Part shown: in pieces, positions 1-37,197 of the stretch | Numbering within the stretch: the stretch's first letter is position 1 | Layout of the letters: each line of letters starts with the position of its first letter | Assembly: GCA_030524745.1 (NCBI GenBank) | Contig: JAUNGC010000034.1 | Span: 1-37,197, forward strand | Origin: Eubacteriales bacterium | GTDB lineage: Bacteria; Bacillota; Clostridia; Lachnospirales; Lachnospiraceae | DNA: 37,197 nt | Reading direction: 5' to 3' | The notes under the pieces: generated by a model | The model's database searches: none | Told to the model about the DNA's origin: nothing | What the model saw: only the letters and a program-made list of their open reading frames with translations | Translations under genes and position numbers: made by a program

Positions 1-34
1 CAAGGTTTTTATTATATTTTGAAACAAAAAAACA

Positions 35-53
35 GGTAGTTTTTGACACTACC
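35..53 (+). other. short hairpin upstream of the first lipoprotein gene
   Basis: GGTAGT (35-40) and ACTACC (48-53) form a 6-bp inverted repeat with a 7-nt loop, about 25 bases before the lipoprotein start. It is followed by purines rather than a T-run, so it is not a convincing terminator. It may be an mRNA-stabilising or processing hairpin between an upstream gene outside the window and the lipoprotein gene. Nothing else is recognisable in bases 1-77 apart from the purine-rich ribosome binding region. Confidence 0.35.
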
Positions 54-77
54 GAAAAAAGGAAAAGGGAAAAAAGA

Positions 78-1805
78 ATGAAGAAAAAACATGTATTAAA
101 ACGCGGAATTAGTCTTCTGACAGTAAGCGCGATGCTGGTATTGGGGAACGCCGGCTGCGGAAACAGCGCGGATGGAAATGCCGGAGCGGACAATACGGCA
201 GCCGGCGATGAGCCGGTGGAGATTACAATTTTCAAAACGGACAATCCTTCGATTGAAACTACGTGGGCATCGGTAAAGGACAGCCCCGTTGTGAAGCAGA
301 TTGAAGAAAAATGCAATGTAAAACTGAATATGGTGGGCGGCGATCACGACAAGCTTCAGGTTATGATGGCGTCCGGAGAAATTCCCGGAGATATTATATA
401 TGTGACTTCCAAGGATGACGTGCAGAATCTGATCAAGGGACAGCACATTGTGCCGCTGGATGATCTGGTAGAGGAATACGGACCTGATATTCAGGAAGTG
501 GGGAGCCGCATCCAGATTTCCAAAGACTACTACAGCAATGGCACCGGACAACTCTACACCCTGCCCTCGAATGTGGGTCTGGAAGGCCATGAATACATGA
601 TCTATCACTCCATCTATCGTGTGAGATGGGACTGGTATAAAGAGTTGGGTTATCCGGAAATCAAAAATACGGATGATATGGTTGAAGTGCTCAGTCAGAT
701 GCAGGCAAATCATCCCACGACGGATGAGGGGAAGCCGGTTTATGGAGTCAGTTGTAGCAGCGATACGTTTGGGTATTATTGCTGGACCGCTTATGCATCC
801 ACCTATGGCATTGGCGAAAGCGGAAATGTATTGTTCGACACGCATGATGTGACAAACCTGTATCCGAAATTCAGCGAAGACAGTCAGTATTGGGACGCAA
901 TGGAATATTACTATAAGGTAAACCGGGCAGGACTTTTCGATCCGGATGCATTTACCCAGACCTATGATGACTTTGCGGCAAAAATAAACGCAGGTCAGGT
1001 GATGGCTCCTGAAGCTTCCTGGCTGGTGACGCCCTTTAATCAGGCGGAATATGCAAAGGACAGCGCCAGTATCGCAGGCATTCAGGCGATTCCGGTGGAG
1101 GGAACCACGGTACACACCAATGTTGATTTAAAGTTTGGCTTTGACGGTCAGTTGATGTGCATTAACAAAAAATCCGAAAATCCTGAAAAGGCGATGGAAA
1201 TTTTAAACTATCTGTTCTCCTATGAAGGCTCCCGTCTGATCAAGAGCGGCGTGCAGGGCGAACACTGGGATATCATTGACGGTGTTGCGCAGTTTACGCC
1301 TGAAATGAGCGAACTGCTCAAAAAGGGCGGCGATGAGTTACAGAATACCGGTGTGAATTTCTTTGAATCTTTTGCCGGCTACAGCCATGGCGTAATTGAT
1401 CCGGAGGATGGAGAGCCGATGCAGCTTCAACAGGGGCAGGTCGCATTAAAGGCGCAGAATCTTCCTGTGGATGAGGATTTTAACGAGTATTACGGCTGTG
1501 AATATCCTTACCAGGCATTTGAAAAGAAGATTGAAGAAGGAACAATCAAAGACTTCTCTGATTACAATTACGAATGGAGAATGGTAATTGATATCGTGCC
1601 GGAAGAGATCAAGGTGATCGACGCCAAGATTGACGATATCGTAAACAAAGCCGTTCCGAAACTGGTTCTGGCGAAGGACGATGTAGAATTTGAAAGCGTA
1701 AAAGCGCAGATGATTGAAGATATCGACAACGCCGGATATGAAACCTCTCTGGAATGGTGGATTCCGCACCTGGAGAAGTCTTTTGAGGAAATTGAAAAAT
1801 ATTGA
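78..1805 (+). CDS. extracellular substrate-binding lipoprotein of a carbohydrate ABC transporter (LplA/YtcQ-like)
   Basis: This 575-residue protein should be tethered outside the cell and deliver a sugar or oligosaccharide to ABC permeases. It has a basic N-terminus, a hydrophobic stretch (about residues 10-26) and a lipobox-like NAGC ending at Cys27, then a Gly/Ala/Asp/Asn-rich linker (28-45). The rest has the features of long family-1 binding proteins of the LplA/YtcQ kind, which are typically about 500-580 residues. The ATG at 78 is preceded by a purine-rich GGAAAAGGG region. It heads a same-strand run with a YesM/YesN pair, a DUF4091 protein, a DUF5107 protein and a sugar kinase, which supports a glycan substrate. 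Such binding proteins normally follow two LplB/YtcP-type permease genes; these are absent here and may lie upstream of base 1. The exact substrate cannot be read from sequence. Confidence 0.9.
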   Translation: MKKKHVLKRGISLLTVSAMLVLGNAGCGNSADGNAGADNTAAGDEPVEITIFKTDNPSIETTWASVKDSPVVKQIEEKCNVKLNMVGGDHDKLQVMMASGEIPGDIIYVTSKDDVQNLIKGQHIVPLDDLVEEYGPDIQEVGSRIQISKDYYSNGTGQLYTLPSNVGLEGHEYMIYHSIYRVRWDWYKELGYPEIKNTDDMVEVLSQMQANHPTTDEGKPVYGVSCSSDTFGYYCWTAYASTYGIGESGNVLFDTHDVTNLYPKFSEDSQYWDAMEYYYKVNRAGLFDPDAFTQTYDDFAAKINAGQVMAPEASWLVTPFNQAEYAKDSASIAGIQAIPVEGTTVHTNVDLKFGFDGQLMCINKKSENPEKAMEILNYLFSYEGSRLIKSGVQGEHWDIIDGVAQFTPEMSELLKKGGDELQNTGVNFFESFAGYSHGVIDPEDGEPMQLQQGQVALKAQNLPVDEDFNEYYGCEYPYQAFEKKIEEGTIKDFSDYNYEWRMVIDIVPEEIKVIDAKIDDIVNKAVPKLVLAKDDVEFESVKAQMIEDIDNAGYETSLEWWIPHLEKSFEEIEKY

Positions 1806-1820
1806 TGATTCCCAACGGAA

Positions 1821-1845
1821 GGAAACGGCTTTACGCCGTTTTCTT
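1821..1845 (+). terminator. terminator or attenuator hairpin after the lipoprotein gene
   Basis: Bases 1821-1829 pair with 1835-1843 (core AAACGGC/GCCGTTT, plus a G-U and a G-C pair below) around a 5-nt loop, followed by a short pyrimidine tract. It lies 16 bases after the lipoprotein stop and before the DUF4091 start. A leaky terminator here would make the binding protein more abundant than the enzymes downstream, a common arrangement for ABC importers. The T-run is short, so termination would be partial. Confidence 0.55.
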
Positions 1846-1875
1846 CTGAACGTTATGGAGAAAGAGAGGAATGGA

Positions 1876-3462
1876 ATGAAGATATGGACAGAAGGTCCGC
1901 TAAACAGAGTGGAGCCGGACGGCGATATTCCGGAAAAACCAGATGACGCAAGAAGACTGGACATGGCGCGCAACAGCTACGAGTCTTATCAGATTGTGCT
2001 GCGCGGCGAAACGGATTTTGTAATATACGGAATTCGCTTTCCGGACTTTGCTGTTTCCAAAGGTACCGTTTTCGGTTATAATTTTCAGGAGACGATTGCA
2101 TTTGAAAAGGAAAGGTTTCAGGATCCGCTTTCAAATGAAGCGTCCTGTCAGGTGGAAGCCGGAAAAAATCAGAGCGTCTGGATCACGGTATATGCCGATA
2201 AAGAACTGGAGCCGGGAGACTATACCGGCAGCGTTATTGTGGAAACAGATTGCGGGGAATTTAGGACCGGGCTGGAAATCCGGGTACATTCGGCGGTACT
2301 GCCGAAGAATTCAGACGCGGCGTTTGTGACGGAATACTGGATGAATACCGTGAATTTCTGGTTCCGTTATCCTGATGCAAATCAGTTGGATTTTCTGCAT
2401 TACTATTACGGCTGTGAGAAGTACAGCGATGCCTGGTGGGATATCAACCGGGATATTGCAAAAAATATGAAGGAAAACAGGGTGAATGTGCTGTTTGTGC
2501 GCACACAGGATCTTCTTCTGGATGGCGGAAGCTGGCTGGATGATGAGGGGGTTTATCATTTTTGCTGGGAACTGTTTGACCGCTGGACCTCATTTTTTGA
2601 AGAATATGGAGATGTGAAGCTTTTTGCCGGATATCATCTGGTGGTACAGACAGAAGGCCGAAATGTCTATCTGCTGGATCGAATCGACGGGAAAATGCAG
2701 ATTGGTATTGCGCCTATTGGCAGCGGGAAGGCGGAGAACTGGATGAAGCAGTACCTGACCGCCCTGTACGCACATCTGGGAGAAAGGGGCTATCGGGACA
2801 GATGGCTGCAGCATGTGGAGGATGAGCCGGCGGAGGCGCAGTCCTGGGGCTATGGCAGGCGTATGGTAAAAAAGTATATGCCGGAAATCAAATGTATGGA
2901 TGCCATTGATAAACAGGAGCCGACAGCCGATATGCAGGATCAGATTGATCTCTGGATTCCCCGTGTGGATATCTATGAATAAAACCGGGAATTTTACGAT
3001 TATCGGGTGGCCCGGGGGGATTCCAGGTGGGTTTACAACTGCTGTGAACCGCATCATCAAAACTATATGAATAAGTTTCTCGGATGGCCGCTTATTCATC
3101 ATCGCGCATTGCCCTGGGCGTGTTTTACCAATCATTTCAGCGGGTTTTTGCACTGGGGGTATGATTTCTGGGATCCCAATGACCGGTGGTTCGGTTTGAA
3201 TCCGACTGCCAGGCTCAAGGGAGACGGCTATATTGTTTATCCTGATCCGAAAAGAAATCGCGTAAAAAACTCTGTCCGCATGATATCGACCAGAGACGGC
3301 GCGCAGGATTTTGAACTGTTAAAGCTGCTGGCGGACAAAGATCCTGTGCTGGCGTATGAAAAGAGCAGAAGAGTTGCCTCCAGATTCAATGATTTCAACT
3401 GGGAGCCTGAAAACCTGGAAAACGTAAGAAGAGAAATTCTGGAAGCGCTGGATGCTGAATAA
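1876..3462 (+). pseudogene. DUF4091 glycosidase-like protein, interrupted by an in-frame TAA
   Basis: Read through, this is a DUF4091-type protein of about 528 residues with an N-terminal beta-sandwich-like part (about 1-130) and a TIM-barrel-like catalytic part. The barrel carries an HVEDEP motif, with acidic residues of the kind expected in glycoside hydrolases, and the family's C-terminal GDGYIVYP block followed by an ARDGAQDFELL-like helix. Frame 1 stops at a TAA at 2980-2982 (codon 369, after ...DIYE). The same frame is open again from 2983 and carries NREFYDYR, CCEP and the DUF4091 C-terminus to 3462. The stop therefore splits a single gene, not two. One base change (from CAA, GAA or AAA) explains it. 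The ATG at 1876 is chosen because AGAGAGGA lies 5 bases upstream; the ATG at 1855 lacks a good site. Truncation would remove part of the barrel and probably kill activity. A sequencing error cannot be excluded. Confidence 0.85.
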
Positions 3463-3473
3463 CAGGTGAATAT

Positions 3474-5036
3474 ATGTATTCTTTGATGATTGTAGAGGAT
3501 GAACTGCTGGCAAGGCTGGCTTTGAAAAACTCCATTTCCTGGGAAAAATTCAATATTGATGAAATTTATGAGGCACAGGACGGAATGGAGGCGCTGGATA
3601 AGTATAGAAAATATGCGCCGGATATTCTGATCGTGGATATCAACATTCCGTTTATGAACGGGATCGAACTGATACAGGAAATCAGGAAGAACGATACCAG
3701 GACCAAAATTATTATTTTGAGCTGCCTGGAAGATTTTCAATATGCCAAAGCGGCGATTCAGGCAAATGTATCCCAGTATATCCTGAAGGCGTCCATGTCC
3801 ATAAAAGAGATTGAAGAAGCGGTTGAAAAGGTTTTGGCGGAAATAAAATCGGAAAAGGCCGGACCGGTTTACAGAAAGAAATACAATACGGATGAAGAAT
3901 ACAGAAACAGGGGGATTCTGCTGAGAAAACTGCTGACACAATCAGCCGCGGAAGCGAAGAAAGAGCAGGAGGTTTTCCGGATGCCTGCTTTTCTGGCTGT
4001 CTTTCAGGTACATTTTGAGATTCGCCGGGAGGGAGATCTGTCGCAGGAGTTTTTAAATAAGATGAATTTTGTCAAAAGTATCATCAGCACAACGCTCCGG
4101 GAAGAATTTCCCTGCTATGTGGTGACTTTGCCGGAAGAAATGTATGCGGTTTTAATCGAGTGCGGGAACAGAAGCGGGCAGGACGCTTATGGGGAAGTCC
4201 GCATGATTTTGGAAGGAGCAGGCCGGTTGATCGGGAAATATACGTCTGCGGAGGTGGAGATCGGCAGCAGCAGCCTTTTGGAGGAACAGTGCCGGATCGC
4301 GGAAGGATTCAGACAGGCAAAAAGGAAGCTGGCTTACTACAGTTTCGGGGAAAGCGGGCTGACGGCTGCGCCGGAGCAGGAAATGATGTCCCGACTGGAG
4401 CGGATGTGGAAGGAATGTATCCGGGAAACGACGGCGCGCCTGTCCGAAATGGGGCTTTCGGACATGGAAGAGTATGTAAAAAGCGTTCCGGCTTTTTCGG
4501 AGGATTATGCGTGTCTGCTGCAGGATTACTGGAGCATGCTGGTTAGCCGCACGGCGGTATTATATGAAAAAAGCAGGGGCTGCAGACTGGAACAGATTGT
4601 ATCGGAATATACACGGAAAATCAGAAAAACAGTCACGCTTAAGGCGGGAGAAGAACTGTACCATTCTTTCCTGTATCGGATCGGGCAGGAACACAAAGCG
4701 CAGGTTCAATATTCTCCGGCGGTGGAAAAAGCAATTGCCTTCGCGGAGAAAAATTACGGGCAGCCGATTACATTGGCGGATGCAGCGGAAGCGGTTCATG
4801 TGTCTTCTGGGTATCTGAGCACCATATTCCGGAAGGAATACGGAATTAATTATACGGAGTTTCTGATACAGCTTCGGATCGAGAAGGCGAAAATACTGCT
4901 GGCTGCCGGAAATGAGAGACTGGCGGATATAGCGGAAAAGTGCGGGTTCAACGATCACGCATACTTTACCAGAACTTTTAAAAAGCTGACAGGCATTTCC
5001 CCGAATGATTACAGAAAAAGCGTAAAGGAAAGCTGA
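3474..5036 (+). CDS. response regulator with AraC-type DNA-binding domain (YesN-like)
   Basis: This 520-residue cytoplasmic regulator has an N-terminal receiver domain (about 1-120) with the acidic pair E8/D9, phospho-acceptor Asp55 in the IVDINIPFMNG segment and a conserved Lys near 106 (YILKAS). A variable middle follows, and a C-terminal AraC-type double helix-turn-helix (about 415-515) contains the typical ending GFNDHAYFTRTFKKLTG. It starts 11 bases after the DUF4091 gene and its stop lies 1 base before the next ATG, so it is co-translated with the partner histidine kinase. Known YesN relatives activate nearby carbohydrate uptake genes when their kinase senses an extracellular sugar. Here the likely target is the promoter of this operon, which is not clearly visible within the window. 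Confidence 0.92.
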   Translation: MYSLMIVEDELLARLALKNSISWEKFNIDEIYEAQDGMEALDKYRKYAPDILIVDINIPFMNGIELIQEIRKNDTRTKIIILSCLEDFQYAKAAIQANVSQYILKASMSIKEIEEAVEKVLAEIKSEKAGPVYRKKYNTDEEYRNRGILLRKLLTQSAAEAKKEQEVFRMPAFLAVFQVHFEIRREGDLSQEFLNKMNFVKSIISTTLREEFPCYVVTLPEEMYAVLIECGNRSGQDAYGEVRMILEGAGRLIGKYTSAEVEIGSSSLLEEQCRIAEGFRQAKRKLAYYSFGESGLTAAPEQEMMSRLERMWKECIRETTARLSEMGLSDMEEYVKSVPAFSEDYACLLQDYWSMLVSRTAVLYEKSRGCRLEQIVSEYTRKIRKTVTLKAGEELYHSFLYRIGQEHKAQVQYSPAVEKAIAFAEKNYGQPITLADAAEAVHVSSGYLSTIFRKEYGINYTEFLIQLRIEKAKILLAAGNERLADIAEKCGFNDHAYFTRTFKKLTGISPNDYRKSVKES

Positions 5037-5037
5037 T

Positions 5038-6801
5038 ATGAAACTATTGAAAAGGCTGAATTTTTTTCTGATTGCGGTGTGTCTGCTGGTTTTTGCGCTG
5101 ACCACCACAATTACCGGCGCGATTTACAGAAAGGTACTCTTTGACAATACTTATCAGACGGCGCTTGGGGCTTTGAAGCAGATGGAATATAACTTTTCCG
5201 AAAAGAGAAGTGTGTTTCAGGAAACCGTGGTCAATCTGTTGTGCGGAGAATCGCTGGAAAATCTGGATGCGCAGCAGGATGTCACTTCCGTTTATGCCTA
5301 TGAGCCCATAAACGCATTCAATAAAGATGCGCTGGCTGTTATGGCTTATACGGATGAGATTTCTTCGATCCTGTATCTGAACCGGGCGGGCATCTTAATC
5401 GGCACGGACGGAAAAACCGTGTGGAGAGAAAGCGCCGGCGAAACTCTGCTTCTTATGCTGGAGGGGATAGAGCAGGGAGTCTCTTTTCAGGGCGGTTTTT
5501 CTTCGGCGCTTTTTTATGAAAATAAAGGATATCTGGGAAAGGAGCCGGAAAATTATATTTCCGTGGTGGCGCCGTATCAACCGATTCGCGGCGATCAGGG
5601 AAAAGGATATCTGATCGTCAATATCAAAGAAGCCGCGTTCCGGAGTATATTTTTTGCCGCGATGGAGGAGGACGCCGGAGACATTTATATTGTGGATTTT
5701 TCAGGCAATGTCCTGTCTTCCACGAGCGAGGAGCAGATCGGCGGCCGTTACAGGCTGGCGGATGATATGAAAAATCATGAGGATGCTTTTTATATAATCG
5801 ATGGGGAAGCCTATGTCATTTATTATGCCATGCCGGAGATGGGCTGGAGCATCGTGTGGGAAAAACCGGTGAATTCCTTTTATGAGCAGGCAAATTTGCT
5901 CCATCGGATCTTAATTTGTTTTGTGCTGTTCAGCCTGATGATTATTCTGATCAGCTACGGTATTTATGCGAAAATGCAGTTAAAGCCTCTGCATATTCTG
6001 GTGCGGGCAATGGAAGATATCGGAAAAGGGCACTATGGCATCCGGATAGAAGAAAAGGTGGACGGCGAAATCGGAAATGTGATCGAAAGCTTCAACAGAA
6101 TGTCCCGGGATATTGAAGTGCTGACCGGAGAAAATGTGCGCATCACCAACGAGAAGAGGACGCTGCAGCTTCTGGCGCTGCAGGAGCAGATGAGTCCCCA
6201 TTTTGTGCTGAACGCGCTCAATACGATCAAGTGGATGGCGATGCTGGCGAGGGAGGAAAATATCGTCAACATGGTGATCGCGCTTTCCAGGATCATACAT
6301 GCGTTTAAAAATACGAACGCGTTCGGCACGATCGGGGAAGAAATTGATTTTATCAAAAATTATATACTCGTCATGAACTACCGGTACGGAGATGTTATTC
6401 ACATGCATTATCAGGTGGATCCCCAGCTGGAACAGGTATCGATCCCGATTTTCTTCATTCAGCCGCTGGTGGAAAATTCTCTCAAGCACGGTTTCGCTTC
6501 CACGAACTGCAAAGGAGATATTTATATTGACGTGAGCCGGAAGGAAGAGCGGATTTTCATTCGGGTTTCAGACAACGGGAGCGGAATGGATCCTGAGGAA
6601 GCGGAGAAACTCAACCGGAAGCTGAAGGGGACAAATCAGATGCCTGTCTTTGAGACCGGCGGGGTCGGACTCATGAACATCGCAAAGAGGATGTGGATTT
6701 ATTATGGGGAAAAATCCGATATCCGGATCAGAAATAACGCAGAATGCGGAATCAGCGTGGAACTGACAATACCATATTCAGATGGAAAGGAAATGGAATG
6801 A
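5038..6801 (+). CDS. sensor histidine kinase (YesM-like)
   Basis: This 587-residue membrane kinase has a first membrane helix near residues 10-30, a large extracellular sensor part (about 35-280, Cache-like in layout), a second helix near 288-310, a HAMP segment, then the His_kinase and ATPase domains. The phospho-acceptor is His388 in MSPHFVLNALNTIKW. The N-box has Asn480 in VENSLKHG, the G1 box has Asp512 in DNGSGMD, and a GGVGLMNIAKR G2 box follows. Most YesM proteins have FLYN after the His; here it is FVLN. The start overlaps nothing but sits 1 base after the regulator's stop, with a ribosome site (AAAGGAAAG) inside that gene. It should sense an extracellular saccharide, or the loaded binding protein, and phosphorylate the neighbouring regulator. 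Confidence 0.93.
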   Translation: MKLLKRLNFFLIAVCLLVFALTTTITGAIYRKVLFDNTYQTALGALKQMEYNFSEKRSVFQETVVNLLCGESLENLDAQQDVTSVYAYEPINAFNKDALAVMAYTDEISSILYLNRAGILIGTDGKTVWRESAGETLLLMLEGIEQGVSFQGGFSSALFYENKGYLGKEPENYISVVAPYQPIRGDQGKGYLIVNIKEAAFRSIFFAAMEEDAGDIYIVDFSGNVLSSTSEEQIGGRYRLADDMKNHEDAFYIIDGEAYVIYYAMPEMGWSIVWEKPVNSFYEQANLLHRILICFVLFSLMIILISYGIYAKMQLKPLHILVRAMEDIGKGHYGIRIEEKVDGEIGNVIESFNRMSRDIEVLTGENVRITNEKRTLQLLALQEQMSPHFVLNALNTIKWMAMLAREENIVNMVIALSRIIHAFKNTNAFGTIGEEIDFIKNYILVMNYRYGDVIHMHYQVDPQLEQVSIPIFFIQPLVENSLKHGFASTNCKGDIYIDVSRKEERIFIRVSDNGSGMDPEEAEKLNRKLKGTNQMPVFETGGVGLMNIAKRMWIYYGEKSDIRIRNNAECGISVELTIPYSDGKEME

Positions 6802-6802
6802 A

Positions 6803-8758
6803 ATGAAAGCTTCATTAACATTTGAAACAGAGAAGATCAGAATGAGCAATCCCGGTGAAGAGGCGGCATTTCCCGACATTGTTTCAGGGCTGAACGTGCA
6901 GAATAAAGCCGTGTTTGATCTGGAAGAGAGCGACGAAATATTTGAGGGTTACGGAAAACTGAATCAGGTTTATCCGTACCGGCAATATACCTGTTATGAC
7001 AGAACCTTACAGGAAAAAGAGATCAGGACCACGATTCTGGAAAATGATTATCTGAAAGCGGTTTTTCTTCCGGAACTGGGAGGAAGGCTCTGGCGTCTGA
7101 TTGATAAGTCCACAGGTACAAATCTGCTGTATACCAACGATGTGATCCGCCCTTCCAACCTGGCGACCAGAAACGCCTGGTTCAGCGGCGGGGTGGAATG
7201 GAACGTGGGGATTATCGGACATACGCCGCTGACCATGGAGCCTCTTTTTACGGCGGTGCTGGAGGGAGAAAACAAAATTCCGGTATTGCGGATGTATGAA
7301 TTTGAAAGAATCAGAAGGGTGACTTACCAGATGGATTTCTGGCTGGAGGAGAACAGCCGCTTTTTATACTGCCGCATGAGAATCGTCAACCACACGGCGG
7401 ACATAGTGCCGATGTACTGGTGGAGTAATATGGCGGTTCCGGAATATGAGGAAGGAAGAATCCTTTTGCCTGCCGGGGAAGCGTTTACCAGCGATCGAAA
7501 CAGAGTGTTCAAGGTCAAAATACCCTATGTGAACGGGATCGATGTGTCGAAGTATAACGACATTCCGGATCAGGTTGATTATTTTTTCCACATACCGCAG
7601 GAGCAGAGAAAATACATTGTAAATCTGAACCGGGACGGTTACGGGCTCGTTCAGTTTTCCACAGACCGCCTGAGAAGCAGAAAGCTTTTCTCCTGGGGGC
7701 ATAACGCTGCCTCTGCGCGCTGGCAGGAATTTCTGACGGACCGGGCAGGCGACTATATCGAGATTCAGGCGGGGCTCGGAAAGACACAGTATGGCTGCAT
7801 ACCGATGGCGCCGCATACGGCCTGGGAATGGATGGAAATGTACGGAGCCATTCAGACGGAACCGGAACTGGTGCGGGAAGAGTATGCGGAAGCGGAACGG
7901 AAGCTGAATGCCGGGATGGAGAGGCTGTTTGAGGAATATGCGCCCCAAAAACGGTTGGAAGAGACAAAAGGCCTTGCAAAAGAAAAGGGAAACGTGATCT
8001 TGCGCGGAAGCGGGTACGGAAAGCTGGAAAACATATGCCGGAGCGCCTCCGGCGAACGCGGATTGGATCCGCATCTTGATTTTGAAAGCGCGGATGAGAG
8101 ACAGAAAGAATGGATCGATTTTATAAAGAATGGTGCATTAAATTGTCCGGATCCGAAAAGAAGGCCGGCTGATTTTACAAAAGATGATTTCTGGTTTGAA
8201 CGGCTGAAAACAGCGGCCGAAGGAAGCGGCCGGGGAAACTGGTATGTGCATTATCAGTTGGGCCTGCAGTATTTGTACAGAGGGAAAACGGAAAAAGCAA
8301 AACAGGCTTTGCTTACTTCCAGGGAACTGGAAAAAAACATATGGGCGGACCATGCGCTGGCCGTTTGCTGTATGAAGCTGGGCGATAAGGAGCGGGCAAT
8401 CGAGATCCTCGTGCGGATTATGGAAAGCTGTGACGGGGAACTGTCGATTGTGAAGGAGTGTATGCGGCTTTTTGTGCAGTTGGAAGCTTATCCGGAAATC
8501 CTGCGCCTCTACGGGATGCTCCCTGAAAAAATTGCCGGGGAAAGCAGAATTTTCTTCACTTATTTGCAGGCGCTGGCAGGAGTGGGAGAATATGAAAAAG
8601 CTTATGAACTGCTGAGCAGGGATGACGGCGTGGAAATTGATGATATGCGGGAAGGGGATGACTGTCTGGAACAGCTTTGGAACAAGCTGTGCAAGAAGCT
8701 GTTTCCGGAACGTTCCATGACAATTTTGCACAGGCTTAATTTCCGGTCGTTACCCTGA
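6803..8758 (+). CDS. DUF5107 protein with C-terminal TPR-like repeats
   Basis: The protein has about 651 residues and no signal peptide. The N-terminal half matches the DUF5107 family, with the hallmark segment LPELGGRLWRLIDK near residue 85 and an FSGGVEWN segment near 130. This fold resembles galactose-mutarotase-type sugar-binding sandwiches. The second half (about 430-640) is helical with TPR-like repeats such as NWYVHYQLGLQYLYRGKTEK. The reaction is not established; co-occurrence with glycan importers and sugar kinases suggests binding or modification of a saccharide. An in-frame ATG at 6782 would overlap the kinase gene by 20 bases but has no ribosome site. The ATG at 6803, directly after the kinase stop, has AAAGGAAATGGA upstream and is preferred. 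Confidence 0.85.
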   Translation: MKASLTFETEKIRMSNPGEEAAFPDIVSGLNVQNKAVFDLEESDEIFEGYGKLNQVYPYRQYTCYDRTLQEKEIRTTILENDYLKAVFLPELGGRLWRLIDKSTGTNLLYTNDVIRPSNLATRNAWFSGGVEWNVGIIGHTPLTMEPLFTAVLEGENKIPVLRMYEFERIRRVTYQMDFWLEENSRFLYCRMRIVNHTADIVPMYWWSNMAVPEYEEGRILLPAGEAFTSDRNRVFKVKIPYVNGIDVSKYNDIPDQVDYFFHIPQEQRKYIVNLNRDGYGLVQFSTDRLRSRKLFSWGHNAASARWQEFLTDRAGDYIEIQAGLGKTQYGCIPMAPHTAWEWMEMYGAIQTEPELVREEYAEAERKLNAGMERLFEEYAPQKRLEETKGLAKEKGNVILRGSGYGKLENICRSASGERGLDPHLDFESADERQKEWIDFIKNGALNCPDPKRRPADFTKDDFWFERLKTAAEGSGRGNWYVHYQLGLQYLYRGKTEKAKQALLTSRELEKNIWADHALAVCCMKLGDKERAIEILVRIMESCDGELSIVKECMRLFVQLEAYPEILRLYGMLPEKIAGESRIFFTYLQALAGVGEYEKAYELLSRDDGVEIDDMREGDDCLEQLWNKLCKKLFPERSMTILHRLNFRSLP

Positions 8759-8778
8759 ATGGATAGGAGGGCGTGCCG

Positions 8779-9894
8779 ATGAGAGAAGCCGGTTTGGAAA
8801 AAATAAAAGAAAACATCTGCAATCAGTTTCAAATAGAAGGAAAAGTGGAGAAACTGATCCGGTTTGGGAACGGACATATTAATGATACTTATCAAATGAT
8901 CTGCAGAAGAGGGAACGGGGAAATAAGACGTTATATCCTGCAGCGCATGAACGATGAAATCTTTAAAAATCCCGCTGAACTGATGGAGAATATTGCGAAC
9001 GTCACCGCTTTTTTGAGACGGAAGATCGTAGAAAGGGGCGGCGACGCAGAGCGGGAGACCTTAACCGTCATTCGGACGGTGGATGAAAATAATTTTTATA
9101 CGGACAAAAACGGAGAGAACTGGAGACTGTTTTTGTTTATTGAGAACGCTTTCTGTCTGGAAACGGTAAGAAACCCGGAAGATTTTTATAATAGCGCGGT
9201 GGCGTTCGGAAACTTTCAGAGGTTGCTGGCGGAATACCCGGCGGATACGCTCCATGAAACGATCCGCAATTTTCATAATACGGTGAGCCGGTTTTCCGAT
9301 TTTGAAAAAGCCGTGGAGGAAGATATCTGCGGACGTAAAAAGGAAGTCGAGCCGGAGATACGGTTTGTGCTGGAGCGGGAAGCGGACTGTCATGTGATTT
9401 GTGATGCGCTGAAGAGCGGACGCATTCCGCTGCGGGTCACACACAATGATACGAAGCTGAATAATATTATGATGGACAGCCTCACGGGAAAGGGAATCTG
9501 TGTGATAGACCTTGATACGGTCATGCCCGGAAGCGCGCTGTATGATTACGGGGATTCCATTCGCTTCGGCGCGAGCACCGCGTTGGAGGATGAACGAAAT
9601 CTGGATCTGGTTTCCTGCGATCTGGAACTGTTTGAAGCTTATACAAAGGGTTATATCGAAGGATGCGGAGGGCATCTGACGAAGGAAGAAATCCGATTAT
9701 TGCCGATGGGGGCCAAAATTATGACGCTGGAGTGCGGCATGCGTTTTCTGGCGGACTATCTGCAAAATGATATTTATTATAAAATCCACAGGGACAGGCA
9801 GAACCTTGACCGGGCCAGAACGCAGTTTAAGCTGGTGGCCGATATGGAAAGCAAATGGGAGCGGATGAACGCCATCGTATCAAGGTATTTATGA
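8779..9894 (+). CDS. aminoglycoside-phosphotransferase-fold sugar kinase, N-acetylhexosamine 1-kinase-like
   Basis: This 371-residue cytoplasmic kinase resembles NahK/LnpB, which phosphorylates GlcNAc or GalNAc at C1. The visible signatures are GNGHINDTY near residue 27 (nucleotide loop), the catalytic segment VTHNDTKLNN with Asp224, and the metal-binding VIDLDTVMPG with Asp244/Asp246 followed by YDYGDSIRFGA. These segments are closer to NahK than to antibiotic kinases. The ATG at 8779 has AGGAGG at 8765-8770 with ideal spacing; the in-frame GTG at 8773 is too close to that site. As the last gene of the operon, it would be the intracellular step after import and hydrolysis of an amino-sugar glycan. 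No phosphorylase or uridylyltransferase of the lacto-N-biose pathway is nearby, so the specificity is inferred. Confidence 0.82.
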   Translation: MREAGLEKIKENICNQFQIEGKVEKLIRFGNGHINDTYQMICRRGNGEIRRYILQRMNDEIFKNPAELMENIANVTAFLRRKIVERGGDAERETLTVIRTVDENNFYTDKNGENWRLFLFIENAFCLETVRNPEDFYNSAVAFGNFQRLLAEYPADTLHETIRNFHNTVSRFSDFEKAVEEDICGRKKEVEPEIRFVLEREADCHVICDALKSGRIPLRVTHNDTKLNNIMMDSLTGKGICVIDLDTVMPGSALYDYGDSIRFGASTALEDERNLDLVSCDLELFEAYTKGYIEGCGGHLTKEEIRLLPMGAKIMTLECGMRFLADYLQNDIYYKIHRDRQNLDRARTQFKLVADMESKWERMNAIVSRYL

Positions 9895-9969
9895 ACTTTG
9901 CGCGCATTGTGCCGCTGTGCGATAAAAACGCATCTTACAACAAAAAAATGCACTTCACGTTCCTGCATA

Positions 9970-9998
9970 TTGTTATGAAAATAAATCCCGTTTATAAT
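9970..9998 (+). promoter_or_regulatory. sigma-A-type promoter for the esterase/LytTR operon
   Basis: TTGTTA (9970-9975), a 17-base spacer and a perfect TATAAT (9993-9998) lie 31 bases upstream of the esterase start. This marks a new transcription unit in the 135-base gap after the sugar-kinase operon. No convincing terminator for the upstream operon was seen in the gap. Confidence 0.7.
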
Positions 9999-10029
9999 CG
10001 CTTTACCAAAGAAAGGAAAGGTGACTATA

Positions 10030-11400
10030 ATGGGATTTGTTTTATTGGGAGTATTTACCGCAATTGAGATTGCATTGCTGGTCATAACGTTTACGAAACG
10101 ACAGGAAAAAGCGGACTGGCTTCAAAACCGTGTGATATGCAGGGCGGCGGAGACGGCAGTTTTTGTTCTGGCGCTGCTTTTGCCGCAGGTTTCCTGGGAT
10201 TTCAGATTCCGACTGTGCTTTTTTATTTTGCTGATACGCGCGATCCTGGCGCTGGTGATCTGGCTTTTGAGGAAAAAGAAAACGTCCGGTAAAAAGTCAA
10301 AGCCCGGCGCAGCGCTGAGCGCATTTGGCGGAATCCTGATTCTGGCGCTTTCTCTGGTTCCCGCCTTTCTCTTTACCGGATATGAAGGACTCGAAACCAC
10401 CGGTGTGTACGGAGTAAAGCAGGTCAGGGCGATTTTAGTGGATGAAAGCAGGAAGGAAAGTTTTGAAACGGACGGTTCCAAAAGAGAGGTGCCGGTCTAT
10501 TTCTATTATCCGGATGCGGAAAATGCCGGAGAGAACGTCTTTCCTCTGGTAATATTTTCCCATGGAGCCTTCGGCTATTATCAGAGCAACACCTCCACCT
10601 ATATGGAACTTGCAAGCAACGGTTATGTGGTGATAAGCTTGGATCATCCCTATCATTCCTTTTTTACGCGGGATACGGACGGCAAGCTGATCACGGTCAA
10701 TCCTGATTTTTTGCAGGAAGTGATGGCAGCGAATGAGGAGAGCGCGACGGAGGAAGAAATCTTTGCATTGTCCCGCAAATGGCTGTCGATCCGTACCGCG
10801 GATATCAATTTTGTCCTGGACAGTGTCAAAAACGCAAAGGCGGAGGAAAGTTGTCCGGCGGAATGGTTTATCGAATCGGAAGAGACCGGGAATGAAATTT
10901 CCAAAGCGCTTGCAATGGCTGATATTGCGCATATCGGTCTGATGGGACATTCCATGGGCGGCGCGGCGAGCGTATCGGTCGGCAGAGAGCGCGATGATAT
11001 CGGTGCGGTGATTGATCTGGACGGGACAATGCTCGGCGAACAGTTAAGTTACGAAGACGGGGTATATCAGTACAATGATGCGGCGTATCCGGCGCCGCTT
11101 CTGGCAATTGACAATGAAGAACATTATCAGTATTACCGGGAAGATGCGGAAAAGGAAGAACTTTATGTGAATCAGGCGGTGCTTGAAAATACGGTGGCCG
11201 GCGAACATACTTATTTTGTCGGCAGCGGTCATATGAACTTTACCGATCTGCCGCTGTTTTCACCGATTCTGGCGTCGCTTCTGGGAACGGGAACCGTGGA
11301 CGAAACGGAATGCGTCCGGACGATGAATGAAATCATTCTTCAATATTATAACTTCTGGTTAAAAGGCGAAGGGGAAATAAACATAAAAGAGAGTTACTGA
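10030..11400 (+). CDS. membrane-anchored alpha/beta hydrolase, platelet-activating-factor acetylhydrolase-like
   Basis: This 456-residue protein has four hydrophobic segments in its first ~120 residues (about 2-22, 40-57, 60-78 and 95-118), then a soluble alpha/beta-hydrolase domain. The oxyanion region is VIFSHGAFG. The nucleophile is Ser308 in GHSMGGAAS, the likely acid is Asp329 or Asp331 in VIDLDGTML, and the likely histidine is His401 in GSGHMNF. This order and the late SGHMNF motif resemble PAF-acetylhydrolase-type esterases. The true substrate in bacteria is unknown; a lipid or acetyl ester at the membrane is a reasonable guess. The ATG at 10030 has AGGAAAGG 8 bases upstream; a GTG at 10021 lies inside that site and is rejected. 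It is 41 bases upstream of the LytTR gene and probably co-transcribed. Confidence 0.85.
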   Translation: MGFVLLGVFTAIEIALLVITFTKRQEKADWLQNRVICRAAETAVFVLALLLPQVSWDFRFRLCFFILLIRAILALVIWLLRKKKTSGKKSKPGAALSAFGGILILALSLVPAFLFTGYEGLETTGVYGVKQVRAILVDESRKESFETDGSKREVPVYFYYPDAENAGENVFPLVIFSHGAFGYYQSNTSTYMELASNGYVVISLDHPYHSFFTRDTDGKLITVNPDFLQEVMAANEESATEEEIFALSRKWLSIRTADINFVLDSVKNAKAEESCPAEWFIESEETGNEISKALAMADIAHIGLMGHSMGGAASVSVGRERDDIGAVIDLDGTMLGEQLSYEDGVYQYNDAAYPAPLLAIDNEEHYQYYREDAEKEELYVNQAVLENTVAGEHTYFVGSGHMNFTDLPLFSPILASLLGTGTVDETECVRTMNEIILQYYNFWLKGEGEINIKESY

Positions 11401-11441
11401 AAAAAAGAAGGATTTTTTCCTGATGAGACGGGGAGCGGTGA

Positions 11442-11888
11442 ATGGATATAAAAATCTTGAAAATCACAAAAAATCAGCCGGAGCGGATGGAAATCCGCTG
11501 TCATGAGGTGACGGAGGAAATCAGGGAGATTGTGACCTTTGTGAAGTCGCGGCAGGGGCAGTTGACCGGAGTTCTGGAAGGAAAGAAATATGAGATTTCG
11601 GTGCTTGACATTTATTATATTGAGGCGGTGGACAACAGGGTTTTTCTTTACTGTTCCAGACAGGTATATGAAACGAAGCAGAAACTGTATGAACTGGAGG
11701 AATTTCTGAAAGAAAAATATTTTCTGCGCGTTTCAAAATCCCTTCTGCTGAATCTGATGAAGGTCAAAGCAGTAAAACCGGCGCTGAACGGCAGGTTTAT
11801 TGCGATTCTGCAGGGCGGAGAGGAAATTATGATTTCCAGAAAATATGTGCCGGAACTGAAAAAGGCGTTGAAAGGCGGTGCTTGCTGA
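11442..11888 (+). CDS. LytTR-domain transcriptional regulator
   Basis: This 148-residue stand-alone regulator has a short N-terminal part (1-45) and a LytTR DNA-binding domain (about 48-145). Typical segments are the strand IYYIEAVDNRVFLYC, the FLRVSKSLLLNL block and the ending ISRKYVPELKKAL. It lacks a receiver domain, so phosphorylation is not the signal. Its stop overlaps the start of the DUF3021 membrane protein, an association seen widely in Firmicutes where the membrane protein holds the regulator in check. A GGGGAGCGGTGA site precedes the ATG. It may control its own operon including the esterase upstream. Confidence 0.9.
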   Translation: MDIKILKITKNQPERMEIRCHEVTEEIREIVTFVKSRQGQLTGVLEGKKYEISVLDIYYIEAVDNRVFLYCSRQVYETKQKLYELEEFLKEKYFLRVSKSLLLNLMKVKAVKPALNGRFIAILQGGEEIMISRKYVPELKKALKGGAC

Positions 11889-12343
11889 TGCATGGAAAAG
11901 AATTTTTCGTCGATCTGATAAGAACATATTTTATCCTGGTTACTTTTATTACGGTGGGAATTCTGGTTATGGGATCGTATTTTGAACCGAATGCCCGTTT
12001 CGGATATGAGGCGTTCGCCGCACCTTTGATTTATGGGGGCTGCGGCGTGCTTCCGAATGCCGTCATGTATACCAGGCGGGAACTCAGGATAAAAGAACTC
12101 CTTGCGCGCAAGGCGATACAACTGATTCTGATTGAAGGAATTGTCCTTTCCGTGGCTTTTTGGAACACGGATATCTGCAGCGGGCAGAGCGATATCGTGA
12201 TTGGTATGGGCGTATGCATCTTTTTGATTTATGTTTTGGCTCACGTGATCGACTGGCTGCTGGCCTGTATTTCCGCAAAGCGGCTTACGGAAGAACTGAG
12301 GAATCTCCAAAAAACAGCAAATGACGCATCCTGTACAAAGTAG
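11888..12343 (+). CDS. DUF3021 membrane protein, partner of the LytTR regulator
   Basis: This 151-residue protein has four predicted membrane helices (about residues 8-30, 42-60, 77-95 and 103-125) and a polar C-terminal tail. The layout and the basic loop RRELRIKELLARKAIQ fit DUF3021. The ATG at 11888 shares its A with the regulator's TGA stop, and AAGGCGG lies just upstream, so translation is coupled. A TTG 6 bases earlier (11882) is in frame but less likely. The inferred role is as inhibitor or membrane anchor of the LytTR protein, by analogy with other LytTR/membrane-protein pairs. Confidence 0.85.
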   Translation: MHGKEFFVDLIRTYFILVTFITVGILVMGSYFEPNARFGYEAFAAPLIYGGCGVLPNAVMYTRRELRIKELLARKAIQLILIEGIVLSVAFWNTDICSGQSDIVIGMGVCIFLIYVLAHVIDWLLACISAKRLTEELRNLQKTANDASCTK

Positions 12344-12415
12344 ACGAAAAAAAGACGAAAATATATAAAATTTTCAAGAATGATATAAGAAAACTTTCAG
12401 GATTTTTCAATGCCG

Positions 12416-12444
12416 TTGACAAATCTGCATAAAAAATGTAAAAA
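12416..12444 (+). promoter_or_regulatory. promoter of the second sugar ABC importer
   Basis: A perfect TTGACA (12416-12421) is followed after 17 bases by TAAAAA (12439-12444), a weak -10 inside an A-rich tract. The 222-base gap before the binding-protein gene is otherwise AT-rich and leaves a leader of roughly 115 bases. Confidence 0.55.
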
Positions 12445-12450
12445 AAGACT

Positions 12451-12481
12451 ATGCCATATAAACAAAGTATAAGGATGGCAT
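12451..12481 (+). promoter_or_regulatory. inverted repeat ATGCCAT-N17-ATGGCAT, possible operator or leader hairpin
   Basis: ATGCCAT (12451-12457) and ATGGCAT (12475-12481) are perfect 7-bp reverse complements separated by 17 bases, starting at the expected transcription start of the importer operon. It could be a repressor site or a hairpin in the RNA leader. A second small stem (GCGGT 12532-12536 with ACCGC 12542-12546) sits directly upstream of the AGGAGG of the binding-protein gene. Confidence 0.4.
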
Positions 12482-12565
12482 GAGTTATGATTTTCCGCAT
12501 AAAGAGGATCATGATAACAAAACTATGATTCGCGGTACAGAACCGCAAAAGGAGGACAACGAGTT

Positions 12566-14005
12566 ATGAAAAAGAAAGTTTTATCTGTTCTTTGCGCATG
12601 CACGATGGTGTTCGGCCTGGCAGCATGTGGATCAGATGCTTCCACCAGCACTCCCGCAGCCGATGCTGACACCAGCGCAGCGGTAGAAGAGACAGATGCA
12701 GGCGAAGAAGAGACAGACGCAGGCAGCGCAGCCGGCACAGGTTCTGTTTATCTGTTAAACTTCAAACCCGAGACCGATGATGCGTGGCAGGCGTTGGCAA
12801 AAGTTTACACAGAGCAGACAGGCGTAGAGGTTAACGTACTTACCGCGGCTGACGGACAGTACAAGACCACTTTACAGTCCGAACTGGCTAAATCCGAAGC
12901 GCCTACGATCTTTACGATCGGCAGCAACGCAGATTGCGCTGAATATGCAAACTACATCTATGATTTATCCGATTCTGCTTTATACGAGCATTTGACAGAT
13001 AAGTCCCTCTCCCTTTCCTATGACGGAAAAGTGGCGGCAGTTGCGAACTGCTATGAATCTTATGGTATCATTTACAACAAGACAATTCTGCAGAGTTACA
13101 TTGACAACTATGAAGGCGCAGTTATCTCCTCTATCGATGAGATCGATAACTTTGAGACATTAAAGGCGGTAGCGGAAGACATCAACGCTAATGTTGATGC
13201 GATCAACGAAGCCTGCGGCACTGAACTGACGGAAGCATTCGCTTCTTCCGGTCTTGATTCCGGTTCCAACTGGAGATTCTCCGGACATCTTGCTGGTATC
13301 GCTCTTTACTATGAGTTCAAGGATGCAGGATGCGATCTGATCGCTGGTCAGGGAACCGTTACCGGCGATTATCTGGATAACTTCAAAGCAGTTTGGGATC
13401 TCTATGTGAGCACTTCCGCAGCAGACCCTGCAACTCTTGACTCCGGCGCATTAAACGCAGAGCAGGAATTGGGTCTGGGCGAAGCAGTATTCTATCAGAA
13501 CGGCGACTGGGAGTTTGCAGCGCTGACAAATCCGGAGAACGGTTACACTGTAACGGCTGAAGATCTTTCCATGATGCCCATTTACTTCGGTGTAGACGAT
13601 GCAACGGAAGGTCTGGCAGTTGGTACCGAGAACTACTGGGCAGTTAACGCACAGGCTTCTCAGGAAGACATCGATTCCACATTGGCATTCTTAGAGTGGG
13701 TTATCACTTCTGACGAAGGACGTAACGCGATCAACAAGGATATGGGCCTTACCGCTCCGTTTGATACCTTCACAGGCGATTTCGCTTCTCAGAACCAGTT
13801 CGCTGCAAAGGTGAATGATTACGCGGCTGCAGGCAAGACTTCTGTAGCATGGAGTTTCAGCGCAACTCCTGCGGTAGATGACTGGAGAGCAGATTTCATC
13901 GCTGCACTTACCGAGTACACTGAACGCGGCGGTTCCTGGGACGACGTTGTGACTGCATATGTTGATCAGTGGGCATACTACTGGGATCTTCAGAACGCTG
14001 AATAA
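12566..14005 (+). CDS. sugar ABC transporter substrate-binding lipoprotein
   Basis: This 479-residue lipoprotein has a signal peptide with lipobox LAAC (Cys21) and a low-complexity linker (about 22-55) rich in Asp, Glu, Ala and Thr. The body is a family-1 binding-protein fold of the MalE/oligosaccharide type. It has a typical SEAPTIFTIGSN segment near 112 and an FYQNGDWEFAAL segment near 310, where such proteins contact sugar. AGGAGG lies 9 bases upstream of the ATG. Codon choice is more restricted than in neighbouring genes (many GAC, AAC, TAC, GCA), as expected for a very highly expressed gene. The two permeases follow after a hairpin. The sugar is not identifiable; no hydrolase is adjacent. 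Confidence 0.93.
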   Translation: MKKKVLSVLCACTMVFGLAACGSDASTSTPAADADTSAAVEETDAGEEETDAGSAAGTGSVYLLNFKPETDDAWQALAKVYTEQTGVEVNVLTAADGQYKTTLQSELAKSEAPTIFTIGSNADCAEYANYIYDLSDSALYEHLTDKSLSLSYDGKVAAVANCYESYGIIYNKTILQSYIDNYEGAVISSIDEIDNFETLKAVAEDINANVDAINEACGTELTEAFASSGLDSGSNWRFSGHLAGIALYYEFKDAGCDLIAGQGTVTGDYLDNFKAVWDLYVSTSAADPATLDSGALNAEQELGLGEAVFYQNGDWEFAALTNPENGYTVTAEDLSMMPIYFGVDDATEGLAVGTENYWAVNAQASQEDIDSTLAFLEWVITSDEGRNAINKDMGLTAPFDTFTGDFASQNQFAAKVNDYAAAGKTSVAWSFSATPAVDDWRADFIAALTEYTERGGSWDDVVTAYVDQWAYYWDLQNAE

Positions 14006-14035
14006 TCAGTGATTAAAAAAGTTTAAATGGCATTG

Positions 14036-14074
14036 ACGGGGTGAGTGGCTCTGATTCACTTACCCCGTTTTTTT
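14036..14074 (+). terminator. strong hairpin with T-run between binding protein and permeases
   Basis: ACGGGGTGAGTG (14036-14047) pairs with CACTTACCCCGT (14057-14068) with one G-U pair and a 9-base loop, followed by seven T residues to 14074. The permease ribosome site begins at 14075. As the permeases have no other visible promoter, this is best read as a partial terminator that keeps binding-protein mRNA in excess and protects its 3' end. Confidence 0.85.
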
Positions 14075-14089
14075 AGAAAGGAAGCATCT

Positions 14090-14947
14090 ATGGAGAAAGG
14101 AATCAGAAAATATTGTCCAATATTTGTATTTCCAACCATGATTGCATTTGCAATTGGATTTATCGTACCGTTTTTGTACGGCATTTTCCTTTCCTTCTGT
14201 AAGTTTACGACAGTAACGGACTGGACCTGGGTTGGATTGCAGAATTACACCAAGATTTTTGTTGTTAACGGAAAAGTGGATACGTCTTTTTTGCATTCCA
14301 TCTGGTATACAGCATTATTTACCGTTGTATCGGTTCTTATCATTAATGTCGTTTCTTTTGCAATTGCAATGGCGCTTACAAAGGGAATTAAAGGAACAAA
14401 CTTATTCCGTACCGTATTTTTTCTGCCGAATCTGATCGGCGGTATCGTATTGAGTTACATATGGCTGATGATTTTTAATGCAATCCTGCAGAATTTTTCC
14501 AAGACAATCGTATCTTCCCAATGGTACGCATTCTGGGGACTCATTGTTGTGGTATGCTGGCAGCAGATCGGATATATGATGATTATCTACATTGCAGGCA
14601 TTCAGAATATTCCCGGAGATCTGATTGAGGCGGCGAAAATTGACGGCGCAAATGCATGGCAGCTTCTTCGTAAGGTAACGCTTCCGATGCTGATGCCTAC
14701 GATTACGATTTGTTCCTTCCTTACTCTGACAAACGGATTCAAGCTGTTTGATCAGAACCTTGCGTTGACGGGCGGTAACCCGGGAAAATCCTCCCAGTTA
14801 CTCGCGTTGAATATCTATGATACCATGTACGGTACGACCGGATGGCAGGGCGTTGGTCAGGCAAAGGCAGTCATTTTCTTTATTCTGGTTGCATTGATTT
14901 CGGTTGCACAGAATAAGCTGACGACAAGTAAGGAGGTGGAAAGCTGA
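14090..14947 (+). CDS. sugar ABC transporter permease (MalF/UgpA-type)
   Basis: This 285-residue inner-membrane permease has six expected helices, beginning IFVFPTMIAFAIGFIVPFLYG. The EAA loop, which docks the ATPase, is visible near residues 178-197 as DLIEAAKIDGANAWQLLRKV. The ATG at 14090 has AGAAAGGA at 14075-14082. An in-frame ATG at 14045 falls inside the terminator stem and is rejected. The stop overlaps the next permease start (TGATG), so the two subunits are made together. No ATPase gene is present; a shared MsmX-type ATPase elsewhere is probable. Confidence 0.94.
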   Translation: MEKGIRKYCPIFVFPTMIAFAIGFIVPFLYGIFLSFCKFTTVTDWTWVGLQNYTKIFVVNGKVDTSFLHSIWYTALFTVVSVLIINVVSFAIAMALTKGIKGTNLFRTVFFLPNLIGGIVLSYIWLMIFNAILQNFSKTIVSSQWYAFWGLIVVVCWQQIGYMMIIYIAGIQNIPGDLIEAAKIDGANAWQLLRKVTLPMLMPTITICSFLTLTNGFKLFDQNLALTGGNPGKSSQLLALNIYDTMYGTTGWQGVGQAKAVIFFILVALISVAQNKLTTSKEVES

Positions 14948-15855
14948 TGGCGAAGCATAAAGAGCAGCAGGTGAGCACCGTCCGGCAGGCAAAGCATGGC
15001 GGTCTTCTTACCTTGTTTTTTGTCATTTTAAGTATTGCCTGGATTTTTCCGATTCTGATTGTCGTTTTGAACTCTTTTAAATTGAAAGCGTACATTTTCA
15101 GATATCCGTTTGGACTCAGCGCAAATTCCATTACGGACGGCTGGGATAAATTTATCCAGGGCGCGCAGAAGATCTTCTGCGGATGGCTGAACTATAATAA
15201 CGCCATCACAAAAACCAATTTCTGGTCCAGCTTTGGAAACTCCTTATTTATTACGGTCGGCTCTGTGGTGGTAATCATTCTTTGCTGTTCCATGTGCGCA
15301 TGGTACATCGTGCGCGTAAATACGAAAGGCACAAAACTGATTTATCTGCTGTGCCTGTTTTCCATGATCGTTCCGTTCCAGATGGTAATGTTTACGCTGT
15401 CCAAATTTGCGAATATGCTGCGTCTGTCCAATCCTTTGGGTATTATCGTTGTATATCTGGGATTTGGAGCCGGACTGGCGGTATTCATGTTTACCGGATT
15501 CGTCAAGAGCATTTCCATTGAGATCGAGGAAGCGGCAATGATCGACGGCTGCAGCCCGCTGCAGACATTCTTCCTTGTTGTATTTCCGATTTTGAAGCCC
15601 ACGGTCGTAACGGTGGCGATTCTGGAAGCGATGTGGGTATGGAACGACTTCCTTCTGCCGAGCCTGGTATTAAATATCAACAAGTACAAGACCATTCCGA
15701 TTGCAATTCAGTATCTGAAGCAGAGTCATGGTCAGGTGGACTGGGGCGCAATGATGGCAGTGCTGGTTCTTGCGATTCTGCCGATTGTTATTTTCTATAT
15801 TGCATGTCAGAAGTACATTATAGAAGGTGTTCTGGCAGGCGCGGTAAAGGGCTGA
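14947..15855 (+). CDS. sugar ABC transporter permease (MalG/UgpE-type)
   Basis: This 302-residue second permease has the usual pattern: a first helix at about 20-40 (LFFVILSIAWIFPILIVVLNSF), then an extracellular loop, five more helices and an EAA loop near 195-215 (SIEIEEAAMIDGCSPLQTFF). The conserved EAMWVWNDFLLP segment follows near 225. AAGGAGG lies just upstream and the start overlaps the previous stop by one base. It forms a heterodimer with the preceding permease and takes sugar from the upstream lipoprotein. A strong terminator follows, closing the operon. Confidence 0.94.
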   Translation: MAKHKEQQVSTVRQAKHGGLLTLFFVILSIAWIFPILIVVLNSFKLKAYIFRYPFGLSANSITDGWDKFIQGAQKIFCGWLNYNNAITKTNFWSSFGNSLFITVGSVVVIILCCSMCAWYIVRVNTKGTKLIYLLCLFSMIVPFQMVMFTLSKFANMLRLSNPLGIIVVYLGFGAGLAVFMFTGFVKSISIEIEEAAMIDGCSPLQTFFLVVFPILKPTVVTVAILEAMWVWNDFLLPSLVLNINKYKTIPIAIQYLKQSHGQVDWGAMMAVLVLAILPIVIFYIACQKYIIEGVLAGAVKG

Positions 15856-15898
15856 TTTTTATTGCCGGTTACTGAATGATGAAATAAAAAAGATCAAT

Positions 15899-15925
15899 GG
15901 GGGTGGAATTCCACCCTCTTTTTTT
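15899..15925 (+). terminator. Rho-independent terminator of the ABC importer operon
   Basis: GGGTGG (15901-15906) and CCACCC (15911-15916) with a 4-base AATT loop, extended by a G-U and a G-C pair, are followed by a run of seven T (15919-15925). It lies 44 bases after the second permease stop. Confidence 0.9.
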
Positions 15926-15956
15926 GCCATATAAAGTGGAAGTATGAAGGTATTGA

Positions 15957-15965
15957 TGCTATACT
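15957..15965 (+). promoter_or_regulatory. extended -10 promoter for the leader-peptide/MFS unit
   Basis: TG-C-TATACT (15957-15965) is an extended -10 element located 36 bases before the leader-peptide start. No good -35 is present at 17 bases (TGGAAG), which is usual for extended -10 promoters. Confidence 0.55.
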
Positions 15966-16001
15966 TAACAAGGAACGATATTGTCAGTCGGGAGGTACGA
16001 T

Positions 16002-16082
16002 ATGCTGTGTCATATGAGAATCGATTTAAGCGCTTTGCTCTGTACAAGGTCTGGTGACAGGACGAAACTTGTGCAGAGATAA
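16002..16082 (+). CDS. 26-residue leader peptide upstream of the MFS efflux gene
   Basis: A short frame with a strong ribosome site (GGGAGG ending at 15994, 7 bases before the ATG) begins MLCHMRIDLSALL and ends at TAA 16080-16082. Near its end it contains Arg20-Thr21-Lys22, an R-X-K arrangement like the Arg/Lys-X-Arg/Lys motifs at which macrolides stall ribosomes on leader peptides. Its coding sequence contains both arms of an 11-bp stem (16038-16048 with 16068-16078), and its stop abuts a second hairpin. The downstream gene is a MefA-like efflux pump whose own start is 95 bases after this stop. I infer a drug-sensing leader, as known for erm and mef genes; the peptide itself I do not recognise. 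Confidence 0.6.
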   Translation: MLCHMRIDLSALLCTRSGDRTKLVQR

Positions 16083-16113
16083 CCGGCAATGAGCCATAGA
16101 AGGCTCGGTGGCT
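16038..16113 (+). promoter_or_regulatory. attenuator-like RNA leader with competing hairpins
   Basis: Stem 1: CTCTGTACAAG (16038-16048) pairs with CTTGTGCAGAG (16068-16078), ten Watson-Crick pairs and one wobble, 19-base loop. Stem 2: GAGCC (16091-16095) pairs with GGCTC (16102-16106), supported by ACCG (16082-16085) with CGGT (16106-16109). Stem 2 alternative: AGCCA (16092-16096) pairs with TGGCT (16109-16113), directly followed by ATTTT. The last two cannot form together. This fits a ribosome-position-dependent switch controlled by the leader peptide, but no strong terminator T-run is present. Confidence 0.55.
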
Positions 16114-16176
16114 ATTTTCGTCCGCATTGGATTTTGTACTTATGGAAAAGAAAAAATCTATAAGGAGATAAATTCA

Positions 16177-17481
16177 ATGGATCGTAATTTAAAAAAATAT
16201 GTTGTTTTCTGGCTGAGCCAGTCGGTATCACAGTTGGGGAGCGCGATGACCGGATTCGCGCTGATTTTATGGGTTTACACGGTTAATCATTCAGCCTTCA
16301 CGGTTTCTCTGATGTCTTTCTGCAATTATGTACCATACATTATCGTCAGTTTGTTTGCGGGGACATTTGTGGACAGGCACAGTAAAAAAGGAATCATGCT
16401 GACAGCGGACAGCGTCGCGGCAGTTTGCAGTGCGTTTGTGCTGATAATGGGGGTCTTGAACGGATTGCAGATTTGGCATATCTATTTTGTGAACGGCATC
16501 ATAGGTTTTATAAATGCTTTTCAGGGACCCGCTTCAAGCGTTGCGATTGGAAGGATTGTGCCGAAGGATAAGCTGGCAAATGCAAGCGGCATGGAGTCGT
16601 TTTCACGGAATTTGTCCACGGTGCTTGCACCGGTTCTGGCATCCTGCCTGTTTGCATGGAGTGGAATGAAGGCGGTTTTGCTGATTGATTTATGCAGCTT
16701 TGCAGTCGCTTTTCTGGTGCTGCTGTTTGTCATTCCGATTCCTGAAAATGAGGAGCATGAAACGGAAAGGAAATCCGTTTTTTCGGGCGTCAGAGCGGGA
16801 TATGCTTTTCTTGCGCACAACAGGGGGATTTTAACAATTGTAGTGACCCTGGCGGTGCTGAATTTCTTTTCCAGGCTGACCTATGAGAACATTCTTTCGC
16901 CAATGATTCTTGCAAGAAGCGGGAATAACAGTCTGGCGCTGGGAATCGTAAACGCGGCGATGGGAATCGGCGGCATAGCCGGAGGAATGATTGTCTCGAC
17001 TGGTAAGGTATCAAAAAACAGCGTAAAAATGATATATGTTTCTGCGTTCATATCCTTTCTATTCGGGGATTTGTTGATGGGAGCAGGAAGAAATACCGCT
17101 GTCTGGACAATTGCTGCTGTAGCCGCAAGTCTGCCGATTCCGTTTATCAATGCGGGACAGAATGTGATCCTGTACCAAAACGTGCCGGACGAAATGCAGG
17201 GCAGAGTGTTTTCGGCCCGCAATGCCATACAATATGGTACGATTCCTGTCGGCATTCTTCTGGGCGGCTTTCTGGCTGATTATGTGTTTGAACCTCTTAT
17301 GCAGTCTGAGAACATAGTCACAGCAGTATTGCATGGGATTGTCGGGAAGGGCGCGGGAAGCGGTATGGCAGCGATGTTTTTGTGCACCGGGATATTGGGC
17401 AGCCTGTTCAGCCTCATCGCATACCGGAGAAAAGAGATACGGGAAATGGAACGTATGAGCAGGAAAGGGGAATCGAAATGA
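16177..17481 (+). CDS. MFS drug efflux transporter, MefA-like (DHA3 family)
   Basis: This 434-residue pump has 12 expected helices. The N-terminal segment FWLSQSVSQLGSAMTGFALILWVY, the motif-A region AGTFVDRHSKKG and the mid-protein QGPASSVAIGRIVPKD block are characteristic of the macrolide-efflux (MefA-like) group of MFS. The ATG at 16177 has AAGGAGAT 8 bases upstream; the frame is open back to 16108 but that part is leader sequence. It would export a hydrophobic drug, perhaps a macrolide, by proton exchange; the substrate is inferred. Expression is probably governed by the leader peptide and hairpins upstream. The stop overlaps the next ATG (ATGA), coupling it to an acetyltransferase gene. 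Confidence 0.9.
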   Translation: MDRNLKKYVVFWLSQSVSQLGSAMTGFALILWVYTVNHSAFTVSLMSFCNYVPYIIVSLFAGTFVDRHSKKGIMLTADSVAAVCSAFVLIMGVLNGLQIWHIYFVNGIIGFINAFQGPASSVAIGRIVPKDKLANASGMESFSRNLSTVLAPVLASCLFAWSGMKAVLLIDLCSFAVAFLVLLFVIPIPENEEHETERKSVFSGVRAGYAFLAHNRGILTIVVTLAVLNFFSRLTYENILSPMILARSGNNSLALGIVNAAMGIGGIAGGMIVSTGKVSKNSVKMIYVSAFISFLFGDLLMGAGRNTAVWTIAAVAASLPIPFINAGQNVILYQNVPDEMQGRVFSARNAIQYGTIPVGILLGGFLADYVFEPLMQSENIVTAVLHGIVGKGAGSGMAAMFLCTGILGSLFSLIAYRRKEIREMERMSRKGESK

Positions 17482-18353
17482 AAAATATAACAACCAGACA
17501 ATATCGCATTCTGGCCGATCATATGGATATCTATCAGTTCATGCTGGAAGTTTACGAAAGGGACTGGAAAAACGGCGTCCCGGCGCCGTTTTTGGAGTAC
17601 GCGCTATCTTCGGTCTGGATGGATAAAACGTATACCTATAAAAACAGAATCTGGCTTGACGGTGACAGGATCGTGGGTTTTGTTTTCTATGAGAATCCTG
17701 TGACGGATATTTATTTCAGCCTGCGGCCGGGCTATGAGGAACTCGCATCAGAGATGGTCGCCTATGCGGATCAGAATATGCCTGATTTGAACGGAAACAG
17801 ACAGTTTGTTATTTTCGGGGGCCAGGATGCCATCCGGAAGGCGGCGCAGGAATTGGGCTATCATATGGCGGGCGAGTACGTTCAGATGCAGTATGATTTT
17901 GATAAACCGCTGGAATATACGCTTCCTGAGGGATTTCGGTTTGTACCGCAGGGAACGTATGATGTGGAAAAAATCGAGCAATGCTGCTGGAAGGGCTTTG
18001 ACCATGAAGCGGAAGAAGGGCCCTGGAACGGTGATGCCAGAAATAACTATCAGTTATGCCAGGCCCCTCATGCAACGATGGAGTATGGAGTGGCGGTGGA
18101 GAACGAAGCCGGGGAATATGTCTGCTGGGCAGGAATGTGGTGGACGCCGGAGAACCGCCTGGCGTATATGGAACCGCTGTGCACGGCGCCGAAGTACAGG
18201 CGTCTCGGCCTTGCCTCAGCCGCGCTTTCGGAATTGTACCGCCGCATGAAGCCGTTGGGCGCGACGCATATGACCGGCGGCGGAGATCCTTTCTATGAAA
18301 AAATCGGCTATCGTCCGGCAGTCACATGGACCTTCTGGAAAAAAGGAAGATGA
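17478..18353 (+). CDS. GNAT-family N-acetyltransferase
   Basis: This 291-residue cytoplasmic enzyme transfers an acetyl group from acetyl-CoA. The C-terminal GNAT core (about 160-285) has the CoA-binding motif in CTAPKYRRLGLASAALSEL and the strand-final GGGDPFYEKIGYR. The N-terminal half is also GNAT-like in pattern (DRIVGFVFYENP), so this may be a tandem-GNAT protein. The start ATG at 17478 overlaps the efflux gene stop by 4 bases, and AAAGGGGAA lies upstream. The coupling to an efflux pump makes drug or metabolite acetylation plausible, but the acceptor is unknown. It ends 6 bases before the convergent LysR gene. Confidence 0.87.
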   Translation: MKNITTRQYRILADHMDIYQFMLEVYERDWKNGVPAPFLEYALSSVWMDKTYTYKNRIWLDGDRIVGFVFYENPVTDIYFSLRPGYEELASEMVAYADQNMPDLNGNRQFVIFGGQDAIRKAAQELGYHMAGEYVQMQYDFDKPLEYTLPEGFRFVPQGTYDVEKIEQCCWKGFDHEAEEGPWNGDARNNYQLCQAPHATMEYGVAVENEAGEYVCWAGMWWTPENRLAYMEPLCTAPKYRRLGLASAALSELYRRMKPLGATHMTGGGDPFYEKIGYRPAVTWTFWKKGR

Positions 18354-18359
18354 TATGCG

Positions 18360-19286
18360 TCAGCCGGAGGATTTGATGCCGAATCCCGCAGGATCGGCGG
18401 CGGCCTGTCTGAGCATTTTTTCCAGTTCGCGGGCGGCTGCACTTTGGGGCCGGCTTTTATCCCGCACCAGACAAATATGTCTGGGCGGGATTTTTTCTGC
18501 CAGATTTACGGCGAATACTTCGCCCTTTTCGATAGCTTCTCTGGCGAAGCTGTCCGGCAGAAAACCGAAGCCCAGATCATATTTTACCATGGGCAGGATC
18601 TGGTCGGTGGTTGCGGCTTCCATATCCGGCTGTAAAATCAGGCCGTGTTCGGAAAACAGCCGGTCATAAAATTCCCAGGTTTTGGTTTCCCGGCCGAGGC
18701 AGATCAGCGGAAAAGGGGCGAGGTCTTTTAAGTGCAGCGTTTCCCCTGCCAGATGGGAAAAATGAGGTCCTGCGATCAGAATATCCTGTACTTCCACCAA
18801 GGGGAGTTCCTGCAGCGGTCTGGCAACGCCGCTGGGGGTCACGACGACGGCAAACTCCACCAGGCCGGATTTGACGGCGGCGACTGCCTGAGGCGTGGAA
18901 TGATTGGTAATCTGGATTTTGATGCCGGGATAGGTGAGATGAAAAACGCGAAGCACGGGCAGCAGAAGGCCGTGCAGGGCGATTTCGCTGGCCCCGATGG
19001 ATATATGTCCGCTCTGGAGCGTTTTCTGGCTGGCAAGTTCCGCTTCGCCGGCCTGAAGCTGCTCCTGGGCGATCCGGACATGGGAAAAAAGCCGTTCTCC
19101 TTCCGGGGTCAGCGTGACGCCGCGGTGAGAGCGCAGAAAGAGGCGGCAGTCCAGTTCCTGCTCCAGATTGTTCATGGCGCGGGTAATATTGGGCTGACTG
19201 TTGATCAGAACTTTGGCGGCTCTGGTGAAGCTGCGGTATTTGGCTACATAATAAAAAATACGGTAATAATCATAGCTGACGGCCAT
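18360..19286 (-). CDS. LysR-family transcriptional regulator
   Basis: This 308-residue regulator has an N-terminal winged helix-turn-helix (about 1-62) with SFTRAAKVLINSQPNITRAMNNLEQE and the LTPEGERLF wing end, then a periplasmic-binding-protein-like effector domain (about 90-295). It is transcribed leftwards, divergent from a MATE exporter. GGAGGA precedes its ATG at 19286. The shared 181-base region holds a perfect 9-bp inverted repeat that overlaps this gene's promoter and flanks the exporter's -35. Autorepression plus activation of the exporter is therefore the likely mode. The effector is unknown. Its 3' end faces the acetyltransferase gene with a 6-base gap and no visible terminator. 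Confidence 0.93.
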   Translation of the reverse strand: MAVSYDYYRIFYYVAKYRSFTRAAKVLINSQPNITRAMNNLEQELDCRLFLRSHRGVTLTPEGERLFSHVRIAQEQLQAGEAELASQKTLQSGHISIGASEIALHGLLLPVLRVFHLTYPGIKIQITNHSTPQAVAAVKSGLVEFAVVVTPSGVARPLQELPLVEVQDILIAGPHFSHLAGETLHLKDLAPFPLICLGRETKTWEFYDRLFSEHGLILQPDMEAATTDQILPMVKYDLGFGFLPDSFAREAIEKGEVFAVNLAEKIPPRHICLVRDKSRPQSAAARELEKMLRQAAADPAGFGIKSSG

Positions 19287-19304
19287 AGGAAATCCTCCGG
19301 AGTA

Positions 19305-19334
19305 ATATTATTTTGATATGACAGGACATATCAA
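19305..19334 (-). promoter_or_regulatory. promoter of the LysR gene
   Basis: On the minus strand TTGATA (19334-19329), an 18-base spacer and TAATAT (19310-19305) lie just upstream of the regulator. The -35 and spacer coincide with the inverted-repeat operator, so bound regulator would block this promoter. Confidence 0.55.
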
Positions 19335-19335
19335 A
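19312..19335. promoter_or_regulatory. LysR-type operator, perfect 9-bp inverted repeat
   Basis: TTTGATATG (19312-19320) and CATATCAAA (19327-19335) are exact reverse complements with a 6-base spacer. The dyad contains the LysR-family T-N11-A geometry. Its centre is about 54 bases before the inferred start of the MATE transcript, a usual activation position, and it covers the LysR promoter. Confidence 0.75.
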
Positions 19336-19342
19336 TATAGTT

Positions 19343-19371
19343 TTTACACTTTACTTTTCTGACAGTATAAT
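19343..19371 (+). promoter_or_regulatory. promoter of the MATE exporter gene
   Basis: TTTACA (19343-19348), 17-base spacer, perfect TATAAT (19366-19371). The untranslated leader would be about 90 bases and contains ATGCTGC (19397-19403) and GCAGCAT (19443-19449), which can close a long hairpin just before the ribosome site GAGGAGGAG. Confidence 0.75.
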
Positions 19372-19467
19372 ACCTTAGGAATTAAAAAGCAAGCGTATGC
19401 TGCAGGCCGCAGAGCGCAGTATACCGCGGGTCATAGAGAACGGCAGCATCTGAGGAGGAGAGTAGAA

Positions 19468-20841
19468 ATGAATAAGGATCTTACGGTGGGAAAACCGGAA
19501 AGCGTGTTATGGAAATTTTGTCTGCCCCTGTTTGGAAGCATTATCTTCCAGCAGCTTTATAATATTGCCGATAGTCTGGTGGCCGGAAAGTTTATCGGAG
19601 AAAACGCCCTGGCCGCCGTCGGAAACAGTTATGAAATTACGCTGATATTCATAGCTTTTGCTTTCGGATGTAATATCGGCTGTTCGGTCATCGTTTCTCA
19701 GTTGTTCGGCGCTAAAAAGTACGGAGAGATGAAAACTTCCGTATATACGGCGCTGATTTCCAGCGCTGTTCTCTGCGCGGTGTTAATGGGAATCGGACTT
19801 TTAGGATGCGATGCGCTTCTGCGGATCATTCGTACGCCGGATGAAATCCTGGCGGATTCGGAACTGTATCTGGATATTTATGTGTGGGGACTGCCGTTCA
19901 TGTTTTTCTATAATATCGCAACCGGCATTTTTTCCGCGCTGGGGGATTCCCGCACGCCTTTTCTTTTTCTGGCCGTTTCATCCGTTTCCAATATTGCGGT
20001 GGACATTCTGTTTGTGACCGCCTTTGGGATGGGCGTGGCAGGCGTGGCGTGGGCGACCTTCCTTTGCCAGGGCGTCAGTTGTGTGCTGGCGGTGCTCACG
20101 GTGTTCCGCCGGCTGCAGAAGATTGCGGTTAATGAGCGGATACCGTTGTTTGACTGGGGAATTTTCCGGAAATTTGTCACGATAGCGGTGCCCAGCATTC
20201 TGCAGCAGAGTTTCATTTCCGTCGGAAATATCGTGATCCAAAGCGTCATCAACGGATTCGGCGCAAGCGTAATCGCGGGGTATTCCGCGGCGGTCAAGCT
20301 GAACAACCTTGTTATCACTTCCTTTACCACTTTGGGGAACGGAATTTCCAATTACTCGGCACAGAACATCGGCGCAAATGAACTGTACCGGGTGAAGCAG
20401 GGCTATAAGGCCGGCCTGAAGATGGTGTGGATGCTGAGTCTGCCGCTGTTTATTGCTTACTTTTTTGCGGGACGGTATTTGTTGTACCTGTTCATGGAGG
20501 AACCGACGGGGACGGCGATCCAGACTGGTATGAATTACTTGAGAATCCTGTCTCCCTTCTATTTTGTCGTTTCAGCAAAGCTGGTGACAGACGGCGTTCT
20601 AAGGGGAGCGGAAATGATGAACAAATTCATGATCGCAACCTTTACAGATCTGATTCTGCGCGTGGTGTTGGCGGCGGCGCTTTCGCAAACTGCGCTGGAA
20701 GCGACCGGCATCTGGTGCGCATGGCCGATCGGCTGGAGCGTGGCGACCGTTTTATCCGTTCTGTTTTACCGCAACGGAGCCTGGAAAAATGCGGTTCCCA
20801 GGGCCAATGAGCAGGACGGGGCTGCCGTACAGGGCGTATGA
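19468..20841 (+). CDS. MATE-family multidrug efflux transporter
   Basis: This 457-residue cation-driven exporter has 12 expected helices. It opens with the typical PESVLWKFCLPLFGSIIFQQLYNIADSLVAGKFIGENALAAVG, and the second half starts at a similar VPSILQQSFISVGNIVIQSVINGFGASVIAGYSAA, the internal repeat of MATE proteins. GAGGAGGAG precedes the ATG. It is a single gene with its own promoter, divergent from a LysR regulator likely to control it. The transported compound is unknown. Confidence 0.95.
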   Translation: MNKDLTVGKPESVLWKFCLPLFGSIIFQQLYNIADSLVAGKFIGENALAAVGNSYEITLIFIAFAFGCNIGCSVIVSQLFGAKKYGEMKTSVYTALISSAVLCAVLMGIGLLGCDALLRIIRTPDEILADSELYLDIYVWGLPFMFFYNIATGIFSALGDSRTPFLFLAVSSVSNIAVDILFVTAFGMGVAGVAWATFLCQGVSCVLAVLTVFRRLQKIAVNERIPLFDWGIFRKFVTIAVPSILQQSFISVGNIVIQSVINGFGASVIAGYSAAVKLNNLVITSFTTLGNGISNYSAQNIGANELYRVKQGYKAGLKMVWMLSLPLFIAYFFAGRYLLYLFMEEPTGTAIQTGMNYLRILSPFYFVVSAKLVTDGVLRGAEMMNKFMIATFTDLILRVVLAAALSQTALEATGIWCAWPIGWSVATVLSVLFYRNGAWKNAVPRANEQDGAAVQGV

Positions 20842-20939
20842 GACCGATTCCGATTTTGAGAATGCTTCAAATTATGAGACGTGAAATAAAATATAAACAC
20901 TGTTTTTTCAATTGACGGTATGTTATTTTAGAAGAAAGG

Positions 20940-20980
20940 GCGGCAGAGCGGACTGCGTCTGCCGCGCTGTAACTACAGCG
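20940..20980 (+). promoter_or_regulatory. two tandem hairpins in the leader of the cupin gene
   Basis: GCGGCAGA (20940-20947) pairs with TCTGCCGC (20958-20965), 10-base loop. Immediately after, CGCTGT (20965-20970) pairs with ACAGCG (20975-20980), 4-base loop, and the ribosome site GGGAGGAA follows at once. They share base 20965. This could be a terminator-less structured leader affecting translation or stability, or the terminator-proximal remnant for the MATE gene; there is no T-run. Confidence 0.5.
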
Positions 20981-20993
20981 GGAGGAATCTAAA

Positions 20994-21404
20994 ATGAAGT
21001 CGATAGAAATTACGGAATTTCAGCCGGAGGGCTATAAGCCGCTGGTGGATTATGAATCATGGAGAGTGGCGGTACTGAAGTTCTGCGACGATTTAAGGCC
21101 GGAAAATCTGCGCACGATGCAGAAGCACAATGAATCGGATGAAGTATTTGTGCTGTTGAGCGGAGAATGCAGTCTGTTTGCCGGCGGATACGGGGAAGCG
21201 CCCGGACAGATTGAGGTGTTTGAGATGCAGCCGCTCCGGATTTATAACGTAAAAAAGGGCGCATGGCATACGCATACCCTTTCGGCGGACGGCGTTGTGC
21301 TGATTGTGGAAAATAAAAACACCTGTGACGATAATTCGCCCACAAAGCCGTTGTCCGGGGAACAGATAAAAGAACTCCATGCAGCCTGCGCCAGATTTTT
21401 ATAA
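20994..21404 (+). CDS. small cupin-fold protein
   Basis: This 136-residue cytoplasmic protein has a cupin-like beta pattern. The metal-binding-type segment MQKHNESDEVFVLLSGECSLFAGG (about 40-63) supplies His and Glu, and a second partial motif AWHTHTLSADGVVLIVEN (about 91-108) supplies two His. GGGAGGAA lies 9 bases upstream of the ATG. It stands alone between hairpins and a perfect terminator. Cupins of this size bind small ligands or act on sugars or organic acids; no specific role can be assigned. Confidence 0.75.
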   Translation: MKSIEITEFQPEGYKPLVDYESWRVAVLKFCDDLRPENLRTMQKHNESDEVFVLLSGECSLFAGGYGEAPGQIEVFEMQPLRIYNVKKGAWHTHTLSADGVVLIVENKNTCDDNSPTKPLSGEQIKELHAACARFL

Positions 21405-21418
21405 CAGGAAAATTCGTA

Positions 21419-21456
21419 CAGCCCGAAACGTTTGCGATAGCGTTTCGGGCTGTTTT
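21419..21456 (+). terminator. Rho-independent terminator after the cupin gene
   Basis: CAGCCCGAAACG (21419-21430) and CGTTTCGGGCTG (21441-21452) form a perfect 12-bp stem with a 10-base loop, followed by TTTT. Confidence 0.9.
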
Positions 21457-21499
21457 GCATGACGCGCCTGCTGAAAAGGATGAACTGCAACCGCGGATG

Positions 21500-21508
21500 T
21501 GGTAAAAT
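21500..21508 (+). promoter_or_regulatory. extended -10 promoter for the HTH/TPR regulator
   Basis: TG-G-TAAAAT (21500-21508) lies 72 bases before the regulator's start. The -35 position (ATGAAC, 21480-21485) is poor, consistent with an extended -10 promoter. Confidence 0.45.
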
Positions 21509-21580
21509 GCAGATCAGGGGATCATTCCGATACAGACAACGGCGGCTGATATTGGCATAAATGGCGGACAGGAGAAGGAT

Positions 21581-22867
21581 ATGGAAGAAAGAACGGGATT
21601 GGAAGGGGCGCTTCTTCGGATGGAGCGGGTCAGGCAGCAGAGGGGACAGAAGGAGATTTGTCATGGCATTTGCGTGCCTTCTTATCTGAGTAAAATTGAA
21701 CACGGGAGCGTTTGCCCGGACGAGAAAATACTGGCAGCGCTGTTTGCCAGGCTGGGAATTCATTATGAAGAGGATCCCGGTATTTTGAAGGAATATCAGG
21801 AGCGGATCGGAGAATATTTTTACCGGCTGGAATATCAGTTGGACAGGCGGGAAATTTATGAGAAGCTAAAAGCCGCGGATACGGCGCTTTGTTACAGCCG
21901 TTATGCGATTGACTGGCTGCTGATAAAGGGCTTTGAGAAAGAAGACGTCATTTTTTTGCTGGATCAGTTGAAAGACCGGATGAGCGGCAGGCAGACTGCA
22001 TGGTATCAGATTCTTTGTTACGAGGAAAACCCTGCGTCGGAGGAAGGCTTTGAGGCGTGCAGACAGGCGTGCGGCGTTTTGGGAACTTCCTTCGCGCTGG
22101 TGGAGTTTTGCGCCGCCTGTCTGCTGCAGGGAGATTATACCGCCATTCACAGGATGGAAAACAGGGTTGTGGCGGTGGCTGTGGAAGAAGGAAATACTTA
22201 TCAACTGGCCTCGTACTTTTTCATGAAGGGAAATGCCTATGCCTGTCTGAACTTGGAAGAAATGATGATGGACTGCTATGAGCGGGGAATCAGGCTGCTG
22301 CAGAATACGGCGTGGAAAACGGAACTGCTGATTGTATATTACAATATAGGAGCCACATATATCAGTCTGAAAGAATACGGAAAGGCCGTTGAATGGCTGG
22401 ACAGGGCGCTGGCGGGATATGAAAAGGCGCGTGAGAAAAACGCGCGTGAGGAAAACGCGCGCCGAAGCGATTCGGACAGGCTGGCGGAGGCGCGCCTGGA
22501 GGCGGAAATGACTACCGCGCTGCATAAAAAGGCGCTCGCGCTGGCGCGAAGCGGCCGGAGAGAAGAAGCGGGCAAAATTCTTCAAGCGGTGAAGGAACGG
22601 CTTTTAAAAGAGGAAACCTATAGCGGGGCGGATTACCTGAAATATGAAGAGGCGTGCATGGAATGCCAGGAGAATTTCATGGAGAAAGCGGAATATCATG
22701 AACTCCTGGAACGGCTGTGCGCAGAACTGAAACAAAATTGTCATTTTGGGCATCTTTATTTTTACAGGGATGTGATTTCGGAAAGCTATAAAAGACAGCG
22801 AAAATATAAGAAAGCGCTGGAATTTGAACAGGAACTGGCGTCCCGGATTGTGAGATACGGATTCTGA
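21581..22867 (+). CDS. XRE-type helix-turn-helix regulator with TPR-like C-terminus (RNPP/Rgg-like layout)
   Basis: The 428-residue protein has an N-terminal HTH (about 8-65) with RVRQQRGQKEICHGICVPSYLSKIEHG, and a long helical part (about 90-425) with TPR-like repeats, for example NIGATYISLKEYGKAVEWLDRAL near 255-280. This is the architecture of RNPP-type regulators (PlcR, PrgX, Rgg), which bind short peptides in the TPR groove. No peptide-precursor gene was recognised nearby. A short internal repeat (REKNAREENARR, about 286-297) lies in the helical region. GGAGAAGG precedes the ATG. It is 159 bases upstream of an MFS pump on the same strand, its likely target. Confidence 0.8.
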   Translation: MEERTGLEGALLRMERVRQQRGQKEICHGICVPSYLSKIEHGSVCPDEKILAALFARLGIHYEEDPGILKEYQERIGEYFYRLEYQLDRREIYEKLKAADTALCYSRYAIDWLLIKGFEKEDVIFLLDQLKDRMSGRQTAWYQILCYEENPASEEGFEACRQACGVLGTSFALVEFCAACLLQGDYTAIHRMENRVVAVAVEEGNTYQLASYFFMKGNAYACLNLEEMMMDCYERGIRLLQNTAWKTELLIVYYNIGATYISLKEYGKAVEWLDRALAGYEKAREKNAREENARRSDSDRLAEARLEAEMTTALHKKALALARSGRREEAGKILQAVKERLLKEETYSGADYLKYEEACMECQENFMEKAEYHELLERLCAELKQNCHFGHLYFYRDVISESYKRQRKYKKALEFEQELASRIVRYGF

Positions 22868-23026
22868 TGCAGGAATCCTCAGATAAAATAAGAAAGTTTC
22901 CTGAAAATAAGAAAAAAGCACGACTAAAATAGAATACAAGAAGTGGAATTTCCCAAACAGAAGAATTTTACATCATGAAACGGATAACGTAAAATGTCCT
23001 TGAAGAAAAATGAGCAGGAGGACATG

Positions 23027-24262
23027 ATGATGAAAAAGAGAGAAACGGGTTTATGGACCAAAGATTTTACCTGTATTACCGCAGCGACCGTGTTATCGGC
23101 GATCGGCGGGGAAGCGATGAATCTGCCGGTGAGTCTTCTGGTTTTTGATGAAACGAAATCCACTTTTTTATCCGCGCTGATTATGGTCTGCGGAATGCTG
23201 CCGGATACGATATTGCCGATACTGGCGGCGCCTCTCATTGACAGAGGCGGGAAGAAAAAGTGGATTCTGGGAATGGATTTTTTGCTGGCAGCCGTTTATT
23301 TTTTCATGGGGCTGTGGGTAATGAAGCATGCGTTTTCCTATGCGCTGTATCTCGTTTTTACCCTTGCCGTGGGTACGATATCCGTCTTTTACCGGCTGGC
23401 TTATTCTTCCTGGTATCCGGATCTGATTCCTGTGGGACGGGAACAAAAAGGATATGCGGTCAGTTCCACGCTTTACCCGCTTATCATTATTATCATGGCG
23501 CCGGTTGCCACCTTTTTGTATGAAAGGGTGGAAATGGGGCAATTGTTTCTGCTGGTTTTTGGCCTGACGGTACTGTCGCTGCTGGTAGAAGGCTGCATCC
23601 GGGAAACCCGGAAAGAAAGCGGGGAAAGCTATACGTTTGCCTGGTACTGCAGCGATATCCGGGAAGGATTTTCCTACCTGAAGAAAGAAAAAGGAATCCG
23701 CAACATTTACACTTATATGAGCGTTACAAACGGCGCGTCCCACGGCGTGGACGTCATTGTGCAGGCGTATTATCAGACACAGCCGTATCTCACCGTGACG
23801 ATGCTGGGCTTTTTAAAAAGCGCGGAAATGATCGGCAGAGTGCTGGGCGGGGCGTTTCAGTATACGAAAGAAATTCCGGTGAAAAAACGATATGCGTTCA
23901 CGAAAGCGGTTTATCTTTTTTACGATACGATGGATACCGTGCTCTTGTTTTTGCCTTATCCGCTGATGCTGGCGGGGCGTTTTCTGTGCGGCGGTCTGGG
24001 CATTTCCAGCGCGACGATCCGGGAAACGGCTGTGCAGTCCTACTTACAGCCGGGAATGCGGGCTCGGGTGAACGCTTTTTTCAATGTGGTGATGGCCGCG
24101 GGCGGCGTAGGCTTTCAGCTTTTGGCCGGAGCGCTGGGACAGGCGCTGCCTTATCGGTTTGCGGCCGCGCTGATCGGACTGGCGACATTTCTCAGCGTAT
24201 TTGTGCTGATTATCCGGCCGGCGGCGGAAAACAGGCCGGTGTATGAGGCAGTGCGGGAATAA
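23027..24262 (+). CDS. MFS transporter
   Basis: This ~411-residue membrane protein has 10-12 helices, with the MFS motif-A region near residues 60-75 (AAPLIDRGGKKKWILGMDFL) and a YRLAYSSWYPDLIP segment typical of the enterobactin-exporter/MefA-like group. AGGAGG lies at 23016-23021. Three consecutive ATGs (23024, 23027, 23030) follow; the last two have suitable spacing, and an in-frame ATG at 22994 has none. Substrate unknown. It is probably controlled by the peptide-sensor-like regulator upstream. The 160 bases before it are AT-rich with two AAAATAAGAAA-like repeats but no promoter I would assign. Confidence 0.87.
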   Translation: MMKKRETGLWTKDFTCITAATVLSAIGGEAMNLPVSLLVFDETKSTFLSALIMVCGMLPDTILPILAAPLIDRGGKKKWILGMDFLLAAVYFFMGLWVMKHAFSYALYLVFTLAVGTISVFYRLAYSSWYPDLIPVGREQKGYAVSSTLYPLIIIIMAPVATFLYERVEMGQLFLLVFGLTVLSLLVEGCIRETRKESGESYTFAWYCSDIREGFSYLKKEKGIRNIYTYMSVTNGASHGVDVIVQAYYQTQPYLTVTMLGFLKSAEMIGRVLGGAFQYTKEIPVKKRYAFTKAVYLFYDTMDTVLLFLPYPLMLAGRFLCGGLGISSATIRETAVQSYLQPGMRARVNAFFNVVMAAGGVGFQLLAGALGQALPYRFAAALIGLATFLSVFVLIIRPAAENRPVYEAVRE

Positions 24263-24278
24263 TCTTTTCTTTGTAAAA

Positions 24279-24331
24279 ATGTAAAATGGACTTGACAAAA
24301 AATGTAAAGCATACTATACTTCAAATGTAAA
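24279..24331 (+). promoter_or_regulatory. near-consensus promoter with three ATGTAAA boxes at 23-bp spacing
   Basis: TTGACA (24292-24297), 17-base spacer and TATACT (24315-24320) form a strong promoter for the CPBP/XRE operon. ATGTAAA occurs at 24279-24285, 24302-24308 and 24325-24331, always 23 bases apart: one upstream of -35, one in the spacer, one just after -10. The second and third share the longer ATGTAAAGC. Same-face repeats covering a strong promoter suggest a repressor array, perhaps for the XRE protein encoded in the operon. Confidence 0.75.
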
Positions 24332-24386
24332 GCGAACTAAACATCATGAAAAAGCCGGAAAAGGCAGGCGGGTTTGCGAATTGCAG

Positions 24387-24402
24387 CGCCGTCTGTACGG
24401 CG
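24387..24402 (+). other. hairpin in the leader of the CPBP gene
   Basis: CGCCGT (24387-24392) pairs with ACGGCG (24397-24402) around CTGT, 14 bases before the CPBP start and next to its ribosome site (AAAGAGGAAG). It may modulate translation; no T-run follows. Confidence 0.45.
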
Positions 24403-24415
24403 GAAAGAGGAAGTT

Positions 24416-25240
24416 ATGAATAAGGTAAAACAAATTGCACAGAAGTATACGGTGCTGTATTGCATTGCGGTCGAGATTCTTTTTTTGGTGGTTTTGACGG
24501 GCATCGGCTTTGGTCTGGGTGCGGTTATGAAGGAAGGCAATTATTATGTGATGCTGTTCATTCAGGAGGCGCTCAGCGCGCTTCTGGCATATGGCCTGCT
24601 GTGTCTGACCGGTCTGCAGAAGGTAGTGAAGAATAAAGGGCGCGGCTTTGGAAAAGGGCTCCTTGTCGGTCTATACCTGCTGATAATCAGCGTCTATACG
24701 CTGGTGGTGATGACGGCGATGTACGAAGGAGACAGGACGCTGCAGCCCTGGTATCTGATCGCCGCTTTCCTTGGGTGCATGGCCTGTGTGGGGATAACGG
24801 AGGAATTTGTTTTCCGCGGCGTGATGGCAACGCTTCTTTTGAAAAAATTCGGGACGGACAGAAAAGGGGTGTGGAAAGCGGTTGTCGTGTCCGGTATTTT
24901 GTTCGGACTGGCCCACATCAGCAATATCATCGGCGGATCTGCGTTGGGCGTGATTGTGCAGGCGATCATCGCATCTATGCTGGGAATGGTGATCGCGGCG
25001 ATTTACTTCCGTTCGGGCTGCATTTGGGTAACGGTATTTCTGCACGCTTTCATCGATGTGGCGGCAGGCATTACGACAGGCATTTACGGCAATGAGACGT
25101 TGGTGGACACCATTTCTTCCTACAGTCTGGTAAATCTGGTTTCCTGCGTCCCCTATCTGATCGTGGTGCTGGCGCTTCTGCGCAAAAAGAAGATCGGGGA
25201 AGTGAAAGAAAGTATGGGAGAACTGGTGGAATCGCTGTAG
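24416..25240 (+). CDS. CPBP-family intramembrane metalloprotease
   Basis: This 274-residue membrane protein has about eight hydrophobic helices. It carries the CPBP/Abi motifs: Glu129-Glu130 and Arg134 in EEFVFRG, His167 in FGLAHISN, and His210 with Asp214 in FLHAFIDV. These are the residues expected of an active glutamic/metal-type intramembrane endopeptidase (related to Rce1). Such proteins serve in bacteriocin self-immunity or peptide processing; no bacteriocin gene was found nearby. The ATG at 24416 follows AAAGAGGAAG. It is the first gene of an operon with an XRE regulator and a small membrane protein, behind a strong, probably repressed promoter. Confidence 0.92.
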   Translation: MNKVKQIAQKYTVLYCIAVEILFLVVLTGIGFGLGAVMKEGNYYVMLFIQEALSALLAYGLLCLTGLQKVVKNKGRGFGKGLLVGLYLLIISVYTLVVMTAMYEGDRTLQPWYLIAAFLGCMACVGITEEFVFRGVMATLLLKKFGTDRKGVWKAVVVSGILFGLAHISNIIGGSALGVIVQAIIASMLGMVIAAIYFRSGCIWVTVFLHAFIDVAAGITTGIYGNETLVDTISSYSLVNLVSCVPYLIVVLALLRKKKIGEVKESMGELVESL

Positions 25241-25254
25241 GCAGCATTCGATAA

Positions 25255-25293
25255 CCGGCAGCGGTCAGAGAAAGGAAAGGAGACCGCTGCCGG
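25255..25293 (+). other. perfect 12-bp intercistronic hairpin with purine-rich loop
   Basis: CCGGCAGCGGTC (25255-25266) pairs with GACCGCTGCCGG (25282-25293) around a 15-base loop containing AAAGGAAAGGA, a Shine-Dalgarno-like stretch not followed by a start codon. No T-run follows, so it is not a standard terminator. It lies 14 bases after the CPBP stop and 38 before the XRE start, and may protect or process the mRNA. Confidence 0.65.
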
Positions 25294-25331
25294 CTGCCAA
25301 AGGCCGGTATGTGGAAGCAGAGGGATGAACC

Positions 25332-25541
25332 GTGAAAACCAGAATACAGGAACTGCGCAAGCAGCGCAGATTATCGCAGAGCGAACTGGCGGACGCATTG
25401 GATGTGACAAGGCAGACGATTATATCGCTGGAGAACGGAAAATATAAAGCTTCGCTGGTGCTGGCGCATAAGATCGCGCAGTATTTTGATGCGGCGATTG
25501 AAGATATTTTTATATTCGAAGGGGAGGAAAATCTATGCTAG
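25332..25541 (+). CDS. small XRE-family transcriptional regulator
   Basis: This 69-residue protein is almost entirely a Cro/CI-type helix-turn-helix: MKTRIQELRKQRRLSQSELA, then DVTRQTIISLENGKYKASL as helix 2-turn-helix 3, ending in FDAAIEDIFIFEGEE. Starts with GTG at 25332, with GAGGGAT upstream; the ATG at 25325 is out of frame. It overlaps the following membrane-protein gene by 7 bases. Regulators of this size, paired with a small membrane protein, commonly autoregulate; the ATGTAAA boxes in the operon promoter are candidate sites. Confidence 0.92.
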   Translation: MKTRIQELRKQRRLSQSELADALDVTRQTIISLENGKYKASLVLAHKIAQYFDAAIEDIFIFEGEENLC

Positions 25542-26014
25542 GAATCTTTTGCGGAATGGAAGCGACATCTGATGAAGCTTACAGAAAGTATGTGAAAAGG
25601 CGAATCCTGGCGCTGGCCGGATTGATTGCGGCGGGGATTATCACCGCTCTTGTCGCGCTGGCGGCCGAATATGTCTGGACGGTAAATGTCAGCGATTTGA
25701 TGCTGGGGGTTTATACCGGCGTCGGAATGGGATTGACGGCAGGCGGCATTGTTTTGCTGATAAAAAATGTGCTGCTGCTAAAGGATGAAAAGAAAATCCG
25801 GCGGGCAAGAATTTCAGTTTCCGATGAGCGCAACATCCAGATCAGCATAAGAGCCGTGAGGGCGGCTGTGGCTGTGCTGATTGCGGCAATGTACTTCACA
25901 ATTCTCATCGGCGGATTGTGGTATCCGATTCTGGCGAAAATCGTTTCTTTTTTGCTGATTCTGTTTTTGTTTTCTTATGTAGTTGCGTACCGGGTGATTT
26001 CGCGGATGATATGA
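25535..26014 (+). CDS. small membrane protein (DUF2178-like layout), cotranscribed with XRE regulator
   Basis: The 159-residue protein has four predicted helices in two pairs (about 28-48, 55-76, 107-127 and 130-152), separated by a charged loop KDEKKIRRARISVSDERNIQIS. The DERN-type loop between helix pairs recalls DUF2178 and related small membrane families often found beside XRE regulators, but I cannot place it firmly. The ATG at 25535 overlaps the regulator's end and GGGGAGG lies 7 bases upstream. No catalytic motif. It may act as a membrane partner of the regulator or of the CPBP protein. Confidence 0.75.
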   Translation: MLGIFCGMEATSDEAYRKYVKRRILALAGLIAAGIITALVALAAEYVWTVNVSDLMLGVYTGVGMGLTAGGIVLLIKNVLLLKDEKKIRRARISVSDERNIQISIRAVRAAVAVLIAAMYFTILIGGLWYPILAKIVSFLLILFLFSYVVAYRVISRMI

Positions 26015-26107
26015 AGGCATCGTGCGCTGTTTTTTGCAAAATGGCGGAAAGCGGGAATTTCAGATATAAAGCAGGTGAAGAAGAATGATGGAAAAAGAGA
26101 TTTCGCA

Positions 26108-26248
26108 ATGTACTGCGTAGATTTCATGGGAGAACGCGGTATGCGGTTTATGGATAAGACAATCGAAGTCAATGAGCAGATTATAGACAGATTAAATGGT
26201 ATTTATGATAAGCTGTGGGATGAGTGGAGCAAGGACCGGTTAAATTGA
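26108..26248 (+). CDS. possible 46-residue small protein
   Basis: The frame reads MYCVDFMGERGMRFMDKT and continues to end in DKLWDEWSKDRLN, with protein-like composition and an amphipathic helical C-terminus. The ribosome site is poor (GAGA 8-11 bases upstream), and the frame is open further back without a start. It may be a fragment of a degraded gene. It lies in the 476-base stretch 26015-26490, which otherwise has only the hairpin at 26269-26304 and an open but unrecognised frame (26311-26490) running into the nuclease gene. Confidence 0.35.
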   Translation: MYCVDFMGERGMRFMDKTIEVNEQIIDRLNGIYDKLWDEWSKDRLN

Positions 26249-26268
26249 CTTTTGAACAGGGATGGTGT

Positions 26269-26304
26269 AAAATGGAATCGTATAAAGGAATGCGATTCCA
26301 TTTT
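26269..26304 (+). terminator. AT-rich 12-bp hairpin, possible terminator
   Basis: AAAATGGAATCG (26269-26280) and CGATTCCATTTT (26293-26304) form a perfect stem with a 12-base loop. The T residues are part of the stem, so an RNA from either strand would end in a U-rich arm; it could be a weak bidirectional terminator for the XRE/membrane-protein operon. Confidence 0.55.
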
Positions 26305-26490
26305 ATGTGAAAATCAATTCGCCGTGACGATTCCCGTCAGGCAGAATATCTTTGGCAAATCGCCGACATTTTCACGTACACACAATTGATGTTGGCAGAG
26401 CCGAAGCATATTTATGAGACGGGATGGTTTGCTGTTTCATTGGATCATCCGTATGCGGGAACTGTGGCTGCTGCCGGAAACGGAGGGCCT

Positions 26491-27393
26491 ATGAGTTATA
26501 TAAAGAAACCATTGGAAGAACTGGATGTTATGGACGATTTTTTGATGAATCAGCTTGCGTCAGATGAAGCGGTCGGAGAAGCTTTTTGCCGGAGACTGAT
26601 ATCCACCCTGCTGCACCGCGAGATCGGGAAGCTGAAAATCAGCGCCCAGAAAGTGCTGCCCGCGCTGTCCCCTGACCTGCGCGGCATCCGCATGGATGTG
26701 GAAGTAGAAGAACTTTCAGACAAACCGGATGGACAGGAACCGGCAGTCATGAATCTTTATGATGTGGAACCGCATCTTCCGGATGATATGGACTGGCCGA
26801 GACACAACCGGTTTTATCAGGCAAAAATCGACAGCAGGGGGTTGAAAAGCGGCGAAACGGATTTCTCCAAACTTCCCAATCTGTATGTACTGACGATTCT
26901 GAATAAAGATCCGTTCGGGCATGATTTTATGATGTACAGCATTCGGAACAAGTGTGAAGAAGTACCGGAAATGGAATATGAAGACGGCTTGCGTTTTTAC
27001 TATTTCTATACGGACGGAGCGAAAGGCGGAAGCGATAGTATACGAAAACTGCTTCGATACTTAAAGGACAGCCGGGAAGAAAATGCGATAGATGAAGCCA
27101 CAAAAGAAATTCACAGTTATGTAAAACGGGTGAAGATTCAGCCGGAGGTGAAGCTTGCGTATATGAGATATGAAGAGATTATTCATTATGAGAGAAAAGA
27201 AGCAGCTAAAGAAGCGGCGCAGAAAGCAGCTAAAGAAGCTACGGAAAAGGCTACAGAAGAAGCAATAAAAAACATTATCTCTATATGCCAGAACTTAAAC
27301 GTCACGCAGGAGATGGCGGCAAAACAGCTTGCAGAAAAATATTCTCTGTCCCTTCCGGAAGCGGAGAAGAAAGTGAGGAAATATTGGACATGA
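26491..27393 (+). CDS. Rpn-family PD-(D/E)XK nuclease/putative transposase
   Basis: This 300-residue protein is of the type annotated in Lachnospiraceae as PD-(D/E)XK nuclease family transposase (Rpn-like, recombination-promoting nuclease). Landmarks are PLEELDVMDDFLMNQLASDE at the N-terminus, the acidic Asp69 in GIRMDVEVEE, Glu93 in YDVEPHL, and NRFYQAKIDSRGLKSGETDFSKLPNLYV. A Lys/Ala/Glu-rich coiled-coil (about 230-250) and a C-terminal helix with NLNVTQEMAAKQLAEKYSLS follow. The usual Gln/Lys two residues after the Glu is His here. The ATG at 26491 has GGAGGG upstream and gives the family's usual N-terminus; the frame extends back to 26386 without support. No terminal repeats or target duplication are visible. 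Its stop overlaps the GPH transporter start (ATGA). Confidence 0.85.
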   Translation: MSYIKKPLEELDVMDDFLMNQLASDEAVGEAFCRRLISTLLHREIGKLKISAQKVLPALSPDLRGIRMDVEVEELSDKPDGQEPAVMNLYDVEPHLPDDMDWPRHNRFYQAKIDSRGLKSGETDFSKLPNLYVLTILNKDPFGHDFMMYSIRNKCEEVPEMEYEDGLRFYYFYTDGAKGGSDSIRKLLRYLKDSREENAIDEATKEIHSYVKRVKIQPEVKLAYMRYEEIIHYERKEAAKEAAQKAAKEATEKATEEAIKNIISICQNLNVTQEMAAKQLAEKYSLSLPEAEKKVRKYWT

Positions 27394-28760
27394 ACAAGAA
27401 ACTGACAACAAGAGAAAAAGCTTCTTACGGGCTGGGCGCCGTAGGCAAAGACATGGTTTATATGCTGTCTGCAAGCTATATTTTGTATTATTATCAGGAT
27501 GTTCTCGGAGTCAGCGCGATTGCCATGGGTGTGATTCTGATGGCTGCGCGGGCATTCGACGCTTTCAACGATCCGGTCATGGGCATAGTCGTGGCGAAAA
27601 CCAGGACGAAATGGGGAAAATTCCGTCCCTGGCTGCTGATCGGCACAATTTTGAATGCGGTCGTCCTGTATTTCATGTTTGCAGCGCCGCCGGCGCTGGA
27701 CGGAAGCGGTCTGGTGGCTTACGCGGCCATTACTTATGTGCTCTGGGGCGTGACCTATACGATGATGGACATTCCGTTCTGGTCCATGATTCCGGCTTTT
27801 ACGGAAGGCGGAAAAGAACGTGAGAATCTTTCCACGCTGGGACGTTCCTGCGCGGGGGTAGGGTCCGCTGTCGTGACGATTATCACCATGAAATGTGTCT
27901 ATGCGCTGGGGCAGGGAAACGAGCGAGCCGGTTTCAAATGGTTTGCTCTCATCGTAGCCGTGCTGTTTGTGCTTTTTATCCTGATTACCTGTGTAAATAT
28001 CAAAGAAAAGTCCACGGTGGATGTGGATTCACCTTCCGTTGGGCAGATGTTTCGGGCGCTGATACAGAACGATCAGGCGATGACGGTGGTTGTCAGTATC
28101 GTGCTCATCAACTGTTCTCTTTACATCACCTCCAATCTGATTATTTATTTTTTCAAATATGATTTCGGCGGAGAAGCCTGGTATGACAGCTATACGCTGT
28201 TCAATACCTTCGGCGGCGCGGTACAGATTTTGTCCATGATGATTATATTTCCGCTTGTGCGCAGATTTTTAAGCGCGATACAGGTGTTTTATGTAAGCTT
28301 TGGGATGGCCGTTTGCGGATATGGGATTCTGCTTCTCTTTATGGTGATGAATGTGACAAGTATCGCAGCCCTGTTTTTCCCGGCATTTCTCATTTTTGTG
28401 GCGTTCGGGATGCTGACGGTGCTGACGACGGTATTTCTGGCGAATACGGTGGACTATGGAGAGTGGAAAAACCACAGGAGGGACGAAAGCGTCATTTTTT
28501 CCATGCAGACCTTTGTGGTAAAACTCGCGTCCGGTGTGGCGGCGCTGATTGCATCGGTCTGCCTTACCCTGTGCAACTTAAGCAGCGATACGGAGACGGC
28601 GGCGGTCAACGCGGCGGCGTCTTCCGTGATGGGGCTGCGCCTGACGATGACGGTCCTGCCGATTGCAGGATTGCTGACAGCGGTATTTTATTTTCACAGG
28701 AAATATATTTTGACAGAAGAAAAAGTGACGGAACTGGCAGAAACGCTGAAAAAGAAATGA
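27390..28760 (+). CDS. glycoside-pentoside-hexuronide (GPH) sugar:cation symporter
   Basis: This 456-residue importer has 12 expected helices and belongs to the MelB/XylP group. The start KASYGLGAVGKDMVYMLSASYILYYYQDVLG, the cation-site region AFDAFNDPVMGIVVAKTRTKWGKFRPWLLIG (two conserved Asp) and YTMMDIPFWSMIPAF are diagnostic. It lacks the C-terminal EIIA domain found in some relatives. The ATG lies inside the nuclease gene's stop (ATGA), with GTGAGGAAA upstream within that gene. The substrate could be a disaccharide or glucuronide; no glycosidase is adjacent to decide. A flavoprotein gene follows 10 bases later. Confidence 0.94.
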   Translation: MNKKLTTREKASYGLGAVGKDMVYMLSASYILYYYQDVLGVSAIAMGVILMAARAFDAFNDPVMGIVVAKTRTKWGKFRPWLLIGTILNAVVLYFMFAAPPALDGSGLVAYAAITYVLWGVTYTMMDIPFWSMIPAFTEGGKERENLSTLGRSCAGVGSAVVTIITMKCVYALGQGNERAGFKWFALIVAVLFVLFILITCVNIKEKSTVDVDSPSVGQMFRALIQNDQAMTVVVSIVLINCSLYITSNLIIYFFKYDFGGEAWYDSYTLFNTFGGAVQILSMMIIFPLVRRFLSAIQVFYVSFGMAVCGYGILLLFMVMNVTSIAALFFPAFLIFVAFGMLTVLTTVFLANTVDYGEWKNHRRDESVIFSMQTFVVKLASGVAALIASVCLTLCNLSSDTETAAVNAAASSVMGLRLTMTVLPIAGLLTAVFYFHRKYILTEEKVTELAETLKKK

Positions 28761-28770
28761 GGAGACCGGT

Positions 28771-29241
28771 ATGAGAAGAAAGGACAGAGAAGTAACGGAC
28801 AGCGGCAGAATCCGGGAAATCATTTCCGCCTGTAAGTGCTGCAGACTGGGGTTTTGCGACGATGGAAAGGTTTATATCGTTCCTCTGAATTTCGGCTATG
28901 AGGAATGCGAAGGCAGATATATTTTTTACTTCCATGGAGCAAAGGAAGGGCGGAAGATCGATCTGATTGAGAAAACCCATTATGCCGGCTTTGAGATGGA
29001 TGCGAATGCGGAAGTTTACGGAAAGGACACGGCATGCACTTACACCTCCCGTTTTCAGAGCGTGGTCGGCGGCGGAGAGGTCGGCTTTGTGGAGAATGCG
29101 GAAGAGAAGAAGCGCGCCCTGCGGGCGATCATGCGCCATAATACGGGCAGAGCGGACTGGGAATTTCAGGAAAACATGATAAATGCGGTCTGTGTGTTTC
29201 GGCTTACGGTGGAAGAACTTTCCTGCAAAGAGCACTTGTAA
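28771..29241 (+). CDS. pyridoxamine 5'-phosphate oxidase-fold flavoprotein (NimA-like)
   Basis: This 156-residue FMN-binding split-barrel protein resembles the group that includes nitroimidazole-resistance (Nim) proteins. Diagnostic stretches are MRRKDREVTDSGRIREIISACKCCRLGF at the start, VYIVPLNFGYE, and YIFYFHGAKEGRKIDLIEK, followed by CTYTSRFQSVVGGGEVGFVEN. It has the usual length for this family (about 150-160). GAGGAGACC precedes the ATG. The natural role is reduction of small molecules using a flavin; resistance is possible but not shown. It follows the sugar symporter by 10 bases, so probably co-transcribed. Confidence 0.9.
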   Translation: MRRKDREVTDSGRIREIISACKCCRLGFCDDGKVYIVPLNFGYEECEGRYIFYFHGAKEGRKIDLIEKTHYAGFEMDANAEVYGKDTACTYTSRFQSVVGGGEVGFVENAEEKKRALRAIMRHNTGRADWEFQENMINAVCVFRLTVEELSCKEHL

Positions 29242-29275
29242 AAAACGCCCCGCCATTGAGAAGGCGGTCCCCGGG

Positions 29276-29313
29276 GAGGAATCTGACATATGGAGAGGAA
29301 TCTGACATGACAA
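29276..29313 (+). repeat. 19-bp-period tandem duplication over the ribosome site of the next gene
   Basis: GAGGAATCTGACAT occurs at 29276-29289 and 29295-29308. The first copy is followed by an ATG at 29290 that opens a 6-codon frame (MERNLT) ending at TGA 29308-29310, overlapping the acetyltransferase ATG at 29307. Both copies carry a ribosome site. Confidence 0.7.
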
Positions 29314-30074
29314 ATCAGGAAATCTATGATATAGCGATGCGCCAGTCAGCCATCGACGCAAACTGTGCGCCGTCGGATTTTTTGGAAAAAGAAAATAAGA
29401 TTGTATTGTCCGCGGCGAATGAAAATGCCCGCCGGTATCTTGCGCTGCCCTTTGATTGCAATCTGGTGTCTTACGGAAATAATATTGTGGCATCGGTGCG
29501 CCCGGAACTTGCCGATATTGTCAGGCGATATATCGATCAATACTCTGTGGCGCATTGCTTTGAAACGCCTAATTTTCATGCGCTCAACGATGCGCTGGAG
29601 CCTTTCGGGCTGCGTATCTGCTTTATGGCGGAATATTTTCTGCCGGATACAGAGGCTTTGCAGGCGTTGGAATGCGGGTACGAATTGCGGGAATTGCATG
29701 CCGCAGATTTCGCGGAATTGTACAGACCGGAATGGAGCAATGCGCTGTGTGAGGACAGAAAGCATCTCGACGTGTTGGGCTATGGCGCGTATGACGGCAA
29801 GAAACTGGTCGGACTGGCGGGCTGCTCGGCGGATTGTGAGGATATGTGGCAGATCGGCGTCGACGTGCTGCCTGAATACCGGAACAGGGGAATCGCCGCC
29901 GCGCTCACCGGCAGGCTGGCGATTGCCGTCATGGAACGGGGAAAAGTTCCTTTTTACTGCGCTGCATGGTCGAATATCGGCTCTGTGCGCAACGCGATCA
30001 AAAGCGGCTTTCGTCCCGCGTGGGTGGAAATGACCGCAAAAAGCAGAGATTTTGTGGAAAAGATGAATCAATAA
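29307..30074 (+). CDS. GNAT-family N-acetyltransferase
   Basis: This 255-residue enzyme has a less conserved N-terminal half (1-125) and a C-terminal GNAT core (about 128-240). The core contains the acetyl-CoA-binding loop VDVLPEYRNRGIAAALTGRL and the beta-bulge AAWSNIGSVRNAIKSGFRPAW. The acceptor is unknown. The ATG at 29307 follows GAGAGGAA in the second copy of a short duplication; an earlier in-frame start at 29256 is not supported. A WYL regulator follows after 11 bases on the same strand. Confidence 0.88.
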   Translation: MTNQEIYDIAMRQSAIDANCAPSDFLEKENKIVLSAANENARRYLALPFDCNLVSYGNNIVASVRPELADIVRRYIDQYSVAHCFETPNFHALNDALEPFGLRICFMAEYFLPDTEALQALECGYELRELHAADFAELYRPEWSNALCEDRKHLDVLGYGAYDGKKLVGLAGCSADCEDMWQIGVDVLPEYRNRGIAAALTGRLAIAVMERGKVPFYCAAWSNIGSVRNAIKSGFRPAWVEMTAKSRDFVEKMNQ

Positions 30075-30085
30075 GGGGCGAAGCG

Positions 30086-31018
30086 GTGAAAACAGAACGT
30101 CTTTATGCGATTACCATGTATTTGCTAAATCATGGCAGGACGCCCGCCAGCGAACTGGCGAAGCAGTTTGAAGTATCGGTGCGGACGATCCAGCGGGATA
30201 TCGATTCCTTATGCTGCGCGGGCATTCCGGTGGCGGCGCTTCCCGGAGCGTCGGGAGGCTATGAGATCGCGCATCGTTTTGAAATGAACGGTCAGGCGGC
30301 CACGCAGCGGGATTACTCCTGGATTTTTACCGCGCTGCAAGGACTGGTGACTGCGACGAACGATCCCGGCGCCAGTCAGACCCTTGAGAAGATAGCGGCT
30401 TTGGGAAATCCGGAGGAAACCGGAATCGTGCTGGATTTTTCCGCGCTTCATGAAGGGGATGAACAGCTTCTCGCCTCGTTGCAGTCCGCAATTTTTTCCA
30501 GGCGCGCCGTGCAGTTTTCCTATACCAATAATGACAATGAAACACGAATCCACAGGGTGGAGCCTGTGGCGCTTTTGTACCGCTGGTATGCCTGGTATCT
30601 GCTGGCCTGGTCCCGCGTCAGGAAGGACTATCGGACCTATAAGCTTGTGCGGATGCGCGATCTGCAGGTGACGGACAGCGCCTGCACGGTGAAACATGCT
30701 TCTTCGGAAAAGATCCTGCGGGTTATGGAAAAACAGGATACGCGCGCCTATGTGCAGGTGACGCTGCGCATAAAAGCGTCTGTGCGGGTGCGCGCCGCGG
30801 AATATCTCAGGGGCAGGATCGTGGAAGAATATGAAAACGGGGATGTGCGGATGGAACTGGATGTTGTGGAAAACGAGCAGTTCTGGTTCGGCGCTCTTTT
30901 GTCGCTGGGAGACGATGCGGAAGTCCTTGCGCCCGAAAGCATCCGGCAGCGCGTGCGGGAAACCGCGGCAAAAATTTTGTCGGTATATGAAAAAAACTAT
31001 GACAGGCTGTTGTCGTAA
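30086..31018 (+). CDS. WYL-domain transcriptional regulator (YafY/DeoR-type)
   Basis: This 310-residue protein has an N-terminal winged HTH (about 1-60; LAKQFEVSVRTIQRDIDSL, then GIPVAALPGASGGYEI). A middle region is followed by the WYL domain (about 125-210), with RVEPVALLYRWYAWYLLAWSRVRKDYRTYKLVRM, and a C-terminal WCX-like extension. WYL domains bind ligands, including nucleotides in some families. The start is GTG at 30086, preceded by AAGGGGCG 4-11 bases upstream; upstream in-frame starts lie inside the acetyltransferase gene. It may regulate the adjoining acetyltransferase genes. Confidence 0.92.
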   Translation: MKTERLYAITMYLLNHGRTPASELAKQFEVSVRTIQRDIDSLCCAGIPVAALPGASGGYEIAHRFEMNGQAATQRDYSWIFTALQGLVTATNDPGASQTLEKIAALGNPEETGIVLDFSALHEGDEQLLASLQSAIFSRRAVQFSYTNNDNETRIHRVEPVALLYRWYAWYLLAWSRVRKDYRTYKLVRMRDLQVTDSACTVKHASSEKILRVMEKQDTRAYVQVTLRIKASVRVRAAEYLRGRIVEEYENGDVRMELDVVENEQFWFGALLSLGDDAEVLAPESIRQRVRETAAKILSVYEKNYDRLLS

Positions 31019-31057
31019 TTGCCGTGTTATGATGAGAAAAAACGGAGGTTATGACAA

Positions 31058-31639
31058 ATGAATCCTTATGAAAATTGCCCGGTATTTGAAAATGAAAACT
31101 ACAGACTCTGTCTTGTCAGCATGGAGGATGCAGAAGATCTGCTGAAGGTATATTCCGATGAAAAAGCGGTTCCCTTTTTTAACAGCGACAACTGCCATGG
31201 GGACGACTTTCATTATACGACGGCGGAACGCATGCGGGAAGCGGTTCAATTCTGGGAAGATTCCTGGCGCTGGCGGTATTTTGTCAGATGGGCCATTCGG
31301 GATAAAAGGGCCGGGGAAGCAATCGGAACGATAGAACTTTTTCACCGGGAGTCGGAAGACTATTTTAACCATTACGGTTTATTGCGGCTGGATCTTCGGA
31401 GCGATTACGAGCGGGCGGAGCAGATAGAGGAAATCCTGCGGTTGATTCTGAAAAGCGCTTTTGAACTGTTTGACTGTGAAAAAATTGCGACAAAGATTCC
31501 CGGAGACGCGCTGGAGAGAAAATGCGCCATGGAAAAACTGGGCTTTGCCGCATCGGAGGAAAAACTGATCGGAGGTCATGACGGGAAGGCTTATTCGGAT
31601 TATTATGTGCTGAGAATGGAAGCCGGGCGTGAAGAGTAA
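31058..31639 (+). CDS. GNAT-family N-acetyltransferase (RimJ/RimL-like)
   Basis: This 193-residue protein has RimJ/RimL-like order: an N-terminal substrate part with YRLCLVSMEDAEDLLKVYSD, a long beta hairpin ending GEAIGTIELFHRES near 85-100, and a C-terminal part with ALERKCAMEKLGFAASEE. The CoA loop is atypical (DLRSDYERAEQIEEIL, about 112-127), lacking the usual R-G-x-G/A pattern. CGGAGG lies upstream of the ATG at 31058. The acceptor is unknown. A terminator-like hairpin follows, ending the cluster. Confidence 0.82.
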   Translation: MNPYENCPVFENENYRLCLVSMEDAEDLLKVYSDEKAVPFFNSDNCHGDDFHYTTAERMREAVQFWEDSWRWRYFVRWAIRDKRAGEAIGTIELFHRESEDYFNHYGLLRLDLRSDYERAEQIEEILRLILKSAFELFDCEKIATKIPGDALERKCAMEKLGFAASEEKLIGGHDGKAYSDYYVLRMEAGREE

Positions 31640-31665
31640 GGAAAACGGAATAGGGATGATAATGG

Positions 31666-31700
31666 ATAAGACGGTCCGGGGGGGCTGTCTTATTTTATTT
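31666..31700 (+). terminator. terminator-like hairpin after the acetyltransferase cluster
   Basis: ATAAGAC (31666-31672) and GTCTTAT (31687-31693) form a 7-bp stem around a G-rich loop, followed by TTTATTTG. It closes the GNAT/WYL cluster before the long AT-rich region 31700-32048, which holds no gene I can support. Confidence 0.65.
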
Positions 31701-31864
31701 GTTCGGCTTTTTGTAAATATTCTTCCATTTATAAAGAGATATCAGTATTTTTTGTGCAGTATGGTAAAAAAACGGGATATTATAGTTCGCATTTTTTATA
31801 ACTTAACCGACAAATAGAAACATAAAGTCTAAAAAATTTCATATAATTCACAAATAATTTACAT

Positions 31865-31893
31865 TTCTTTATACATAAAGAAGGCCCTATAAT
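31865..31893 (+). promoter_or_regulatory. 18-bp palindrome and TATAAT promoter before the giant surface protein
   Basis: TTCTTTATACATAAAGAA (31865-31882) is a perfect palindrome with 8-base arms and a 2-base centre. It ends 5 bases before a perfect TATAAT (31888-31893). The -35 at 17 bases, TTCTTT (31865-31870), is weak and lies within the palindrome. A regulator at this site would sit between -35 and -10. The resulting leader would be about 150 bases to the ATG at 32049. Confidence 0.6.
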
Positions 31894-32048
31894 AATTGTA
31901 TCTTCTTGCTCTTTGTTGTCTTTTTTAGCAAAAAACAGACAAAATGATGGATTTTGCGGAAAAGCATACGAAAGAGACGGAATTTTTATATAGAAAATGC
32001 GTGTTTGAATAAATGCGGACTTTTTAAAGAACAGGGAGGAAACATGCT

Positions 32049-35000
32049 ATGAAAAGGAAACTGAGACGTTTACTCTGCATTGCTCTTGTTGCGATGCTCG
32101 TGACCGGCGTTATGTCGACAGATACGGTCATTACAGCAAAAGCGGCGTCCGTGTCGGACAATGCTCTTCCGACGGAAAGCGGCGGGGATGAGACGGGGCA
32201 GGACGATGCGGCGCCGTCCGGTACATCAGGTGCAGGGGAAACGGCAAACACGGGTGATGTGGCAGGATCGACAAACACGGACGGCGTGACGGGGCCGACA
32301 AACACAGATGACGTGACAGGACCAACAAACACGGATGATGCGACGGAACCGGCAGATACGGACGGCACGGCGGGAGAGACAAATTCGGCGGCTGCGGCCG
32401 AACCGGATGGCACGGACCAGCCGGAGGATGCGGACGTGGAGGAAGAGCCGGCGTCAGTTGATTTCGCGGATATGACGGTTTATGTAAAAGGTGCGGACGG
32501 CACGCCTTCTATCGCGGTCAATGGTGACAGCGGGAAGGAAGAGATGGCCGCGGCCGATGAAGCGGGAATGGTATATTGGTATACCTTTGACGGAGATTTG
32601 GCGGTTTCTTCCTTTATCATTTATGACGAATCGGGCGTCGTGGTCACTGCGCCGGATGAGACGAAGAATCCTGATTTTTCAGCGAATACGTCCTGTTTTA
32701 ATAAAGAAACGGGAATGTGGGAGTCTTTTTCTCCAATGAAAACGTCGGATTTGACTCTGACGGGCAATGCGGTCATGGAAAAAGGCGATACCATTTATTT
32801 TGATGCGAACGGGAACGACAGTTTCCTGCAGGATGGGGCGGTGCCCTATGTAGGATTTAAGTTTGGAACGGAGGACGGCGACGACGTTAAGGTAAATGGA
32901 GAATTCTGGCAGGCAATGGAACTGGTGGACGGTAAAACCGATCTGTGGTTCTATACGCTGCCGGAAACGGCTGTTTTGAGCAGCAGCGATTCTATCACTT
33001 ACGCGCAGTTTCGAAGATCTTCAACCAGCGGAGAGAACTGGAAGAGCGGGACTTCCGAGTTGCGTCTGGAGGAAGGAAAAAACTGTCTGAAGATTTACAG
33101 CTGGAACAGTGCAGAGAACTGGTATAACGATGGCGAATGGGTATATTATGAAGCGATTGAGCCGGCTGTTTTTGCCGGTGAAACGGTATATGTGATTTCG
33201 GACAAGGGTACGCCGCAGATACAACTCATGCTGGACGGCGTTCCGCTGGATCTGGTGACGATGACGGCGGTATATGGTACGGAAAATGTGTACAGATATA
33301 CATTTGCCAAAAATGTGGCGGTCGGAACGGTATTTTCCATCATCAATGGGGAAAGAACAGAGATTGTTTCTGGAAAGGGAGACTGGAATACGAATACGCC
33401 CTGCTATGATGAAGCGAGTGGAGAGTGGATTTTTTATGAAATCACCGTTGACAGTCTGACTTTCCGCCTGGATCTTTCCGGCAGCAGCAATGCCTATATT
33501 TGGGGCATGAAGGGTGAAAACAGAACTGTTCTGGTAAGCGGGGTAAAGTCCGGATTCAATTTTACCTATACGTCGGAGATGATGGAACAGTATGACGGAA
33601 TTCAGATCGGCTGGTATGATGGTCAGACAGGGGAACTCAAAATCGGAAACCTGACAAAAATCATAGAGACAGAGGAGATTATAAACGAGGTAACGGAGAA
33701 GGGCGCGAGCGCTACGTTGCATGTTGGAGAATATGTTGCTGGCGTGAACCGTTCCACATGGTGGACTGCCTTAAACGGAGATCCTTCGCTGAATATTCCG
33801 GCCGGCTCTTTTAGAAAGGACGGATCGAAATATTATGTTTCTGCCGTATTCTATGACTATTATTCCGATGAGGAACTCAACGGCAATAAGAGAAATGAAC
33901 TGACAGGCGGCTTTAGTCTGACTTCCGGCGGCGACGATAAAATACAGGCGCGGTATTTTAATCTGGCAGTGAGTCAGTATTTTGAGAGTTATGCGGGAAC
34001 GGATAAGGACCTGAGCAATACGGATGGCACGGGTAAGGTGCTTAAGCCGCTTTATTTCGGAGAATTTGAAAGCATGAATACCATGTCGGGGTATTACCGG
34101 TATGATCTGGCATACAATAACGGTACGGCGTGGAGCGGACAGGCGCACCAGAATCTGGTGGATCAGACGCTGAACAGCGATAAGAATATTACCATGAACG
34201 GCATTGAATTGCCCTACTTTGACGCAGAGTTTTTACGAGGCGGCAATACCTATGGGGCAAACCTTGGCATGGTGTTTGACAATGTCCAGTTCCCTTTCAC
34301 CAAAAATAGCGAGGGTTACTGGGAATTTGATTCCAGAGAAGCGGATCAGACGCTGAGAATGAAGCGTAATACCATGGACGGGCTTTATTTCCTGGAAAAT
34401 ACTGGCGCTACCGAATATGTTCACGGAACGAACGGCAAGGCGGAGGATGACGGAAAGCCGGGCTTTTTCCCCTTCAACGATCATTCGGAAAGCGCGAATG
34501 CGAAACAACTCAATTACGGCTTCGGCATGCGGATGGATATTCCTTTCCGTATGACAGAGGACGGTATGTATACCAACGGAACAGATGGCAGTAAGCCGAT
34601 TACCTTCGATTTCTCCGGTGACGATGATGTATGGATCTTCATCGACGGAGAACTGGTACTGGATATCGGCGGCGATCACGGCAGAGTGAGCGGATCGATC
34701 AATTTTGCAGACGAAGCCGGAATGCGCGCAACGGTATATTATCAGGGAAGCACCACAAGCGTTTATGATACAAAGACATTTGGCAGGCCGGACGCCAATC
34801 AGGAGCATGTGCTGACAATGTTCTATATGGAGCGCGGATTGTGGGAATCAAATATAAAGATTACATTTAACTTCCCGCTGACCAATCAGCTTTCCGTAGA
34901 AAAGCAGCTTGACACATCCAACGTGAATCCTGATTTTGTGAATGCGATCCGGGATCATCTGAGCGCGTTTGAGATTGTGGTGAAAAATCTGACCACCCGC

Positions 35001-37197
35001 GGAGATGCGGATAAGGATACGGATATTGAACTCGTACCGGCGCTGACCTATCATACGGCAGATACGGATGCGGGAATCAGTTATGCGGGGACTCCCGAAG
35101 TAAAGGCGGTTGAGGCGTCTTATGAAGGGCGCACAGGCGTGCTGCATGTGAAATATGCGGACAGGATTTTGAATCCGTCCCCGACGGATGTGGCCCGGCA
35201 CCGCGTTGCCTTTAAACCTGCGGACGGAAGCGCTTTTAACGCCGCTGGCCGCGACGGATATCTGCAGTTTTATATGAGGAATGAAGGTACTTTCAGCGCA
35301 GGTACACCCTACGTCGATTTGAAGGATGGCTCCGGACATACGATCGGAGGCTGGGCGGTTTCCTCGGTGGGCTGGCAGGAAAGCAACAATACGCTCTCAA
35401 GGGGCACCTGGGTAACTGTAAAAATTGATTTGGAGAAGCTGCAGGGAGCGTCCGCGTTTGATTGGAGCAATGTCACGGAAGTGGGCGTTTCATACTGGGA
35501 TAATGGCGATATTTATATTGACGATATCACATTCCATCAGGGAAAAGTGGAATTTGAAAGGTCGACTTTTGAGACGCCGCAGGATAGTATTTCCACTTAT
35601 GGCTCCGTAGCTGCAAAAGCGCTGCAACTGGCGTCCGGCGCAATTTACTCTCTGGAAGACGCGTCTGAGACAAGCGCCGACATTGAGTATTACGTGATCG
35701 ATACGAGCGGATTGATTTCGTTAAGAGGCGGAAAAGCGGCATACTTTTTGGACCAGTTCCGTCTGGGAAGTTATCTTTATCTGGAAGAACAGGTAAACGC
35801 CGATTATTACAATACCTCCTGGGCCTTATATGAAGGCGCCGACAGAGCGCCTTACAGAACAGGATCGGGGGCTGTCATGGATGACGGAAGAACAGAAGAG
35901 ACTGCCTATACTTCTACATTGACGCATAATGGCGCCGGAAAGCCGTCAGAATCCATTTTGTTCAGAAGCAATTCGACGCCAAATGTGACGACTACTCCGC
36001 TTAATATCCGGGCAGTCTTTACAAACGAAGTAAAAACGGGAAGTCTGACGATTAAAAAGGAATGGGAGGCTGGCATCAGCCATCCGGACAGCATTACATT
36101 TACCGTTTACTATAACAATATTTTCGGCCAGATCAATCTGGATACGGATATTGTGGGCACATATGTGTTGAACGAAGCGAATAACTGGTCCTATACCGTC
36201 AGCGGCGTTCCGGTCGGTACAGCGTTCAGAATCGTGGAAAATATTCCTGAAGACGCTAACTATGCGCTGGAGAGCGTTACGCCGGTGCCGGATCTGGGAA
36301 CGAAGAACGAGGATGGCAGCTATATCGGAACGATCTGGATGGAAGCGGATTGGCCGGAGACCACAGGATATACGCCTGATGTGGTCGTGACGTTTAAAAA
36401 TGCCGCAGTGCCGGAAGAAGAAAATAAGGTGTTTTATGTGGAGACGGGGAAGGCGACCGCGTTGCCGATGAATTTGACGCAATTAATCGATTTTTCCTCA
36501 GAAGCAAATCCGGTCGATCAGAATTATGATCCGGTGGCGCTGCAGAAGACGCAGTCTGATAGCGGCGACGGTACAGATATTATCTTCGATTCCGCAGCGA
36601 ACAAAACGGGAGTTGTAAATACCAGTTACACGTTTACCTATAATGGGATAAGCGGCGGAAAGAAAGTTACGGGAAAGGTTACCGTTTATACCTACCATAC
36701 GTCGAATGATATATATGTCTTTGACTACGGTTTGAAATCTGACTTGGCAGATGTCTCACATGGGGACGGCATGTTCCAGAATGATTTCGTGTTCAATGAT
36801 GATGCGCAGAAGGTGGATGCGGATAAGACGACGGCCAGCTTCGCCGGCTTAAGGACCGGGGAAGGGAGTTTTGGCAGTTCCGCAGAAAATACCCAGAGCA
36901 AAATTACAGCCGGCAGCGCAAATCTTTCTCTTATTATGAACGACGATACGGATGCCGCGCAGGGCGCGAAACTGGAAGATGAGAGCGCCGCTATATATTT
37001 TGAACCGACGGCCTTTATGGATAAGGAAGAAACTGTGGAGTATCGGACTACAGTGCTTGCGCAGGGAGCGACTTCTGTGCAGGATGCGAGCGACGGCGTA
37101 GAAATGACGGGATCCATTACGGTGATGCCTGCGAGCGTGGTATATTATGAGGATAACTTTGTTGCGATAACAGGAAACGGTACGGAAACCGCGGGCG
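32049..37197 (+). CDS. giant secreted surface protein with fibro-slime and Cna-B-like domains (3' end beyond window)
   Basis: The frame from ATG 32049 is open to the end of the window: 1716 codons and no stop. A signal peptide (basic MKRKLRRLL, hydrophobic core to about 25, cleavage after TAKA near 35) is followed by a Thr/Asp/Gly-rich region with 9-residue repeats (GPTNTDDVT type, about 70-105). Three or four beta-rich modules follow (about 138-540), with openings such as MTVYVKG, DTIYFDA and ETVYVIS that recall starch-binding or carbohydrate-binding repeats. A fibro-slime domain (about 560-960) has the hallmark DDDVWIFIDGELVLDIGGDHG. A Cna-B-like repeat starting GSLTIKKEW (about 1336) and further beta modules follow. 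AGGGAGGAAA precedes; an ATG at 32044 stops after two codons. Likely an adhesin or cell-wall protein; its sortase signal, if any, is outside. Confidence 0.9.
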   Translation, partial: MKRKLRRLLCIALVAMLVTGVMSTDTVITAKAASVSDNALPTESGGDETGQDDAAPSGTSGAGETANTGDVAGSTNTDGVTGPTNTDDVTGPTNTDDATEPADTDGTAGETNSAAAAEPDGTDQPEDADVEEEPASVDFADMTVYVKGADGTPSIAVNGDSGKEEMAAADEAGMVYWYTFDGDLAVSSFIIYDESGVVVTAPDETKNPDFSANTSCFNKETGMWESFSPMKTSDLTLTGNAVMEKGDTIYFDANGNDSFLQDGAVPYVGFKFGTEDGDDVKVNGEFWQAMELVDGKTDLWFYTLPETAVLSSSDSITYAQFRRSSTSGENWKSGTSELRLEEGKNCLKIYSWNSAENWYNDGEWVYYEAIEPAVFAGETVYVISDKGTPQIQLMLDGVPLDLVTMTAVYGTENVYRYTFAKNVAVGTVFSIINGERTEIVSGKGDWNTNTPCYDEASGEWIFYEITVDSLTFRLDLSGSSNAYIWGMKGENRTVLVSGVKSGFNFTYTSEMMEQYDGIQIGWYDGQTGELKIGNLTKIIETEEIINEVTEKGASATLHVGEYVAGVNRSTWWTALNGDPSLNIPAGSFRKDGSKYYVSAVFYDYYSDEELNGNKRNELTGGFSLTSGGDDKIQARYFNLAVSQYFESYAGTDKDLSNTDGTGKVLKPLYFGEFESMNTMSGYYRYDLAYNNGTAWSGQAHQNLVDQTLNSDKNITMNGIELPYFDAEFLRGGNTYGANLGMVFDNVQFPFTKNSEGYWEFDSREADQTLRMKRNTMDGLYFLENTGATEYVHGTNGKAEDDGKPGFFPFNDHSESANAKQLNYGFGMRMDIPFRMTEDGMYTNGTDGSKPITFDFSGDDDVWIFIDGELVLDIGGDHGRVSGSINFADEAGMRATVYYQGSTTSVYDTKTFGRPDANQEHVLTMFYMERGLWESNIKITFNFPLTNQLSVEKQLDTSNVNPDFVNAIRDHLSAFEIVVKNLTTRGDADKDTDIELVPALTYHTADTDAGISYAGTPEVKAVEASYEGRTGVLHVKYADRILNPSPTDVARHRVAFKPADGSAFNAAGRDGYLQFYMRNEGTFSAGTPYVDLKDGSGHTIGGWAVSSVGWQESNNTLSRGTWVTVKIDLEKLQGASAFDWSNVTEVGVSYWDNGDIYIDDITFHQGKVEFERSTFETPQDSISTYGSVAAKALQLASGAIYSLEDASETSADIEYYVIDTSGLISLRGGKAAYFLDQFRLGSYLYLEEQVNADYYNTSWALYEGADRAPYRTGSGAVMDDGRTEETAYTSTLTHNGAGKPSESILFRSNSTPNVTTTPLNIRAVFTNEVKTGSLTIKKEWEAGISHPDSITFTVYYNNIFGQINLDTDIVGTYVLNEANNWSYTVSGVPVGTAFRIVENIPEDANYALESVTPVPDLGTKNEDGSYIGTIWMEADWPETTGYTPDVVVTFKNAAVPEEENKVFYVETGKATALPMNLTQLIDFSSEANPVDQNYDPVALQKTQSDSGDGTDIIFDSAANKTGVVNTSYTFTYNGISGGKKVTGKVTVYTYHTSNDIYVFDYGLKSDLADVSHGDGMFQNDFVFNDDAQKVDADKTTASFAGLRTGEGSFGSSAENTQSKITAGSANLSLIMNDDTDAAQGAKLEDESAAIYFEPTAFMDKEETVEYRTTVLAQGATSVQDASDGVEMTGSITVMPASVVYYEDNFVAITGNGTETAG
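32252..32386 (+). repeat. 27-bp coding repeats in the surface protein linker
   Basis: Five imperfect 27-base units encode 9-residue repeats of the type GPTNTDDVT: GSTNTDGVT, GPTNTDDVT, GPTNTDDAT, EPADTDGTA, GETNSAAAA. They form a Thr/Asp-rich stalk after the signal peptide, and can expand or contract by slippage. Confidence 0.75.

Follow-up and report, generated by a model that had tools for sequence, protein, structure and literature searches.

A leader peptide and three-way RNA switch that most likely activates a Mef-like efflux pump gene upon antibiotic stalling in gut Lachnospiraceae

We describe a three-way RNA switch with a short leader peptide; together they most likely activate an efflux pump gene upon antibiotic-induced ribosome stalling in many gut Lachnospiraceae, as judged from sequence comparison and folding models. 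The window, a 37,197-nucleotide stretch of a Eubacteriales contig, carries the switch upstream of a Mef-like MFS transporter gene. A first-pass annotation had proposed a ribosome-stalling attenuator here, a proposal that comparison and folding support well: the switch is probably a translational attenuator driven by a stalled ribosome. With no stall, hairpin 1:2 would form within the leader and the MFS gene would be OFF, its Shine–Dalgarno sequence and start codon sequestered by segment 3. A ribosome-targeting antibiotic would arrest the ribosome on the nascent peptide MLCHxxIDL, Leu9 occupying the P site and Ser10 the A site. The ribosome would then mask the 5′ end of hairpin 1:2 and leave its loop side free. 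The freed strand could then pair with segment 3 to form helix 1:3 (up to 21 bp), releasing the ribosome-binding site (RBS; ON).

The basic architecture was read correctly at first pass. All elements lie on the forward strand: an extended −10 promoter element, TGC-TATACT (15957–15965); a strong Shine–Dalgarno sequence, GGGAGG (15990–15995); a 26-codon leader frame, MLCHMRIDLSALLCTRSGDRTKLVQR-stop (16002–16082); and an 11-bp stem inside that frame, in which the 5′ arm CTCTGTACAAG (16038–16048) pairs with the 3′ arm CTTGTGCAGAG (16068–16078). A good extended −10 element precedes the leader in 38% of 105 loci of the same class (class 1), compared with 3% in letter shuffles. The MFS gene (16177–17481) has its own Shine–Dalgarno sequence, AAGGAG (16162–16167). 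Its designation as Mef-like rests on profile matches: the protein reaches the Pfam MFS_1 cut-off, its top NCBIfam row, TIGR00900, scores under the TIGR00900 cut-off, and the curated NCBIfam MefA cut-off is not reached (117.6 versus 675 bits). The region folds at −60.6 kcal/mol (z −2.66), better than 200 of 200 dinucleotide shuffles. A consensus scan of 15800–16250 found no intrinsic terminator between leader and MFS gene, the sole terminator-like site being a hairpin at 15899–15918, 3′ of an upstream ABC-transporter permease gene. Control therefore looks translational, and we rejected transcription attenuation in the window.

Three helices are conserved and covary: the leader hairpin 1:2, a sequestor 3:4 over the RBS and start codon, and the alternative helix 1:3. 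Segment 3, CATTGGATTTTGTAC (16125–16139), has two alternative predicted partners, segment 1 in the ON state and the RBS and start codon in the OFF state. In the sequestor, 16125–16134 pairs with segment 4, AAATTCAATG (16170–16179), which contains the MFS start codon. In the 21-bp anti-sequestor helix 1:3, 16042–16056 and 16060–16065 pair with 16125–16139 and 16118–16123; its first 5′ strand is GTACAAGGTCTGGTG (16042–16056), and its second, GGACGAAA (16060–16067), of which the first six pairs are conserved, faces TTTCGTCC (16116–16123). Sharing segment 3 makes 1:3 and 3:4 mutually exclusive. Two-sided changes occur at 5 of 11 pairs in hairpin 1:2 and at 10 of 21 pairs in helix 1:3, the latter giving 33 double-change cells against 10.9 in shuffles (0 of 500 reaching the observed value). 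Pairing is inflated in those stretches of segments 1 and 3 that our DNA search pattern constrained; pairs left free by the pattern also covary, as in GGACGA:UCGUCC (AU 81, GC 17, GU 9). The first-pass annotation had placed the switch in two downstream stems sharing 16092–16095. These can be drawn, but they fall within about 30 nt absent from most of 45 aligned sequences; they are not conserved as a switch, and the exclusive pair 1:3 and 3:4 had been missed.

As the first-pass annotation had suggested checking, leader and hairpin are widespread upstream of MFS genes in relatives. The class-1 DNA pattern has at least 119 matches; among those listed, 118 of 119 were judged genuine and one (L094) a chance match, and an MFS orthologue lies directly downstream in 116 of 119. 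All 17 peptide-profile matches with E < 2e-6 lie upstream of an MFS orthologue, one of which (at L018) is an MFS remnant with 52 matched residues. The 397 family genomes contain 26 full-length MFS orthologues (the partial orthologues G282 and G240 excluded); of these, 17 have the leader peptide and 4 more a diverged element upstream; 5 have no recognisable element there. Class 1 was seen only upstream of MFS genes. A class-1 covariance model, R1, matched three genomes, two of which are training rows that match by construction. Plasmids held no match to the 218-nt switch and viral contigs none to the class-1 pattern. At gathering score, Rfam gave no match in the window; eight related loci had no Rfam match to the switch, and eleven diverged or class-2 regions returned tRNA rows and two rows far under cut-off. 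Six class-1 leader peptide strings were not found in the searched literature. What emerges is a resistance-type switch that is widespread in gut Lachnospiraceae and for which Rfam has no family at gathering score.

A coupled acetyltransferase gene, initially taken to be switched on with the pump, is not a constant partner: tblastn found no homologue in the 119 related loci listed. In 81 of these loci the sequence covers the whole MFS gene plus 500 or more bases past it. At three loci (L069, L074 and L114), the frame adjoining the MFS gene resembles, by eye, a different GNAT protein.

For folding and pN/pS we used 107 sequences: the window and the 106 loci left from the 119 listed after removing 3 without an MFS match, 2 duplicates, 6 without a usable leader start, L132 and L149. 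Across this set, pN/pS is 0.22 for codons 2–4 and 0.17 for codons 7–10, compared with 1.16 for codons 11–12. By this measure, codons 2–4 and 7–10 are under peptide-level selection and codons 11–12 drift. Comparison among relatives shows a leader frame that is translated and selected as a peptide, helices that covary and a gene target that is constant. Codons 7–10, Ile-Asp-Leu-Ser (16020–16031), form the proposed stall site.

We infer the stall codon and the direction of switching from folding the leader with a parked ribosome. In the window with no ribosome, the probabilities of 1:2, 1:3 and 3:4 are 1.0, 0.0 and 0.99. With codon 9 in the P site they become 0, 0.99 and 0.01, a flip from OFF to ON; at codon 8 the switch is still OFF (P(3:4) 0.94), and at codon 10 the values are 0, 0.01 and 0.99. 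Across the 107 loci, P(3:4) falls below 0.5 in 92% at codon 9, the top share among codons 3–26. RBS-opening energy falls at codons 8 and 9 (medians −1.8 and −1.1 kcal/mol; shuffles 0.0), a modest effect in which the gain is at least 3 kcal/mol in 29% and 17% of loci, respectively, and in which the optimum shifts by one codon when the ribosome footprint is altered by 2 nt. Some relatives are not firmly OFF without a ribosome (mean P(3:4) 0.64). The window has a translated leader with its own ribosome site and exclusive helices, one of which sequesters the RBS; that a ribosome at a defined codon frees the RBS is an in silico result, obtained in the window for codon 24 as well.

Late stalls or slow termination could therefore also operate the switch, given the ON state at codon 24 in the window and at codon 26 in relatives. 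With the ribosome at codon 24, over the 3′ arm of the leader hairpin, P(1:3) is 0.81 and the RBS-opening energy is lower by 3.2, a drop exceeding those at codons 8 and 9; at codon 26, where the A site holds the stop codon, P(1:3) has a median of 0.94 across the 107 loci. Such a late event in place of codon-9 arrest is nevertheless unlikely. The window is OFF with the ribosome at the stop codon (P(3:4) 0.99), codons 24 and 26 are ON in 48% and 68% of loci versus 92% for codon 9, the stop position ranges from codon 19 to codon 31, and the conservation of IDLS is left unexplained.

We find it quite improbable that this is a structured leader with no regulatory stall, its short frame serving only as a ramp or coupling device, as the exclusive helices sharing segment 3 both covary and conserved peptide residues exist outside every helix. 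The conserved residues include Cys3, His4, Ile7 and Leu9, as an attenuator sensing starvation for Cys, His, Leu or Ile, or the charged tRNA, might have. That reading is very unlikely: there is no single-codon regulatory run, synonymous codons vary freely, and the observed targets are pumps and resistance-type genes. A macrolide-type +X+ stall at Arg20-Thr21-Lys22, the site first suggested, is also very unlikely: the triplet is present in the window just before the 3′ arm and recurs as RTK or RTR in 29 of 98 leaders, yet R/K-x-R/K at codons 20–22 is kept in only 34 of 98, 9 of 107 leaders stop at codon 19–22, codons 19–22 are weakly constrained (pN/pS 0.82), and a ribosome at codons 20–22 leaves the window OFF (P(3:4) 1.0) and raises the opening energy (median about 4 kcal/mol; window 1.4–2.2). 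Because the triplet is poorly conserved and OFF in folding, the +X+ analogy does not support a macrolide inducer; of the stall-site idea first suggested, what may survive is a ribosome over the 3′ arm, predicted ON at codon 24. Since codon 9 flips the switch ON, codons 20–22 leave it OFF and R/K-x-R/K is poorly kept, the stall is likely to be at the conserved IDLS. The antibiotic-arrest reading thereby makes a prediction at codon resolution, namely arrest while the P site holds Leu9 and the A site Ser10.

A second class of leader, with the consensus M-x-L-C-I-x-x-A-P-C-[KR]-V-stop, lies upstream of MFS paralogues and, in Clostridia, also of CatA-like, Cfr and CD3324-like genes. Of 47 paralogue rows, all but G423, which abuts the end of its contig, yielded an upstream region (46). 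A script recognised 39 of these, of which 38 were folded; one class-2 locus (L176) was recognised by eye only. Hairpin 1:2 and alternative 1:3 also occur in class 2 and covary there: 10 double-change cells versus 4.2 in shuffles (0 of 500), 4 double-change pairs (a number that 39 of 500 shuffles reach) and, in a second test, 11 versus 4.0 (0 of 500). At E ≤ 0.01, R1 detected 12 of the 46 class-2 regions in the correct orientation (best 2.2e-7), along with one wrong-strand row at 0.0066. The class-2 covariance model, R2, matched 42 genomes, 3 of them training rows that match by construction. On the window it left the class-1 switch undetected, and its match at 35418–35494 (18.5 bits) was judged chance. 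Across 30 class-2 loci, the downstream gene is MFS in 19, CatA-like in 3, Cfr in 2 and CD3324-like in 3; at the R2 loci L238, L248 and L249 a clear target was not found. In 7 of 8 non-MFS loci the stem follows 3 to 4 codons after the best ON codon. For the two leaders ahead of Cfr genes, a weak Shine–Dalgarno sequence makes the start uncertain. Two class-2 pattern matches in viral contigs both precede MFS-looking frames (by eye). R2 had no match at the Pusillibacter CatA-like gene or in two plasmid records with cfr(C), from C. difficile and Campylobacter coli, where aph(3′)-IIIa ends 52 bp upstream. Among the literature matches listed for four class-2 leader strings, none was about leaders.

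By sequence comparison, Clostridia carry similar switches upstream of other antibiotic-resistance genes as well. The class-2 targets (CatA-like, Cfr, CD3324-like and MFS) point to peptidyl-transferase-centre drugs as candidate inducers, a link that rests on class 2. The conserved motifs IDLS and L-x-I may be new arrest sequences of the drug-dependent kind.

The Rfam uup RNA (RF03060) has a hairpin, GCUCCGUACAA...UGUACGGAGC, that resembles hairpin 1:2. The window scores 17.7 bits against RF03060, under its gathering score of 36.8. Four of five RF03060 loci have a short frame running across the hairpin (at the fifth, L252, the region is off-centre from the hairpin), and Arg-Leu-Cys-Ile occurs in two (the L254 frame by eye). 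Unlike the window, these loci appear, by eye, to be terminator-ended. In the passages of PMC11109978 covered, neither uup nor MFS occurs. We tentatively entertain, as somewhat less than an even prospect, that one ancestral RNA chassis (1:2, 1:3 and RBS mimicry) was reused in Clostridia before unrelated genes protecting against peptidyl-transferase-centre drugs, with interchangeable stall peptides, uup RNA being hairpin 1:2 of a transcription-attenuation branch. The chassis would serve Mef-like MFS pumps, CatA-like and Vat-like acetyltransferases, Cfr and a CD3324-like/ABC-F locus, and the stall peptides would be I-D-L-S in class 1 and, in class 2, L-x-I a few codons ahead of the stem. If true, pumps would share one regulatory logic with CatA-like, Cfr and perhaps ABC-F genes, and a testable explanation would exist for the orphan uup RNA motif.

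The leader peptide of mef(E)/mel is not known to be related to that of the window. Streptococcus pneumoniae mef(E)/mel likewise has a leader before an MFS gene, there one for macrolide efflux, and is reported to be controlled by transcription attenuation (PMC4335068); in the window, no terminator was found between leader and MFS gene. For ermC, induction is reported to require a stall on ErmCL at which codon 9 occupies the P site (PMC13148051). Folding of the window also favours codon 9; unlike in ermC, the peptide is different, segment 3 would pair with segment 1 and the loop, and the gene encodes a pump. Another comparison is the 5′ leader of C. difficile cplR, which, according to Obana et al. 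2023 (PMC10201436), is induced by lincomycin and retapamulin. The two share a setting in Clostridia, a short uORF and, as proposed here for the window, a stalled ribosome that would free the Shine–Dalgarno sequence of a resistance gene. They differ in that cplR, as described there, has an MR[I/M] uORF, an intrinsic terminator and an ABC-F gene, whereas the window has a 26-codon leader, no terminator found and an MFS pump gene.

Upstream of the Mef-like MFS gene, which starts at 16177 (+), the window carries an extended −10 element (15957-15965, +), a leader Shine-Dalgarno sequence (15990-15995, +) and a leader frame (16002-16082, +; product MLCHMRIDLSALLCTRSGDRTKLVQR), as the first-pass annotation had claimed. 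The MFS protein scored 117.6 bits against a curated MefA cut-off of 675, far under it, and a scan of 15800-16250 for terminator-like sites returned a sole one, at 15899-15918, upstream of the leader. Three helices compete in this region: a leader hairpin (helix 1:2, 16038-16048 with 16068-16078), an OFF-state sequestor of the ribosome-binding site (RBS) that covers the MFS start codon (helix 3:4, 16125-16134 with 16170-16179), and an ON-state anti-sequestor (helix 1:3, 16042-16056 and 16060-16065 with 16125-16139 and 16118-16123). R1, a covariance model built from leaders of this type before MFS orthologues (class 1), found the switch once in the window's genome; R1 had no match upstream of a pump paralogue there (35% identity; G000:C59:84707-85990, region L181).

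Stem covariation in relatives, proposed as a check by the first-pass annotation, was evident for both leader helices. Across 45 diverse sequences, standard pairs made up 92.8% of helix 1:3, which showed 33 double-change cells where shuffling gave 10.9 (0 of 500 shuffles reached this value), and shifting the partner by one base left pairing at 49% or less; helix 1:2 had 97.6% standard pairs and 16 double-change cells against 5.6. The class-1 search pattern left free both strands of GGACGA:UCGUCC and the segment-4 strand of helix 3:4. In 107 loci (106 usable pattern loci and the window), GGACGA:UCGUCC pairs were distributed as AU 81, GC 17, GU 9; CG 102, UA 3, GC 1; and GC 97, AU 9, GU 1, and one 3:4 pair, whose segment-3 base also pairs in helix 1:3, as UA 93, CG 13, UG 1. 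The near-perfect pairing of segments 1 and 3 across the 107 loci is partly by construction, because large parts of both were fixed or restricted in the pattern.

Among 108 leaders, Leu2 is encoded by six synonymous codons, Ile7 by three and Leu9 by four, and the residues are kept nonetheless. Correspondingly, pN/pS in the 107 loci was 0.22 at codons 2-4 and 0.17 at codons 7-10, with values of 0.73 at codons 5-6 and 1.16 at codons 11-12; at codons 13-18 both pS (0.14) and pN (0.10) were low, as would be expected of a hairpin strand under RNA-level conservation. MLCH is absent from some loci in which an I-[DN]-[LM]-S core persists (MGNQSIDLS and MLTPKIINMS, for example), and 9 of the 107 leaders stop at codon 19-22. 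The LC unit is repeated to give the start MLCLCH in L007, L008, L043, L053, L065, L118 and L135, with the IDLS-to-stem distance unchanged.

A leader-peptide search was positive in 4 of 61 genomes, and a four-row leader profile had matches at E ≤0.05 in 43 of 397 family genomes. All 17 profile matches with E <2e-6 lay upstream of an MFS orthologue (that of L018 being a remnant of 52 matched residues) but only 1 of 13 further loci fetched did, so most weak profile rows look like chance. The class-1 DNA pattern, run on a collection with one genome per species, returned at least 119 stretches; an MFS orthologue (45-75% identity) follows in 116 of the 119 matches listed, and the leader thus recurs before MFS genes in relatives, where the first-pass annotation had suggested looking. 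At L055 the contig ends at the start codon, at L080 an MFS frame is present only at its start, and L094 was judged a chance match. At least six MFS frames among the matches listed are short. Among 80 of the matches listed, most were labelled Lachnospiraceae and some belonged to other Clostridia; a small number carried odd labels (Bacteroides, Paenibacillaceae and Tissierellia MAGs). R1 was positive in 3 of 391 Clostridia genomes, all from the window's family and two of them training rows. Among 26 full-length MFS orthologues (identity ≥49%) from 397 genomes, 17 have the leader, four more have a diverged element (R1, E 1.8e-6 to 0.006), and a search of upstream regions found no element in five. 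At L165 (G228), the MFS orthologue has two in-frame stops and an apparently decayed switch upstream.

The window's GNAT acetyltransferase gene (17478-18353) overlaps the MFS stop codon. It is not a constant partner of the pump, with no homologue in the 119 related loci listed. By eye, a different GNAT-like frame comes next in L069, L074 and L114.

We examined which stall would open the RBS by masking a ribosome footprint at each codon (−14 to +16 from the P-site codon) and computing the opening energy. Across the 107 loci, the median change was −1.8 kcal/mol at codon 8 and −1.1 kcal/mol at codon 9, against 0.0 at both in dinucleotide shuffles; codons 3-7 shifted the energy by at most 0.2, codons 11-22 raised it and codons 24-26 lowered it by 0.2-0.4. 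The optimum shifted by one codon when the footprint extended to +14 or +18 instead. In the window, P(1:2), P(1:3) and P(3:4) were 1.0, 0.0 and 0.99 without a ribosome and 0, 0.99 and 0.01 with one at codon 9; at codon 10, P(3:4) was 0.99. P(3:4) fell below 0.5 in 92% of the 107 loci at codon 9, 67% at codon 8, 31-36% at codons 3-7, at most 12% at codons 11-22, 48% at codons 24 and 25, and 68% at codon 26. The conserved I-D-L-S core falls exactly on the predicted ON codons, and the folding points to a stall around P-site codon 9, at this core, as the predicted ON trigger. Several points weaken this reading: many loci show modest effects, the window remains OFF at codon 8, and without a ribosome some loci are not firmly OFF (mean P(3:4) 0.64). 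A later stall competes with it: the window is also ON at codon 24 (P(1:3) 0.81), where its opening energy falls by 3.2, versus 2.7 at codon 8 and 1.8 at codon 9, and many relatives, but not the window, are ON when the stop codon occupies the A site. The release predicted at codon 24 in the window (16060-16067 with 16116-16123) is not shared by about half of the relatives. The trigger first proposed, a stall at Arg20-Lys22, is unlikely by folding, as the window stays OFF at codons 20-22 (P(3:4) 1.0).

A like architecture occurs upstream of MFS paralogues (35-42% identity) with a leader of consensus M-x-L-C-I-x-x-A-P-C-[KR]-V-stop (class 2), recognised by script in 39 of 46 upstream regions; helices 1:3 and 1:2 both covary. 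Folding of 38 loci put the best ON codon at the Cys of L-C-I, with a median of −4.8 kcal/mol (0.0 in shuffles) and 74% of loci at −3 or below. Conservation of the Ile may be partly RNA-level, since it is ATT in 28 of 28 aligned rows. R1 gave 12 right-strand matches at E ≤0.01 in the 46 regions (best 2.2e-7) but one wrong-strand row at 0.0066, and R2, the class-2 model, did not find the class-1 switch when the window was searched; the two classes thus probably share an origin. Named carriers with an MFS homologue downstream are Monoglobus pectinilyticus and Subdoligranulum variabile. In L206, L212 and L246, the segment-3 portion is apparently deleted, so that the leader hairpin adjoins the MFS gene (by eye).

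R2 was positive in 42 of 391 Clostridia genomes at E ≤0.05 (26 at ≤1e-4) from many families, three being training rows, and in 1 of 159 genomes of a phylum-wide draw at 0.01. The 30 loci fetched precede MFS (19), CatA-like (3; L239, L240 and L242, with a Vat-like gene following in one), Cfr (2; L241 and L244) and CD3324-like genes (3; L243, L245 and L247), and three have no clear target. Both Cfr proteins exceed curated cut-offs and the CatA-like and Vat-like proteins fall under theirs; the one CD3324 protein scanned passes, the other two being named by likeness alone, and an ABC-F frame after another CD3324-like gene, cut by the locus end, is under its cut-off. Seven of the eight non-MFS loci have their best ON codon 3 to 4 codons ahead of the stem; in two CatA-like loci the RBS is also freed by a ribosome at later codons, and the effect in L243 is broad. 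Leaders of two CD3324-like loci have L-V-I at the best-ON-codon place. CatA acts against chloramphenicol, and Cfr, per record annotation, covers phenicols, lincosamides, oxazolidinones, pleuromutilins and streptogramins. These drug ranges suggest peptidyl-transferase-centre drugs as the candidate class-2 signal; for class 1, the same signal would be an extrapolation.

A shared origin of the window hairpin and the uup RNA (RF03060) is plausible. The hairpin, aligned to all 48 RF03060 positions, scored 17.7 bits, far under the cut-off of 36.8. RF03060 exceeded this cut-off in 5 of 196 Clostridia genomes. Four of the five loci have a short frame spanning the hairpin (L250, L251 and L253 by script, L254 by eye), two of these frames with R-L-C-I (Arg-Leu-Cys-Ile); downstream, as read by eye, come terminator-like tails and MATE-like or ABC-F-like genes. 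A 2024 review states that nothing further supports a riboswitch role for the uup motif (PMC11477304).

No Rfam match to the switch reached the gathering score in the window or the related loci scanned, the leader peptide matched nothing in Pfam or NCBIfam, and no paper containing the class-1 leader strings searched was found in a search that left most subscription literature outside. The mode of action is already known from ErmC and CplR. ErmCL, too, depends on arrest at P-site codon 9 (PMC13148051).
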